Position numbers and translations under genes: made by a program. A stretch of DNA of 64,000 nt. Source: Gammaproteobacteria bacterium. Lineage in GTDB: Bacteria; Pseudomonadota; Gammaproteobacteria; Thiotrichales; Thiotrichaceae. Below are positions 1 to 64,000 of this stretch, in pieces (position 1 is the stretch's first letter; each line of letters begins with the position of its first letter). The notes under the pieces are model-generated. The model was not told the DNA's origin and ran no database searches. It saw only the letters and a list, made by a program, of their open reading frames with translations. The stretch is from contig JAHJJD010000058.1 of the NCBI GenBank assembly GCA_018822845.1, positions 20,354-84,353 on the forward strand. Direction: 5' to 3'.

Positions 1-14
1 GGTGAGAAATAGTT

Positions 15-965
15 ATGGCTAATCCTGTAAAAGACCCATTGACCGGCGCAGAAACTACCGGCCACGTTTGGGATGAAACGCTGCAAGAGTTCAACAACCC
101 GCTGCCACGCTGGTGGTTGTGGACTTTCTACGGCACTATCATTTTCGCAATTGTTTACTGGATCATGTATCCGGCATGGCCAATGTTTGGTTCCTATACC
201 AAGGGTATCGGTAACAACATTACCTACAAGACTGATGCTGGCGAAGAGAAATCTACCCACTGGAACATGCGTGCGCTGCTGGCTCACGACATGCAAAACG
301 GTGAGGAAGCCATCAAGCAACAGGAATATCTGGCCAAGGTTGGCGCTGCGTCCTACGAGCAGATTGCACAAGACCCTGACATGTCTTCATTCGTCCGTTC
401 CTACGGCGTAGGTATGTTCGGTGATAACTGTGCTGCCTGCCACCAGTCCGGTGGTCAGGGCGTTGTTGGTCAGTACCCGAACCTGGTGGATGACGACTGG
501 CTGTGGGGTGGTGATACGGCAAGCATTGAAACCACCATTCGTGGCGGTCGCCTGGGTTACATGCCTGCTTACAAAAGCACTTTGAACGAAGATCAGTTGA
601 ATCAGGTCGCCAACTATGTGTTGAGCCTGTCTGGTGAAGTTGCTGATGCAGCGGCTGCGGCTGAAGGCCAGAAAATCTTCCAGGGTGAAGCGGGTGGTTG
701 CTACATGTGCCACACCAAGGAAGGCACTGGCATGCATGCACAAGGTTCCGCGAATCTGACTGACAAAATCTGGACGATTGCCAACCTGCCAGCGGCAGAG
801 GCTCCGGAAGCCAAACTGGCAGCAGTGAAAGCGGTTATCAACAACGGTGTACAGCGCAAGATGCCTGTCTTCGGGGCAGAAGGTCGTAACCTGTCTGATA
901 CCGAAATCAAGGTATTGGCTGCTTACCTGCAACAAATGTCTGGTGGTGCACAAGCTGCCCAGTAA
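15..965 (+). CDS. ccoP: cbb3-type cytochrome c oxidase diheme subunit III
   Basis: This is the diheme c-type subunit that passes electrons to the high-affinity cbb3 terminal oxidase in the inner membrane. The 316-residue protein has one N-terminal membrane helix (about residues 33-55) and two haem c sites, CAACH at 139-143 and CYMCH at 229-233, in a periplasmic tail; this is the normal CcoP layout and length. The bases just before it read Gly-Glu-Lys-stop, possibly the end of ccoQ, so this should be the last structural gene of a ccoNOQP operon lying outside the window. The assembly genes ccoG, ccoH, ccoI and ccoS follow on the same strand after a terminator. Confidence 0.95.
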   Translation: MANPVKDPLTGAETTGHVWDETLQEFNNPLPRWWLWTFYGTIIFAIVYWIMYPAWPMFGSYTKGIGNNITYKTDAGEEKSTHWNMRALLAHDMQNGEEAIKQQEYLAKVGAASYEQIAQDPDMSSFVRSYGVGMFGDNCAACHQSGGQGVVGQYPNLVDDDWLWGGDTASIETTIRGGRLGYMPAYKSTLNEDQLNQVANYVLSLSGEVADAAAAAEGQKIFQGEAGGCYMCHTKEGTGMHAQGSANLTDKIWTIANLPAAEAPEAKLAAVKAVINNGVQRKMPVFGAEGRNLSDTEIKVLAAYLQQMSGGAQAAQ

Positions 966-989
966 GCGCTTGTTTGTAACGCAGATCGA

Positions 990-1016
990 AGGGCCGGACC
1001 AAGTTCCGGCCTTTTT
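990..1016 (+). terminator. Rho-independent terminator after ccoP
   Basis: A GC-rich stem (GGCCGG at 992-997 pairing with CCGGCC at 1006-1011) is followed directly by five T residues. It lies 25 bases past the ccoP stop and separates the oxidase structural operon from the assembly genes. Confidence 0.75.
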
Positions 1017-1185
1017 GCGTTGTGCGGCGGCAATTTCCTGTATCCAAATATTAGATGATGTTAAAGTTCGCCCCTGAGATTTGATGAAGCGCAAGGCAAC
1101 CTCGTCAAACCTGCGTAAGATGCAGCTTTTACCGGGTGTCAGGGGTCTGATACTTGCCGATTTGAACGATTGGATAGTCCAGAAC

Positions 1186-2589
1186 ATGAGTATTGAACAA
1201 GTCATTCAGCCGAAAAACAGCATTCAGCCACGTTCCGTGGAAGGGCGTTTCCGCACCATCAAGACAGGAATTCTGGTATTTGCCTACGCCACCTTCTTCC
1301 TGTTGCCGTGGTTGCGCTGGACTCGTGAGGTTGGCCCGGATCAGGCGATCCTGTTCGATATTCCAGGGCGTCGCTACTACATGTTCGATCTGGTCATGCA
1401 TGCGCAGGACATTTTCTGGCTGACGGCCTTGCTGTTCCTGTCTGCGGTCTTGTTGTTCTTTGTTACCACCCTGTTCGGGCGGGTATTCTGCGGTTATTTC
1501 TGCTTCCAGACCCTGTGGACGGATGCTTTTCGCTGGATCGAGAAGTTTATCCAGGGTGACCGTGTCGCCCGTTTGCGTCTTGAAAAGCAACCATGGAACG
1601 GGGAAAAAATCCGCAAGGTTGTTCTGACCCATGCCGCATGGCTGTTTCTGGCCATGTGGACAGGTTTGAGCTTCGCCCTTTACTGGGGTGATGCCTTCGA
1701 ACTCACAGGCAAATTCCTGACCGGTCAGGCTCCGGCTGCAATGTATGCAACCGTATTGATTCTGATGACCACGACCTATCTGGCCGCTGGCTGGGCGAAA
1801 GAATATGTGTGCCTGCACATGTGCCCTTACTCCCGTTTCCAGAGTGTCATGTTTGACCAGGACACCATGATCGTGTCTTACGATGGTAACCGGGGCGAAG
1901 GTACGGCAGGGCGTATCAAACCGATCAAGGAAATGCGCGATCAGGCCGCCCGTCAACAGGCTGGGCACGGCGATTGTGTGGATTGTGGTTTGTGCGTGCA
2001 GGTTTGCCCCACAGGTGTCGACATTCGCAATGGCTTGCAGATTGGTTGTATTCACTGCGCGCTGTGCATTGATGCCTGCGACAATATCATGGACAAGCAG
2101 GGCTGGAAACGCGGTCTGGTTCGCTATACATCCGAACATGGCCTGCAAGGCGAGAAAACCAAAATCCTCAAGCTGCGTACCGTCGGTTATGGTTTGGCAA
2201 CCCTGCTTGCCACGGTTTATCTGGTCTGGAGTATCGCCAGCAGCAAACTGCTGGAAGTAACGGCGGTACAAATTCGCAGCCCATTGTTTGTTACCCTGTC
2301 AGATGGCCGTATCCAGAACAGCTATGAGGTCAAGATCAACAACAAGACGATGGAGCCAGCCAAATATCAGTTGGCCATTGAAGGTCTGCCGGGTGCAGAA
2401 CTGGAGATGGGGCAAATTACCGATCTGAGCCTCAAGCCGGATTCCAGTATGCGGGTGCTGACAAAAATCCGTTATACTATGCAGCCCGGCGATACTCAGA
2501 AGAACCGTGAATTCCAGTTCCGTTTGACGCCACTGGAAGGCAAGGTGACTGAGCCGGTTATTATTCCTTCACACTTCATGACACCGTAA
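1186..2589 (+). CDS. ccoG: cbb3 oxidase assembly ferredoxin CcoG
   Basis: CcoG is a membrane polyferredoxin needed for cbb3 oxidase assembly; in studied species it acts in Cu(II) reduction for the copper supply to CcoN. The protein has several membrane helices, two ferredoxin-type 4Fe-4S motifs (CVDCGLCVQVCP at about 264-275 and CIHCALCIDAC at about 288-298) and a C-terminal immunoglobulin-like domain. The frame stays open upstream to a TTG at 1081, but I chose ATG 1186 because the resulting 467 residues match the family length and the extra 35 residues do not look like CcoG. It runs into ccoH with a 6-base gap. Confidence 0.9.
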   Translation: MSIEQVIQPKNSIQPRSVEGRFRTIKTGILVFAYATFFLLPWLRWTREVGPDQAILFDIPGRRYYMFDLVMHAQDIFWLTALLFLSAVLLFFVTTLFGRVFCGYFCFQTLWTDAFRWIEKFIQGDRVARLRLEKQPWNGEKIRKVVLTHAAWLFLAMWTGLSFALYWGDAFELTGKFLTGQAPAAMYATVLILMTTTYLAAGWAKEYVCLHMCPYSRFQSVMFDQDTMIVSYDGNRGEGTAGRIKPIKEMRDQAARQQAGHGDCVDCGLCVQVCPTGVDIRNGLQIGCIHCALCIDACDNIMDKQGWKRGLVRYTSEHGLQGEKTKILKLRTVGYGLATLLATVYLVWSIASSKLLEVTAVQIRSPLFVTLSDGRIQNSYEVKINNKTMEPAKYQLAIEGLPGAELEMGQITDLSLKPDSSMRVLTKIRYTMQPGDTQKNREFQFRLTPLEGKVTEPVIIPSHFMTP

Positions 2590-2595
2590 GCCTGG

Positions 2596-3414
2596 ATGGA
2601 ACATCAAAATATTGCATTGACACTAGGGGTGGGCGTACTGATTTCGTCCGCCCTGTTTTTTTTCTTTCACAAGACGTTGAAACGTCCAGGCAAGCTGTCC
2701 TCCTTGCTGACCATTCTGGTGGTGCAGGCAATCTATATCCCATTGGCAGCCACGCACTGGGTGGGGCTGGATGTATTTGCCATCCATTTTGCGTTCTATA
2801 CCATGACGGCAGTTTTGCTCGGGGTGGTTGTTGGTAGCCGCGAAGGCAAGACGGGTGGCGGTGGTTTCCACTGGGGACATGGCATCATTGTCGGGTTTTT
2901 CATGATTCTGGTGATGGTGGATTCAACCATCATTACGTTGGCAAACAGTGGGGCAAGTGCTGATTTCATCAGGCGTTTCCTGCCGGATCCACAGCGGGAA
3001 AGTGCGAAAAACGTAGTCTCGGCATTCCCAGGTACGGTTTCACACAATTTCGACAAAAAATACGATCTCTACAATAACTACATTGCGCAACTGAAAACCC
3101 AGAAAGAACGTGGCTGGAAAATTGGCGATGGCTGGCTGGAAAAACCCGTTTTGGGTAAGACCAGCCTGTTCCGTATCCAGATTTCCGACAGGGATGGGCA
3201 GGCGGTTACCGGTGGCAAGGTTGTTGTTTCCTTCCTGCGGCCTTCTGACAACAAACTCGACGTACAGCTTGAATTGCCGGAAAGCGCTCCGGGACATTAT
3301 GGCTTGCCGGTTCAGCTACCAGCGCCGGGCATGTGGGGGATGGTGATTACCGTCACCCGTGGCGAGGAAGTCCACGAAATCAAGGGTGAAACCTGGGTAG
3401 AGGAAAAACCGTAG
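2596..3414 (+). CDS. ccoH: FixH/CcoH family protein with extra N-terminal membrane segment
   Basis: The C-terminal half (from about residue 95) matches FixH/CcoH, a cbb3 oxidase assembly and stability factor: one membrane helix, then a periplasmic domain with the typical stretch on ligand interaction (LFRIQISDRDGQAVTGGKV). FixH proteins are usually about 150-170 residues with a single helix. Here 272 residues include roughly three additional predicted helices (about 7-24, 34-55 and 61-81), ending in a Gly-rich linker. Position between ccoG and ccoI supports the call. Whether the extension is an old fusion or a lineage variant cannot be told from this sequence alone. Confidence 0.8.
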   Translation: MEHQNIALTLGVGVLISSALFFFFHKTLKRPGKLSSLLTILVVQAIYIPLAATHWVGLDVFAIHFAFYTMTAVLLGVVVGSREGKTGGGGFHWGHGIIVGFFMILVMVDSTIITLANSGASADFIRRFLPDPQRESAKNVVSAFPGTVSHNFDKKYDLYNNYIAQLKTQKERGWKIGDGWLEKPVLGKTSLFRIQISDRDGQAVTGGKVVVSFLRPSDNKLDVQLELPESAPGHYGLPVQLPAPGMWGMVITVTRGEEVHEIKGETWVEEKP

Positions 3415-3419
3415 GCCAT

Positions 3420-5846
3420 ATGACCGATAACAGCTTGCATGTGGAATCTTCCGACTGTTTTCATTGCGGTCAGCCGATCCCCGCTGGTGCGCATTACCGG
3501 GTGGCGATTGATGGCAGCAAGCGGGACATGTGCTGCACGGGCTGTCAGGCAGTCGCTACGGCAATTGTGGAAAACAACCTGACGGACTATTACCGTTTCC
3601 GCACCACGATTGGTGACAAGCCTGAAGATCTGGTGCCGGAAGCATTGCGCAAGCTACAGGTCTACGATTCGCCGGAATTGCAGAAATCCTTTGTGCGCGA
3701 TACCGATGGTAATACCCGTGAGGCATCGCTGATACTGGAAGGCATTGTCTGTGCTGCCTGTGTGTGGCTGAATGAGCATCATGTCAAGCAGTTGCCGGGT
3801 GTGATCGACTTTGGCATAAACTATTCCACGCATCGCGCTACTTTGAAATGGGACAATAATATCATTCACTTGAGTGATGTTCTTAAGGCTATTTCTGAAA
3901 TTGGCTATCACGCTCACCCGTTTGATCCGGGTCGTCTGGAATCCCTGCAAAAGAAGGAAAAATCCGCAGCACTGCGCCGCATTGCCGTAGCGGGTCTGGG
4001 CATGATGCAGGTCATGATGATTGCCGTTGCCATGTATATCGGGGTGGCTTCCGACATGGAAACCGGGATGCGTGACTTCCTGCGCTGGATCAGTCTGGTG
4101 ATGACCACACCGGTGGTGTTCTATTCGGCACGGGTATTCTTTGCCTCAGCCTGGCGGGATTTACGGCGCGGGCGTTTCGGCATGGATGTGCCGGTATCGC
4201 TGGCGATTGGTATAGCCTACAGCGCGAGTGTGTGGGCAACCATCACGGGTGGTGGTGAAGTTTATTTCGACTCGGTGAGCATGTTTACCTTCTTCCTGCT
4301 GAGCGGGCGTTATCTGGAGATGGCGGCGCGGCACAAGGCAGGGCAAGTAGCCGAGGAACTGGTGCGGCTGATGCCTGCCACTGCAACCCGCTTGCGGGAT
4401 GGGGAGCAGGAGGTGGTGCCTGTTAGTCAGTTGGAGCCAGGTGATTTGCTACTGGTCAGGCCGGGTGAAGTAGTACCAGCAGATGGATTGGTAACGGATG
4501 GTGTCAGCAGCACCAATGAGTCCCTGCTGACGGGGGAAAGCCTGCCTTGCCGCAAGCAGCCCGGCGATGCGCTGGTGGGTGGCACGCTCAATATCGAAAG
4601 CCCCCTGACCATGCAGGTCGACAAGGTGGGTGACAATACCGTGCTGGCTTCCATCATCCGCCTGCTGGAACGCGCCCAGGCTGAAAAGCCGGAACTGGCG
4701 AGACTGGCGGAGAAAGTGGCTTCCCGTTTCGTGCCCATTATCCTGCTGATTGCCGCTGGGGTGTTTGCCTGGTGGTATCAACATGATCCGTCACAGGCGT
4801 TCTGGATCGCCCTGTCGGTGCTGGTCATCACCTGCCCGTGTGCTTTCTCGCTGGCGACTCCGGCAGCGTTGACGGCTGCTACCGGCCTGTTGACATCGCG
4901 TGGTGTGCTGACGACGCGAGGGCATGCGCTGGAGACCCTTGCGCGCATCAATCACATCATTTTCGACAAGACTGGCACGCTATCTCACGGTCAGCTTGAA
5001 GTTGTCGATTTTCAGACACTCGGCAATGCAACGGCCAGTTTCTGCAAGCATATTGCGGCGGGGCTTGAAACGGCTTCGGAACACCCCGTTGCCCATGCCA
5101 TTGCAGGACTGAGCGATAGCCCGGCGCGGGTTTCCAACCTGACGGCTGAATCTGGCCGGGGTGTGAAAGGCATTTATCAGCAGAAGCGTTACCGCATTGG
5201 TACGGAAAGTTTTGTGCGTGAACTGACTGGCACCGCCCTGCCAGAGATGCGCAGGGGCAGCGACCGTTCTGAAGTATTTCTCGGTTCTGAGGATGGCTGG
5301 CTTGCCTGTATCTCGCTTGCTGACAGGCTGCGCGAGGAGGCAGGGAGTGTCGTGCAGGAGCTGCGTTCCCTGGGCGTTGATGTCACCTTGCTGAGTGGCG
5401 ATACGCCCGAAATGGTGAACACCGTTGCGCAGCAACTGGATATTCCCCATGCGCATGGCGGGCAGTTGCCGGATGGCAAGCTGGCATACCTGCGCGGTTT
5501 ACAGGAGCAGGGTGCTGTGGTGGCCATGGTTGGCGATGGGGTGAATGATGCGCCCGTACTGGCTGGGGCGCAGGTTTCCATTGCGATGGGTAGCGGCTCC
5601 CAGTTGGCGCAGGCTAGTGCGGACATGGTGCTGTTGTCGGAGAACCTGCATCAACTGCCTTTCTCCATCCAGACAGCCCGGCGGATGCAGGCTATCATCA
5701 AGCAGAATTTTGCCTGGACTATTCTTTATAATTTATTGGCAATTCCTTTGGCCGCATCCGGGTTAATAGCGCCATGGATGGCTGCAATTGGCATGTCCGC
5801 CAGTTCCCTTATTGTAGTCTTGAATGCACTACGTCTTAAAAGCTGA
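3420..5846 (+). CDS. ccoI: Copper-exporting P1B-type ATPase for cbb3 oxidase assembly
   Basis: CcoI pumps copper across the inner membrane for insertion into the CcoN active site. The 808-residue protein starts with a Cys-rich metal-binding segment (CFHCG, CCTGC), then a heavy-metal domain with CAAC at 111-114. Membrane helices follow, with the CPC transport motif at 472-474. The phosphorylation site DKTGT has Asp516, and the hinge reads GDGVNDAP. Gene order ccoG-ccoH-ccoI-ccoS separates it from general CopA exporters. Its start overlaps nothing and follows ccoH by 5 bases, consistent with one operon. Confidence 0.93.
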   Translation: MTDNSLHVESSDCFHCGQPIPAGAHYRVAIDGSKRDMCCTGCQAVATAIVENNLTDYYRFRTTIGDKPEDLVPEALRKLQVYDSPELQKSFVRDTDGNTREASLILEGIVCAACVWLNEHHVKQLPGVIDFGINYSTHRATLKWDNNIIHLSDVLKAISEIGYHAHPFDPGRLESLQKKEKSAALRRIAVAGLGMMQVMMIAVAMYIGVASDMETGMRDFLRWISLVMTTPVVFYSARVFFASAWRDLRRGRFGMDVPVSLAIGIAYSASVWATITGGGEVYFDSVSMFTFFLLSGRYLEMAARHKAGQVAEELVRLMPATATRLRDGEQEVVPVSQLEPGDLLLVRPGEVVPADGLVTDGVSSTNESLLTGESLPCRKQPGDALVGGTLNIESPLTMQVDKVGDNTVLASIIRLLERAQAEKPELARLAEKVASRFVPIILLIAAGVFAWWYQHDPSQAFWIALSVLVITCPCAFSLATPAALTAATGLLTSRGVLTTRGHALETLARINHIIFDKTGTLSHGQLEVVDFQTLGNATASFCKHIAAGLETASEHPVAHAIAGLSDSPARVSNLTAESGRGVKGIYQQKRYRIGTESFVRELTGTALPEMRRGSDRSEVFLGSEDGWLACISLADRLREEAGSVVQELRSLGVDVTLLSGDTPEMVNTVAQQLDIPHAHGGQLPDGKLAYLRGLQEQGAVVAMVGDGVNDAPVLAGAQVSIAMGSGSQLAQASADMVLLSENLHQLPFSIQTARRMQAIIKQNFAWTILYNLLAIPLAASGLIAPWMAAIGMSASSLIVVLNALRLKS

Positions 5847-5856
5847 CTTTTTCCTG

Positions 5857-5862
5857 TATAAT
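5857..5862 (+). promoter_or_regulatory. Possible -10 element upstream of ccoS
   Basis: A perfect TATAAT lies 30 bases before the ccoS start. No good -35 box is visible at the right distance, so this may be chance or a weak internal promoter. Confidence 0.2.
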
Positions 5863-5891
5863 CAGGGTTCTCTTAAACTGGGATTAAAACT

Positions 5892-6092
5892 ATGGAAGCT
5901 CTTTACATGCTGATTCCGATCGCGGTCGGGGTCATGATTATTGTGGTAATAGCCTTCATCTATACGGTCAAGAGTGGTCAGTATGATGATCTGGAAGGGC
6001 CAGCCCACCGTATCTTGATGGACGATGACGACCCACGTATTCCTGGACGTGACAAGGAACCTAAAAGCAAAATATCTGATGACGGCGAATAA
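5892..6092 (+). CDS. ccoS: cbb3 oxidase maturation protein CcoS
   Basis: CcoS is a small membrane protein needed for cofactor insertion into the cbb3 oxidase. The 66 residues hold one N-terminal helix (about 4-26), then the family motif region SGQYDDLEGPAHRIL with a charged tail, which is the usual form and length. It is the last gene of the assembly cluster. Confidence 0.9.
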   Translation: MEALYMLIPIAVGVMIIVVIAFIYTVKSGQYDDLEGPAHRILMDDDDPRIPGRDKEPKSKISDDGE

Positions 6093-6411
6093 ACGGTCAT
6101 TTAAATATACTTAATAACTGTGTTGATGGTTATACCATGTGCCGCTTATCTGGAGTTTGGTTAGCGTTTATCTGTTATGAGAACAAATTCTACACATAGA
6201 TTTAGCATAATGCAGAAAGTGTTCTATCCTATTTGAAAACGAGTTTATTTAAATAGGTAATTTCTAAACGATACATGTTTTTGATCGGCAAATCAGCCGA
6301 GATTATCAGGTAACGGATGACCGGTGGGGGAAGCTGGATATATATTAAAATTATATTCCACGTAGGATCCTTTAACTGGATAACGGTTGATCAAGGAGAA
6401 TAGGTAACTAT
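6093..6411. promoter_or_regulatory. AT-rich intergenic region upstream of the LysR gene
   Basis: This 319-base gap has no credible reading frame and is much more AT-rich than its surroundings. A plausible sigma-70 promoter pointing right is TTGAAA (6233-6238), a 17-base spacer and GGTAAT (6256-6261). The LysR start is preceded by AAGGAG at an unusually long distance. A TTGATCAA palindrome near 6386 lacks the four-base spacer of an FNR site. Confidence 0.4.
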
Positions 6412-7317
6412 ATGTCAGACAGAAGATTGCAGGTCTTTCACGCAGTCGCCAGATTGTTAAGTTTCACCAAGGCTGCGGAGGTGCTGCACATGACGCAGCC
6501 AGCCGTAACGTTCCAGATTCGTCAGTTGGAAGATCAGTTCGACACCCGTCTGTTCGACCGCACCCATAACCGGGTTTCCCTGACAGAAGCAGGCAGGGTG
6601 GTTTTCGAGTATGCGGAAAAGATTTTCGAGCTGTATGGTGAAATGGAAAATGCCATACGGGAAATGACCAACGACATCAGCGGTTCATTGACCATCGGTG
6701 CCAGTACGACCATTTCCGAGTACATGCTGCCCGCCCTGCTGGGGGAGTTCAATTCCCAGAACCCGGATGTGCGCCTGCGTTTGCGGGTTTCCAACACCGA
6801 AGGCATCGTTTCCATGGTGGAAAACAATGTCATTGATCTCGGTGTAGTGGAAGGGTTGGTCAACAACAAGAACTTGCTGGTGGAAGTCTGCCGCAAGGAT
6901 GATCTGGTGCTGATCGTTCCGCCCAAACACGCTCTGGCAGACAGAAAAAGCGTCAAACTGAAGGATGTCATGACTTATGCCTTCATTTGCCGTGAGGAAG
7001 GCTCCGGTACGCGCGAAGTCATTCTGGACTACATGTACTCGCTGGGCATGGACAAGCACGCCATGAACAACTGCCTCGAACTGGGCAGCCCGGAAGCCGT
7101 CAAGGGTGCAGTGGAAGCCGGTATGGGGCTTACCATTGTTTCCCGCGCCAGTATCAGTAAGGAGCTGAAACTGGGCTCGCTGGTAGCGGTGCCGCTTGAT
7201 CCGCCACTGAGCCGTGACTTTTCATTCGTTCGCCAGCGCCAGAAGTTCAAGGTGCGTGCGATGGAAGAACTGCTGGAATTTGCCCGCAGTTATTGCGAAA
7301 GACACGCCCACGACTGA
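6412..7317 (+). CDS. LysR-family transcriptional regulator
   Basis: The 301-residue protein has the LysR layout: an N-terminal winged helix-turn-helix (about residues 5-62, with the typical SFTKAAEVLHMTQPAVTFQI recognition region) and a periplasmic-binding-like effector domain (about 90-295). Many LysR proteins control a neighbouring gene, but the gene downstream is not an obvious target and there is no divergent partner. The effector is unknown. The long AT-rich leader suggests regulation at its own promoter. Confidence 0.85.
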   Translation: MSDRRLQVFHAVARLLSFTKAAEVLHMTQPAVTFQIRQLEDQFDTRLFDRTHNRVSLTEAGRVVFEYAEKIFELYGEMENAIREMTNDISGSLTIGASTTISEYMLPALLGEFNSQNPDVRLRLRVSNTEGIVSMVENNVIDLGVVEGLVNNKNLLVEVCRKDDLVLIVPPKHALADRKSVKLKDVMTYAFICREEGSGTREVILDYMYSLGMDKHAMNNCLELGSPEAVKGAVEAGMGLTIVSRASISKELKLGSLVAVPLDPPLSRDFSFVRQRQKFKVRAMEELLEFARSYCERHAHD

Positions 7318-7332
7318 CCCCGAGTCTGTATC

Positions 7333-7359
7333 TGCCCTGTTCCAGTATGAAACAGGGCA
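7333..7359 (+). terminator. Hairpin after the LysR gene
   Basis: TGCCCTGTT (7333-7341) pairs perfectly with AACAGGGCA (7351-7359) around a nine-base loop, 15 bases after the LysR stop. The T-run is weak (ATTCCT), so termination is likely but not certain. Confidence 0.5.
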
Positions 7360-7460
7360 ATTCCTCCCCCAAAAAATGTTTGTGACACGTCGCATCGTTT
7401 GTTTGTTAAGATCACTTCCTGATTTTATTTTCCGGTTCCTCTACTCATCAGGGAGTCTGC

Positions 7461-7853
7461 ATGTTACCCGGTATGCCCCAACAATCCGGTTCTTCTGAAG
7501 AAAAGCGTTTGCGCAAATTGTTCCGCGAGTTGAACCCGCAGGATAAGGCATCCTTGTTGCGTTTTGCCGAGTTTCTGGCGGCGTCCCCTTCTGAAGATAT
7601 CGAACCCATGACGGAATTTCCTGTGCCAGAGGCCATGCCGCGCCCGGAACAGGAAAGTGTAGTCAAGGCCATCAAGCGGCTGACCGCCACCTACCACATG
7701 ATTTCACGTGATCGTCTGCTCAATGAAACCTCCAACCTGATGGCGGCACATGTCCTGCATGGCAAGGCTGCTGCTGCTGTGATTGATGAGCTGGAAATCC
7801 TGTTTGAACAGCATTACATCACACTAAAAACCGAATTCGAGCAGAACCTTTGA
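7461..7853 (+). CDS. Small conserved-looking protein of unknown function
   Basis: I do not recognise a named family. The 130-residue protein is hydrophilic, has no signal peptide, membrane segment or Cys motif, and looks almost wholly helical. An acidic middle (about 38-60, rich in Pro and Glu) separates two helical parts. A good ribosome site (AGGGAG) lies 6 bases before the ATG. It is followed after 22 bases by a permease gene and may be co-transcribed with it. Codon use resembles the neighbouring housekeeping genes, so I take it as real. Confidence 0.7.
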   Translation: MLPGMPQQSGSSEEKRLRKLFRELNPQDKASLLRFAEFLAASPSEDIEPMTEFPVPEAMPRPEQESVVKAIKRLTATYHMISRDRLLNETSNLMAAHVLHGKAAAAVIDELEILFEQHYITLKTEFEQNL

Positions 7854-7875
7854 GCGCTGGCGAGTCTGAATCCTT

Positions 7876-8949
7876 ATGATCAAGCTACTGAACGACTGGT
7901 ATAACCAACATTTTTCCAATCCCCAGGTCGCGATCCTTGCCTTCCTGTTGTTGCTCGGCTTTGGCATCATCGTGCTGGCGGGAAATGTGCTGGCTCCCGT
8001 GTTGGCGGCTGTGATTATTGCCTACCTGCTGGATGGCGGGGTGGATTTCATGCGCACGTTCAAGTTACCGCGTTTTATTGCGGTGCTGATTGTGTTCAAT
8101 GTATTTGTGCTGGTGTTGTTGATCGTGCTGTTTGTGCTGGCTCCGCTCATGCTCAAGCAGGCAACCCAGTTTGTGCTGGAAATTCCGGGTATGCTGGCGG
8201 CGGGGCAGAGCGCCTTGCTGCTACTGCCAGAAAAGTATCCCAACATTATTTCCGAACAATGGATAGTGGAGCTCTTGAATGGTCTGCGCAACCAGTTGAC
8301 TGAGCTTTCCCAGCGGGTATTGAGCTTTTCACTGTCATCCGTGGTCGACCTGATTGCCTTCATGGTGTATCTGGTGGTGGTGCCATTGCTGGTGTTTTTC
8401 TTCCTCAAGGACAAGAAAAGCATTATGGAATGGTTTACCGATTTCCTGCCAGCAGACCGCGAACTGGTGACCGAGGTCTGGAGTGAAGTGAACGGCAAGA
8501 TTGTGGGCTATGTGCGCGGCAAGTTCATGGAAATCCTGATTGTGTGGATAGTGACATTCATTACTTTTCTGGCGTTTGGGTTGGAGTATTCGATGTTGCT
8601 GTCATTTCTGGTGGGGATTTCGGTATTGATCCCGTATGTCGGGGCCGCAGTCGTAACCTTGCCGGTTGCGATCGTGGCGTATTTCCAGTGGGGTTATAAC
8701 TCGGATTTCATGTACGTGATGATTGCCTACGGTGTGATCCAGTTTCTTGATGGCAACCTGCTGGTGCCGCTGTTGTTCTCAGGCATGGTGAACCTGCATC
8801 CGACTGCGATCATTACCGCCGTGCTAGTATTTGGTGCGCTGTGGGGTATCTGGGGCGTATTCTTCGCCATTCCGCTGGCAACCCTGATCCATGCCGTTAT
8901 CAATGCCTGGCCGCGCAAGGCAGATTTGATGAAAACCGCTGGGGCTTAG
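7876..8949 (+). CDS. AI-2E family transporter (PerM/TqsA-like permease)
   Basis: The 357-residue protein has about eight membrane helices and the family pattern: two N-terminal hairpins, a long central soluble segment (about 90-150), and a C-terminal helix block with the motif GVIQFLDGNLLVPLLFSG typical of this superfamily. Members export AI-2 or other small molecules, or act as Na+/H+ antiporters, so the substrate cannot be assigned. It converges on uvrB with a 15-base gap. Confidence 0.85.
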   Translation: MIKLLNDWYNQHFSNPQVAILAFLLLLGFGIIVLAGNVLAPVLAAVIIAYLLDGGVDFMRTFKLPRFIAVLIVFNVFVLVLLIVLFVLAPLMLKQATQFVLEIPGMLAAGQSALLLLPEKYPNIISEQWIVELLNGLRNQLTELSQRVLSFSLSSVVDLIAFMVYLVVVPLLVFFFLKDKKSIMEWFTDFLPADRELVTEVWSEVNGKIVGYVRGKFMEILIVWIVTFITFLAFGLEYSMLLSFLVGISVLIPYVGAAVVTLPVAIVAYFQWGYNSDFMYVMIAYGVIQFLDGNLLVPLLFSGMVNLHPTAIITAVLVFGALWGIWGVFFAIPLATLIHAVINAWPRKADLMKTAGA

Positions 8950-8964
8950 GTTACAGGTTGGGGA

Positions 8965-10989
8965 TTATTCCAGGCCAAACACACGCGCCCGGATGTGTGC
9001 AATCTGGTCACGCACTGCTGCTGCCTGTTCGAACTCCAGATTTTTGGCGTGCTGCAACATTTTTTCTTCCAGCTTCTTGATCTGCTTGAGTGCCTGATCG
9101 GGCGTCAGGCTGCGGTATTCAGCCGCTTGTTCCGCCACTTTTTTCTCCCCACGGGTTTTGCCCTTGCCACGGGTGGCGTTGGCATAAGCGCCTTCCATGA
9201 CGTCGGCAATGCGTTTGCGGATGGTTTGCGGGGTAATGCCGTGTGTGATGTTCCAGTCCACCTGTTTGGCGCGGCGGCGACTGGTTTCGTCCATCGCCTT
9301 GCGCATGGAGTCGGTGATCCTGTCGGCGTAGAGGATGGCTCTGCCTTCTGAGTTGCGCGCTGCCCGCCCGATGGTCTGGATCAGGGAACGTTCGGAACGC
9401 AGAAAGCCTTCCTTGTCTGCGTCCAGAATGGCAACCAGTGAAACTTCCGGTATATCAAGGCCTTCCCGTAGCAAGTTGATGCCGACCAGCACGTCGAATT
9501 CGCCCTTGCGCAGGTCACGGATGATTTCCACCCGTTCCACCGTGTCGATGTCGGAGTGCAGGTAGCGCACCTTGATGCCGTGATCCATCAGGTAATCGGT
9601 GAGATCTTCCGCCATGCGCTTGGTCAGGGTGGTGACCAGCACGCGCTCGTTGCGTTTTGCCCGCTCACTGATTTCCGACATGACATCATCCACCTGTGAC
9701 AACACCGGGCGGACTTCCACTTCCGGATCAACCAGTCCAGTCGGGCGCACCACCTGTTCGGCGATATTGCCGGAATGTTCGTGCTCGTAGTTGCCGGGAG
9801 TGGCTGAAACATGGATGGCCTGCGGAATCAGTTGCTCGAATTCATCAAACCGCAGCGGGCGGTTATCAAGGGCGGAGGGCAGGCGGAAGCCGTAATCGAC
9901 CAACGTGGTTTTGCGTGAACGGTCGCCCTTATACATGCCACCGAATTGCGGAATGGTGACGTGTGATTCATCCACGAATACGATGGCGTTATGTGGCAGA
10001 TAGTCGAACAGACAGGGTGGTGGTGCGCCAGCGGGACGTTTCGACAGGTAGCGGGAATAGTTTTCGATACCGGAACAGTAGCCAGTTTCGACGATCATTT
10101 CGATATCGTACTGGGTACGTTGTTCCAGGCGCTGGGCTTCTACCAGCCGGTCGTTGTTACGCAATACAGCCAGGCGTTCCTTGAGTTCTGCCTTGATGTG
10201 GTCAACGGCTGCCAGCAGTACTTCACGTGGGGTGACGTAGTGGGTTTTGGGGTAAACCGTCAGGCGTGGCACCCGGCGTAGCACTTCACCGGTGAGCGGG
10301 TCGAAATAGCTGAGGCTGTCGATTTCGTCGTCGAACAGTTCAATGCGGATGGCTTCACGGTCGGATTCCGCCGGGTGGATGTCGATCACGTCGCCGCGCA
10401 CCCGGAAGGTGCCGCGTTGCAGGTCGAGATCGTTACGGGTGTACTGCATTTCCGCCAGTCGCCGCAGCACAGTGCGCTGGTCGATACGGTCGCCGCGCAC
10501 CAGGATCAGCAGCATTTTCAGGTAGGATTCCGGGTCGCCCAAACCATAGATGGAAGATACCGTGGCGACGATGATGACATCCTTGCGTTCAAACAGGTTG
10601 CGGGTGGCTGACAGGCGCATCTGCTCGATGTGATCGTTGATGGATGCATCTTTCTCGATGTAAACATCCTTGGAGGGAACGTAGGCTTCCGGCTGGTAAT
10701 AATCGTAATAGGAAACAAAGTATTCCACCGCGTTGTTGGGGAAAAACTCTTTCATTTCTCCATAAAGTTGTGCCGCCAGCGTTTTGTTGTGCACAAGAAT
10801 AATGGCCGGGCGCTGGGTACGGTGAATGATGTTGGCCATGGTGAATGTCTTGCCGGAACCCGTTACGCCCAGCAGGGTCTGGTGCAGCAGGCCATCACTC
10901 AAACCTTCCACAAGTGAACGGATAGCCTCAGGCTGGTCGCCTGCTGGCTGATAACTGGTATTAAGCTGGAACTGGTTTTCTGTCGTCAT
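8965..10989 (-). CDS. uvrB: Excinuclease ABC subunit B
   Basis: UvrB is the damage-verifying helicase of nucleotide excision repair, working with UvrA and UvrC in the cytoplasm. The 674-residue product has a Walker A motif GVTGSGKT (41-48), the Tyr-rich beta-hairpin region ([12 protein letters not shown] near 95) that clamps DNA, helicase motifs including the DESH box, and a C-terminal UVR domain (about 635-670) for UvrC contact. Length matches the family. It stands alone, facing the permease gene. Confidence 0.97.
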
Positions 10990-11046
10990 GCAACGGATTG
11001 TAGCCCTATACTCGGGTAGTCGGAAATGTCTGTGGAAAGGAAGGTC

Positions 11047-12228
11047 ATGCGTAATTCTTTGGTGCTAATGGGTTTGATTGCCTCCATGCTGGGCAAACCG
11101 GTATGGGCGGATTGTGCTTCCCCCGATTTTGTGGGCTGGCTGGCGGATTTCAAGGTGGAAGCGGCTGCGGCAGGTATAAAAGCCGGGGTACTGGACAAAA
11201 CCCTCGCAGGTCTCAAGCCTGATCCAGCCGTGATCCAGCGCGACCGCTCGCAACAGACGTTTGCGCTGGATTTCCTGAGTTTCGCAGGCAAAAAGGTCAA
11301 CAGCCACCGCATGACGCAGGGTAAGGCACTGCTGAAGAAACATGCCGGGTTGTTCAAGCGTATTGGCCAGGAATACGCTGTACCTGCTGAAGTGCTGGCG
11401 GCTTTCTGGGGGCTGGAAACCGATTTTGGCGCAGTGACCGGCGACTTTTCCACCTTGCGTTCGTTGCTGACCCTGGCACACGATTGCCGCCGCCCGGAAT
11501 TGTTCCGGGGGGAATTGCTCAGTGCCCTGAATCTGGTGCAGAAAGGCGATTTGACGCCAGCCAGAATGCGTGGTGCATGGGCGGGGGAAATCGGCCAGTT
11601 GCAGTTGCTGGCTTCCCGCTACGACCAATATGCCGTGGATTTTGATGGGGATGGGCAGCGTGACCTGATCCATTCCAGCGCTGATGCCCTGGCTTCCGGT
11701 GCGCGCATGTTGCAGGAAAGCGGTTGGCAGGCAGGCGAGCCGTGGTTGCTGGAAGTCAGGGTTCCTGCCGACATGGACTGGTCGCAGGCGCGTTTGGATA
11801 ACAAGCTGCCGTTATCTGATTGGGCGGCGCAAGGTGTCAAAACTGCCGGTGGTGGGGATTTGAACGGTAGCGGTTCAGCCTCCTTGCTATTACCGATGGG
11901 CCGCAATGGCCCAGCCTTCCTCGCTTTTCCCAACTTTGAGGTTTTCCTGAAATGGAATGAGTCGACGGTTTATTCCGCGACGGCAGCCTATTTCGCTACC
12001 CGTTTGGCGGGCGCGCCAGCCATGCGGGCGGGAAATGCGCCAGTACGCAGCCTGTCGGTGGCGCAAACAAAGCAGTTACAGGCAAAATTGCAGGCGCAAG
12101 GTTTCCCCATTTCCAAAGTGGATGGCATTATTGGTGAGGAAACCCGTCATGCAGTGCGACAGGCACAGCAGAAATTCGGCTTGCCCGCCGACGGCTACCC
12201 TGATGCGGTTTTACTGGGGAAGTTGTAA
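11047..12228 (+). CDS. Lytic murein transglycosylase, MltB family, with peptidoglycan-binding domain
   Basis: This enzyme cleaves peptidoglycan glycan strands with formation of anhydromuropeptides. Starting at ATG 11047, which has AAGGAAGG just upstream, gives a signal peptide ([21 protein letters not shown]). The SLT_2/MltB catalytic domain follows, with the likely catalytic Glu in FWGLETDFG, and a C-terminal PG_binding_1 domain (about the last 60 residues) ends the protein. No lipobox Cys is seen at the cleavage site, so a soluble periplasmic form is more likely than a lipoprotein. An ATG 21 bases upstream is also in frame. Confidence 0.88.
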
Positions 12229-12317
12229 AAGTTTTGATCGCAAAAAATTGACTTGGTGTCTTATGTATGCGTTCATCTTGCAGTAACATAGCGCACCGCG
12301 AAAAAGGTACCAAGGGA

Positions 12318-12345
12318 CGGCAAGTAAGTCACTGCCGGGGTTTTT
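12318..12345 (+). terminator. Weak terminator-like hairpin
   Basis: CGGCA (12318-12322) can pair with TGCCG (12333-12337), followed by GGG and TTTTT. The stem is short. It could end the transglycosylase transcript or act in the leader of the aminotransferase gene. Confidence 0.3.
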
Positions 12346-12373
12346 GAAAAAGCACAACACGGTTGGTCTATCA

Positions 12374-13549
12374 GTGGATATACAACTTTCTGCGCGCGTC
12401 GGGCGCGTCAAACCATCTCCTACGCTCGCCATTACTGCATTGGCGGCCCAACTCAAGGCTTCAGGGCGCGACATCATCGGCCTCGGCGCGGGTGAACCGG
12501 ATTTCGACACGCCAGAGCACATCAAACAGGCGGGTATCGAAGCCATCCAGAAAGGTGAAACCCGTTACACCGCTGTTGATGGCACGCCAGCGCTGAAACA
12601 GGCGATTATCCGCAAGTTCAAGCGCGACAACGGGCTGGATTTCACCCCGAAACAGATTCTGGTTTCCTGTGGCGGCAAGCAAAGTTTCTTCAACCTGTGC
12701 CAGGCACTGCTGGACAAGGGTGATGAGGTCATCATTCCGGCACCGTACTGGGTTTCCTACCCGGACATGGTGTTGCTGGCGGATGGTGAGCCGGTAATTG
12801 TGGAAGCAGGGCAGAGCGAAGGTTTCAAACTGTCTGCCGAAAAGCTGGAAGCTGCGATTACGCCCAAAACCCGTCTGTTTGTGATCAATAGCCCATCCAA
12901 CCCGACTGGCGTGGCCTACACGCTGGAAGAACTGGCTGCGCTGGGCGAAGTGTTGCGCCGTCATCCGCAGGTGCTGATTGCGACCGACGACATGTATGAA
13001 CACGTCATGTTCGGTGGTCGTCAGTTCGTCAACATTCTCAACGCTTGCCCCGACTTGTACGAGCGCACCATTGTGCTGAATGGCGTTTCCAAGGCGTATT
13101 CCATGACTGGCTGGCGTATCGGTTACGCGGGCGGCCCGGAAAAGCTGATCCAGGCGATGAGCATGGTGCAGTCACAGAGCACTTCCAACCCGACTTCCAT
13201 TTCGCAGTATGCTGCCGTGGTGGCGCTGGATGGCGACCAGAGTTTCATCCAGACCATGGTCAGTGCGTTTGAACAGCGTCATGCGTTTGTGCTGAATGCT
13301 TTCAATGCGATGGATGGGGTGGAATGTTTGCCTGCCGATGGCACCTTCTACAGCTTCCCGAATGTGGAAGGCATGATCAAGCGGCTGGGGCTGGAAAACG
13401 ACGCCGCATTGGCAAGCTACCTGCTCGATCAAACGGGCGTGGCGGTGGTGCCGGGGTCTGCATTTGGGCTGGAAGGGCATATCCGTATTTCCTTCGCGAC
13501 CAGCATGGCCAATCTGGAGAATGCACTGGGGCGGATTGCTTCGGTGTAA
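12374..13549 (+). CDS. Pyridoxal-phosphate aspartate aminotransferase (class I, subgroup Ib)
   Basis: The enzyme transfers amino groups between aspartate (or an aromatic or related amino acid) and 2-oxoglutarate using pyridoxal phosphate. Family hallmarks are KPSPTLAI near the N-terminus, GLGAGEPDFDTP, NSPSNPTG and the PLP-binding lysine in NGVSKAYSMTGWRIGY. I place the start at GTG 12374, giving about 391 residues that begin MDIQLS like close relatives; an in-frame TTG at 12344 would add ten residues. The exact substrate range cannot be read from the sequence. Confidence 0.88.
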   Translation: MDIQLSARVGRVKPSPTLAITALAAQLKASGRDIIGLGAGEPDFDTPEHIKQAGIEAIQKGETRYTAVDGTPALKQAIIRKFKRDNGLDFTPKQILVSCGGKQSFFNLCQALLDKGDEVIIPAPYWVSYPDMVLLADGEPVIVEAGQSEGFKLSAEKLEAAITPKTRLFVINSPSNPTGVAYTLEELAALGEVLRRHPQVLIATDDMYEHVMFGGRQFVNILNACPDLYERTIVLNGVSKAYSMTGWRIGYAGGPEKLIQAMSMVQSQSTSNPTSISQYAAVVALDGDQSFIQTMVSAFEQRHAFVLNAFNAMDGVECLPADGTFYSFPNVEGMIKRLGLENDAALASYLLDQTGVAVVPGSAFGLEGHIRISFATSMANLENALGRIASV

Positions 13550-13559
13550 AGAAAAAGAA

Positions 13560-13656
13560 AGAAACCCCTCCTAACCTCCCCTTGTCAGGGGAGGGACAAG
13601 AAAGTGCCGTCTCTCCTAGCTCCTCCCCTGACAAGGGGAGGCCGGGAGGGGTTTCT
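13560..13656. repeat. Large inverted repeat (paired palindromic units)
   Basis: Two 35-base arms (13560-13594 and 13622-13656) are inverted copies matching at 32 of 35 positions. Each arm also contains its own smaller palindrome of the form CCTCCCCTTG/CAGGGGAGG. This is the structure of paired REP-like elements. It lies between the aminotransferase gene and the DGR target gene and may also end transcription in both directions. Confidence 0.85.
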
Positions 13657-13690
13657 TCTCCCGACGTTCCGCAGAAATTACTTTCAATAT

Positions 13691-13730
13691 GGTTTATGAT
13701 CCGTTCATCAGAACGAATGATCAGTAAACC
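13691..13730 (+). promoter_or_regulatory. Imperfect palindrome directly before the DGR target start
   Basis: GGTTTATGATCCGTTC (13691-13706) can pair with 13711-13730 (GAACG, TGATCA, TAAACC blocks, with small bulges) around an ATCA loop. It ends two bases before the ATG of the TIR-FGE gene, so in mRNA it would cover the ribosome-binding region; in DNA it could be an operator. Confidence 0.5.
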
Positions 13731-13732
13731 GA

Positions 13733-15388
13733 ATGCACGACATTTTCCTCAGTTATTCGACACAAGACCGCGAGCGCTTGCAGCCGCTGTTTCAGGCATT
13801 GGAACGGCAAGGCTGGTCGGTGTTTTGGGATCACCGCACCATCGACATCGGCGAGCACTGGAGTAAAAAGATCAACCGGGCGATACGCACTAGCAAGTGT
13901 GTAGTGGTGGTGTGGTCAAAAGCGTCTGTTGATTCTGAATGGGTGCTGGAAGAGGCAAATATCGGCAAACAACGCAATGTGTTGCTCCCGATCCAGATTG
14001 ATGCGGTGGATATTCCAGTGGGTTTCACCATGCGCCAGACAGGGGACTTTGCTCACTGGGATGGTGATGTCAACGATTTGCAGTTTATCCGGCTGGCTGA
14101 AAAAGTCGGGGAGTTGGTGGCGCAGCATGATGCTGAGCAAGCCCGGCTAGAGGCAGTAGCTGCCGCAGAAAAGACGCAGCTTGCTAATGAAAAGAAAGCT
14201 GCTGAGCAACGGGCACGCGAGAAAGCTGAACAACAACGCCGTGCAGAAGCTGAAGCACGCCAGCGCCACGAAGCCGCAGAACAGGAACGGCGGGCAAAAG
14301 AAAAAGCAGCCGCTGAACAAAAAGCGCGTGAAGCCGCCAGGCAAAAGCAATTGGCGCAGGAACGTGCCGCTGAACAAAAAGCTCGTGCAGAAGCCGAACG
14401 CCAAGCCAAAATCAACAACCCAGACTCGCCCGGCAAAAAAATCCCGTTGATTCCTGTTCTTCTGCTATCCACCGCAGTTCTGGGCGGAGGCGGTTATTAC
14501 TGGCATCAAAAGGAAAATTCCCCTGTAGGAGCCAGCCCTGCTGGCGATTCCCCCGTACAGCAAACCAAGGAAGAATCGCTTGCGGGGCAAGCTCCTACAG
14601 TAGCCCCTCAAGCATCAGTAGAAATACCGACTGCCTCTCCTGACAAGAAACCTTTTGAGCCTGAGATGGTTGCAATTGATGGCGGTACTTTCATGATGGG
14701 CTGTGACGGCAAGCGTGACGATGTAGAAGGCGGTTGTGTCGATGATGAAAAACCTGCTCACAAAGTCACTGTTAACAGTTTCCAGATGGGTAAGTATGAA
14801 GTGACGTTTGACCAATGGGACGAATGCGAGAAAGCTAAAGTTTGTCCCCATGTCGAAGATCAGGGTTGGGGGCGTGGCGACCTTCCAGTGATCAATGTCA
14901 GTTGGGATGATATTACCCGGAAATATATCCCGTGGTTGAACAAGGAAACGGGTAAAACTTACCGACTGCCAACGGAAGCGGAATGGGAATACGCAGCACG
15001 TGGTGGTACGGATACCGCTTATCCTTGGGGCGATAAGGCGAGTCATGAATTTGCTAATTATGGCAAGGATGAATGTTGTGATGGGTTGGCTAGTGGTAAG
15101 GATAAATGGGTCTATACTTCTCCTGTAGGCAGCTTTGCAGCGAATGGTTATGGCCTTTATGACATGAACGGTAATGTGTGGGAATGGGTACAGGATCGTT
15201 GGCATAGTGATTACAAAGGTGCGCCAGTTGATGGTGGTTCTTGGGAGTCTGGCGATAGCGCCGGCCGCGTGTTGCGCGGTGGCTCGTGGAACTACGCGCC
15301 GAGGAACGTGCGTTCTGCTTACCGCAGCGACAGCGCGCCGGGCCACCGGCACAACCTCTTCGGGTTCCGCTTGGCCTCAGGTCAATAG
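13733..15388 (+). CDS. DGR target protein: TIR domain, coiled coil, membrane helix, FGE-sulfatase/C-type-lectin domain
   Basis: The 551-residue protein is the variable protein of a diversity-generating retroelement. It begins with a TIR domain (about 1-125; MHDIFLSYSTQDRERL, and a Glu-containing SEWVLEE segment like the NADase-type TIRs). A long Ala/Glu/Lys/Arg/Gln coiled coil (about 130-226) and one membrane helix (237-257, with Lys-Lys on the N side) follow. A linker then leads into an FGE-sulfatase domain of C-type lectin fold (about 309-551), with GGTFMMG, RLPTEAEWEYAARGG and GNVWEW. The catalytic Cys pair of true formylglycine-generating enzymes is not seen in the C-terminal region, so a binding role is likelier than catalysis. 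Positive charges before the helix suggest TIR in the cytoplasm and the lectin-like domain outside the membrane. Residues 509-551 are the variable repeat. A repeat element lies inside the linker (263-289). Confidence 0.9.
   Translation: MHDIFLSYSTQDRERLQPLFQALERQGWSVFWDHRTIDIGEHWSKKINRAIRTSKCVVVVWSKASVDSEWVLEEANIGKQRNVLLPIQIDAVDIPVGFTMRQTGDFAHWDGDVNDLQFIRLAEKVGELVAQHDAEQARLEAVAAAEKTQLANEKKAAEQRAREKAEQQRRAEAEARQRHEAAEQERRAKEKAAAEQKAREAARQKQLAQERAAEQKARAEAERQAKINNPDSPGKKIPLIPVLLLSTAVLGGGGYYWHQKENSPVGASPAGDSPVQQTKEESLAGQAPTVAPQASVEIPTASPDKKPFEPEMVAIDGGTFMMGCDGKRDDVEGGCVDDEKPAHKVTVNSFQMGKYEVTFDQWDECEKAKVCPHVEDQGWGRGDLPVINVSWDDITRKYIPWLNKETGKTYRLPTEAEWEYAARGGTDTAYPWGDKASHEFANYGKDECCDGLASGKDKWVYTSPVGSFAANGYGLYDMNGNVWEWVQDRWHSDYKGAPVDGGSWESGDSAGRVLRGGSWNYAPRNVRSAYRSDSAPGHRHNLFGFRLASGQ
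14523..14600. repeat. Paired REP-like element (family B) inside the DGR target gene
   Basis: CTGTAGGAGC (14523-14532) with a CCAGC-CCT-GCTGG hairpin and CGATTC is followed by the inverted unit GAATCGC...GCTCCTACAG (14573-14600). The pair sits in frame in the linker after the membrane helix. The same unit occurs at 38387-38414. Confidence 0.85.
15257..15385 (+). repeat. DGR variable repeat (VR)
   Basis: These 129 bases at the 3' end of the target gene align without gaps to 17114-17242. In the first 124 positions there are 16 mismatches, and every one is at an A in the template copy (9 A-to-G, 4 A-to-T, 3 A-to-C). The changes alter 13 amino acids (511, 521, 522, 530, 532-535, 537, 538, 540, 542, 543). 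The 3' segment 15361-15380 is unchanged and then a G/C difference occurs, which is the expected place of the initiation-of-mutagenic-homing sequence. The stop codon follows directly. Confidence 0.97.
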
Positions 15389-15418
15389 GCCGCTACTCAG
15401 GACGGCGGGATGCCGCAG

Positions 15419-15433
15419 GCTGCCGGAGGCAGC
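15419..15433. promoter_or_regulatory. Hairpin/cruciform downstream of the VR
   Basis: GCTGCC (15419-15424) pairs with GGCAGC (15428-15433) around a GGA loop, 33 bases after the VR end. DGR targets often have a DNA hairpin just after the homing site that promotes retrohoming, so this is a candidate. A shorter GGCCT/AGGCC pair (15373-15377 with 15387-15391) spans the VR end itself. Confidence 0.45.
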
Positions 15434-15526
15434 TCTTGTGGCGCGGCCAGCGTAGCCAAATGCAGGGGCGTTGTCGGAGCAGCCCCGGCATTTGGTGGAG
15501 CAGGACGTGCCACAGCGGGGGTGCAG

Positions 15527-15557
15527 GGGGCTGCAAGCCCCTTGCTTCGCGTTTTTT
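15527..15557 (+). terminator. Terminator-like hairpin between DGR target and HRDC gene
   Basis: GGGGCT (15527-15532), loop GCA and AGCCCC (15536-15541) form a stem; a run of six T residues follows at 15552-15557 after a ten-base gap. The 209-base gap between target and HRDC gene otherwise holds no credible gene. This may limit read-through from target to the RT genes. Confidence 0.4.
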
Positions 15558-15597
15558 GTTGTTGATAAGCGTGTTTTTTCCACGGAAGGGAAAAGCT

Positions 15598-16107
15598 ATG
15601 AAACTGAAATTTTTCAGTGTGGATGCGCTGGAGCCTGACGATGATCAATCCGTGGTCGATAGTTTCTGTACACGCCACCGTCTGATTTCCATAGACAAAC
15701 GTTTTGTTGAACGTGGCGATTATTGTTACTGGTCGGTCTGTGTCACCTATCTGGAGCCATCTTCTTCACCTGCCAAACCCACCAAAGCCGTCGACAAGAA
15801 AGGGCGGGTTGATTACCGCGAAGCTCTCCCGCCGGAAGATTTTGCCCGCTATTCGCGCTTGCGCGATTTACGTCGTGAACTGGCCGAAGCAGAGGGAGTG
15901 CCCGTTTATACGGTATTCTCCAACGCGCAACTGGCCAAAATGGTGACAGAACGGGTTAACACTGCTGTTGCTTTGGCAAAGATTGACGGGGTAGGTGACG
16001 CCAAGCTGGAAAAGTATGGCGCACAGTTTTTGCAGTTGCTGAAAGCCGAATTCCCACCGGCCAGTAAACCAGTGGATAAAGGCGACAATGAAACGCAGAA
16101 AGATTGA
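15598..16107 (+). CDS. HRDC-domain protein, DGR accessory factor
   Basis: The 169-residue protein starts at an ATG preceded by a purine-rich ribosome site (GAAGGGAAAAG). The C-terminal half (about 78-150) is a typical HRDC fold: FARYSRLRDLRRELAEAEGV, then VPVYTVFSNAQLAKM and a GVGDAKLEKYG segment, as in RecQ and RNase D. HRDC proteins bind nucleic acid. DGRs usually carry an Avd accessory protein; a subset is known with an HRDC gene instead, and this gene sits in that place and overlaps the reverse transcriptase start by 20 bases. The N-terminal 75 residues are unassigned. Confidence 0.85.
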   Translation: MKLKFFSVDALEPDDDQSVVDSFCTRHRLISIDKRFVERGDYCYWSVCVTYLEPSSSPAKPTKAVDKKGRVDYREALPPEDFARYSRLRDLRRELAEAEGVPVYTVFSNAQLAKMVTERVNTAVALAKIDGVGDAKLEKYGAQFLQLLKAEFPPASKPVDKGDNETQKD

Positions 16108-17095
16108 CCTTGCAGACATCACAGACTGGCATAATCTCCATCTGGCTGTATGGAAAGCCGCACGCGGTAAGCGCCATCGCCCCGATGTCATCCGTTTTAC
16201 CAACCGTCTGGACTACAATCTCGGTAAACTGGCAGATGACATTATGCAGGCCAAAGTCCCTTATGGCCGTTACCGCGAGTTTCACATCCACGACCCCAAA
16301 GAACGCCTGATCCATGCTGCCTGCTTTGAAGACCGGGTGTTGCACCACGCCATCATGAATCTGGCCGAGCCAGTGTTTGAACGCACACTGGTTCCGACCA
16401 CCTACGCTTGTCGCCCAGAGAAGGGGGTACACAAAGCCATCCAGCAGGTACAGGCTAACCTGCGGCGCTATCCGTGGTATGTGAAAGTGGATATTTCCGG
16501 TTATTTTCCCAACATTGACCATCATGTTCTTTACAGGCTGTTACAGCACCGTTTCAAGGGGGATGATTTCCTCTACCTGTTGTGGCGGATCATTGATTCT
16601 TGTCCTGCCCAACCGGGAAAAGGTTTACCGATTGGCTCCCTGACTTCGCAGCATTTCGCCAATTATTATCTGGATGGCGCAGACCGTTTCCTGCTGGAGT
16701 TTTGTAAGGTATGGGGGCATGTCCGCTATATGGATGATACGCTGTTCTGCTGCGACAGTCGGGAGGCAGCGCAAGTCAAGCTGGTGGAACTACGTGACTG
16801 GCTGCGCGACCAGCGCCAGTTACAGGTCAAACCTGATCCACAAATCAACTGTAGCAGCCGGGGAGTCAGTTATTGTGGCTATCGGGTTTTGCCCGGAGCG
16901 GTTTTGCTTAGCCGTCGCAAACGCCAGCGTTACCAGCAGTTGCGCCTGCAATGGGAGCAAGCATGGCTGGATGGAGAAATTACCGAACTGGAATTGCAGC
17001 AGGTTTACCAGTCTGTCCATGCCATCACGCTCCATGCTGACAGCGATGAATGGCGCAGGCAAAACTTGCGTTTGTACCCGTCACCGGCTATGTAA
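16088..17095 (+). CDS. DGR reverse transcriptase
   Basis: This 335-residue enzyme should copy the template-repeat RNA into mutated cDNA. It has the RT domains in order: VKVDISGYFPNIDH (first catalytic Asp), the motif-4 sequence GLPIGSLTSQHFANYYLD, where the IGxxxSQ form marks DGR-type enzymes, and the catalytic YMDD near residue 217. It lacks the extra N-terminal maturase features of group II introns and the length fits DGR RTs. Its start lies within the HRDC gene, which suggests translational coupling. The template repeat begins 18 bases after its stop. Confidence 0.95.
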   Translation: MKRRKIDLADITDWHNLHLAVWKAARGKRHRPDVIRFTNRLDYNLGKLADDIMQAKVPYGRYREFHIHDPKERLIHAACFEDRVLHHAIMNLAEPVFERTLVPTTYACRPEKGVHKAIQQVQANLRRYPWYVKVDISGYFPNIDHHVLYRLLQHRFKGDDFLYLLWRIIDSCPAQPGKGLPIGSLTSQHFANYYLDGADRFLLEFCKVWGHVRYMDDTLFCCDSREAAQVKLVELRDWLRDQRQLQVKPDPQINCSSRGVSYCGYRVLPGAVLLSRRKRQRYQQLRLQWEQAWLDGEITELELQQVYQSVHAITLHADSDEWRRQNLRLYPSPAM

Positions 17096-17113
17096 ATGAG
17101 TGGGTGGTAGTCA

Positions 17114-17242
17114 AGCGCCAACCGCGTGTTGCGCGGTGGCTCGTGGAACAACACGCCAAGGAACGTGCGTTCTGCTAACCGCAACAACAACACGCCGGAC
17201 AACCGGAACAACAACATCGGGTTCCGCTTGGCCTCAGCTCAA
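17114..17242 (+). repeat. DGR template repeat (TR)
   Basis: This non-coding copy is the fixed template. Read in the target frame it is rich in AAC codons (Asn), plus ACG, ATC and GAC, the arrangement that gives the widest residue choice when adenines are randomised. Of 32 adenines in 17114-17237, 16 differ in the VR and 16 are kept; no other base differs. The first non-adenine difference is C17238 (G in the VR). An extra A-to-T may exist at 17113. The TR must be transcribed, probably together with the RT gene. Confidence 0.96.
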
Positions 17243-17256
17243 ACGTCAGCAGTAGC

Positions 17257-17275
17257 GGCAGTTGACCAGACTGCC
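17257..17275 (+). promoter_or_regulatory. Hairpin just after the template repeat
   Basis: GGCAGT (17257-17262) pairs perfectly with ACTGCC (17270-17275) around a seven-base loop, 15 bases past the TR. It may structure the 3' part of the TR RNA. The rest of 17276-17425 holds nothing recognised. Confidence 0.4.
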
Positions 17276-17425
17276 ATCCTGTCCTTGATGCGTTTGCATC
17301 ATGGCGAAAAGCCAATGCCCCCCGGTATGTTAGTAGGGAGACTGCCGAACATTTGCCGGTGGGGTTTCTTCCTGAATTTCATACTATTATCAGACTCTAA
17401 TTCAGGTCTATTTTATGGTGGGAAT

Positions 17426-17674
17426 ATGCCAACCCGAATCCTCGCCGATACCGTCGCCAGCATTTCCGAGTTCAAGGCGAACCCGATGAAGGTCATGTCC
17501 TATGACAAAGGTAATGTCGTTGCTGTGCTGAACCACAATGAACCTGCGTTTTACTGCATTCCTCCCACCTTGTATGAAATGCTGATGGAGCGTCTGGATG
17601 ATCTGGAACTGCTCGCCAAGGTGCGTGAGCGTGAAAATGAACCCAGCATCAAGGTGGTGCTGGATGAGCTATGA
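17426..17674 (+). CDS. Phd/YefM (StbD-like) family antitoxin
   Basis: The 82-residue protein starts at ATG 17426 with GGTGGGA just upstream. It shows the Phd/YefM pattern: a short N-terminal DNA-binding fold (ILADTVASISEFKANPMKVM), the core VVAVLNHNEPAFYCIPP and a C-terminal charged helix that would wrap a RelE-type toxin. The partner toxin frame starts inside its last codons but ends after 14 residues, so this looks like an orphan antitoxin. It may still repress its own promoter. It lies between the DGR and housekeeping genes. Confidence 0.8.
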   Translation: MPTRILADTVASISEFKANPMKVMSYDKGNVVAVLNHNEPAFYCIPPTLYEMLMERLDDLELLAKVRERENEPSIKVVLDEL

Positions 17675-17707
17675 ACTGGCTTTCAAGCAAATTACCAAGC
17701 AGCTTTA
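17663..17707 (+). pseudogene. Truncated RelE/StbE-type toxin remnant
   Basis: An ATG overlapping the antitoxin end gives MSYELAFKQITKQL and then a stop. MSYELAFK is a common opening of RelE/StbE-type toxins, and the overlap with the antitoxin gene is the normal arrangement, but the rest of the toxin is gone. I infer a deletion that left about 14 codons. Confidence 0.5.
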
Positions 17708-17734
17708 AACGCCTGCACGATGAGTGAGGGGGCT

Positions 17735-18253
17735 TTATTCCATAAACTCCAGCCGTTCCGCCAGCTTGTCGAGCGCTGCCTGTGCGCACTCGGCGTCCTT
17801 GTCACCGCCCGGTGCGCCACTGACTCCAACCGCACCCAGCAATGAGCCGCCGCTTTCGATTTTCAGACCGCCATCCAGCACCATGATGCCATCCACCTCG
17901 TTCATTTCGTCCTTGATGTCGGCGCGGTTGGTGCGGAAATCGGCAGAGCTGACGCCTGACATGATGACTGCATTGGCTTTTTCCTCGGCAACCTGGAGGG
18001 TGAAGCGGTTGGCCATGGTGTCGCGCAACAGTGCCTGCACGGAAGCACTACGGTCAACTACCGCAGCCGCCACGTTGTAGCCTTTTTCCCGGCAGGCGAG
18101 TACGGCTTCGCGGGCAATGTCCGTCGCCAGTTCCATGGAAATCTGCTTGACGTTGATGGCGTCAGGGGCTTTTTTTGCTTCTTCTTCGCCGTGCGCGGCA
18201 GTCAGTGAAAGCAGTAATGCAGTGACAAGGGGGGCTATCAGCAGCTTTTTCAT
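17735..18253 (-). CDS. Exported GlcG/HbpS-family protein (DUF336)
   Basis: The mature part belongs to the GlcG/HbpS (DUF336) family, whose members include haem-binding and redox-sensing proteins and the uncharacterised GlcG. I chose ATG 18253, which has GGAGAA upstream and begins a signal peptide (MKKLLIAPLVTALLLSLTAAHG). The family pattern LATDIAREAVLACREKGYNV, VVDRSASVQALLRD and the Gly-rich end GAVGVSGAPGGDKDAECAQAAL are present. A periplasmic location is predicted. It follows miaB at a distance of 29 bases on the same strand. Its ligand cannot be told here. Confidence 0.85.
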   Translation of the reverse strand: MKKLLIAPLVTALLLSLTAAHGEEEAKKAPDAINVKQISMELATDIAREAVLACREKGYNVAAAVVDRSASVQALLRDTMANRFTLQVAEEKANAVIMSGVSSADFRTNRADIKDEMNEVDGIMVLDGGLKIESGGSLLGAVGVSGAPGGDKDAECAQAALDKLAERLEFME

Positions 18254-18282
18254 GCGTTTCTCCAATGGCAAGTGATGCAGGT

Positions 18283-19647
18283 TTAGACGGGAAGCATCTC
18301 CATCCTGGCAGCTTCGCTTTCCACGGCAACGACCACGCCGCGCAGGGAGTTGGGCAATGCTTCAGTGATTTTGATGTCGACGAATTTGCCAATCAGGCGT
18401 TGATGACCGTCGAAATTGACCCAGCGGTTGTTTTCGGTGCGCCCGGCAAACTGGTTGGGGTCTTTCTTGGACGGGCGTTCCACCAATACGCGCTGCACCG
18501 TGCCGACCATGTTGCGGCTGATGGCGTGCGCCTGTTCCAGAATGCGCGCTTGCAGGTGTTGCAGACGGGCTTTTTTCACCGCCATCGATACATCGTCGGG
18601 CAGGCTGGCGGCAGGCGTGCCGGGGCGGGCGCTGTAAATGAAGCTGAAACTGAAATCGAATCCGGTGTCGTCGATCAGTTTCATGGTGTCGGCAAAATCC
18701 TGCTCGGTTTCGCCGGGGAAGCCAATGATGAAATCGGATGACAGGCTGATATTGGGGCGAATCTTACGCAGCTTGCGGATTTTGGCCTTGTATTCCAGCG
18801 CCATGTGATTGCGTTTCATCGCTGCCAGAATGCGGTCGGAACCACTTTGCACCGGCAGATGCAGGTGATTGACCAGTTCCGGCACATCTGCGTAAACCTG
18901 GATCAGGTTGTCGCTGAATTCATTCGGGTGCGAGGTGGTGTAGCGGATGCGGTCAATACCATCCACTGTCGCCACGTAGGTAATGAGTAAGGCAAGGTCA
19001 GCGATTGAGCCGTCATCCATTTTGCCCCGGTAGGCATTCACGTTTTGCCCCAGCAGGTTGACCTCACGCACGCCTTGCGCCGCCAGTTGCGCAACTTCGG
19101 CAATCACGTCGTCGAAGGGGCGGGAAATTTCCTCACCACGGGTGTAGGGCACGACGCAAAACGTGCAGTACTTGCTGCAACCTTCCATGACCGAGACGAA
19201 GGCGGTCGGGCCTTCGGCGCGTGGTTCCGGCAGGTTGTCGAACTTTTCAATTTCAGGGAAGGAAATATCCACCACCGGGGTATGTTCCGAGCGCACCTGC
19301 CGGATCATGTCGGGCAGGCGGTGCAGGGTTTGCGGGCCGAACACCACGTCGACCACCGGGGCGCGTTCACGCAGGGCTTCGCCTTCCTGACTGGCTACAC
19401 AACCGCCAACACCGATGACGACGTGCGGGTTGCGCTGCTTGATCTCTTTCCAGCGGCCCAGTTGCGAGAAGACTTTTTCCTGTGCCTTCTCACGGATCGA
19501 GCAGGTGTTCATCAATAAAACATCTGCCTGTTCCGGGTCATCGGTCAATTCCATGCCTTGAGCATGATGCAGTACGTCCAGCATTTTGGCGGAATCGTAC
19601 TCGTTCATTTGGCAACCGTGTGTTTCGATAAAGATTTTGCCTGCCAT
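18283..19647 (-). CDS. miaB: tRNA-2-methylthio-N6-dimethylallyladenosine synthase
   Basis: MiaB adds the methylthio group to i6A37 in tRNAs that read UNN codons. The 454-residue protein has an N-terminal UPF0004 domain with its cluster-binding cysteines ([18 protein letters not shown]). The radical-SAM motif CSKYCTFC and a C-terminal TRAM domain follow. I chose ATG 19647 because the protein then begins [15 protein letters not shown] as in relatives; the frame is open 60 bases further upstream. Confidence 0.95.
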
Positions 19648-19832
19648 CGTATCCGTCGTGTCAGCGTTGAAACGGCTTATTATCCCCGCTCTGCAACAGG
19701 CAAACAACCGGCAAATAGTGTGGAAGTTTTTGCATTAATGTGCTTCTGCCCGGCCAGTTTTGGTGAAAACGGGCTACACTTGTGACTACGCCATCCATTT
19801 TTAAAATCAGGTTCAATGATCACGGAGGAAGT

Positions 19833-20504
19833 ATGAAAAAACCTTTCCTGATTGGCATGTCTGCATTTGCGCTGGCACTGGCAGTTTCCGCAGCCAGTAT
19901 TCAGCCAGCACAAGCTGCCGAAGTGAAAGTCTATTCTGTTACCAGGGTTCCGGCGGGACAACAACTCAACATGCGTTCCGGGCCGGGCGTTGGCAACCGG
20001 GTGGTCGCCACGATTCCGGCTGGTGGTACGGGTGTTGTCGCTACCGGTGAAGAACGCAAGGTTGGCCGTTCCGTTTGGGCCAGGGTTTATTGGGCAGGCC
20101 AGGGCGGCTGGGTCAACAAGTCTTATCTGACGACGGGAAGCCCCTCAGTTCCGGGACCTCCTGCCGGTACGCCGACTCCGCCTTCCAGCGGCAGTGGCAG
20201 CATCACCCTGAAGTGTGCTGGTACCGAGCCTTTCTGGGGTATTACCATTACGGAAAGGCTGTTGAGCGTCGACATGATGGATGGGCCGAAATACAGCGTG
20301 CCAGTCACGTTCCGTCAGACTTCCGCCAACAACATCACGATCGCGGTAATTGCGGGGGCTGATGGCCCTAATGCCACCCAGACCTTCCTGCAAAAAGTAC
20401 CTGCTTGCAGCGATGGTATGTCGGATACCAATTATCCGTATGCTGCTACGGCGGTGTTGAATAACCAGAAAGTGGTTTCGGGCTGTTGTAACGTCCAGCA
20501 ATAA
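19833..20504 (+). CDS. Secreted SH3-domain protein with COG3650-like C-terminal domain
   Basis: ATG 19833 follows a strong ribosome site (GGAGGAAG) and begins a signal peptide ending near AQA. A bacterial SH3 domain (about 30-100; LNMRSGPGVGNRVV, WARVYWAGQGGWVNKSYL) precedes a Pro-rich linker. The C-terminal domain resembles the COG3650 family (CAGTEPFWGI, CSDGMSDTNYPYAA). Cys pairs could form disulfides in the periplasm. SH3_3 domains often bind peptidoglycan, so a cell-wall role is a guess. The gene is alone, divergent from miaB. Confidence 0.78.
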   Translation: MKKPFLIGMSAFALALAVSAASIQPAQAAEVKVYSVTRVPAGQQLNMRSGPGVGNRVVATIPAGGTGVVATGEERKVGRSVWARVYWAGQGGWVNKSYLTTGSPSVPGPPAGTPTPPSSGSGSITLKCAGTEPFWGITITERLLSVDMMDGPKYSVPVTFRQTSANNITIAVIAGADGPNATQTFLQKVPACSDGMSDTNYPYAATAVLNNQKVVSGCCNVQQ

Positions 20505-20521
20505 GGGACGGGTTCTTCTGA

Positions 20522-24395
<3,874 letters not shown>

Positions 24396-24422
24396 TTAGC
24401 GTTGTAGAATCTGCTATTCTCT

Positions 24423-24450
24423 ATGGCGGGCATGTCCCGCCATATTTTTT
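24423..24450 (+). terminator. Rho-independent terminator after eno
   Basis: ATGGCGGG (24423-24430) pairs with CCCGCCAT (24436-24443), followed by ATTTTTT. It lies between eno and ftsB, so ftsB-ispD probably has its own promoter or depends on read-through. Confidence 0.8.
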
Positions 24451-24464
24451 GCTGAAACACCACC

Positions 24465-24809
24465 ATGAACATGACACGTATATTATTCTGGATTCTGGGG
24501 CTGCTGGTGCTTGGATTGTTTTTCCGTCTATGGGTAGGCCCAGGCAGTTACACTGACATTTGGCGCTTGCAGGAAAAAATTGAGGATCAGCAGGTTCAAA
24601 ATGATGAACAGGCTGAAAAGAAGCTAAGGTTGCAGATGGATGTCAACAATCTGTCCAGCGAGGATGCTGCCGTCGAGTCCCATGCCCGCAGTGAACTCGG
24701 CATGGTCAAGAAGGGTGAAACGTTTTATCAGGTTATCCTGAAATCTGACCCCAAGGCACCTTCCACCGTGCAGGAACAGCCAGCCAAAGCTCCCCCGTAT
24801 GTCGAGTAA
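24465..24809 (+). CDS. ftsB: Cell division protein FtsB
   Basis: FtsB is a small bitopic divisome protein that works with FtsL and FtsQ. The 114-residue product has one N-terminal helix (about 5-23), then a coiled coil (about 30-62) and the family C-terminal motif (AVESHARSELGMVKKGETFYQV). Location between eno and ispD is the conserved order. A second ATG six bases downstream could be the start. It overlaps ispD by 11 bases. Confidence 0.92.
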   Translation: MNMTRILFWILGLLVLGLFFRLWVGPGSYTDIWRLQEKIEDQQVQNDEQAEKKLRLQMDVNNLSSEDAAVESHARSELGMVKKGETFYQVILKSDPKAPSTVQEQPAKAPPYVE

Positions 24810-25509
24810 GGTCTGGATTGTCATCCCGGCAGCCGGGGTGGGTTCGCGAATGCAGGCAGACCGCCCCAAGCAGTATTTGCTGTTGGCCGGGAAAACCGTT
24901 ATCGAGCACACCCTGGCCTGTTTCAGCTCTCATCCTGAAGTTGCAGGCATCGTGGTTGCCATCAGCACAGGCGATCCGTATTGGCCGGAACTGCCGCAGG
25001 AAAGTGGAAGGGTATTCACGGCAGCGGGTGGCAAGGAGCGCGCCGATTCTGTCCTGAACGGGCTGGATTATCTGGCGAATACCTTGAGCGTAGCGCCGGA
25101 AACCTGGGTGCTGGTGCATGATGCCGCCCGGCCCTGTCTTGGCCGTACCGATCTGGATCGGTTGCTGGCGGTGCGCAATTCCGCTGAAACTGGTGGAGCG
25201 CTGCTGGCCGTACCGGTACGCGATACCATGAAGCGCGCCCAGCCGGATTCCCCCCATGTTTCCCACACAGAAGAGCGGAACGGTTTGTGGCACGCCCTGA
25301 CGCCGCAAATGGCCAGACTCGGCGTCCTGCGGGAAGCACTGACTCACGCCTTGAAAAAAGGTGCAAACATTACCGACGAAGCTTCCGCACTGGAACATGC
25401 CGGGCTGCATCCCTTGCTGGTGGAAGGCGATGCCCGCAACATCAAGATTACCCGCCCGGCAGACCTCGCACTGGCGGAATTTTTCCTGAAAGGGGATAGC
25501 GCCGCATAA
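24799..25509 (+). CDS. ispD: 2-C-methyl-D-erythritol 4-phosphate cytidylyltransferase
   Basis: IspD makes CDP-methylerythritol in the non-mevalonate isoprenoid pathway. The 236 residues contain the nucleotide-binding start (VIPAAGVGSRM), PKQYLLLAGKTV, VHDAARPC and the C-terminal DARNIKITRPADLALAE. The start lies inside ftsB, implying coupling. ispF is usually adjacent; here it is 1.6 kb downstream behind three other genes. Confidence 0.95.
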   Translation: MSSKVWIVIPAAGVGSRMQADRPKQYLLLAGKTVIEHTLACFSSHPEVAGIVVAISTGDPYWPELPQESGRVFTAAGGKERADSVLNGLDYLANTLSVAPETWVLVHDAARPCLGRTDLDRLLAVRNSAETGGALLAVPVRDTMKRAQPDSPHVSHTEERNGLWHALTPQMARLGVLREALTHALKKGANITDEASALEHAGLHPLLVEGDARNIKITRPADLALAEFFLKGDSAA

Positions 25510-25536
25510 CCGGGCTGCCTTCCTCTCATAAAACCG

Positions 25537-25707
25537 TCAGGGTGAAAATCCGCCTTTTACGATATAATTTCCTGCAAAATCAGTATTCAAGGGGTGCAGG
25601 ATGATATTGCTTACCAACAGGTTGGCATCCAAGCCCGACCCGCCATTGCCATAAATGGCGTTGCCCAGCGCAGTATTGCCGGTTACCGCGACGCCATTGC
25701 CGGTAAT
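25537..25707 (-). pseudogene. Fragment of a parallel beta-helix surface/secreted protein
   Basis: In the ispD-arsC gap, the minus strand reads through 56 codons with ITGNGVAVTGNTALGNAI and GNGGSGLDANLL before ending at 25537. The Asn/Gly-rich NxxxGN pattern is typical of parallel beta-helix (PbH1/CSLREA-type) repeats in large surface proteins. It has no start codon or upstream domains, so it is probably a relic. The rest of 25510-25812 holds nothing I recognise. Confidence 0.45.
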
Positions 25708-25812
25708 CTAATAAGTTGGTTCAATTGCCGCTAATCCTGTAGAAACCTCCGTTCCTCTTGCACCCCGTCGTTCATCCCGCTAGATTGCACGGCAAATCAT
25801 CAGGAGGCATAC

Positions 25813-27108
<1,296 letters not shown>

Positions 27109-27112
<4 letters not shown>

Positions 27113-27594
27113 TGCGTATCGGGCATGGTTATGATGTGCATGCTTTTACCGAAGGCGACCATATTGTGTTGGGGGGGGTGAAAATTCCCCATGCACATGC
27201 GTTCAAGGCGCATTCCGACGGGGATGTGTTGCTGCACGCCATCTGTGATGCTTTGCTGGGTGCACTGGCGATGGGCGATATTGGGCAGCATTTTCCGGAT
27301 ACGGCGGCGGAGTATGAAAATATCGACAGCCGCATTCTGCTGCGGCATGTTTATGGGTTGGTGAAGGCGCGGGGTTACCGGGTGATCAATCTCGATAGCA
27401 CCATCATTGCGCAGGCACCGAAAATGATGCCACATATTGCTACAATGCGGGAACATGTTGCTGCTGATCTTGAGAGCAATGTTGGACAAATCAATGTGAA
27501 AGCGACTACGACAGAAAAACTCGGTTTTGCCGGGCGTAAGGAAGGCATTGCCGCCCATGCTGTCGTGTTGCTGGGAGAATCAAACAATGGCTGA
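27109..27594 (+). CDS. ispF: 2-C-methyl-D-erythritol 2,4-cyclodiphosphate synthase
   Basis: IspF forms the cyclic diphosphate in the non-mevalonate isoprenoid pathway. The 161-residue protein has the zinc-binding Asp-x-His (GHGYDVHAF), [26 protein letters not shown] and the C-terminal [17 protein letters not shown]. Two adjacent ATG codons offer starts. It overlaps the dehydratase gene by eight bases. Confidence 0.95.
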
Positions 27595-27880
27595 GAAACT
27601 GAGTGATGAGGCGCTGGCAGGTATTCTGGAAGGTTTACCGGGTTGGGTGCTGCGTGAGGGCAAATTACATCGGGTGCTGAATTTTGCGGATTTTGTGGAG
27701 GCTTTCGGCTTCATGGCGCAGGTGGCACTGGTGGCGGAGAAGATGAATCATCATCCAGAGTGGTGCAATGTCTATAAAACTGTGGCGATCAGTTTGAAGA
27801 CGCATGATGTGGATGGGTTGACGCAGAAGGATATTACCCTGGCTCAGGAGATTAACCGGTTGGCGGGGTATCCGGTTTAG
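27587..27880 (+). CDS. phhB: Pterin-4a-carbinolamine dehydratase
   Basis: The 97-residue protein matches the PCD/DCoH family: [27 protein letters not shown] carries the active-site histidines, then [21 protein letters not shown]. The enzyme recycles tetrahydrobiopterin after aromatic amino acid hydroxylation. No phenylalanine hydroxylase gene is beside it here. I use ATG 27587, inside the end of ispF. Confidence 0.9.
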
Positions 27881-27904
27881 GTTTTGGGGTGGACTTCGTA
27901 GGGC

Positions 27905-27992
27905 GCAGCGTGGGAGGTACTTCCTGAAAACCTTGCGAAACTCGCTGTGCTCAGACAGCGCTGCGGTTTGCAGGAAGTACCTCCCACGCTGC
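27905..27992. repeat. Perfect 22-base inverted repeat with structured loop
   Basis: Arms 27905-27926 and 27971-27992 are exact inverted copies. The 44-base loop contains an inner hairpin (CGCTGT...ACAGCG). It lies between two convergent genes and could end transcription both ways, or be a REP-type or small mobile palindrome. Confidence 0.85.
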
Positions 27993-28012
27993 TGAGGCTT
28001 GGTTTGTGCCTG

Positions 28013-28444
28013 TTAAGTGGTCAGGGAGGAGAGGGCGTCGGTGGCTACTTCGCGGACTTCGGGGTCTTTGTCTTGTAGGCAGGCTTGTAGATGGGGAAGG
28101 GCGGCGCTGTCGCCAGTAAGCCATAGGTAGTGGCAGGCGTCGGCGCGGATGCTGGCGCTTTTGTGTGTTGTGAGTTTTCCCAGCGTGGGGATTTGTTCAC
28201 GTAACAGGTCGGTTCCTGCCAGATCTTCCATGACGACGCCGATACCTATTCTGACGCTCAGGGCGGTGCGTGTGTCGCCGAGGAGTTGCAGCAGTACAGC
28301 TAAGGTTGCCGGGTCTTTGTGGATGCGTGAGGTGACTTCAGTAGCTCGTCCGGTGGAGAGCTGGGCGCTGAACAGGATGTCGGTTTCGTGTTCTTCCATC
28401 ATCCAGCGGGGAAATACCCGCCAGTGGTTTGCTGTTGTGTTCAT
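28013..28444 (-). CDS. HEAT-repeat protein
   Basis: The 143-residue protein ends in HEAT-like helical repeats (about 75-143; SASIRADACHYLWLTGDSAALPHL, KDPEVREVATDALSSL). The N-terminal part is alpha-helical without a clear family. Such proteins are usually adaptors for protein contacts. It overlaps gluQ by four bases and probably shares its transcript. Confidence 0.75.
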   Translation of the reverse strand: MNTTANHWRVFPRWMMEEHETDILFSAQLSTGRATEVTSRIHKDPATLAVLLQLLGDTRTALSVRIGIGVVMEDLAGTDLLREQIPTLGKLTTHKSASIRADACHYLWLTGDSAALPHLQACLQDKDPEVREVATDALSSLTT

Positions 28445-29346
28445 GTTGCTATGTCGTCGTCAGTGAATGCCTGGGCGTGTATGCGTGGAACTTTGCTCAT
28501 GTCCCAATTGGCGATGGCCCAGTCCCAGAATTCCGTGAGTGTGGCAAAACTGTTGGTGGTGGGGCAAGTCTGACCCAGAAATCGCATGGCGGCAAGCAGT
28601 GTGCGGATGCGGTGTTCGGCTGTAATGGCCGGAGCAAGGTTCTGTTTGCTTAGCTTTTGTCCTTGGGCATTCAGCACCAGTGGTACGTGTGCGTAAACCG
28701 GTTGCCGGAAAGCCAGTAGTTGCTGCAAATATAGCTGGCGGGGTGTGTTGTCCAGCAGGTCTGCGCCACGCACAATCTGGTTTACGCCCTGAAACTCGTC
28801 ATCCACCACAACGGCAAGCTGGTAGGCGAAAAAACCGTCGGCACGCAGGATGACAAAATCACCGAGTTCGCTTTCCAGTTGCTGGCAGTATTCGCCGCGT
28901 ACTGCATCGGTGAAACAGACTGGCTTGTCGTGAGTGCGCAGGCGGATGGAATGTTGTTGCGTGGAAGGTGTCTGTTGCCGGTTGCGGCAGGTTCCGGGGT
29001 AAATCAGGCCGTATTCGCCCATATGGCCGTGCTGCTGTATATCCTTGCGGGAGCAGTAGCATGGGTAGGTATGAGGCTTCAGGTGGGCGAGGGCTTCGTG
29101 ATAGGCGGCAAGACGCTGGCTCTGGTAGAGGATTTCAGCGTCCCACTCGAAGCCGAAAGCTTGCAGGGTTTGAATGATGCTGTCAGCTGCCCCCGCTTGC
29201 TCGCGTGGCTTGTCAAGGTCTTCGATGCGGAGCAACCATTTCCCACCGACTTGCCGTGCTGCCAGATAACTGGCTATGGCGGCGACAAGTGAGCCGAAAT
29301 GCAACGGCCCGGTGGGAGATGGCGCAAATCTGCCAACAGTCAACAA
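28441..29346 (-). CDS. gluQ: Glutamyl-Q tRNA(Asp) synthetase
   Basis: GluQ attaches glutamate to queuosine in tRNA(Asp). The 301-residue protein is a glutamyl-tRNA synthetase catalytic core without the anticodon domain. It has the HIGH-like FAPSPTGPLHFGSLVAA, zinc-ligand cysteines in YPCYCSRKD and further along, and KMSKS-like QKLSKQN. It directly follows dksA, the classic dksA-gluQ operon. Confidence 0.94.
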   Translation of the reverse strand: MLTVGRFAPSPTGPLHFGSLVAAIASYLAARQVGGKWLLRIEDLDKPREQAGAADSIIQTLQAFGFEWDAEILYQSQRLAAYHEALAHLKPHTYPCYCSRKDIQQHGHMGEYGLIYPGTCRNRQQTPSTQQHSIRLRTHDKPVCFTDAVRGEYCQQLESELGDFVILRADGFFAYQLAVVVDDEFQGVNQIVRGADLLDNTPRQLYLQQLLAFRQPVYAHVPLVLNAQGQKLSKQNLAPAITAEHRIRTLLAAMRFLGQTCPTTNSFATLTEFWDWAIANWDMSKVPRIHAQAFTDDDIAT

Positions 29347-29349
29347 GGC

Positions 29350-29805
29350 TTAGTAAGCCATTTGCTTTTCCTTGATTTCCTGGGTGGTTTTACAGTCGAT
29401 GCACATTTCGGCTGTAGGGCGCACTTCCAGGCGCTGCAAGCCGATTTCAATACCACAGGCATCGCAGTACCCATAGTCGTCCGCATCCAGACGGGCGATG
29501 GTTTTTTCGATTTTGCGGATCAGTTTGCGTTCACGATCGCGGGCGCGCAGTTCAAGAGCGAACTCTTCTTCCTGGGTGGCGCGGTCGGCGGGGTCTGAGA
29601 AGTTGGTTGCATCTTCCTTCATGTGATCAACCGTGCGGTCAACTTCTTCCATCAGGGACTTTTTCCAGGCAATGAGAATATTGCGAAAATGTTCAAGTTG
29701 CTTTTCACTCATATACTCTTCACCCACTTCAGGGATGTAGGGTTCGATACCTTCAACTGGTAACGCTGACTTCCTTGTCATGTAAGTTACATTGTCAGTT
29801 GCCAT
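29350..29805 (-). CDS. dksA: RNA polymerase-binding transcription factor DksA
   Basis: DksA enters the RNA polymerase secondary channel and works with ppGpp in the stringent response. Starting at ATG 29805, which has GGAG upstream, gives 151 residues, the family length. The coiled-coil tip carries the two key aspartates (DPADRATQEEEF) and the C-terminal zinc finger has CDACG and CIDC. Confidence 0.96.
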   Translation of the reverse strand: MATDNVTYMTRKSALPVEGIEPYIPEVGEEYMSEKQLEHFRNILIAWKKSLMEEVDRTVDHMKEDATNFSDPADRATQEEEFALELRARDRERKLIRKIEKTIARLDADDYGYCDACGIEIGLQRLEVRPTAEMCIDCKTTQEIKEKQMAY

Positions 29806-29947
29806 TTTTTTCTCCAACAAGCTAATGAATCAGGATGGACGATGGCGTAAATACCGCGTCATTCCTGGCGTTCGAGGCAGGCATGAATGGCTGCAAATTT
29901 TGCGCGCGGATTATAGCCGAATTACTTGTGGTAAACACCTGGTTTTT

Positions 29948-30742
29948 TCACATAAAGCGAAACTGAAAACGGACAGCTTCTTCCCCCGGATCAGAAATAT
30001 TTAGTACCAATTCGCTAGGAATGCCAGTTTCCATAAGATCTTCATTGAAATTATTTATATATTCTTCAGGTGTGAACCTCCTCAGCGCAACAACCTGATT
30101 ATTTTTATCGAGGAAGCTAATTTCAATTAGTGGATAAGGTTGCGCAAAAACTGCGTCATTTTGGATGGAAACACTGATCGTTAATACATCAGGCGTATTG
30201 GGGTGGGAGTAAACATTGCGGCTAAGTAAATTGATTCTGGAGACATCGCGTGGAGTTTTGATCTCGCAGCCAAGTATGCTGCATGCCTGACGGGTGAATG
30301 TAGACGTCAGGGGGTTACGGGCAAGCCAGTTACGTTCTGTGTACAGAAATTGCAACATGAGGAGTAAGGCTAGCGCGACAACGCCGACAAGCAGGAAATT
30401 GCGTGAGCTGAAAATCCTGTGGGCAAGCCTGGAGTCAGTTTTGCGCGGCATGGGTGTTTTGCTGGTGGCCGGATTTAACGTTTTTTTACTGAAAAAACTG
30501 CCATCCGTTACAATATGGCCAAATTCTTTCCCATCCGTTTCAGGCGTGGCAGGAATCCCTGCGGTAGTGGCTGGTTTGTCCGCATGGGCAAAGCGTCGCT
30601 CTTCCGGCAGGGTCGTGCTTAGATTTTTCATGGCGTCAAATATTGCGTCACACTCACCGCAGCGCAGGAGCCCCTGAGCGGCTGTGAGTTCTTTCATGGT
30701 AACGCGGAAAATCGCCTTGCAGTGATTACACTGTGTATACAT
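29948..30742 (-). CDS. Zinc-ribbon and DUF3426 membrane protein
   Basis: The 264-residue protein opens with an MJ0042-type zinc finger (CNHCKAIFRV, then CGECDAIFDA), followed by a low-complexity linker, one membrane helix (about 123-142) and a DUF3426 domain (about 150-264). Proteins of this design are common next to prmA in gammaproteobacteria, as here, but their role is unknown. The 112-base gap to prmA holds no gene. Confidence 0.85.
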   Translation of the reverse strand: MYTQCNHCKAIFRVTMKELTAAQGLLRCGECDAIFDAMKNLSTTLPEERRFAHADKPATTAGIPATPETDGKEFGHIVTDGSFFSKKTLNPATSKTPMPRKTDSRLAHRIFSSRNFLLVGVVALALLLMLQFLYTERNWLARNPLTSTFTRQACSILGCEIKTPRDVSRINLLSRNVYSHPNTPDVLTISVSIQNDAVFAQPYPLIEISFLDKNNQVVALRRFTPEEYINNFNEDLMETGIPSELVLNISDPGEEAVRFQFRFM

Positions 30743-30854
30743 GACTCCATGCCATTTTAAGTATTCGCTTTATTTTAGTCATAATTATTCAGGAATACAT
30801 GCCTGAGGGTGTAGAAATTAACACCGCCAGCAGGTTGTGGGCAAAAAATACGGA

Positions 30855-31732
30855 TTAACGGCGAACCCCTGAAATCCTGATCCAGTCGTCTTTTTGCTCA
30901 ATACCCAGATTATCCAGTGAACCCCGGTACGTATCGGTAATGGAATCAACCTGTTCCGCCAATATGCCAGAAAGAATGAGTTGGCCGCCTGGGCGCAAGG
31001 CTGCCAGCAAGGCAGGCGCAAGTTCAGCCAGTGGGCCAGCGAGGATATTGGCCATGACCACATCGTATGTCTGGCTGGGAAGGTCTTGCGGATAACAGGT
31101 GTGCAGGCTCGCCGGGGCAATGCCGTTACGTTCTGCATTGTCGTGGGTGGCTTGCAATGCCTGCGGGTCAATGTCAGTGCCAACCGCATGCTTTGCGCCG
31201 AGCTTGAGGGCGGCAATGGCCAGCACACCGGAACCACAACCGTAGTCCAGTACGGTTTTTCCATCCATGTCCTGCCCGTCCAGCCATTCCAGGCACAATG
31301 CCGTGGTAGGGTGGGTGCCGGTACCGAAAGCAAGGCCGGGGTCGAGCAGCAGTTTTACTGTGTCATCATCCGGTATTTCAATCCAGCTTGGGTAAATCCA
31401 CAGGCGTTTGCCGAAGCACATGGGCTGGAAGCTGTCCATCCAGGCGCGTTCCCACGGTTGGTCTTCGATAGTTTCCAGTTGCACGGAGCCAATCTGCCAG
31501 TCACCCTTGTTGAGCTCCAGCGTCAGCAGCAGGGAACTCAGGTCGACGTCGATCTCGTACAGGGCAGTGATGACCAGATTGTCCCACAGGCGCATTTCGC
31601 CCGGTTTGGGTTCGAGAATGGGGTCATCTTCGGCATCCTGCCAGGTGATGGAAACCGCATCAGCGGCTTCCATCTGCCCCACGATGGTATCCTGAAAGCG
31701 GGAAGTGGTTTGGCAAATGATTTGCTGCCAAC

Positions 31733-31736
<4 letters not shown>
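30855..31736 (-). CDS. prmA: Ribosomal protein L11 methyltransferase
   Basis: PrmA trimethylates ribosomal protein L11 using S-adenosylmethionine. The 293-residue protein has the N-terminal substrate domain with [20 protein letters not shown] and the SAM-binding core ([49 protein letters not shown]). It overlaps accC by four bases. Confidence 0.95.
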
Positions 31737-33079
<1,343 letters not shown>

Positions 33080-33115
33080 GTTTTCACCTCAAGGGTGGCT
33101 TGCCCAATCACAAAC

Positions 33116-33577
33116 TTACTCAATGATAAACAGCGGCTGGCCAAATTCGACCGGCTGCTCGTTCTCAACCAGAATGGCCTTGACGATGCCAGCCTTGTCG
33201 GACTGGATCTGGTTGAGCATTTTCATGGCTTCGATGATGCAGAGCGTGTCGCCAACCTTGACGGATTGGCCAATTTCCGCAAACGGCTTGGAGCCGGGTG
33301 AGGAAGACCGGTAGAAAGTGCCTACCATGGGTGATTCAACAGTGTGGCCGGATGGGGGGACAGCGACTGGTACAGCTTCGGCAGTTGGTGCTACGGGAGC
33401 CGCAGCGGGCGGCGCGGGTGGAGCATAGTAATGTTGTGGTGCTGGTGCGGCAAGGGTCATGCCAGTGTTGATGCGGCTGATACGGACGGAATCCTCGCCT
33501 TCCTTGATTTCGATTTCAGCAACATCGCTGCCTTCCAGCAGGCTGATGAGTTTTTGTATTTTACGAACGTCCATCAT
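33116..33577 (-). CDS. accB: Acetyl-CoA carboxylase, biotin carboxyl carrier protein
   Basis: The 153-residue protein has the AccB N-terminal helix region, an Ala/Pro-rich linker (about 45-75) and a C-terminal biotinyl domain with the biotin lysine in EAMKML. Its start overlaps the end of aroQ by 17 bases. Confidence 0.96.
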
Positions 33578-34034
33578 GGGTTAATGCCCTGTCATGTTTG
33601 TTGAGTTTCTGTATAGCGGCATACAGTGCAAGTTCATAGCCCAATGCGCCGAGGCCCAGGATGACGCCCTCAGCAATATCTGACAGATATGAATGGTGGC
33701 GGAAAGGCTCCCGTCTGTGCACATTGGACAGGTGTATTTCGATAAAAGGAATTGCAACCCCCAGCAGGGCGTCCCGCAAAGCAACACTGGTGTGGGTGTA
33801 AGCGCCAGGGTTGATCAGGATGAAATCAACCTGCTCGTCCATGGCCTGATGAACCCGGTCTACCAAGCCACCCTCGGAATTGCTTTGGTAACACAGCAGC
33901 GTTTGCTGCTGCTGGTTGGCCAGTGAGGTCATGCGGGTTTCGATTTCGGGCAGGCTCAAACTACCGTAATGGCCCGGTTCGCGTTTCCCCAACAGGTTCA
34001 GATTTGGTCCATTGAGCAAAAGGATCGTCGCCAT
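33561..34034 (-). CDS. aroQ: Type II 3-dehydroquinate dehydratase
   Basis: AroQ performs the third step of the shikimate pathway. The 157-residue protein has [19 protein letters not shown] with the catalytic Tyr, [23 protein letters not shown] and [17 protein letters not shown]. An ATG one codon upstream is an alternative start. Order aroQ-accB-accC is common in proteobacteria. Confidence 0.95.
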
Positions 34035-34144
34035 CAAACATCCGCCCTATGTTGCAGATACCTTAAATTGGCGGCATTCTACACCGAATTGTCACGATAT
34101 GCAGCAATTCGGTGCAAAACTGGCGCGTTTTGCCGGGAACGTGT

Positions 34145-35647
34145 TTAACGCCCCTTGAACAGTGAACCAAGGATTCCACGCACGATTTGTGTACCTATCC
34201 GGCGGCCTGCGCTGGAGGTGGCGGCACGCACGGCATTTTTCAGCAAACCTTCGGCAATATCACCCATCATGCTGCTTTCTTCGCGCTTGCTGCTGGTGCT
34301 GTAGCGGCGCGCTGCTTTCTGCTCTTCTTTGGCGGCTTGCTGGGCTGCGGCTTCTGTGGCGGCTTGTTCGGTACGGCGTTGCAATAATTCGTAGGCGGAT
34401 TCGCGGTCAATCATATTGTCGTAGCGGCCTGCAAACGGGCTGGTGCGTAACACATTAGCGCGTTCAGCATCGGTCAGTGGGCCGATACGGGATTGTGGCG
34501 GGCACATCAGGGTGCGTTGCACGACGCTGGGGATACCTTTTTCTTCCAGTACGGAAACCAGTGCTTCGCCGACACCCATTTGCATGATGGTTTCGGCAGT
34601 GTCCAGGTTCGGGTTCTGGCGGAAGGTGTCGGCAGCAGTATGCACGGCTTTCTGGTCACGCGGGGTGAAAGCGCGCAGGGCGTGCTGGATACGGTTGCCG
34701 AGCTGGCCGAGGACGGATTCCGGTACATCCAGCGGGTTCTGGGTAATGAAATAAATGCCCACGCCCTTGGAACGGATCAGTTTCACCACCTGTTCCACCT
34801 TGTCGACCAGTGCCTTGGGGGCATCATCGAACAACAGGTGGGCTTCGTCGAAGAAGAACACCAGACGAGGCTTATCCATGTCGCCGACTTCGGGCAGGTC
34901 TTCAAACAGTTCGGACAGCAGCCACAGCAGGAAGGTGGCGTACAGGCGCGGAGTATTGATCAGGCGGTCGGCAGCAAGGATATTGACGTTACCGTAACCA
35001 CCGGCACCGGTGCGCATGAAATCCCACAAATCCAGCGCTGGTTCGCCGAAGAACTTGTCAGCACCTTGTTGTTCCAGCACCAGCAGTTGCCGCTGGATTG
35101 CACCGATGGAGGAGGAACTGACATTGCCATAGCTATTGCTGAATTGCTTGCTGTTTTCACCGACGTACTGGAGGATGGCACGCAAATCCTTCAGATCCAG
35201 CAACAACATGCCTTGATCGTCGGCAAATTTGAACGCGATGTTCAACACGCCTTCCTGCGTGTCGTTCAGGTCAAGCAGCCTCGCCAATAGCAGCGGCCCC
35301 ATGTCGGAGATGGTGGCGCGCACCGGATGCCCACGTTCGCCGGACAAATCCCAGATTACGGTTGGGCAGGCTGCAAATGTGAAATCATCGATGCCGATTT
35401 TCTGGATACGTTCATCTACCTTGGGATGGGGGTTGCCGGGGGCGGCAATGCCAGTCAGGTCACCCTTGATGTCAGCCATGAATACGGGCACGCCGATACG
35501 CGAAAAACCTTCCGCCAGCACTTGCAGGGAAATGGTTTTACCGGTGCCGGTTGCGCCAGCAATGAGGCCATGGCGGTTGGCAAAGCGCGGGTTCAGGTAA
35601 ACCTTGTCTTCGCCCTTGCCGAGCAGAATACCGCTCTGTTCTGACAT
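34145..35647 (-). CDS. HerA/VirB4-like ATPase of the DUF853 (YjgR) family
   Basis: The 500-residue protein has a Walker A motif in GATGTGKTISLQVL (about 31-44), the family stretch VFMADIKGDLTG, and a Walker B region with FFFDEAHLLF. These features fit the DUF853/YjgR group of HerA-like ring ATPases. The C-terminal tail is rich in Ala, Gln and Lys. Its cellular task is unknown and the gene is isolated. Confidence 0.87.
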   Translation of the reverse strand: MSEQSGILLGKGEDKVYLNPRFANRHGLIAGATGTGKTISLQVLAEGFSRIGVPVFMADIKGDLTGIAAPGNPHPKVDERIQKIGIDDFTFAACPTVIWDLSGERGHPVRATISDMGPLLLARLLDLNDTQEGVLNIAFKFADDQGMLLLDLKDLRAILQYVGENSKQFSNSYGNVSSSSIGAIQRQLLVLEQQGADKFFGEPALDLWDFMRTGAGGYGNVNILAADRLINTPRLYATFLLWLLSELFEDLPEVGDMDKPRLVFFFDEAHLLFDDAPKALVDKVEQVVKLIRSKGVGIYFITQNPLDVPESVLGQLGNRIQHALRAFTPRDQKAVHTAADTFRQNPNLDTAETIMQMGVGEALVSVLEEKGIPSVVQRTLMCPPQSRIGPLTDAERANVLRTSPFAGRYDNMIDRESAYELLQRRTEQAATEAAAQQAAKEEQKAARRYSTSSKREESSMMGDIAEGLLKNAVRAATSSAGRRIGTQIVRGILGSLFKGR

Positions 35648-35713
35648 GATGACTCCTTATGTTTCGGCTATTTTTAAGTATGCGCCAGTGTAACAGGAAA
35701 CAACTCCAACTCT

Positions 35714-36646
35714 CTATCGCAGTTGCAGTTTTTGCAGGGTTTCCAGGGTAATGGCACCGCTGGCGAGACGGTTTTCTTCCTGATAGCGGGTCACGGCGGC
35801 GCGGGTTTTGGGACCCAGTTCCCCATCAGGAGAGTCCTGGTAATAGCCGAGCTGGTGTAGATGCTGTTGCAGTCGCATGATTTCATCCTTTCCAGCAGTG
35901 CTTTCACACAGGGCGGGCATTTGGCGGAAGGTTTCCGGGTGGATTATCTTTTCGGCAGGAATATGTTGTACTTTGGATGCGCTGCGGGATGCCAGTATTT
36001 TGGGCGGTTCCTCGACGCGGGTCAGTTTGACGCTTGCATATACGGCAGGAATTTCCTTGCGCACGACTTTGGCAGGCTCCACCTGTACCTTGCGGGTAAT
36101 GGTTTCAGTGCGTGCCGGAATGATCTTTTTGATGGTGCGGGCAGGCATGTCAATGATTTCACGGGTGACTTCGGTGTATTCCGCCGGAACTTCGAGCAGG
36201 CAGTTGGCGGGGATGCTTGCCTGACTTTCAGCAAGCACTGGCGTACAGGCCGGATTCCAGCGCTTGGTGGCGTCCCTGGTCTTGATGCGCTTGGTTTCGG
36301 TGCGGTAAGTGGCGGGCAGCGTCTCGATTTCCACCCGTTCGCGTTCGACTTCAATGGTTTCGGTCACTTCCTTGAAGCTTGCGGGGATGATTTCGTACTC
36401 GACGTAGGCATCGACAACCTTGATTTTGCGTTCACCATAGCCGAGTTTTACCGGCGTAGTGCTATAGGTGCTACTACCTTCGTAGACAGTAACCTGTTCG
36501 GACGCTGCGCTATACTGGGCGGGAACAATAACTTGTGACATGCATATGCCGGATTGGTTGGCAATTGCCTGGTTGGCCACCAAGAGTGTCGCCACAATGC
36601 CCAGCCTGTATGTACGGCTGGGGTGGAAATGGATAATCTGTTGCAT
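35714..36646 (-). CDS. Exported repetitive protein with C-terminal peptidoglycan-binding domain
   Basis: The 310-residue protein begins with a signal-peptide-like stretch, then holds a long region of beta-rich repeats spaced by about 30-40 residues, with recurring IPA/LPA/VPAxY and xVTxxI patterns (for example IIPASFKEVTETIEVERE, VPAEYTEVTREIIDMPAR). A PG_binding_1 domain follows at the C-terminus (about 245-310; LQQHLHQLGYYQDSPDGELGP). I do not recognise the repeat family. It is probably anchored to the cell wall in the periplasm. Confidence 0.7.
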   Translation of the reverse strand: MQQIIHFHPSRTYRLGIVATLLVANQAIANQSGICMSQVIVPAQYSAASEQVTVYEGSSTYSTTPVKLGYGERKIKVVDAYVEYEIIPASFKEVTETIEVERERVEIETLPATYRTETKRIKTRDATKRWNPACTPVLAESQASIPANCLLEVPAEYTEVTREIIDMPARTIKKIIPARTETITRKVQVEPAKVVRKEIPAVYASVKLTRVEEPPKILASRSASKVQHIPAEKIIHPETFRQMPALCESTAGKDEIMRLQQHLHQLGYYQDSPDGELGPKTRAAVTRYQEENRLASGAITLETLQKLQLR

Positions 36647-36755
36647 TAACTGGTTTCTGCTGTCAGGGTTAGGAATTTTGTCGAGTCGGATTGTAGACAG
36701 TAACAGGTGGAAAGTACCACCCGGTAGTAAATAACAGTATCAGGAAGCACAAAAC

Positions 36756-37790
36756 ATGCAAGTCCGCGCCGAACAGATTGAAGACCACCTCCGCCATACG
36801 CTGGCATCGGTTTACCTGATTGCCGGGGATGAACCCCTGCAAGTGATGGAAACCGCCGACGCCATCCGCCGGGTGGCGCTGGAACGGGGTTTCAGCGAGC
36901 GTGACATCTTCAACGTTGATGCCCAGTTCGACTGGAATGTGTTGTATGACGTGGCCGGGGCGCTTTCCCTGTTTGCCGATAAAAAGCTGTTGGATGTGCG
37001 CATGCAGACCTGCAAGGCGGGTGTTTCCGGCAGCAAGGCGTTACAGCATTACCTCGACTATCTGCCTTCTGACAAGGTGTTGTTGCTGCAAACCGGCAGG
37101 CTGGACAAAGCCTGCAAGAGTGCGGCGTGGGTGAAAAAGGTCGAGCAGGTGGGCGTGCTGGTGCAGGTATGGGATTTGTCGCCCGCGCAAACCCAGGCGT
37201 GGATTGCCAAACGGATGCGCAACGCAGGATTGCAGCCGGACAACGAAGCGGTGCGTTACCTGACCGAACGGGTGGAGGGTAACTTGCTGGCAGCGGTGCA
37301 GGAAATCGGCAAACTGGTCTTGCTGTTCGGCAAGCGTCCGATTTCTGCCGACAATATCATGAGCGTGGTGGCGGATAATTCCCGGTTCAGTGTGTTTGAC
37401 CTGAGTGAAGCGGTTCTGGCGCAGGATGCGCGCCGTATCCGCCACATCATGCAGGTCTTGCAGGAAGAAGACACTGCCCCGCCATTGATGATCTGGGCAC
37501 TGGCCGACCTGCTGCGCCAGCTTTACACGGCGTGCGAAAATGTGCGCAACAATGCATCCAATCAGGGCATCCTGATGCGCATGCCGAAAAACCGGCAGGC
37601 GCTGTTCCAGAATGCCTTGCGCCGCATGATGACAGTCGACTGGACGCTGCTGTTTACCCATGCCGCCCGCCTTGACCGCCACAGCAAAGGGGTAGGGCGT
37701 GATGTTTCCCGCCACCCGCAGCGCCTGTGGGATGACATGCTGGAACTGGCGCTGAAACTGGCCGGGCGGCCTGTGATGGCAGCCGCCTAG
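36756..37790 (+). CDS. holA: DNA polymerase III delta subunit
   Basis: HolA is the clamp-loader wrench subunit that opens the sliding clamp. The 344-residue protein has the family start (VYLIAGDEPLQVMETADAIR), SLFADKKLLDVRM and ARRIRHIMQVLQEEDTAPPLMIWALADLLRQL. It lacks its common upstream neighbour lptE here. A repeat element follows its stop. Confidence 0.93.
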   Translation: MQVRAEQIEDHLRHTLASVYLIAGDEPLQVMETADAIRRVALERGFSERDIFNVDAQFDWNVLYDVAGALSLFADKKLLDVRMQTCKAGVSGSKALQHYLDYLPSDKVLLLQTGRLDKACKSAAWVKKVEQVGVLVQVWDLSPAQTQAWIAKRMRNAGLQPDNEAVRYLTERVEGNLLAAVQEIGKLVLLFGKRPISADNIMSVVADNSRFSVFDLSEAVLAQDARRIRHIMQVLQEEDTAPPLMIWALADLLRQLYTACENVRNNASNQGILMRMPKNRQALFQNALRRMMTVDWTLLFTHAARLDRHSKGVGRDVSRHPQRLWDDMLELALKLAGRPVMAAA

Positions 37791-37881
37791 TTGCCTTCGA
37801 CTCTACTTCGACAGGCTCAGCACAAGCGCTCAGGCAACGGGTCGTGCCACCCAACCGAGGGCTGAGCGGAGTCGAAGCCCG
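37791..37881. repeat. Inverted repeat of the CTTCGACTC/GAGTCGAAG type (family C)
   Basis: After holA, CTTCGACTC and CAGGCTCAGC are mirrored by GGCTGAGCGGAGTCGAAG near 37860-37877. The same GAGCGGAGTCGAAG core is found inside the oxoprolinase gene at 44280-44305 and, inverted, at 44891-44909. Confidence 0.8.
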
Positions 37882-37888
37882 GCGACGC

Positions 37889-38299
37889 TCACTCCACCAT
37901 CAGACCATGGCTGGAATACCAGCTTTTGTCGATTTCCCACTGTACTTCCTGAACGCCGGGCTGTTCCTTCACCAGCTTTCCGGCCTTTTCCTGTAAATGA
38001 GCCAGCCGTTTCTGTGCTTCAATCATTTCTGGCGTGTCAGGGTTGCTGGTGTCCAGGTTTGGGAACGCGATGTTGAAGAATTGCAGTACAGAAACCTGCG
38101 GTGAACGCGGGCTGCTGAGGGTGGCAACACCATTTTCCAGCTTGATTGCCCGGAACTGGTAAGGGTAGGCGGAAAGTTCTGGATCTGCTTTCAATGCATT
38201 GTTCAGGTTGTTGAATTCAGGGTCTTGCCGGGCGAACCACAAGAGCGCAAGAGCAAGAAAAATAGCCAGGACAATCAATCCCTGCTTTGTGTTGGACAT
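37889..38299 (-). CDS. Small membrane-anchored protein of unknown function
   Basis: I do not recognise a family. The 136-residue protein has an N-terminal membrane helix (about 8-24) followed by a soluble, probably periplasmic, domain with no Cys. It lies between holA and the ABC exporter, with repeats on both sides. Confidence 0.65.
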   Translation of the reverse strand: MSNTKQGLIVLAIFLALALLWFARQDPEFNNLNNALKADPELSAYPYQFRAIKLENGVATLSSPRSPQVSVLQFFNIAFPNLDTSNPDTPEMIEAQKRLAHLQEKAGKLVKEQPGVQEVQWEIDKSWYSSHGLMVE

Positions 38300-38381
38300 G
38301 GGTGCAATCCTTGTTGAAAACTGTTTTGTAAATGACCCGTCAAGCGGGAGCCATGGGAAAAATCAAAATGCAGCATCGAGG

Positions 38382-40193
38382 CTACCCTGTAGGAGCCTGC
38401 CCCGCAGGCGATTCTTTCATCTCCCGCTCCCCGGTTTGCAAACGCCACAAGGCAGCATACGTGCCATTGCGTTGCAGCAGGGCATCATGCGTGCCGGATT
38501 CGCTAATACGCCCGTGTTCCAGCACATGAATGCAATGCGCATGGCGTACCGTCGAGAGGCGATGCGCAATGATCAGGCTGGTGCGCCCGACCACCAGCCG
38601 GTCGAGGGAACGCTGGATGGCGGCTTCGGTTTCATTGTCCACGGCTGAAGTGGCTTCATCCAGAATCAGGATGGGTGGATTTTTGAGGATGGCGCGTGCT
38701 AATGCCAAGCGTTGGCGTTGCCCGCCGGAAAGTTTCATGCCGCGTTCGCCAACCTGGGTGTCGTAACCTTGCGGCAACTGGCTGATGAACTCGTGTGCTT
38801 CGGCGGCTTGGGCTGCTGCAATCACGGCGTTGCGGGGCGTAGCGTGGCTGCCGTAGGCAATATTTTCCGCGACACTGGCATCGGCGAGAAAGGTGTCTTG
38901 CGCAACATAGCCAATGGTGCGGCGCAAATCCTGCAACTGAATACCGGCAATCGCTTGCCCGTCGAGCTGGATGCTGCCTTGTTGTGGATCGTGGAAGCGT
39001 AGTAGCAACTTGATCAGGGTGCTTTTGCCACCACCGGTACTGCCAACAAAAGCCACCGTTTCACCGGCTGCAATTTTCAGGTTCAGGTCACTGATGGCGG
39101 CCTGGTTCTGTCCGGGATAGGTGAAGCTCACGCCGGTAAATGCCAACTCGCCTTTCACCGTGCTGGTTTCCAACGCTACACCGGCGTAGCTGATTTCAAC
39201 CGGGGTATGCAGCAAATCCAGCACGCGCTGGATGGAGGCCATCGAACGCTGATACAGATCGGTCATGTCCGCCAGTCGTGTCAGCGGCCACAACAGGCGC
39301 TGGGTCAGGTAGACCAGCACCGAGTAACTGCCCACGCCAATTTCGCCATTCAGTGCCATGAAGCCACCGTACAACAGGGTGACGGTGAACCCAGCCAGAA
39401 TCGCCATGCGGATCACGGGGGTAATCGCCGATGACCAGCGGATCGCTTCGGCGTTGCGGTTGCGGTAATGGTCGGAACCTTGCCGAATCTGTTCGGCCTC
39501 GAAATCTTCCGCCGTATACGCCTTGACGGTGGCAATCCCGCTCAGGTTGTTGTTGAGGCGGGTCGCCAGTGCCCCGGCAGCTTCGCGCATCGCGGTATAG
39601 CGCGGAGCCAAGCGTTTCTGGAACCAGAATGCGCCATACAAAATGAACGGAATCGGTAACAGGGCGAGGGCTGCCAGACTGCTGGTGAGGGCGAAGAATA
39701 CTCCGCTGACCATCAAGGTGCCGACGAATACCTGAATCAGGTCATTTGCGCCGCCATTGAGGAAACGTTCCATCTGGTTGATGTCTTCGTTGAGCACCGA
39801 GAGCAGGTTGCCGCTGCGGTTGCGTTCAAACCAGGCCATGTCGAGCTGTTGCACGTGGCGGTAGGCATCCATGCGCAGGTCGTGTTGCAGGTTTTGCGCC
39901 AGATTGCGCCACTTGAGGTTGTACAGGTACTCGAACAGCGATTCGGCAATCCACACAATTGCGGTGAGGATTGCCAGCGCCACGATCTGCTGCTTGGGGT
40001 CGGCAATGCCCAGCTTGGCGACGAAAGAATCCTGCTGGTTGACCACCACATCGACCGCTACCCCGATCAGCACTTCCGGCAATACGTCGAAGAATTTGTT
40101 GAGGATGGAGTAGAGCGACGCCCTGATTACGTCGGGGCGGTATTGGCGGGCGTAGGTGAACAGGCGTTGCAGGGGGTGGACGGGGTTGTCCAT
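38382..40193 (-). CDS. ABC exporter, fused membrane and ATPase domains
   Basis: The 603-residue half-transporter has an N-terminal six-helix domain (about 30-310) and a C-terminal nucleotide-binding domain with Walker A GSTGGGKST, signature LSGGQRQ, Walker B ILILDEAT and the switch His in IAHRL. It belongs to the MsbA/multidrug-type exporters; the substrate is unknown. I chose ATG 40193, which has AAAGGAA upstream. The last residues (ESPAGQAPTG) are encoded by a family B repeat, so the gene end is derived from that element. Confidence 0.87.
   Translation of the reverse strand: MDNPVHPLQRLFTYARQYRPDVIRASLYSILNKFFDVLPEVLIGVAVDVVVNQQDSFVAKLGIADPKQQIVALAILTAIVWIAESLFEYLYNLKWRNLAQNLQHDLRMDAYRHVQQLDMAWFERNRSGNLLSVLNEDINQMERFLNGGANDLIQVFVGTLMVSGVFFALTSSLAALALLPIPFILYGAFWFQKRLAPRYTAMREAAGALATRLNNNLSGIATVKAYTAEDFEAEQIRQGSDHYRNRNAEAIRWSSAITPVIRMAILAGFTVTLLYGGFMALNGEIGVGSYSVLVYLTQRLLWPLTRLADMTDLYQRSMASIQRVLDLLHTPVEISYAGVALETSTVKGELAFTGVSFTYPGQNQAAISDLNLKIAAGETVAFVGSTGGGKSTLIKLLLRFHDPQQGSIQLDGQAIAGIQLQDLRRTIGYVAQDTFLADASVAENIAYGSHATPRNAVIAAAQAAEAHEFISQLPQGYDTQVGERGMKLSGGQRQRLALARAILKNPPILILDEATSAVDNETEAAIQRSLDRLVVGRTSLIIAHRLSTVRHAHCIHVLEHGRISESGTHDALLQRNGTYAALWRLQTGEREMKESPAGQAPTG
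38387..38414. repeat. REP-like element (family B) at the 3' end of the ABC exporter gene
   Basis: CTGTAGGAGC, a perfect GCCTGC-CCC-GCAGGC hairpin and CGATTC make up one unit matching the units at 14523-14600. The exporter's stop codon lies directly beside it. Confidence 0.8.
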
Positions 40194-40342
40194 GAGGGTG
40201 TTCCTTTCGGGTGGGTCAGGGGGGAGTTTAGCATAAGGCAAGGAAGAGCCCGTCTGATTGGCAGTGAGCTTTAGGGAACCAATGCGCCAAATTTTCTAGT
40301 ACACTCGACCTATTACTACTACCCATTACACAAGGCTGATTC

Positions 40343-41485
40343 ATGAACGAATCAATACTCAAAGGCTATCTGGATCATGTCGAGATTCGGGGTTTCCGTA
40401 GCCTCAAGGATGTTTCGGTTGAGCTGTCACCACTGACAGTGCTCATTGGTGCAAATGGTGCAGGCAAATCCAACTTCATCAAGTTTTTTGAGATGATGCG
40501 TTGGCTGATGGATGGGCGTAGCTTGAGGGAGTGGGTATTGCGCGAAAGTGGCGCAGATGACAACCTGTTCATGGGCAAAGATACCACGGATAGCGTGACT
40601 TGCCAATTGAGCTTGACTATCGAAGGTCAGCAAGACCGCTATGAGTACCAATCCAAACTACTCGCCGATACCTCAGATCAGATGAGCATTGTGTATGAAC
40701 ATACGCGCTTAAGTGATGAAAAATGGATGATGTTACCATCGGCTTCAACTGATGTATCCAGCGTATTTTATCAAGGAATTAGAAAACCTGTTCTGGCTGA
40801 TGGCAAGCTGTTGAAAAGCGGAATTCCACAAGTGTTGGGGTATTTTCTGCAACGTTGCCGGGTCTATCAATTCCATGATACTGCCAGAAATGCTGGCATC
40901 AAGAAGCACCATGACACCAGTGATTCGGTGTTTCTGAATTCTGATGGCGATAATTTGGCGGCTATATTGTTGGCCTTGCGTGAAAATCATGCCAAACGCT
41001 TTAAGCTGATAGAAAAGCAAATCAGCCGTGTATTGAGCAGCTTCGATGGCTTTGTGCTTGAGCCGCAGCACGGTAAAGTCATGTTGCGCTGGCGGCATAA
41101 GCAGGGTGATAAAATCATGGGGGCGCACCTGACTTCTGATGGTTCGTTGCGTCTGTTTTGCCTGATTACTTTGTTAAACCTTCCCGTTGAACAATTGCCG
41201 GACATTATTTTGTTGGATGAGCCAGAGTTAGGTTTGCATCCCAATGCGATTACCCTGATTGCTGCGATGATCCAAAGGGTTTCACATACTTCTCAAGTTA
41301 TTCTGGCGACACAATCGCCCTTTATGGTGGATTGCTTTGAGCTGGACAATATTGTCGTCGCTGATCTTGAAGAGGGCGCTACCCGGCTACGCAAATTAGC
41401 CAAAGAAACCTATCAGCAATGGCTGGATGATGAGTTTTCAGTATCCGAACTTTGGTTGAGTAATGTGCTGGGGGGGCAAGTATGA
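40343..41485 (+). CDS. AAA ATPase (AAA_21, ABC-like) of a putative defence pair
   Basis: The 380-residue protein opens with a RecF/SMC-like lobe (VEIRGFRSLKDVSVELSPL), Walker A GANGAGKS (36-43), and ends with Walker B and D-loop (IILLDEPELGLHP, about 287-299) and the switch segment ILATQSP. The middle region is variable, as in the OLD/PARIS/AbiL-like phage-defence ATPases. It overlaps the next gene by four bases, a pairing of ATPase and TOPRIM-type partner known from several defence systems. Function is inferred. Confidence 0.82.
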   Translation: MNESILKGYLDHVEIRGFRSLKDVSVELSPLTVLIGANGAGKSNFIKFFEMMRWLMDGRSLREWVLRESGADDNLFMGKDTTDSVTCQLSLTIEGQQDRYEYQSKLLADTSDQMSIVYEHTRLSDEKWMMLPSASTDVSSVFYQGIRKPVLADGKLLKSGIPQVLGYFLQRCRVYQFHDTARNAGIKKHHDTSDSVFLNSDGDNLAAILLALRENHAKRFKLIEKQISRVLSSFDGFVLEPQHGKVMLRWRHKQGDKIMGAHLTSDGSLRLFCLITLLNLPVEQLPDIILLDEPELGLHPNAITLIAAMIQRVSHTSQVILATQSPFMVDCFELDNIVVADLEEGATRLRKLAKETYQQWLDDEFSVSELWLSNVLGGQV

Positions 41486-42096
41486 GTCGGGTGTTGGTGA
41501 TCTGTGAGGGGCAAACAGAAGCGGCATTTGTCCGGGATTGTCTGCAACCTTATCTGCTCGACAAAGGCGTCTATGTGTTTGTGGAAAACCTGCGTGGGAA
41601 TGTTTCCAGCCAGCGGGTTGCCCATTTTGTCCGTAACAATTTCCGGTCTTTCGATAAGATAACGACGTTACTGGACTTTTATGGCTTTCAGGATCGTGAA
41701 CAGGATTCACGGCAAGCACTTGAGGCGTTTATAGCAATGATGGCTCAGGGCATCATGCCGCAAGCCGATATAGCTGAAAAGTTTCTTCCCTACGTGCAAA
41801 TGTATGAGTTTGAAGGCTTGTTATTCAGTGATGTCAGTCAGTTTGAATGGGTGCAGGACGGTTGGAACACTGATGCGGAACGACAGTTACAGGCAATATG
41901 CAATGCCTTTGATAATCCTGAATTGATTAATGATAGCCCTTTAACTGCACCCTCTAAACGTTTGGGGGCGATCTTTGCGCATCATTACAAGAAAGTGGAG
42001 CATGGTTCAATTATTGCGGAGAGTATCGGTCTGCAAACCATTCGTGAACAATGCCCGAACTTCAACGAGTGGCTGACATGGTTGGAATCGTTGTGA
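41482..42096 (+). CDS. DUF4276 (TOPRIM-like) protein paired with the AAA ATPase
   Basis: The 204-residue protein has the DUF4276 start [19 protein letters not shown], with an acidic residue as in TOPRIM folds, then TTLLDFYGF and the [14 protein letters not shown] region. DUF4276 proteins are usually encoded beside AAA ATPases of this type and are predicted nucleases or effectors. Start codon overlaps the ATPase stop; its stop overlaps the start region of arfB. Confidence 0.85.
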
Positions 42097-42512
42097 CCCA
42101 TTCAACGCGCTATAGCCAAATCAAAATACCCCCCGAAGAAATCGACCTCCAGCCCATCCGCGCCCAAGGTTCCGGCGGACAGAACGTCAACAAGGTTTCA
42201 ACCGCCATCCACCTGCGTTTCGACATCCACGCCTCATCCCTGCCGGAAGTCTGGAAGGAAAAGCTGCTGATCTACCCCGACCAGCGCATTTCCAGCGATG
42301 GCGTGATTGTCATCAAGGCGCAAACCCACAACAGCCAGGAAAAAAACCGTGCCGACGCGCTGGAACGCCTGCGCCAGCTCATCCTTGAAGCCACCAAAGT
42401 GCAGAAAAAGCGCAAGGCGACCCGCCCAACCCGCAGTTCCCAAACCAGGCGGCTGGACAGCAAGAAAAAACACAGCCAGACCAAAGCCGGGCGCGGCAAG
42501 GTGGATTATTAA
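42093..42512 (+). CDS. arfB: Alternative ribosome-rescue peptidyl-tRNA hydrolase
   Basis: ArfB (YaeJ) frees ribosomes stalled without a stop codon. The catalytic GGQ is in [20 protein letters not shown], and the C-terminal tail is rich in Lys and Arg, as needed to enter the empty mRNA channel. I chose GTG 42093, which overlaps the stop of the DUF4276 gene (GTGA) and has TTGGAA upstream; ATG 42078 is a possible earlier start. About 139 residues, the usual length. Confidence 0.9.
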
Positions 42513-45500
42513 CCATACCCACCGCCACCCGGTGTAGCCACCGTCAGCACATCGCCCGCTTCCACCTCTACCTGCGCAATCCCTTCCAGCGTTTGCAGAT
42601 AACCATCCGCCCGTAACACCCGGTTGACCCCGCGCTGCCCATGCCTGCCGCCCGCCATGCCATACGGCGCAACCTTGCGATGCCCCGACACAAGGCTCAC
42701 GGTCATCGGTTCCAGAAAGCGGGTCTTGCGCACCACGCCATCGCCGCCGCGCTGTTTGCCTTTGCCGCCAGAATGCGGGCGTATGTGGAAAGCTTCCAGC
42801 CGCACCGGAAAGCGCGTTTCGAGAATTTCCGGGTCAGTCAGACGCGAATTGGTCATGTGGGTATGCACCGCACTCGCGCCATCCGCATTCGCCGTCGCAC
42901 CCGCGCCGCCACACAGGGTTTCGTAATACTGGTGGCGGGCATTGCCCCACGTCACGTTGTTCATCGTACCTTGTGCCGCTCCCATGATGCCGAGTGCGCC
43001 GAATAGCGCATCCACCACGTATTGCGAGGTTTCCACATTGCCCGCCACCACTGCCGCCGGGTATTGCGGGTTGAGCAGGGAGCCGGGCGGAATGATGATA
43101 TTGAGCGGCTTGAGACAACCTTCGTTGAGCGGGATATTGTCCGCCACCAAACAGCGGAACACGTACAGCACCGCCGCACGGGTAATCGCCGTCGGTGCAT
43201 TCAAGTTGCCGGGGTGCTGCGGGCTGGTTCCCGTGAAATCCAGCGTGGCGGAACGGCTTGCCGTATCCACGGTAATTTGCACGCACACAAGGCTGCCATC
43301 ATCCATCTCATACTGGAAACTGCCATCACGCAGACTGCCGATCACGCGCCGCACCGAGGCTTCCGCATTGTCCTGTACATGGCGCATGTAGGCTTGCACC
43401 GTTGCCAACCCCATCTGCCCGATCATGCGCCGCAGTTCGGATTCGCCGCGTGCGCAAGCCGCCAGTTGCGCCTTCAGGTCGGCAATGTTGTAGTCGATAT
43501 TGCGGGCGGGGTACGTGCCAGATGCCAGCAAGGCACGAATTGCTTCCTCGCGGAAATGGCCTTGCTCTACCAGCTTGACATTGGTGAGCAGGATACCTTC
43601 CTCCTCAATCGTGCGGCTTTGCGGCGGAATTGATCCGGGGGTAACCCCGCCCACATCGGCATGATGCCCACGGGTGGCGACGTAGAAAATGATCGCGCTG
43701 CCCGTTTCCTCGAACACCGGCTTGACCACGGTAATGTCAGGCAAGTGCGTGCCGCCGTGGTACGGGTCATTCAGCACGAATACATCGCCCGGCTGCATTG
43801 CGCCCGCATTGGCACTGATCACTGCCTTGATGCTCTCGCTCATGCTGCCCAGATGCACCGGCATGTGCGGCGCATTCGCCACCAGATTGCCATCGGGGTC
43901 GAAGATCGCGCAGGAAAAGTCCAGCCGTTCCTTGATATTCACCGACACGGCGGTTTGTTCCAGTACAAAGCCCATCTGCTCGGCGATCGACATGAACAGG
44001 TTGTTGAAGATTTCCAGGCGGATGGGGTCGGGGGAATTACCCCCCATCCCCGGCCCTTCCCCCGCAAGGGGGGCAGGGAGCGAAGAGGGGAGGCGTTCCA
44101 TCACCAGATTGCCTTGCCCGGTCAATTGCACCGTCCAACCTGGTTCCACCACCACCGTCCCGGTACATTCCAGAATCACCGCCGGGCCACTAATGGATTG
44201 GTCTGTTTGCAATGCTTCCCGCTGATAAAACGGCGTATCCCGCCATTCCCCACGCATAAACACCGGATGGACTGTAGCCGTTCCCTGAGCGGAGTCGAAG
44301 GGAACATGAGGCAGAGGAGGATTCCTTTCCCCTGCAATCCCCTCCACCTCAATACTGGCAACCACCACCGCCTTCTCAGCCGTCACAAACCCAAACCGTA
44401 CCCGATGCGCCTCCTCAAACGCCGCACGGATCGCACTCGCGTCCTCTCCATCCCAAGCCACCAGCAAACTCGAATCCGACCCCGCATACCGGCAATGCAG
44501 CCGCGTTTCATGCCGCAAATGCGCAGTGCTGACACCTTGCTCACGGATATGCGCCGCCGTTTCCGCCATCAATTCCGCCCGTAAGCTTTCCAGACCAGCC
44601 AGCAATCCGCCATCCAGCACAGCTTCCACGCTACGGGTCAGAATCTGCCGCACATCCGCCAAGCCCATCCCATACGCCGACAACACGCCAGCGAACGGAT
44701 GCAGGAATACCTTGCTCATCCCCAACGCTTCCGCCACCAGGCAGGCATGTTGCCCGCTCGCGCCGCCAAAGCAGCACAGCGCGTATTCGCTCACGTCGTA
44801 GCCGCGTTGGACAGAGATTTTCTTGATCGCATTCGCCATGTTTTCGACGGCAATGGCGAGAAAGCCTTCTGCAACCTGTTCGGGTGTCAGGCTTCGACTC
44901 CGCTCAGCCAACGAATTGAACTTCGCACAAACAGTATCGACATCCAGCGCTTCATTGCCTTCGGGGCCGAAAATCTGTGGGAAATAATCCGCCTGCAACT
45001 TGCCCAGCATCACATTGCAATCAGTAATCGTCAGCGGCCCACCCCGCCGGTAAGCCGCAGGTCCCGGATTCGCCCCGGCGGAGTCTGGCCCCACCCGGAA
45101 GCGTTGCCCGTCGAAATGCAATATCGAACCGCCACCCGCTGCCACAGTATGAATCAGCATCATCGGCGCACGAATCCTTGCCCCGGCAATATGGCTTTCC
45201 AGCGTGCGTTCGTACTCGCCCGCAAAGTGGCACACGTCAGTCGACGTACCGCCCATATCAAAACCAATCAGTCGATCAAAACCGGCAGCCTGTGCGGTTT
45301 GCACCATGCCAACCACACCACCCGCAGGCCCTGACAGGATCGCATCCTTGCCCTGAAAGTGATCCGCGTGGGTCAGCCCGCCATTGGATTGCATGAAAAA
45401 CAGCCTGGTATCAGGTAGTTCCCGCGCCACTTGCTCGACATAGCGGCGCAACACAGGCGAAAGGTAGGCATCCACCACCGTGGTATCCCCGCGTCCCACA

Positions 45501-46108
45501 AACTTGATCAGCGGGCTGACCGCATGGCTGGTGGAAACCTGGGTGAAACCGATTTCGCGGGCAAGCGCTGCCACTTGCTGCTCGTGCTGCGGGTAGCGAT
45601 AAGCGTGCATGAACAAAATCGCCACCGAGCGCAAACCCTTGGCATAAGCGGCTTGCAGGGCAGGGCGGATTTGCGCTGCATCCGGTGTTTGCAGGATTTC
45701 CCCATCAGCAGCAATACGTTCCTCCACCTCCAGCACCTCGGCATAGAGCATTTGTGGCAATTCAATGTCGAGCGCGAACAAGTTGGGGCGTTGCTGGTAG
45801 CCAATGCGCAAGGCATCACCGAAACCGCGTGTCGTAACCAGCAGCACGGGTTCGCCCTTGTGTTCCAGCAGCGCATTGGTGGCAACAGTCGTGCCCATGC
45901 GCACGGTGTCTATCTGTTCCACCGGAATGGCTTGCCCTCTTTCCACCCCCAGCAGATCACGAATGCCCTGAATCGCGGCGTCAGGGTAACGTTCCGGATT
46001 TTCCGACAGCAGCTTGTGGGTGCGCAGTTCGCCATCTGGCGTGCGTGCCACGATGTCGGTGAAGGTGCCGCCACGGTCGATCCAGAATTGCCAACGTCCG
46101 TATGTCAT
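42509..46108 (-). CDS. 5-oxoprolinase/hydantoinase, fused HyuA-HyuB type
   Basis: The 1,199-residue protein joins a hydantoinase A/oxoprolinase ATP-binding half (about 1-660; [23 protein letters not shown]) with a hydantoinase B half (about 690-1199; [23 protein letters not shown]). The fused layout is that of ATP-dependent 5-oxoprolinases, which open 5-oxoproline to glutamate, but hydantoin-type substrates are possible. Ribosome site AGGAG precedes the ATG. Three repeats lie in frame inside it: a family A element at the junction of the halves and two family C copies. It is divergent from cydA. Confidence 0.85.
44040..44092. repeat. Palindromic element (family A) inside the oxoprolinase gene
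   Basis: The core CCTTCCCCCGCAAGGGGGG plus flanks matches elements at 51358-51404, 59844-59966 and 60993-61115. On the coding strand it gives [15 protein letters not shown] at the junction between the two enzyme halves. Confidence 0.9.
44280..44305. repeat. Family C element inside the oxoprolinase gene
   Basis: GTTCCC...GGGAAC ends flank GAGCGGAGTCGAAG. On the coding strand it reads FDSAQG. Confidence 0.75.
44891..44909. repeat. Second family C element inside the oxoprolinase gene
   Basis: GCTTCGACTCCGCTCAGCC is the opposite orientation of the 44280-44305 core and is read in frame as part of AERSRSLTP. Confidence 0.7.
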
Positions 46109-46135
46109 GGGAAATACTCCTGATTGTCTTGCCGT

Positions 46136-46149
46136 TTGATCGTTATCAA
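46136..46149 (+). promoter_or_regulatory. Perfect FNR-type operator upstream of cydA
   Basis: TTGATCGTTATCAA has both half-sites of the consensus TTGAT-N4-ATCAA. A TAGGGT -10-like box follows at 46173-46178, with a spacing that fits activation from position -41.5. It lies 121 bases before cydA and 28 bases before the divergent oxoprolinase start. The FNR-family gene at 53976 is the likely regulator. Confidence 0.8.
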
Positions 46150-46269
46150 TGTTGTTGCGCTGCGATTTTCGCTAGGGTCTATTTCCATACTGAAAGTGTC
46201 GGGAATTAGAGCGACCGGCATCTTCGGTATGTCACAAACGGAATAAAGACTCATCACGCAGGAGGTAAC

Positions 46270-47871
46270 ATGATAACTGATGAAGTCGTCGATCTGTCAC
46301 GGCTGCAATTCGCCGTAACTGCCCTTTACCATTTCCTGTTCGTCCCGCTGACGCTGGGGATGACATTCATGCTGGCCATTATGGAATCAGTGTATGTCAT
46401 GACCGGCAAGCAGGTGTACAAGGACATGGTAAAGTTCTGGGGCAAGTTGTTCGGTATCAACTTCGCCCTCGGTGTCACCACCGGTCTGACCATGGAATTC
46501 CAGTTTGGCACCAACTGGGCATATTACTCACATTACGTCGGCGATGTATTCGGTGCGCCACTGGCCATTGAAGGCTTGATGGCTTTCTTCCTCGAATCGA
46601 CCTTTGTTGGTTTGTTTTTCTTCGGTTGGGATCGTCTGAGCAAGGTGCAGCATTTGTCCGTCACCTGGCTGATGGCGATAGGCACCAACCTTTCCGCGCT
46701 GTGGATACTGATCGCCAATGGCTGGATGCAGAATCCGGTCGGGGCGGAATTCAGCTATGAAACCATGCGCATGGAAATGGTGGACTTCGCCGCCGTCCTG
46801 CTGAACCCGGTTGCGCAGGTCAAGTTCATCCACACCGTGGCGGCGGGTTACGTGACGGGGGCGATGTTCGTGCTGTCCATCAGTGCCTGGTACATGCTCA
46901 AGGGTCGCGACATCGGTTTTGCGCGCCGTTCGTTTGCGGTGGCCGCCGGTTTCGGTTTCGCTTCCATCCTCTCCGTCATCCTGCTGGGTGATGAAAGCGG
47001 TTACGAGGCGGGCGATGTGCAGAAGATGAAACTGGCCGCGATTGAGGCTGAATGGGAAACCCACCCCGCACCCGCCGGTTTCAACGTGATTGCGTTCCCG
47101 GATCAGGAGAAGGGTGAAAACAGTTTCGAGCTGAAAATTCCGTATGCACTTGGCCTGATCGCAACCCGCTCCCTCAGTGAGGAAGTTAAGGGCATCAACG
47201 ATCTGGTGGAAGAAAACACCCAGCGCATCCGCAACGGCATCCTCGCTTACAGCCTGTTTACCAAAATGCGCGCAGGCACCGCCAGCGATGTGGATGCGGA
47301 AAGCTTCAGCCGTTTGAAAGCCGATCTGGGCTATGGCTTGCTGCTCAAGCGTTACACGCCGAATGTGGTGGATGCGACCGAAGCGCAAATCCAGATGGCG
47401 GCGAAAGACACCGTGCCAAATGTCGCCCCCCTGTTCTGGACATTCCGCATCATGGTTGCTTCCGGCTTCTTCATGTTGCTGGTGTTTACACTGGCGTTCT
47501 ATTACACCGCGAAAAAGACGGCGTTTGAAAAGCGCTGGTTGTTGCGTCTGGCTGCCGTTAGCCTGCCGTTGCCGTGGATTGCGATCGAGTCCGGCTGGTT
47601 CGTGGCCGAATACGGTCGCCAGCCGTGGGCGATTGGTGAGGTGCTGCCGACGTTCCTCGGTACTTCGACGCTGACGGAATGGGATCTGATCGGCAGTATC
47701 GCTGGCTTCGTGTTCTTCTACACGATCCTGCTGATTGCCGAGATGTACCTGATGATCAAGTTCGCCAAGCAGGGGCCAAGCAGTCTGCACAGCGGGCGCT
47801 ACCATTTCGAGAAAAGTGGTGGTGGTCATGCAGGCGCTGTCATGGCTGACAAACTCAACGAGCGGGTGTAA
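46270..47871 (+). CDS. cydA: Cytochrome bd ubiquinol oxidase subunit I
   Basis: CydA carries haems b558, b595 and d and oxidises quinol while reducing oxygen with high affinity. The 533-residue protein has about nine membrane helices and the long Q-loop (about 245-385) of the E. coli-type subfamily. It shows the axial His/Met regions and [13 protein letters not shown] near the start. A strong ribosome site (AGGAGGTAAC) precedes the ATG. Confidence 0.96.
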
Positions 47872-47882
47872 GGAGTACGAAC

Positions 47883-49025
47883 ATGATTTTTGATTATGAA
47901 ACATTCAAGCTCATCTGGTGGGTACTGGTTGGCGTTTTGTTTATCGGTTTTGCTTTGACCGATGGCTTCGACATGGGCGTGGGCGCGTTGCTGCGTTATG
48001 TCGGTAAAACCGATGAAGAACGCCGGGTGGCGATCAATACGATTGCACCGCACTGGGATGGTAATCAGGTGTGGCTGATCCTGGCGGCAGGGGCGATTTT
48101 TGCGGCCTGGCCGATCACGTTTGGCGCGGCGTTTTCCAGCTTTTACTGGGCGCTGGTGCTGACGCTGTTCTCGCTGTTCTTCCGTCCGGTTGGTTTTGAC
48201 TACCGTTCCAAGATTGCTGACCCGCGCTGGCGTAATACCTGGGACTGGGGCCTGGTCGCTGCCGGGGTGATTCCGCCACTGGTGATCGGGGTGGCATTTG
48301 GCAATTTGCTGCTGGGCGTGCCTTTCGAGTTCGATGAATTCCTGCGCATCAGTAGTTACGGTTCGCTGTTTGCCCTGTTCCACCCGTTCGCGGTGCTGGT
48401 GGGGCTGGTCAGCCTGCTGATGTTCATGATGCAGGGCGCGACCTACCTGATGATGCGTACCGATGAAGCGGTGTATGCGCGTTCCCGCAAGGCGGCGCAA
48501 ATGACTGCTATGGGTGTGCTGATCACCTTCGGTTTGGCGGGTATCTGGTTGTGGGCTGGCATTGATGGTTTCGCCATTACCCAGGAACCTTCCCATAGCG
48601 CACTGCCCAACCCGGTTGCGAAAACCGTGATGCCGATGGCGGGCGCGTGGCTGGCGAATTACAGCACTTATCCGCTGGCGATTGCGGCTCCGGTAGCGGG
48701 CTTCCTCGGCGCATTCGGGGTGTTGTTGCTGGCGGGGAAAGATCGCCCGGTGCTGAGCTTCATTCATAGTTCGCTGAGCGTAATCGGGGTGATCATGACG
48801 GCCGGGGTTTCGCTGTTTCCGTTCGTCATGCCTTCCAGCCTGAACCCGAACCATAGCCTGACGATCTGGGATTCTTCCTCCAGCCATCTGACGCTGGCGA
48901 TCATGTTCTGGGCGGCGATGATTTTCGTGCCGATCATCCTGTTTTACACCGTGTGGTGCTACAAACAGTTGTGGGGCAAGATTACCGTCAAGTTTATCCG
49001 TGACAACGATCACGCGGTTTATTAA
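47883..49025 (+). CDS. cydB: Cytochrome bd ubiquinol oxidase subunit II
   Basis: The 380-residue partner subunit has eight or so membrane helices with the family stretches VLFIGFALTDGFDMGVGALL, HWDGNQVWLILAAGAIFAAWP and a C-terminal LTIWDSSSSHLTL. It lies 11 bases after cydA. Confidence 0.96.
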   Translation: MIFDYETFKLIWWVLVGVLFIGFALTDGFDMGVGALLRYVGKTDEERRVAINTIAPHWDGNQVWLILAAGAIFAAWPITFGAAFSSFYWALVLTLFSLFFRPVGFDYRSKIADPRWRNTWDWGLVAAGVIPPLVIGVAFGNLLLGVPFEFDEFLRISSYGSLFALFHPFAVLVGLVSLLMFMMQGATYLMMRTDEAVYARSRKAAQMTAMGVLITFGLAGIWLWAGIDGFAITQEPSHSALPNPVAKTVMPMAGAWLANYSTYPLAIAAPVAGFLGAFGVLLLAGKDRPVLSFIHSSLSVIGVIMTAGVSLFPFVMPSSLNPNHSLTIWDSSSSHLTLAIMFWAAMIFVPIILFYTVWCYKQLWGKITVKFIRDNDHAVY

Positions 49026-49036
49026 GGAGGTTTACT

Positions 49037-49141
49037 ATGTGGTATTTCGCATGGCTTCTCGGCGTACTGCTGGCCTGTTCCTTCGGCATTATCAATGTCA
49101 TGTGGCTTGAGATGCACGGCGGTCTGGAGCAGGATGACTGA
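49037..49141 (+). CDS. cydX: Cytochrome bd small subunit CydX
   Basis: A 34-residue protein, MWYFAWLLGVLLACSFGIIN and a short charged tail (WLEMHGGLEQDD), with AAGGAGG in front. It matches the CydX/YbgT family, one helix that stabilises the oxidase haems. Confidence 0.93.
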   Translation: MWYFAWLLGVLLACSFGIINVMWLEMHGGLEQDD

Positions 49142-49170
49142 GTAGTTTGACTCCGGGAGGAGCAAGGTAA

Positions 49171-49202
49171 AAGGGAGTGTTTTCATGCACTCCCTTTTTT
49201 GT
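49171..49202 (+). terminator. Rho-independent terminator after cydABX
   Basis: GGGAGTG (49173-49179) pairs with CACTCCC (49188-49194), followed by TTTTTT. Confidence 0.85.
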
Positions 49203-49255
49203 TTTGCCCTATAATCCGGCCAGATTTGACAAGTAATTTAAAACAGGAATGCACC

Positions 49256-50116
49256 ATGACCATTACCCAGATAGAAGGCAAGGGCGGCTTGCCCATGATC
49301 AATGTCAGCAACGAGCATGCGGAGGCACTGATTTCGGTGTACGCAGGGCAGGTGCTGTCATTTACGCCCAAGGGCGCGGCGGATGTGCTGTTTGTCAGCG
49401 ACAAGGCTTATTACGCAGCAGGCAAGGCGATCAAGGGCGGTGTGCCCATTTGCTGGCCATGGTTCGGCGCTGATCCGGAAGGCAAGGGCCGTCCGGCGCA
49501 CGGCTTCATGCGTAATCGTATGTGGGAAGTGTGGGGCAGCAGCGAAAATGCGGATGGTTCCTCAAGCGTAACGCTGGGTGTGGAATCTTCCCCTGAAACA
49601 CTGGCTATCTGGCCGCACGCCTTCAAACTGGCGATGGAAATCACCGTTGGCAAAACCCTGCAACTGGCGCTGGTGACACACAACACCGGTGATGCGGCAT
49701 TCAGCATTACCCAGGCCATGCATACCTATTTCTCGGTCGGCGACATTGCGCAAACCCGTGTTACCGGGCTGGAAGGCACGCAATACATCGACAAGGCGGC
49801 AGGCGCAGGCGGCGCAATCAAACAGCAGGATGGCGCGGTGGGAATCGCGGCGGAAGTCGACCGTGTTTACCTCGACGTTCCAGCCGCACTGGCGATTGTA
49901 GATGGTGCGCTGAACCGTAGCATCCGCATCACTTCCAGCGGCAACAAGACAGCGGTGGTGTGGAACCCGTGGGCAGAAATTGCCGCGAGCATGGCTGACT
50001 TGCAGGATGACGATTACACCCGTTTCGTCTGTGTCGAAACCACCAATGCGGTGGATGATGTGGTGGAGGTTCCGGCAGGCGGGGAATTTCGTCTGGTGGC
50101 GGAATACGCTGTGTAA
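49256..50116 (+). CDS. D-hexose-6-phosphate mutarotase (YeaD-like aldose 1-epimerase)
   Basis: The 286-residue protein matches the YeaD group: KGGVPICWPWFG, HGFMRNRMWEV, NTGDAAFSITQAMHTYFSV and WNPWAE. These enzymes interconvert anomers of glucose 6-phosphate. I chose ATG 49256, which has AGGAA upstream. It lies between cydABX and cydDC but shows no link to respiration. Confidence 0.9.
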   Translation: MTITQIEGKGGLPMINVSNEHAEALISVYAGQVLSFTPKGAADVLFVSDKAYYAAGKAIKGGVPICWPWFGADPEGKGRPAHGFMRNRMWEVWGSSENADGSSSVTLGVESSPETLAIWPHAFKLAMEITVGKTLQLALVTHNTGDAAFSITQAMHTYFSVGDIAQTRVTGLEGTQYIDKAAGAGGAIKQQDGAVGIAAEVDRVYLDVPAALAIVDGALNRSIRITSSGNKTAVVWNPWAEIAASMADLQDDDYTRFVCVETTNAVDDVVEVPAGGEFRLVAEYAV

Positions 50117-50134
50117 TCCGCTGCATTAGCCCAA

Positions 50135-50170
50135 TAAAAAAGGGAACGATTAAACCGCTCCCTTTTCATT
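50135..50170 (+). terminator. Terminator-like hairpin after the mutarotase gene
   Basis: AAAAGGGA can pair with TCCCTTTT, with ACG/CGC extending the stem. The rest of 50171-50364 has no gene. It contains two imperfect copies of GGATGCAGG(A)TAAATCC about 48 bases apart. Confidence 0.55.
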
Positions 50171-50364
50171 ACCCCCCGTTCTCTGTTCCCCGCGAGCCTG
50201 ATGGCTTCTACACCACCAAGTATAAGCCGGATGCAGGATAAATCCTTTGCGCTTCAGTCAGTAATTACCCGAGGTCGGATGCAGGTAAATCCGTCGGCAT
50301 CACTCTGCAAGTCGAAGTAAGTTTTATTGCCCGGCAGCTTCCCCATCCCTACAATCTACCCCCG

Positions 50365-52149
50365 ATGACAAGAGAAACTGAATCCAGACGCGGCAAACCC
50401 GATCCGGCCATCACCACAGCCTTGAACAACTGGAAGACCCACTCCGGCTTCTGGCTGAAAGCTGCTGTCGCCATCGGCATGAGCGCTGGTCTGCTGCTGA
50501 TTGCGCAGGCGTGGCTGCTGGCGACTACCATCAACGCCGTCGTATTCAGCAAAGCTGCCCTTGCGGACGTAATGCCCTGGCTCTGGGGGATGCTGGCGAT
50601 TTTCCTGCTGCGCGCAGGGCTGGCGTGGGCATCGGAGCAGGCTGCTTTCCACGCCGCTATCCAGGTCAAACTCGCCATCCGTACACAGCTTTACGGTCAT
50701 GTGCAAAAGCTTGGTCCTGCCTGGCTGAGTAATGAGCGTTCCGGCGACATCATTAACACGCTCAGCGATGGGGTGGAGGCGCTGGAAGCCTATTACGCCC
50801 GCTACATTCCCGCCATGTCACTGATTGTGTTGGTGCCACTGGCGATACTGGTTTTTGTGTTTGGCAGTGACTGGATTTCTGCCTTGATCATGCTGGTGAC
50901 AGCACCGCTGATTCCGCTGTTCATGATCCTGATCGGCAAGGGCACGGAAAAGCGCAACCAGCAGCAGTGGAAATCCCTCGCCCGCATGAGCGCCCATTTC
51001 CTCGACGTGATCCAGGGCTTGACCACGCTCAAGCTGTTCAACGCCAGCCGCCGCGAAGCGCAGGTGGTGGCGCAGATTTCCGACGAATACCGCAAGGGAA
51101 CCATGTCGGTACTGCGGATTGCGTTCCTGTCCTCGTTCGCGCTCGAATTCCTTGCTACCGTCAGTATCGCGCTGGTCGCCGTGCTGATTGGCTTCCGCCT
51201 GTTCTGGGGGGAAATGGACTTTTTCTACGGTCTGTTCGTGCTGTTGCTTGTCCCCGAGTTTTACCTGCCGCTGCGCAATATGGGTACGCAGTACCATGCG
51301 CGGATGGAAGCGATTGGGGCAGCGGAGCGGATGGTGGAGATATTGGGGGAGGAGGCGTCTTCACTCCCTGCCCCCCTTGCGGGGGAAGGGTTGGGGATGG
51401 GGGGTAAGGAGGCTGCAAGCCTCCCAATCCGCTTACAAAATATTGACTTCACCTACCCCGACGGACGCCAGGCCCTAAAAGATTTGTCGCTGGAAATCCG
51501 CCCCAACGAGACCCTCGCCATCGTTGGCCCCAGCGGTTCCGGCAAAACCACCCTGATCAACCTGCTGATGGGTTTCCTGCAACCCCAGTCCGGCCAAATC
51601 CTCATCGGTGACTCGCCGCTGCCAGCCATCGAGCCGGAGGCATGGCGCGCACAATTCGCCTGGCTGCCGCAAAAGCCGCAACTGTTTCCGGGTACGGTTG
51701 CCGACAACATCCGCCTCGGCAACCCGCAGGCCAGTCTGGAAGCTGTGCAAGCCGCTGCCGAACAGGCGCAGGCACATGCTTTCATCGCTGCCTTGCCGCA
51801 AGGCTATGAAACCATTGTTGGCGAGGCCGGGCAGGGGCTTTCCGGTGGCCAAATCCAGCGCATCGCCCTGGCCCGCGCCTTCCTCAAGGATGCGCCGCTG
51901 GTGATCCTCGATGAAGCCACCGCCAATCTGGACATGGAAAGCGAAACCCTCGTCCAGGCTGCCGTGCAGAAACTGGCACAAGGCCGTACCCTGATCATGA
52001 TTGCCCACCGCCTGCGCACCGTGCGTTCCGCTTCCCGTATCGCGGTGATTGACCACGGCCAGGTAGCGCAAGTGGGAACCCATGCTGAACTGCTGGAAAC
52101 TTCACCCGTCTACCGTCAGATGGTGCAAGCTTACGGAGGTGAAGCATGA
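50365..52149 (+). CDS. cydD: ABC exporter subunit CydD
   Basis: CydDC exports cysteine and glutathione or handles haem-linked thiols needed for cytochrome bd assembly. The 594-residue protein has a six-helix membrane domain (about 30-320) and an ATPase domain with Walker A GPSGSGKTT, signature LSGGQIQ and Walker B LVILDEAT. A family A repeat is inserted in frame between the two domains (about 332-346). It overlaps cydC by four bases. Confidence 0.9.
   Translation: MTRETESRRGKPDPAITTALNNWKTHSGFWLKAAVAIGMSAGLLLIAQAWLLATTINAVVFSKAALADVMPWLWGMLAIFLLRAGLAWASEQAAFHAAIQVKLAIRTQLYGHVQKLGPAWLSNERSGDIINTLSDGVEALEAYYARYIPAMSLIVLVPLAILVFVFGSDWISALIMLVTAPLIPLFMILIGKGTEKRNQQQWKSLARMSAHFLDVIQGLTTLKLFNASRREAQVVAQISDEYRKGTMSVLRIAFLSSFALEFLATVSIALVAVLIGFRLFWGEMDFFYGLFVLLLVPEFYLPLRNMGTQYHARMEAIGAAERMVEILGEEASSLPAPLAGEGLGMGGKEAASLPIRLQNIDFTYPDGRQALKDLSLEIRPNETLAIVGPSGSGKTTLINLLMGFLQPQSGQILIGDSPLPAIEPEAWRAQFAWLPQKPQLFPGTVADNIRLGNPQASLEAVQAAAEQAQAHAFIAALPQGYETIVGEAGQGLSGGQIQRIALARAFLKDAPLVILDEATANLDMESETLVQAAVQKLAQGRTLIMIAHRLRTVRSASRIAVIDHGQVAQVGTHAELLETSPVYRQMVQAYGGEA
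51358..51404. repeat. Palindromic element (family A) inside cydD
   Basis: The core CCCCCCTTGCGGGGGAAGGG with flanks encodes [15 protein letters not shown] between the membrane and ATPase domains. It belongs to the same family as those at 44040, 59844 and 60993. Confidence 0.9.
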
Positions 52150-53900
52150 ACGACCTGTTGCGTTTGTTGCGGATGTTCAAGCCGTATTGGGGATGGACGG
52201 TGCTCGGCATCTTTCTGTCGTTCATCACCTTGCTGGCAAATGTCGGGCTGATGGCGGTTTCCGGCTGGTTCATCAGCGCCATGGCGATGGCGGGGGCGGC
52301 AGGGGTGACGATGAACTATTTCACCCCATCCGCGCTGATCCGCCTTGCCGCCATTGTGCGTACCGCCGGGCGCTACGGGGAACGGTTGGTCACGCACGAA
52401 GCCACCTTCCGTTTGCTGGCTGAACTGCGTGTGTGGTTCTACCAGCAACTGGAACCGCTGGCCCCGGCGCGGCTGGAAGCCTACCGCAGTGGCGACCTGC
52501 TCAGCCGCATCCGCGCCGACATCGACAAGCTGGATACGGTTTACCTGCGTCTGCTGGTTCCGCTGGTGGTGGCGATGCTGGCTACGCTGGTGTTTGTCGT
52601 TGTGCTGCTGTTCTACCACCCGTTGTTGGCACTGGTGGAAGGAACCCTGCTGCTGGTGGCGGGCGTATTTATTCCGTGGCTGATGAACCGGCTGGGTCAT
52701 ACCACGGGCCAGCAGATCGTGGCGACCAAGGCACAAATGCGTGCTGCACTGGTCAATGACTTGCAGGGCATGGGCGAACTGCTGGTGTATGGTGCAGCCG
52801 CCAGCCATGCCAGCGAAATCAACCGGCTGTCACATGAACTGGCGCGACAGCAGCAGGCCATGAGCGGCTTGCAGGGTGTTGCGCAAGGTGCACTCGGCTT
52901 GTGTGCCAATCTGGCCATGTGGGGAATGCTGCTGGTGGCGATTCCACTGGTGTCCGACGGCAGGCTTGCCCCACCGGAACTGGCGATGCTGGCGCTGTTC
53001 GCACTGGCCAGTTTCGAGGCAGTCATGCCATTGCCGCTGGCATTCCAGACGCTGGGTGAAACGCTGGCAGCGCTGCGGAGAATTTTCGAGCTGACCGATA
53101 TGCAGCCAGCTGTGCTGGAGCCGCAACAGCCTTTGCCAATGCCACATACATTCCACTTTGCATTTAAAGATGTTGTTTTCCGGTATGGTGAAAACGCTGA
53201 TACCCTGCACAACATCACCCTCGACTTTTCGCCCGCCAGCAAATTGGCAGTTGTCGGTGCAACAGGCTCTGGCAAAAGCACGCTGGCCAGTCTGTTGCTA
53301 CGCTTTCGAGAATCCGCCAGTGGTGAAATCCTGCTGGCTGGTCAGCCGATCCAGCATTACAGCGGGGAGGCTCTGCGTCAGCACATTGCTGTCGTTCCCC
53401 AGCAAACCCACTTGTTCAATGCCACCATCCGCGACAATCTGCTGCTGGCGAAACCGGATGCCGATCAAGCTGCCATTGAAGCTGCCTGCCGGTTGGCGTT
53501 GATCCACGATTTCATCAGCAGCCAGCCGCAAGGCTACGATACCTGGGTGGGCGAAACCGGTGTGCGTCTGTCGGGTGGGCAGGCCAAACGGGTGGCGATT
53601 GCCCGTGCCTTGCTGAAAAACGTTCCTGTGCTGATCCTCGACGAACCAACGGAAGGGCTTGATCCTGAAACTGCCCGGCAAGTGATGCACAATATTGTTG
53701 GGCATGTGCAAATCAACCAGCAAAGCCTGCTGCTGATTACCCACCGTCTGCAAGGGTTGGAGCAGATGGACAATATCCACGTCATGGACGCAGGTCACAT
53801 CATCGAATCCGGAACCCACGCCGGATTACTGGCAGCCCAGGGTCATTATCATTATTTGACCAGTATCAACAAACTGTTGGTTGAACAAACAAAGTCCTGA
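52146..53900 (+). CDS. cydC: ABC exporter subunit CydC
   Basis: The 584-residue partner of CydD has a six-helix membrane domain ([12 protein letters not shown] is typical of CydC) and an ATPase domain with Walker [10 protein letters not shown], signature LSGGQAKR and Walker [14 protein letters not shown]. No repeat is inserted here. Confidence 0.92.
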
Positions 53901-53906
53901 ATACTT

Positions 53907-53920
53907 TTGCGAAATCGCAA
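53907..53920 (+). promoter_or_regulatory. Perfect palindrome before the FNR-family gene
   Basis: TTGCGAAATCGCAA has the TTGCG-N4-CGCAA form, with the same half-site spacing as FNR boxes but a different core. It lies 56 bases upstream of the regulator start, so it may be an operator of this or another Crp/Fnr-type protein. Confidence 0.45.
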
Positions 53921-53975
53921 TGCGCCTTGATTGTCTGGTGCTAAATACTGGACGCTGGTACAGAGTGGATTTTTA

Positions 53976-54680
53976 ATGATGGATTATCAGGCCAATGACG
54001 GAGCCATTAGCGAATGCCCGGTAGATGAGTTCGCGGTTTTTGCCGAACTGGGTGGGGATTTCAGCGATACCCTTAAGCGCATGGCGAGTGAAAGCGTGCT
54101 GTATACGGCTGCCGAGTCGATTTACGTGGCCGGGACTAACGCCAGGCATCTTTACATTCTGCGTGACGGCCATGTGAAGTTGTTCAAATCCACCATCAAC
54201 GGGAAGGATCAAATCATCCGTATCGTCAAGCCGGGCGAAATCTTCGGCTTCGACGGTCTGGTCGACACGGTTTACAACCACAGCGCAGTGCCCCTCAAGC
54301 ACGCCAAAGCCTGCCGTATACCGGTCGAACGCCTGCGCTTGCTGGGCGCTCAACGCCCCGAAGTCGAACGCCTGATCATGGTGCGCTGCATCAAGGAATT
54401 GCAGCATGCCGACGAACGTCTGCTGGAACTGGGTGCCAAAAGGTCAGCGGAACGGCTTGCTTCCTTCCTCATTTCCTGGTGTGAGGCGACACCCGCAGAT
54501 AGATGGACGCCGCTGGTGCTGTCCCGCCTCGAAATCGCCCAGTTGCTTGGGCTGACCATCGAAACGGTAAGCCGATTTTTCGCGCAATGGAAGCGGGACG
54601 AGGTGGTGGAAGAACGGAATCAGGCAATCCGCATTCTTGACCAGAAACGCTTGAAAACGGTTGCGGAAAGCAGGGCGTAG
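53976..54680 (+). CDS. Crp/Fnr-family regulator with FNR-type recognition helix
   Basis: The 234-residue protein (ATG 53976; a second ATG follows at once) has a cyclic-nucleotide-binding-like sensor (about 20-145) and a C-terminal helix-turn-helix. The recognition helix LTIETVSRF keeps the Glu and Ser-Arg that read TTGAT, as in FNR. Unlike FNR, the N-terminus has only one Cys (in SECPVDEF), and one more lies in HAKACRIP. The three-Cys cluster motif is missing, so oxygen sensing by a 4Fe-4S cluster is unlikely. It follows cydDC directly. Confidence 0.85.
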   Translation: MMDYQANDGAISECPVDEFAVFAELGGDFSDTLKRMASESVLYTAAESIYVAGTNARHLYILRDGHVKLFKSTINGKDQIIRIVKPGEIFGFDGLVDTVYNHSAVPLKHAKACRIPVERLRLLGAQRPEVERLIMVRCIKELQHADERLLELGAKRSAERLASFLISWCEATPADRWTPLVLSRLEIAQLLGLTIETVSRFFAQWKRDEVVEERNQAIRILDQKRLKTVAESRA

Positions 54681-54778
54681 ACCCGCTCCATTCATCATGA
54701 ATCCACATTTCCTGCATGACCTTTGCACCTGATTGATGCACAATCGCGGCTTCGTTTTATTGGATGTCACTCAACTGT

Positions 54779-56335
54779 ATGAGCCGCCTTTTGCGTTCCG
54801 GCGCGGTGATCAGCGCCATGACCATGGTTTCCCGCGTGCTGGGTTTGCTGCGCGACATGATTGTTGCCCGGTATTTTCCGGTCGATGGGGCTACGGATGC
54901 GTTTTACGTCGCCTTCCGTATTCCCAACCTGTTGCGGCGGTTGTTTGCCGAGGGGGCATTTTCGCTGGCATTCGTGCCGGTGCTGTCGGAATACAAGGAA
55001 AAGCAGGACAGGGAAACCCTCAAGGATTTACTCGACCATGTGGCGGGTTATCTGGGGCTGATCCTGTTGGTTATTACCGTAATCGGGGTGGTGGCCGCAC
55101 CCGTGGTGATGTGGGTTTTCGCACCAGGCTTTGAAAGCAAGCCGGAGGCGCGCCCTGATCTGGCAGTGGATATGCTGCGGATTACGTTTCCTTACATTCT
55201 GTTTATTTCGCTGACGGCTTTTGTCAGTGGCATCCTCAATACCTTTCACAAATTTGCGATTCCGGCACTGACGCCTGCCTTGCTGAATGTGGTGATGATT
55301 GCGGCGGCTGTCTGGGGCGCGCCTTATTTCGACGAGCCGGTGCTGGCTCTGGCCTGGGGGGTGTTTTTTGCAGGCATAGCCCAACTGGTATTCCAGTTGC
55401 CTACATTGTCCCGTTTGGGGCTGTTGCCGCGTTTTCGCATCCGTCGGGCGCATGAGGGCGTTAGCCGCATCATGAAACTGATGATTCCGACCCTGTTCGG
55501 TTCCTCGGTTGCGCAATTGAACCTGCTGATCAATACCTTGCTGGCGTCATTTCTGGCGGTCGGCAGTATTTCCTGGCTGTATTATTCCGACCGTTTTGTG
55601 GAGTTGCCGCTGGCGATTGTCGGGGTGGCACTGGGAACCGTAATTTTGCCCAAGCTTTCCAGCGATCATGCGAAAGCGGATGCGACGCAGTTTCGCCACA
55701 CCATGGATTGGGCGCTACGGATGGGGCTGGTGATTTCCCTGCCTGCCACGTTGGGGCTGATGTTGCTGGCGAAGCCGATTCTGGCGACGGTGATGATGCA
55801 TGGCGCGTATGCGTGGAAAGACGTGGAAATGTCTGCTATGAGCCTGACGACTTATTCGTTTGGTCTGAGCGCCTTCATTCTGGTGAAGGTACTGGCACCC
55901 GGTTTTTATTCACGGCAGGACACCAAAACGCCAGTCAAAATCGGCATGATTGCGATTGTTTCCAATATACTGTTGAACATGGTGATTGTGCTGCCATGGC
56001 ATTTCTCCGGCACACCGGGGGCACATGCAGGCTTGGCACTGGCTACTGCGCTGGCGGCTTACGTGAATGCCGGTTTGCTATTTTACAACTTGCACAAGCA
56101 ACAGATTTTTGATCCGGAAAAAGGCTGGGGCGGGTTCCTGCTCAAAATTACCCTGGCTTGTGTCGTGATGGGCGCATTGTTGTGGTTTGTATCGCCAGCG
56201 GATATTTGGTGGCAGGCTGCGGCAGTCTGGGACAAGATTTTCTGGCTGACTGGTCTGATCATACTTGCACTGGTCAGCTATTTTGCCACTTTGCGCCTGT
56301 CGGGTATGCCGTTGAAGCAGATGTTGGGGCGTTAA
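54779..56335 (+). CDS. murJ: Lipid II flippase MurJ
   Basis: MurJ flips lipid II across the inner membrane for peptidoglycan synthesis. The roughly 518-residue protein has 14 predicted helices and the family start (AVISAMTMVSRVLGLLRDMI), LRRLFAEGAFSLAFVPVL and the central SWLYYSDRFVELPLAIVGVA. I chose ATG 54779; an in-frame ATG 15 bases upstream is possible. Confidence 0.95.
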   Translation: MSRLLRSGAVISAMTMVSRVLGLLRDMIVARYFPVDGATDAFYVAFRIPNLLRRLFAEGAFSLAFVPVLSEYKEKQDRETLKDLLDHVAGYLGLILLVITVIGVVAAPVVMWVFAPGFESKPEARPDLAVDMLRITFPYILFISLTAFVSGILNTFHKFAIPALTPALLNVVMIAAAVWGAPYFDEPVLALAWGVFFAGIAQLVFQLPTLSRLGLLPRFRIRRAHEGVSRIMKLMIPTLFGSSVAQLNLLINTLLASFLAVGSISWLYYSDRFVELPLAIVGVALGTVILPKLSSDHAKADATQFRHTMDWALRMGLVISLPATLGLMLLAKPILATVMMHGAYAWKDVEMSAMSLTTYSFGLSAFILVKVLAPGFYSRQDTKTPVKIGMIAIVSNILLNMVIVLPWHFSGTPGAHAGLALATALAAYVNAGLLFYNLHKQQIFDPEKGWGGFLLKITLACVVMGALLWFVSPADIWWQAAAVWDKIFWLTGLIILALVSYFATLRLSGMPLKQMLGR

Positions 56336-56432
56336 GTCCGGGATGTCTGTTACACTCGGCACATGCGTTGGCCATACTCCGGTTGTGCTGCCTTGCTAAC
56401 GGAATAAATACAGAATATTCAGGAGTTTCCTA

Positions 56433-58055
56433 ATGAAAAAATTACTTTTGTCCGTCCCTGTCGTGTTGGGTATCGTCTGGGCCGGTACAAGCTGGTTTGT
56501 AGGCCAGCAAACCGAGTCCGAATTACGCCACTTCATCGACCGACAAAATGAACAGACGGCTGCGGAAGGGATTGAGCAGGAAATCGTCAGTTATGAAAAA
56601 GGTTTATTCGGTGCCAAGGCTGTTACCAAGCTGAAGGTCAACAAACCGCCACTGGATGAAATGTTCGGCGAACTCCAGTTTGTTAATGACATCACCAACG
56701 GGCCAGTCTTTTTCGGTGGTGGCAACCCTGTGCAGTTCGGCATGGCGCGCATCAATACCCGTCTGGATACAGAGGCGCTGGCTGAGGAAAAGCGCCAATG
56801 GGTGACAACCGCGTTTGAAGGCAAACAGCCGTTCGATGCCTATTCGGTGCTGGGTTTTGGTGGGAACACGGTTTCCCATGTAGTGCTCAACCCGATGAAA
56901 ATTGACCAGGATGGCGCAACCATCGCGCTGGAAGGCGCAGAAATCGACGGCGACACCAACGCTGACATGATGGGCAAATTTACCGGCCATGTGGGCAAGC
57001 TCGAAGTGAAGGAGGCCAGTTCCACCTTTACCATGCCTTCGCTGGATGTGTCGGGTGACGTTGCTGGTGTGGTCGGCGGGCAGATGCTGGGCAGTTTTGA
57101 GGTGCGTGCACCGCAGGTTTCAGTGCTGGCAGAAGGCACTACCGAACCTTTCGTTTTCGACATGAATATCCAGAGCAATAGCGATGTGAAGGATGGTGCC
57201 GCCGAAGGCAAGGTCAAACTGCTGCTGGATAATGTGCAAGGCACCAATGACGTGCTCAGCAAACTGGATTACAGCCTCGATTTTCAGGGGCTGGATGTGG
57301 AAGGTCTGAAAGCGGTAAACCAGCTCCAGGTTGAAATGGCCAACATGCAAAGCCAGATGGACTGGAATGGCGAAGCGATGGAAACGCCAGAAGGCCAGCA
57401 GAAAATGCAGGAACTGATGGCCAACATCAGCCAGAAAAGTGAGCAGATGGTCGGTGCCATTTTCAGCAAGTTGCTCAAAACCGACAAGAGCCGCATGCAT
57501 CACGTACTGATGGCCGAATCCCCCAAGGGCAAGCTGAACGCAGATATCGACCTGACCTACACCGGGCAGGGTTCGCCGGGCATGATGGAACTGGTCAGTT
57601 ATGGCCCCAACGACTGGGCAAAAATGATGAAGGGCAAGATCATGCTGGATACCGATCAGGCGATGCTGCCGGAAGGTTTCGACATGCTGGTCATGCCTTA
57701 CATGGAGCAGGGGCTGATCGCGCAGGATGGTGACAAGCTCAAGACCAGCATCGAACTGGCTGGTGAAAATGTCACCCTCAACGGCAAGCAGATGAGTTTC
57801 GCCGATCTGGTGCAACTGCTTGCTCCCGCTGGTGCCGGTGAAGGCATGATGGGTGAAGGTGCAGAAGCTGACCTCGGCATTCCCGAAGACCTGATGCAGA
57901 AAATCCAGCAGGAAGGTTTGACGCCTGAAGTCATCCAGTTGCTGGAAGAAAGTGACGACGTACCACCTGAAACCGTGGAAATGTTCAAACAGCTTCAGCA
58001 AATGCAGCAGGATGTGCAGGAAGGCAAGCTGCCAGAGGAAGAAGGGAAGCAGTAA
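56433..58055 (+). CDS. DUF945 family (YdgA-like) exported protein
   Basis: The 540-residue protein starts with a signal or anchor helix (KKLLLSVPVVLGIVWAGTSW) and continues with the DUF945 domain (GQQTESELRHFIDRQN, YEKGLFGAKAVTKLKV). The C-terminal 60 residues are very rich in Glu and Gln. DUF945 proteins are periplasmic or inner-membrane anchored and have no clear function. Confidence 0.85.
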   Translation: MKKLLLSVPVVLGIVWAGTSWFVGQQTESELRHFIDRQNEQTAAEGIEQEIVSYEKGLFGAKAVTKLKVNKPPLDEMFGELQFVNDITNGPVFFGGGNPVQFGMARINTRLDTEALAEEKRQWVTTAFEGKQPFDAYSVLGFGGNTVSHVVLNPMKIDQDGATIALEGAEIDGDTNADMMGKFTGHVGKLEVKEASSTFTMPSLDVSGDVAGVVGGQMLGSFEVRAPQVSVLAEGTTEPFVFDMNIQSNSDVKDGAAEGKVKLLLDNVQGTNDVLSKLDYSLDFQGLDVEGLKAVNQLQVEMANMQSQMDWNGEAMETPEGQQKMQELMANISQKSEQMVGAIFSKLLKTDKSRMHHVLMAESPKGKLNADIDLTYTGQGSPGMMELVSYGPNDWAKMMKGKIMLDTDQAMLPEGFDMLVMPYMEQGLIAQDGDKLKTSIELAGENVTLNGKQMSFADLVQLLAPAGAGEGMMGEGAEADLGIPEDLMQKIQQEGLTPEVIQLLEESDDVPPETVEMFKQLQQMQQDVQEGKLPEEEGKQ

Positions 58056-58125
58056 TGCTTGATTTTTCCCGTTCTGCCCATATTGTTGGCACATTGTGTA
58101 GGCATCACTGCAAAGGATTTAGGTA

Positions 58126-58995
58126 ATGGCTGACTCCCCCTTCATTTTCGACGCGAACCCGCAAAATTTTCAGCAACTGGTGCTGGAAAACTCCCATAAG
58201 GTACCGGTGCTGGTGGACTTCTGGGCCGACTGGTGCCAGCCGTGCAAGACGCTGATGCCGATGCTGGCGAAACTGGCCGACGAGTATCAAGGCGGTTTCA
58301 TCCTGGTCAAGATCAACACCGACCAGCACCAGCAACTGGCGCAGCAATTCGGCGTGCGTAACCTGCCAACCGTCAAGGTGATCAAGGGCGGGCGCATCGT
58401 TGATGAATTCATGGGCGTACAGCCGGAAAGCGAAATCCGCAAGATCATCAACCGCCACCGGGTGCGCAAGACCGAGCCATACCGCCAGCAAGCCCTGCAA
58501 ATGTACGAAGCAGGTGATCAGGCTGGCGCGACCCAACTGATGGAACAGGTCGTGCAGCACGAGCCAGACTTCTACATAGCGGTGGTTGAACTGGCCGGGA
58601 TGCTGATCCAGCAGGATCGTGCGGAAGAAGCCGAAACCATGCTGCAAGGCGTTCCCCCCGACGCCATCGATAATGAAATCCTCAGCCAGCTACTGGCCGA
58701 AGCCAAAAAGGCCATGCTGCAAGCCCAAGTCAGCGGGGTGGATACTTCCGCGCTCGAACAGCGTCTGGCGGCCAACCCCGACGACCTCGAAGCGATGCTG
58801 GAACTGGCCAAAATCCGTATCGCCACGGATGACATCGAAGGTGGGCTGGAGCTGTATTTCAACGTCCACAAAAAAGACAGCAACTTCCAGGATGGGGCTG
58901 GAAAGCAAGGTTTACTTGCTACTTTTGAATTGATTGGCGTGAAAAATCCATTGGTGAAGAAGTATCGTAACAAGATGTTTTCGCTGATTTATTGA
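58126..58995 (+). CDS. cnoX: CnoX (YbbN)-type thioredoxin-like chaperone
   Basis: The 289-residue protein has an N-terminal thioredoxin domain with the active-site WCQPCK (about residues 36-41) and a C-terminal TPR region (about 120-289). The E. coli protein lacks the first Cys and acts mainly as a chaperone; this one keeps CxxC and may be redox-active, as reported for some other proteobacteria. Confidence 0.88.
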   Translation: MADSPFIFDANPQNFQQLVLENSHKVPVLVDFWADWCQPCKTLMPMLAKLADEYQGGFILVKINTDQHQQLAQQFGVRNLPTVKVIKGGRIVDEFMGVQPESEIRKIINRHRVRKTEPYRQQALQMYEAGDQAGATQLMEQVVQHEPDFYIAVVELAGMLIQQDRAEEAETMLQGVPPDAIDNEILSQLLAEAKKAMLQAQVSGVDTSALEQRLAANPDDLEAMLELAKIRIATDDIEGGLELYFNVHKKDSNFQDGAGKQGLLATFELIGVKNPLVKKYRNKMFSLIY

Positions 58996-59012
58996 AGAAA
59001 ATCCTCCCCCAG

Positions 59013-59035
59013 CCCCTCCTTTTGCAAAGGAGGGG
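59013..59035. repeat. Perfect palindrome
   Basis: CCCCTCCTTT (59013-59022), loop TGC and AAAGGAGGGG (59026-59035). Similar in style to the elements at 13560-13656. It may also terminate the cnoX transcript. Confidence 0.8.
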
Positions 59036-59131
59036 AGCTAATATTCTTGTCCATAAAGGTTAACAATCCGGCATATTCGGGCTATATTTCCTGTGGGTGT
59101 GTCTTATAACCTCGCAACAGGAATCCCAACT

Positions 59132-59566
59132 GTGCCGCCAGATATTTTCATCAGTTTTGCTCATGTGGATGACCAGCCCGTTGCCAATCAGAAACAGGGT
59201 TGGATTACGCATTTCACCAACGATTTGCGCGGTGAATTAAACCGCCGTATGGGGCGCAAGGACAATTACCATTTCTGGAAGGATTTCCGCTTGCAGGGCA
59301 ATGATGCGGTCACGCCGGAAATCGAGCAACAGGTGACGCAAGCAAATACGTTGGTGATCCTGTTTTCCACCGGTTGGCTGGCTTCGCCCTGGTGTCAAAA
59401 GGAACTGGAACTGTTTTTGCACAGCCACCCGGATGTCAACGGGCGCATTTTTGTGGTCGAGCTGGAACGTTTTCAGCAGGATGACAAGCCCTTGAGCAGT
59501 TTCTCGCGGAGGTGGAAGCATGAGCCGCCCCAAACTCCAGCCATACCCCGGTTTACGGGCGTTTGA
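59132..59566 (+). CDS. TIR-domain protein, probably truncated by frameshift
   Basis: From GTG 59132, which has AGGAA eight bases upstream, the protein begins MPPDIFISFAHVDDQ, a TIR start. It continues with the conserved KDFRLQGNDAVTPEIEQQV and STGWLASPWCQKELELF with the typical acidic residue. After residue about 116 the sequence stops resembling TIR proteins and ends at 59566 inside the next gene. In frame +1 the reading ALEQFLAEVEA ends exactly in the ATGA that starts the next gene, which looks like the original C-terminus. I infer a deletion near 59470-59485 that shifted the frame. Confidence 0.7.
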   Translation: MPPDIFISFAHVDDQPVANQKQGWITHFTNDLRGELNRRMGRKDNYHFWKDFRLQGNDAVTPEIEQQVTQANTLVILFSTGWLASPWCQKELELFLHSHPDVNGRIFVVELERFQQDDKPLSSFSRRWKHEPPQTPAIPRFTGV

Positions 59567-62500
59567 ACGCTACGAATCACGCATTTTCTTCGGGCGGCAG
59601 CAACAGGTCGATGATTTGCTGGCGCGGCTCAAGCAACACCATTTCCTTGCAGTGCTGGGCGCATCCGGCAGCGGCAAATCCTCGCTGGTGAAAGCCGGGT
59701 TATTGCCGGGGCTGGAAAAAGGCTATATGGGCGAAGTCGGTTCGCGCTGGGCGATTGCCGAAATGCGCCCCGGTGATCAGCCGTTTGTGCGGCTGGCGGA
59801 AGGGTTGCTGGCGGACAAGGTGTTTGCGGGAAGCTGGGAGAATCCCCCCCATCCTAGCCTTCCCCCGCAAGGGGGGAAGGAACAAGAGACGATCCCTTCC
59901 AACGACGCGGTGTCTTCCTCTTCGCTCCCTGCCCCCCTTGCGGGGGAAGGGCTGGGGAAGGGGGGAAAGGCTGCGCCAGCAGCCTTAGCAGCGGAATTAC
60001 GCCGGGGTTCGCGCAGCCTGCATGAAATCCTCAATCACGCACCGCTGCCCGCTGGCACACGTTTGTTGCTGATGGTTGACCAGTTTGAGGAAATGTTCCG
60101 CTTTCGTGAGCAGGAGGAAAATCAGGCGGCGGCTTTCGTCGCACTGTTGTTGGAAGCTTGCACTCACCCGGATGTGTACGTGGTTATCACCATGCGTTCC
60201 GATTTTCTGGGGGCGGCGGCGGAATTCCACGGTTTGCCGGAGGCGATTAACGACGGGCTGTATCTCACGCCGCGTTTGTCGCGGGAACAGTTGCGCGATG
60301 CCATCAGCTTGCCTGCGCAATTGTTTGGCGGGTCGGTTGAAGATGCGCTGGCAAACCATCTGTTGAATGAGGCAGGTAATGACCCCGACCAGTTGCCGTT
60401 GTTGCAGCACGCGCTGATGCGGCTGTGGGAAAACGATGCGGATAAAATCCTCACGCTCGACGAATACCGGGGGTTGAAGGGGTTGCGCGGGGCGTTGAAT
60501 GACCACGCGGAACAGGCATGGCAGGAACTGGATGCTGACGGGCAGGCGGTTGCTGAAGCGATGTTCCGCGCCCTCACCGAACGCAGCAAGGATGGGCAGG
60601 ACATCCGCCGTCCGCTCAAGGTGCAGGCATTGCTGGACATGACCGGGGCGGATTTGCCGACCCTGACGCGCATTGTCGATACATTCCGCCAGCCGGGGCG
60701 CAATTTCCTGATGCCGCCACCGCAAGTGGCGTTGACGGCGGATACGGTGCTGGATATTAGCCATGAGAGCCTGATCCGCCAGTGGCAGCGGCTGCAAGGC
60801 TGGGTGGCGGCGGAAGGTGACAAGGCAGCGATGTATTTGCGGCTGTTGGAGGGGGCGCAGCGTCATGCGGATGGGCGTGGCGAATTGTGGCGCGGGACGG
60901 ATTTGGCGGTGGTGCGGGAGTGGCGGGAGAAGACGCAGCCGAATGGGGCTTGGGCGGGGAGGTATGCGCCTGCGGCGGATTCCTCCGTCTCACCCCCCCA
61001 TCCTAACCTTCCCCCGCAAGGGGGGAAGGAACAAGAGGCACTCCCTTCTACCGCTGCTGCGTCTTCCTCTTCGCTCCCTGCCCCCCTTGCGGGGGAAGGG
61101 CTGGGGATGGGGGGGAATGGTTCGGAGTACCACAATTTCACCCTGGCAATGCAGTTCCTCAGTGAGAGTGAAGCGGAGGAACAGCGCGTCCGTGAGGCGG
61201 AAGAAGCGCGGCGCAAGGCGGAACTGACACAGGCGCGGCGGCGGTTTGGGTTGTCGTTGGTGGGTTTGCTGATTGCGGCAGGCTTGGCGGTGTGGGGGGC
61301 GGTTGAGCGTAACCGTGCCGAGCAACAGACCGTGCAGGTGCGCAAGACTGAGCAGGCGCGTACCGAGAGCCTGTTTGACTCCACCCTGACCCACGCCTCA
61401 CTGCTGACCAAGGTGGAAGATTTCGCGGCGACTGCCACCAAGCTGGACGGCATCCGCCCGCTGGATGCGGACATCCCCGCGCCGCGCCGTCATGCCCGCG
61501 ACCTGCTGGCGGGCTATACCGCCATTATGGGCGGGGCAGTGCAAGCCACCTTGCAGGATGGCGACAAGCCTTTGCCGCAATTGGCTGGCGATGTTGCCAT
61601 CAGCCCGGACGGGCATTGGCTGGCAGCCTCCGGCGAGCGTGGCACGGTGGCACTGTTTGAACGTGCTAGCGGTAAGCTGGTGGAGAAGCTGGAAGGGCAT
61701 GATCCTGCTGCCGATGATGTGTGGGATATTGTTTTCCACCCTACCCAACCTTGGTTGTTTTCCGGTGGTGCGGATGGGCAGATTATCCGCTGGGCATTGC
61801 CGCAGGCGGGGCAAGCCGCCAAGGTGTTGCAGCAGTGGCAGGTCGAAGGTACGAAAGTGACTGCACTGGCGTTGACCCCTGATGGCAAGGTGCTGGCGAG
61901 TGGGCATGGTGATGGCAATATTCGCTTGTGGGAAAGCGGAGAGGAGCAAGAAGGTTCGCCGAAGTTGTTGCGGGTGTTGGAAGGGCATAGCCAGATGATT
62001 GCCGACGGACAGGGGTTGGCTTTCAGCCCGGATGGGGGGCGGCTTGCCAGTGCGTCTTATGACAATACCGTGCGTTTGTGGGATTGGCGCAAAGGCAGCA
62101 GTTTACAGGTGTTGGCGGGGCATAATGGTTTTGCCCAAGGGGTGGCATTCAGCGCGGATGGGCAAACCTTGGCAAGTTCCAGTGCCGACCAGGGCATCAT
62201 CCTGTGGAATGCTGCCAGCGGGCAAGCACTGCGGCGGCTCAAAGGCCACCAGAACATGGTGTATGGCTTGCAATTCCTGCCTGACGGGCTGCTGGCTTCT
62301 GCCAGTAGCGACAACACCATCCGCCTGTGGGATGTGGCAACTGGCATTACCCGGCGCATCCTGCAAGGGCATACGGCGGCAGTGGGCGGTTTGGCATTGT
62401 GGCAGGAGCAAGCAAGCGTGCTGCTGTACAGTGCCAGCAATGATGGCACGGTGAAACGCTGGGGTGGGGAGTTGCCGGGGCAATGGTTGGTTGGTCTACC

Positions 62501-63911
62501 CAGTGAACCAACGCCTAATGCGATTTCACCTGATGGCAAAACAGTGGTTGTTGGGTTCAATGATGGCAGTTTGCGGGCTTATGCTTTGCCAACCACAGAA
62601 CTGCTGTTTGAGATAAAGGATGTTCATTCCAGTGATGTGCAACGTCTGGCTTTCAATAGTGACGGCTCGCGCTTTGCGTCAGCGGGTATGGATGGTGTTG
62701 TCAAAGTCTGGTCAGTCCATGAGGGTGACGGTTTTTCCCTGCAACTGGAAAAGACCTTGAGTGAGCATAAGGATGTTGTCCATGCCGTCGCCTTCTCCCC
62801 CGACGATTCCCAACTCGCCACTGCCAGCTATGACGGGCATATCGGCTTGTTTGATCTGGTGGGTGATAGGAAACCGCAGTTGTGGGAAGCGCATGAGGGT
62901 TACGTGGAATCTGTCAATTTTGGCTCATCAGGTAAGTATTTGCTAAGTTCAGGCAATCACGATTTCAAGCTCAAACTTTGGGATTTGACCACCCAACCAC
63001 CGACGGCGAAAACCCTTGCCACAGCCAACGATGCGCTGCTGTGGGCAAGCATCAGCCCGGATGGACAGCAACTCGCCAGTGTGGGGCGCGAAGCCACCGT
63101 CAGCGTCTACCCCACCAGCGGCACTGGCACACCCCTGCGCCTGAACGGGCATGAACAGACGGTGTACAAAGCCATTTTCAGCCCGGACAGCCGCCAATTG
63201 GCAACGGTGAGTAGTGACATGACCGTGCGGTTGTGGGATTTGGACACGCAAAGCGAACTGTTCCGTTTGCGTTTGCCGACTGAAAGGATTTCAGGACCAC
63301 CGCTTTGGGACTTCGACTTCCGTTGTACGCCGACGGGTTGCTGGATTGCCGTGCCGCTCACGTCGGGGAAGCTGGCGTTGTATAACTTGGGGAAGATCAA
63401 GGATTATTCGGCTGAGGAGTCAGCCAATGCCGAGCCACCGCCACCCACAGCACCCGTCGCCCCGGATGCCGCCAGCCTGTTGCAAGAGGAGCAACGTCAT
63501 CAGGAAGCCATCAAGAAAAATCCGCAAAGTGCCGATGCGTTTGCTGCCTTTGCAGCGTTTGAATATGGTCGGGAAAACTATGCTGAGGCAGAGAAATTAC
63601 TGAAACAAGCGTTGGCACTTGACCCTAAACATATTGATGCACTGTGGCGTTACACCGTTCTATTGCAATACATCAACAAGGATTATGCTGAAGCAGAAAA
63701 GCGTCACCGACAACTTGCACCGTTAGTGCCGAATAACTCGAATATTCTGGGCAATTTTGCTCAAGTCATGCTGGCTCAGGGCAAACTGGAAGAAGGTCAC
63801 AACCTGATCAACCAGTCTTTTGCTTATCATGCCGAGAGATTTGATGTTTCCCTGCTGCTGGAATTGTGGTTCTACCCATCTCCTTATACACAAGTCACCA
63901 AGTTACTGTAA
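59520..63911 (+). CDS. nSTAND NTPase with membrane helix, WD40 repeats and TPR
   Basis: The 1,463-residue protein is a STAND-type signalling ATPase. It begins with an nSTAND/NACHT-like domain (Walker A GASGSGKS at 47-54; Walker B region LLMVDQFEEMF near 183-193). One membrane helix (about 573-592) comes next, then a WD40 propeller region (about 680-1250, ten or more repeats with the usual GH...WD spacing), and TPR-like repeats at about 1320-1430. Two family A repeats are inserted in frame, at 108-150 between Walker A and B and at 491-533. STAND proteins with WD40 sensors and TIR partners act in phage defence or programmed death. The function here is inferred. Confidence 0.88.
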   Translation: MSRPKLQPYPGLRAFERYESRIFFGRQQQVDDLLARLKQHHFLAVLGASGSGKSSLVKAGLLPGLEKGYMGEVGSRWAIAEMRPGDQPFVRLAEGLLADKVFAGSWENPPHPSLPPQGGKEQETIPSNDAVSSSSLPAPLAGEGLGKGGKAAPAALAAELRRGSRSLHEILNHAPLPAGTRLLLMVDQFEEMFRFREQEENQAAAFVALLLEACTHPDVYVVITMRSDFLGAAAEFHGLPEAINDGLYLTPRLSREQLRDAISLPAQLFGGSVEDALANHLLNEAGNDPDQLPLLQHALMRLWENDADKILTLDEYRGLKGLRGALNDHAEQAWQELDADGQAVAEAMFRALTERSKDGQDIRRPLKVQALLDMTGADLPTLTRIVDTFRQPGRNFLMPPPQVALTADTVLDISHESLIRQWQRLQGWVAAEGDKAAMYLRLLEGAQRHADGRGELWRGTDLAVVREWREKTQPNGAWAGRYAPAADSSVSPPHPNLPPQGGKEQEALPSTAAASSSSLPAPLAGEGLGMGGNGSEYHNFTLAMQFLSESEAEEQRVREAEEARRKAELTQARRRFGLSLVGLLIAAGLAVWGAVERNRAEQQTVQVRKTEQARTESLFDSTLTHASLLTKVEDFAATATKLDGIRPLDADIPAPRRHARDLLAGYTAIMGGAVQATLQDGDKPLPQLAGDVAISPDGHWLAASGERGTVALFERASGKLVEKLEGHDPAADDVWDIVFHPTQPWLFSGGADGQIIRWALPQAGQAAKVLQQWQVEGTKVTALALTPDGKVLASGHGDGNIRLWESGEEQEGSPKLLRVLEGHSQMIADGQGLAFSPDGGRLASASYDNTVRLWDWRKGSSLQVLAGHNGFAQGVAFSADGQTLASSSADQGIILWNAASGQALRRLKGHQNMVYGLQFLPDGLLASASSDNTIRLWDVATGITRRILQGHTAAVGGLALWQEQASVLLYSASNDGTVKRWGGELPGQWLVGLPSEPTPNAISPDGKTVVVGFNDGSLRAYALPTTELLFEIKDVHSSDVQRLAFNSDGSRFASAGMDGVVKVWSVHEGDGFSLQLEKTLSEHKDVVHAVAFSPDDSQLATASYDGHIGLFDLVGDRKPQLWEAHEGYVESVNFGSSGKYLLSSGNHDFKLKLWDLTTQPPTAKTLATANDALLWASISPDGQQLASVGREATVSVYPTSGTGTPLRLNGHEQTVYKAIFSPDSRQLATVSSDMTVRLWDLDTQSELFRLRLPTERISGPPLWDFDFRCTPTGCWIAVPLTSGKLALYNLGKIKDYSAEESANAEPPPPTAPVAPDAASLLQEEQRHQEAIKKNPQSADAFAAFAAFEYGRENYAEAEKLLKQALALDPKHIDALWRYTVLLQYINKDYAEAEKRHRQLAPLVPNNSNILGNFAQVMLAQGKLEEGHNLINQSFAYHAERFDVSLLLELWFYPSPYTQVTKLL
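59844..59966. repeat. Paired palindromic elements (family A), first insertion in the nSTAND gene
   Basis: Unit 59844-59888 and inverted unit 59914-59966 flank a 25-base spacer. Reading frame is kept; the right unit encodes [15 protein letters not shown]. Confidence 0.9.
60993..61115. repeat. Paired palindromic elements (family A), second insertion in the nSTAND gene
   Basis: Unit 60993-61036 and inverted unit 61062-61115 closely match the pair at 59844-59966, again in frame, encoding [15 protein letters not shown]. Confidence 0.9.
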
Positions 63912-63929
63912 AATAAACCATTTGAGCCT

Positions 63930-64000
63930 ATGAACTGGTCAGCCACCGAACTCAATGATCTCGACTTGGGAGACGAGCGCCTCAATACACGCGCCGTCCA
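63930..64000 (+). mobile_element. Start of an IS4-type transposase gene, cut by the window end
   Basis: From ATG 63930 the frame reads MNWSATELNDLDLGDERLNT and runs off the window. The LxDLGDxRL pattern is the N-terminal DNA-binding part of IS4/Tn5-type transposases. The left end of the element should lie in or near the 18-base gap after the nSTAND stop; no clear inverted repeat can be judged from this side. Confidence 0.7.

Follow-up and report, generated by a model that had tools for sequence, protein, structure and literature searches.

A complete diversity-generating retroelement with an HRDC accessory gene in a Thiothrix genome, and its likely remote targets

The cassette described here, which lies in a Thiothrix genome, is a true diversity-generating retroelement (DGR). 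In our reading, which we hold with good confidence, this complete DGR has left almost adenine-only changes in the adjacent TIR-FGE gene, likely serves at least four other FGE-ended genes in trans, and is probably guided by a conserved element of predicted fold.

The window is a stretch of 64,000 nucleotides of contig JAHJJD010000058.1 (C39 below), and all positions are counted from its first letter. An initial annotation had described a complete DGR with an HRDC accessory gene, in the order target gene, HRDC gene, reverse transcriptase (RT) and template repeat (TR). Both the parts and their order were confirmed. That annotation left the target unidentified, and it missed the remote variable repeats (VRs), the second TR and the structured element behind the VRs.

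Table 1. Features of the cassette in the window.
Feature	Position	Strand	Basis or remark
Target gene of 551 aa, with a TIR domain, a long helix, a hydrophobic stretch and an FGE-sulfatase (C-type-lectin-type) domain	13733..15388	+	ORF, Pfam, predicted model
TIR domain, aa 4-109	13742..14059	+	Pfam TIR_2; E74 at AbTIR Glu position
Long predicted helix, aa 116-225	14078..14407	+	predicted model
Possible membrane segment (hydrophobic, about aa 237-257)	14441..14503	+	translation by eye; low model confidence here
FGE-sulfatase domain, aa 310-548 of 551	14660..15376	+	Pfam; region of the enzymes' cysteine pair replaced
VR	15257..15385	+	adenine-templated changes span 15263-15359
IMH-like 3′ end of VR including stop codon	15362..15388	+	VR GGTCAA vs TR GCTCAA
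Structured element behind VR, ~170 nt, common to dispersed VRs of TR1/TR2 family	15386..15555	+	
7-bp hairpin, GGA loop, counterpart of known DGR stem-loop	15418..15434	+	32 nt past VR
Helices 2 and 3, forming a long interrupted stem	15438..15514	+	holds 8/9 pairs with both-side changes
Last hairpin of element, then T run a few bases on	15523..15545	+	fold prediction
HRDC accessory gene, 169 aa	15598..16107	+	PF00570, E 1.3e-18
DGR-type reverse transcriptase, 335 aa	16088..17095	+	open frame, IGSLTSQ and YMDD
Template repeat TR1	17114..17242	+	begins 18 nt past RT stop codon
Structured 3′ flank of TR	17243..17370	+	fold z -4.02; largely alike behind TR2 on contig C20

The cassette and its TIR-FGE target

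The HRDC and RT genes overlap by 20 nt. IGxxxSQ together with YxDD is the motif rule for DGR RTs, and the two RT motifs named by the initial annotation, IGxxxSQ and YMDD, were both found in the open frame. The closest solved structure is 8ub7 (“Reverse transcriptase”, E 2.4e-48), which we take to be the BPP-1 enzyme.

The gapless alignment claimed for VR and TR was reproduced over 129 nt. The annotation had counted 16 differences in 124 bases, all at TR adenines. This is exact for 15257-15380, but the full VR interval holds 17 differences, and the 17th is not at an adenine. It is a C-to-G change at 15381, inside the IMH and within the last five bases of the interval. The 16 adenine changes comprise nine to G, four to T and three to C. 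As the annotation argued, chance does not account for the pattern: in TR core positions 7-120, 16 of 30 adenines were changed versus 0 of 84 other bases (Fisher p=1.1e-11). No stop codon can be reached at any codon by altering TR adenines. The contrast between GGTCAA in the IMH at the VR and GCTCAA in the IMH* at the TR holds for all six VRs of the TR1/TR2 family.

The differences might also be the record of past homing by a DGR that died recently and is now defunct in this strain. A sister cassette on contig C76 is degenerate, with the start of HRDC fused to the end of RT, and the RT on C16 is broken into pieces. In several Thiothrix genomes, moreover, VR-like ends and elements survive where a close RT is lacking. 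Against this, the HRDC and RT frames of the window are open, and target and TR are likewise open or intact, as first annotated; none of the 84 non-adenine core sites differs. The genome also has a second intact RT, on contig C3, which is 89% identical to that of the window. We regard a dead DGR as quite unlikely, and infer from the sequences that the DGR would be active in this bacterium.

The target is a TIR-coil-FGE protein, and the VR lies at the 3′ end of its gene, within the lectin-fold FGE domain. In the TIR domain, E74 follows a conserved tryptophan, is invariant in 37 sequences and aligns with the AbTIR Glu. A Glu at this position is presumably catalytic in AbTIR-type TIR NADases. The predicted fold of the FGE domain resembles PvdO (TMt 0.80) and TvpA (2y3c; TMt 0.61). 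The active site of formylglycine-generating enzyme is its cysteine pair. By sequence comparison this pair is absent here, the CHxSYC region of the enzyme aligning with NYAPRNV. The C336S and C341S mutants are named among the structure-search entries for the FGE fold.

Dispersed variable repeats and related genomes

A genome search for further VRs of this TR, which the initial annotation had proposed, gave matches on five other contigs. The likely remote targets are a caspase-FGE, two kinase-FGEs, an nSTAND1-FGE with a TIR encoded by a frame upstream of it, and an older CHAT-FGE. The genome holds four TR families. Domains joined to a diversified lectin end among its DGR targets include TIR, caspase, kinase, CHAT, NACHT and nSTAND.

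When compared with the better-fitting TR, the caspase-, kinase- and nSTAND1-FGE VRs each have at most one non-adenine change in 84-85 sites. Core changes at adenines and at other bases were 16/30 and 0/84 for C39, 22/29 and 1/85 for C3, 17/29 and 0/85 for C29, 18/29 and 1/85 for C9, and 20/30 and 1/84 for C76. The CHAT-FGE VR has 8 non-adenine changes versus TR and so has not been kept up to date. At sites 86, 87 and 120, which mark TR1 from TR2, the C39 and C76 VRs fit TR1 and the C29 VR fits TR2. The C3 and C9 VRs match TR2 save at position 120. With such VRs on five contigs besides its own, the TR1/TR2-family DGR likely acts in trans on dispersed VRs.

Gene duplication or gene conversion between paralogs could in principle have spread the VRs without retrohoming in trans, as the targets are paralogous FGE genes and sequence identity behind the VRs is 64-94% among C39, C3, C29, C9 and C76. 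However, such copying would not confine the differences almost wholly to TR adenines at four remote loci. Different letters occur at the same adenine sites, and the 300 nt of FGE code upstream of the VRs are just 56-77% identical among the six genes. We consider duplication or conversion very improbable, and retrohoming in trans the better reading.

Among other Thiothrix genomes, the adenine bias was clean in G004, G010 and G012 and weaker in G011. An adenine-specific pattern was also seen at RT-relative loci, in 20 of 22 named ones that were run (22/24 fetched). In T. nivea (G008) the TR is 96% identical, but none of the four compared VR-like ends is adenine-specific (13 to 28 non-adenine changes). 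In the search for an empty site (15 relatives, 1.5 kb fetched), the upstream aminotransferase, HbpS and MiaB were adjacent only in G011. MiaB directly follows the aminotransferase in G007, and in the remaining 13 relatives neither gene falls within that 1.5 kb. No paper in the literature collection searched joins Thiothrix with “diversity-generating retroelement”.

The structured element behind the VR

The element folds better than its shuffles both as RNA (z -4.48) and as DNA (z -4.53). In its alignment (A3), which excludes the partial C121 element, 9 of 36 pairs are altered on both sides, exceeding 500 shuffles and slid versions. The phage-type GRNA four-base loop was not found in the element hairpin, which has a three-base GGA loop on 7 bp. 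Elsewhere in the genome the loop is TTT (C3) or CGT (C76). Rfam gave no match at gathering score in window positions 13000-18500.

In 20 sources from the same genome, every significant match of the element model lay behind a VR of a single TR family, and other FGE genes had none. Across 16 Thiothrix genomes it found 27 sites in 12 genomes (35 model rows minus 8 antisense duplicates; 150 first-look candidates scored per genome). Of these, 25 sites in 11 genomes lie behind FGE gene ends, one of them judged by eye. At 24 loci outside the genus the model (R1) gave nothing significant (best E 0.14). Elements and VR-like ends are kept in G006, G007 and G014, where the RT of the window found no counterpart at E 1e-10; in G007 RVT_1 gave no match either. 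G001 and G005 also keep both, with RT matches of at most 29% identity. The presence of the element in genomes where the search gave no close DGR RT makes it less likely that homing is all it does. G010 has clean adenine-specific pairs, yet no element-model match.

Such persistence would also suit an element that acts as RNA in the transcript of the target, serving 3′ UTR stability, termination or regulation rather than homing. The strong RNA fold directly behind the stop codon points the same way, as does the hairpin near a T run at the element's end. However, the DNA fold is equally good against shuffles, and the terminator scan did not call the last hairpin. In the 20 own-genome sources the model matches keep to one TR family's VRs, and the element begins at the expected site of a DGR stem-loop and includes the GGA-loop hairpin. 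We find an RNA feature somewhat unlikely and prefer a homing element.

A second element class (alignment A4, 7 sequences from G004, G008, G010 and G011) has 22 pairs with 2 double changes, a weak signal equalled by 41/500 shuffles. A4 excludes C59 of the own genome and a second G010 VR that contains N, though folds were computed for both.

The loop motif CGGAGC was dropped as a general mark of VRs. It occurred in 29/41 VRs and 18/24 loci of the exploratory set versus 102/1440 random stretches; in the held-out set it occurred in 3/14 VR calls versus 121/1480 controls. In that set 2/11 loci had no pair, and the call L167:1267 probably has TR and VR swapped. The motif may be limited to close RTs. 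Hairpins with GRA or GRNA loops (stem of at least 5 pairs) were seen in 10/14 held-out and 9/40 exploratory cases and 85/1480 controls. By this strict rule the canonical hairpin is therefore unseen at most nearer-relative VRs. Folding behind the relatives' VRs is modestly enriched (median z -1.54; z below -2 in 14/39 versus 2/71 random stretches), and stretches behind the TR were as structured as those behind the VR (10/24).

Tentatively, and at somewhat less than even confidence, we suggest that the ~170-nt element serves as a portable address tag, so that any FGE-lectin-ended gene carrying it would become a client of the DGR. If so, one error-prone machine would run a plug-in alarm repertoire with TIR, caspase, kinase, STAND and CHAT domains, a receptor set like that of adaptive immunity whose members all draw on one template family. 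Such a tag, if it works, could also be used to direct diversification to proteins of choice.

Proposed mechanism and comparison with known systems

We propose that the RT would copy TR RNA and misincorporate at adenines, and that the cDNA would take the place of the VR sequence that lies upstream of the IMH. Homing would be promoted by the element, as it is by the short stem-loop of phage BPP-1. More speculatively, the lectin-like domain, without the FGE cysteine pair, might bind variable ligands such as phage or neighbour molecules. Binding might then activate whichever domain is attached (TIR, caspase, kinase, STAND or CHAT), and the cell could thus have a repertoire of sensors for alarm or cell death ready in advance.

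The diversified proteins may instead sense development, kin or environmental signals, as kinase, caspase-like and TIR targets of filamentous cyanobacterial DGRs are read as signal or regulatory proteins in passages of PMC7517822. However, TIR, caspase, CHAT, NACHT and nSTAND domains are typical of conflict systems in the passages of PMC7159879 and PMC10907252. The genome combines an effector or NTPase with a diversified lectin end, in a multicellular host with several DGR loci, as in clade-5-type conflict systems; Thiothrix is a filamentous genus according to a published abstract. A non-immune role is a lesser but real possibility, and we favour immune sensors.

One template family here marks sensors with differing predicted outputs, in a genus that has cultured species (Thiothrix nivea, T. 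subterranea). A concrete, mutable element is named that may decide which genes get diversified. Two questions thereby become testable: the purpose of a cellular DGR and the choice of remote targets.

Earlier papers already describe conflict proteins diversified by DGRs, targets at remote loci and a short hairpin that follows the VR. In the passages of PMC10907252, Thiohalocapsa PB-PSB1 resembles our genome in its several DGR loci, degenerate cassettes and multicellular host. Its targets likewise join TIR, kinase, NACHT, nSTAND1 or CHAT to a diversified C-type-lectin/FGE end. It has 9 loci of four classes, 15 targets and 21 VRs, whereas in our genome a single TR family extends to six contigs. 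The main text of that paper does not contain the words HRDC, hairpin, cruciform or stem-loop. Passages on cyanobacterial DGRs (PMC7517822) describe dispersed kinase, orthocaspase, TIR and CHAT targets ahead of a lectin end, as here, and propose cruciforms as possible markers of remote targets. Those passages give no element sequence, structure or covariation test.

The passages on the Treponema denticola DGR (PMC4891356) share with ours an HRDC gene overlapping RT, an FGE-type variable protein (TvpA) and remote targets. Unlike the Thiothrix order, the accessory gene lies between TR and RT, and TIR is unmentioned in the text of that paper. Nanoarchaeal DGRs have hairpins with GRA three-base loops, comparable to GGA here. 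According to passages of PMC4372165, which mention no larger element, that hairpin sits within the target gene. A long compound element behind the VR was not found in the titles and abstract beginnings of the papers that the literature searches gave, or in passages of PMC3240598, PMC12875486, PMC4372165, PMC10907252 and PMC7517822; a body-text mention could have been missed.

The BPP-1 and Thiothrix DGRs both have a hairpin behind the VR. According to passages of PMC3240598, the BPP-1 stem-loop is required for efficient homing, and IMH plus hairpin are enough to retarget a foreign gene. A stem-loop behind the VR also aids homing in E. coli (passages of PMC12875486). In the passages of both papers, hairpins of the BPP-1 type carry a GRNA loop of four bases on a single 7-10 bp stem, within 24-35 bp. 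In contrast, the Thiothrix element combines a GGA three-base loop, a long interrupted stem and a third hairpin in about 170 nt, and its accessory gene is HRDC where that of BPP-1 is Avd.

Cassette, target protein and insertion site

The initial annotation described a complete diversity-generating retroelement (DGR) whose repeat differences all fall on template-repeat (TR) adenines. The complete system was confirmed. The variable repeat (VR) and TR align without gaps over 129 nt, and 16 of the 17 differences are at TR adenines; the 17th, a C-to-G change at 15381, lies inside the IMH at the 3′ end of VR. Within the core (TR positions 7–120), 16/30 A sites and 0/84 other sites were changed (Fisher p 1.1e-11). 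The 30 mutable adenines of TR are spread over 18 codons and allow ∼1e17 proteins, with a stop codon unreachable. The HRDC and RT genes overlap by 20 nt, which resembles the accessory-RT gene overlap also reported for T. denticola (PMC4891356).

Features of the cassette and of related loci (window positions unless a contig or locus is named; domain limits in residues)
Feature	Position	Remarks
Inverted repeat	13559-13594 and 13622-13657	36-nt arms, 92% complementary; between aminotransferase and target genes
Target gene	13733-15388	551 aa: TIR 4-109, long predicted helix 116-225, hydrophobic stretch (by eye), FGE-sulfatase domain 310-548
VR	15257-15385	
Structured element	15386-15555	
HRDC gene	15598-16107	
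RT gene	16088-17095	
TR (TR1)	17114-17242	
Small ORF	17426-17674	below-cut-off match to Phd/YefM antitoxins
C9 target	L061:6016-8814	nSTAND1-FGE, split over two frames; TIR and nSTAND1 start in separate upstream frame
C76 cassette (L058)	C76:22545-23048	HRDC start fused to last RT residues in one open frame, then TR at contig end
C16 DGR (L064)	C16:6961-9717	TR at C16:7253-7385, two VRs
C22 pair (L069)	C22:4194-7684	NACHT-FGE gene
C121:43203 pair (L063)	C121:43203-43698	TIR-nSTAND1-FGE gene
T. nivea VR-like end (L084)	∼4857-5172, minus strand	FGE gene, VR-like end, then TR-type flank (GCTCAAACG...) in the element's place

TIR residue E74 of the target is invariant among 37 aligned sequences and occupies the position of the AbTIR Glu. 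In the predicted model (mean pLDDT 82.6, pTM 0.50), the FGE part has a fold like PvdO; T. denticola TvpA is less close. It lacks the cysteine pair of FGE, pointing to a probable role as a binding domain. We infer DGR activity, a target ligand and a defence role.

The host genome (4.0 Mb, 130 contigs, 99.3% complete) was taken as Thiothrix; T. nivea of this genus is filamentous and rosette-forming (PMC3368414). We compared the flanking genes in 15 relatives, 13 of which were uninformative at this site. In the relative G011 (L179), the aminotransferase, HbpS and MiaB genes adjoin without the cassette. This is likely an empty site, suggesting that the cassette was inserted as one block.

Remote VRs and other template repeats

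The initial annotation had also proposed a search for further VRs matching the TR. Such VRs were found on other contigs of the genome, together with a second template (TR2) on C20. Core changes are given as A; non-A against the better-fitting TR. They were 22/29; 1/85 for C3 (caspase-FGE), 17/29; 0/85 for C29 (kinase-FGE), 18/29; 1/85 for C9 and 20/30; 1/84 for C76 (kinase-FGE). The C121 CHAT-FGE VR gave 13/30; 8/84 against TR1 and 12/29; 8/85 against TR2. The six target genes are 56–77% identical over the 300 nt upstream of their VRs. Positions 86, 87 and 120 separate TR1 from TR2. The window and C76 VRs fit TR1 and the C29 VR fits TR2; those of C3 and C9 agree with TR2 at all of these but position 120, perhaps the mark of a 3′ crossover or of a third TR. 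From sequence, the simplest reading is that the remote VRs would be served in trans by the DGR.

The C3 RT is an open frame 89% identical to the window RT, and its contig stops within its TR. C76 carries a degenerate sister cassette. The start of C20 is overlapped by the ends of C3 (125 nt) and C76 (119 nt), so TR2 belongs to one of these cassettes or to both. C16 holds a second DGR with VR changes of 18/29; 0/104 and 15/29; 1/104. Its RT is broken up over several frames, and its first two FGE targets checked (1193 and 404 aa) have no other Pfam matches. The TR/VR pairs on C22 (A 15/29, non-A 0) and at C121:43203 (A 17/28, non-A 3) are orphans, perhaps served in trans; an RVT_1 search found no RT on either contig.

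Of 22 named RT-relative loci analysed, 20 had adenine-specific pairs. Among relatives, we found them in T. fructosivorans (10/32; 1/100 and 19/32; 1/100), G010 (16/32; 1/101 and 20/33; 1/101) and T. subterranea (13/37; 1/99), with less clean pairs in G011 (16/32; 4/101 and 16/33; 7/101). The T. nivea TR is 96% identical to TR1, and four VR-like ends there carry 13, 28, 26 and 20 non-A changes against it. The flank of L084 is a possible TR-VR exchange.

A structured element behind the VRs

Alignment of the stretches behind VRs revealed a conserved stretch immediately 3′ of the stop codon. As a query, 15386–15555 gave 6 own-genome matches, all at TR1-type VRs (the C121 match partial), and 7 in relatives. 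Folding of 15380–15560 as RNA was better than 200/200 shuffles (z -4.48), and the element also folds as DNA (z -4.53, ahead of all 200). Covariation was tested on 12 sequences and 36 pairs against 500 shuffles and slid versions. Paired cells made up 96.2% vs 92.2 in shuffles, and 9 pairs had changed on both sides vs 2.6 in shuffles (reached by 0/500), a comparison in which kindred sequences may outscore the tool's shuffles without any structure. Slid versions gave ≤3 such pairs, though a structure taken from the same alignment tends to outscore these.

Searching 16 genomes with a covariance model yielded 27 distinct sites in 12 of them; 15 of these sites were outside the training set. At the 21 sites outside the own genome, tblastn placed an FGE match directly upstream in 18 (one incomplete); one more is an FGE end judged by eye only, and the two without are the weakest full-length matches among those 21. 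With the 6 own-genome sites, 25/27 lie behind FGE ends, in 11 genomes (one by eye). Across 20 own-genome sources, significant matches occurred only at VRs of the TR1/TR2 family (C121 weak, E 4e-4); the best other match had E 0.07. At 24 loci from beyond the genus, the model gave no significant match. Among VRs of non-Thiothrix loci, the flanks at L096 and L097 of Methylococcales folded most strongly (z -3.0 to -9.5); their sequence is different, possibly a separate long element.

Possible role and relation to known systems

Efficient homing of BPP-1 requires a hairpin behind VR (PMC3240598); in E. coli, such a hairpin aids homing but is not strictly required (PMC12875486). Phage hairpins are reported to have GRNA loops and nanoarchaeal ones GRA (PMC4372165). 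In the window, a hairpin with a 7-bp stem and a GGA loop lies 32 nt 3′ of VR. Such hairpins (GRA/GRNA loops, stems of ≥5 pairs) followed 10/14 held-out and 9/40 exploratory VR calls vs 85/1480 control stretches. The element therefore most likely combines the known DGR stem-loop with a longer stem. Against this, the copies on C3 (TTT) and C76 (CGT) have different loops, and stretches 3′ of TR are as structured as those 3′ of VR. The element is also kept in G006, G007 and G014, where nothing matches the window RT at E 1e-10, and in G001 and T. lacustris, where RT matches are ≤29% identical; the model finds none in G010 despite its clean pairs. RVT_1 had no match at all in G007, where four elements (contigs C14, C24, C32 and C36) lie behind FGE-type ends. 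These are either relics or point to a role beyond homing.

Our literature search found no published description of a long, covarying, class-specific element behind VRs; cruciforms were proposed earlier as markers of remote targets (PMC7517822). DGRs that diversify TIR, kinase, caspase-like, CHAT and STAND proteins and have remote targets were described before (PMC10907252, PMC7517822, PMC7159879), and the window system is a new member of that group.
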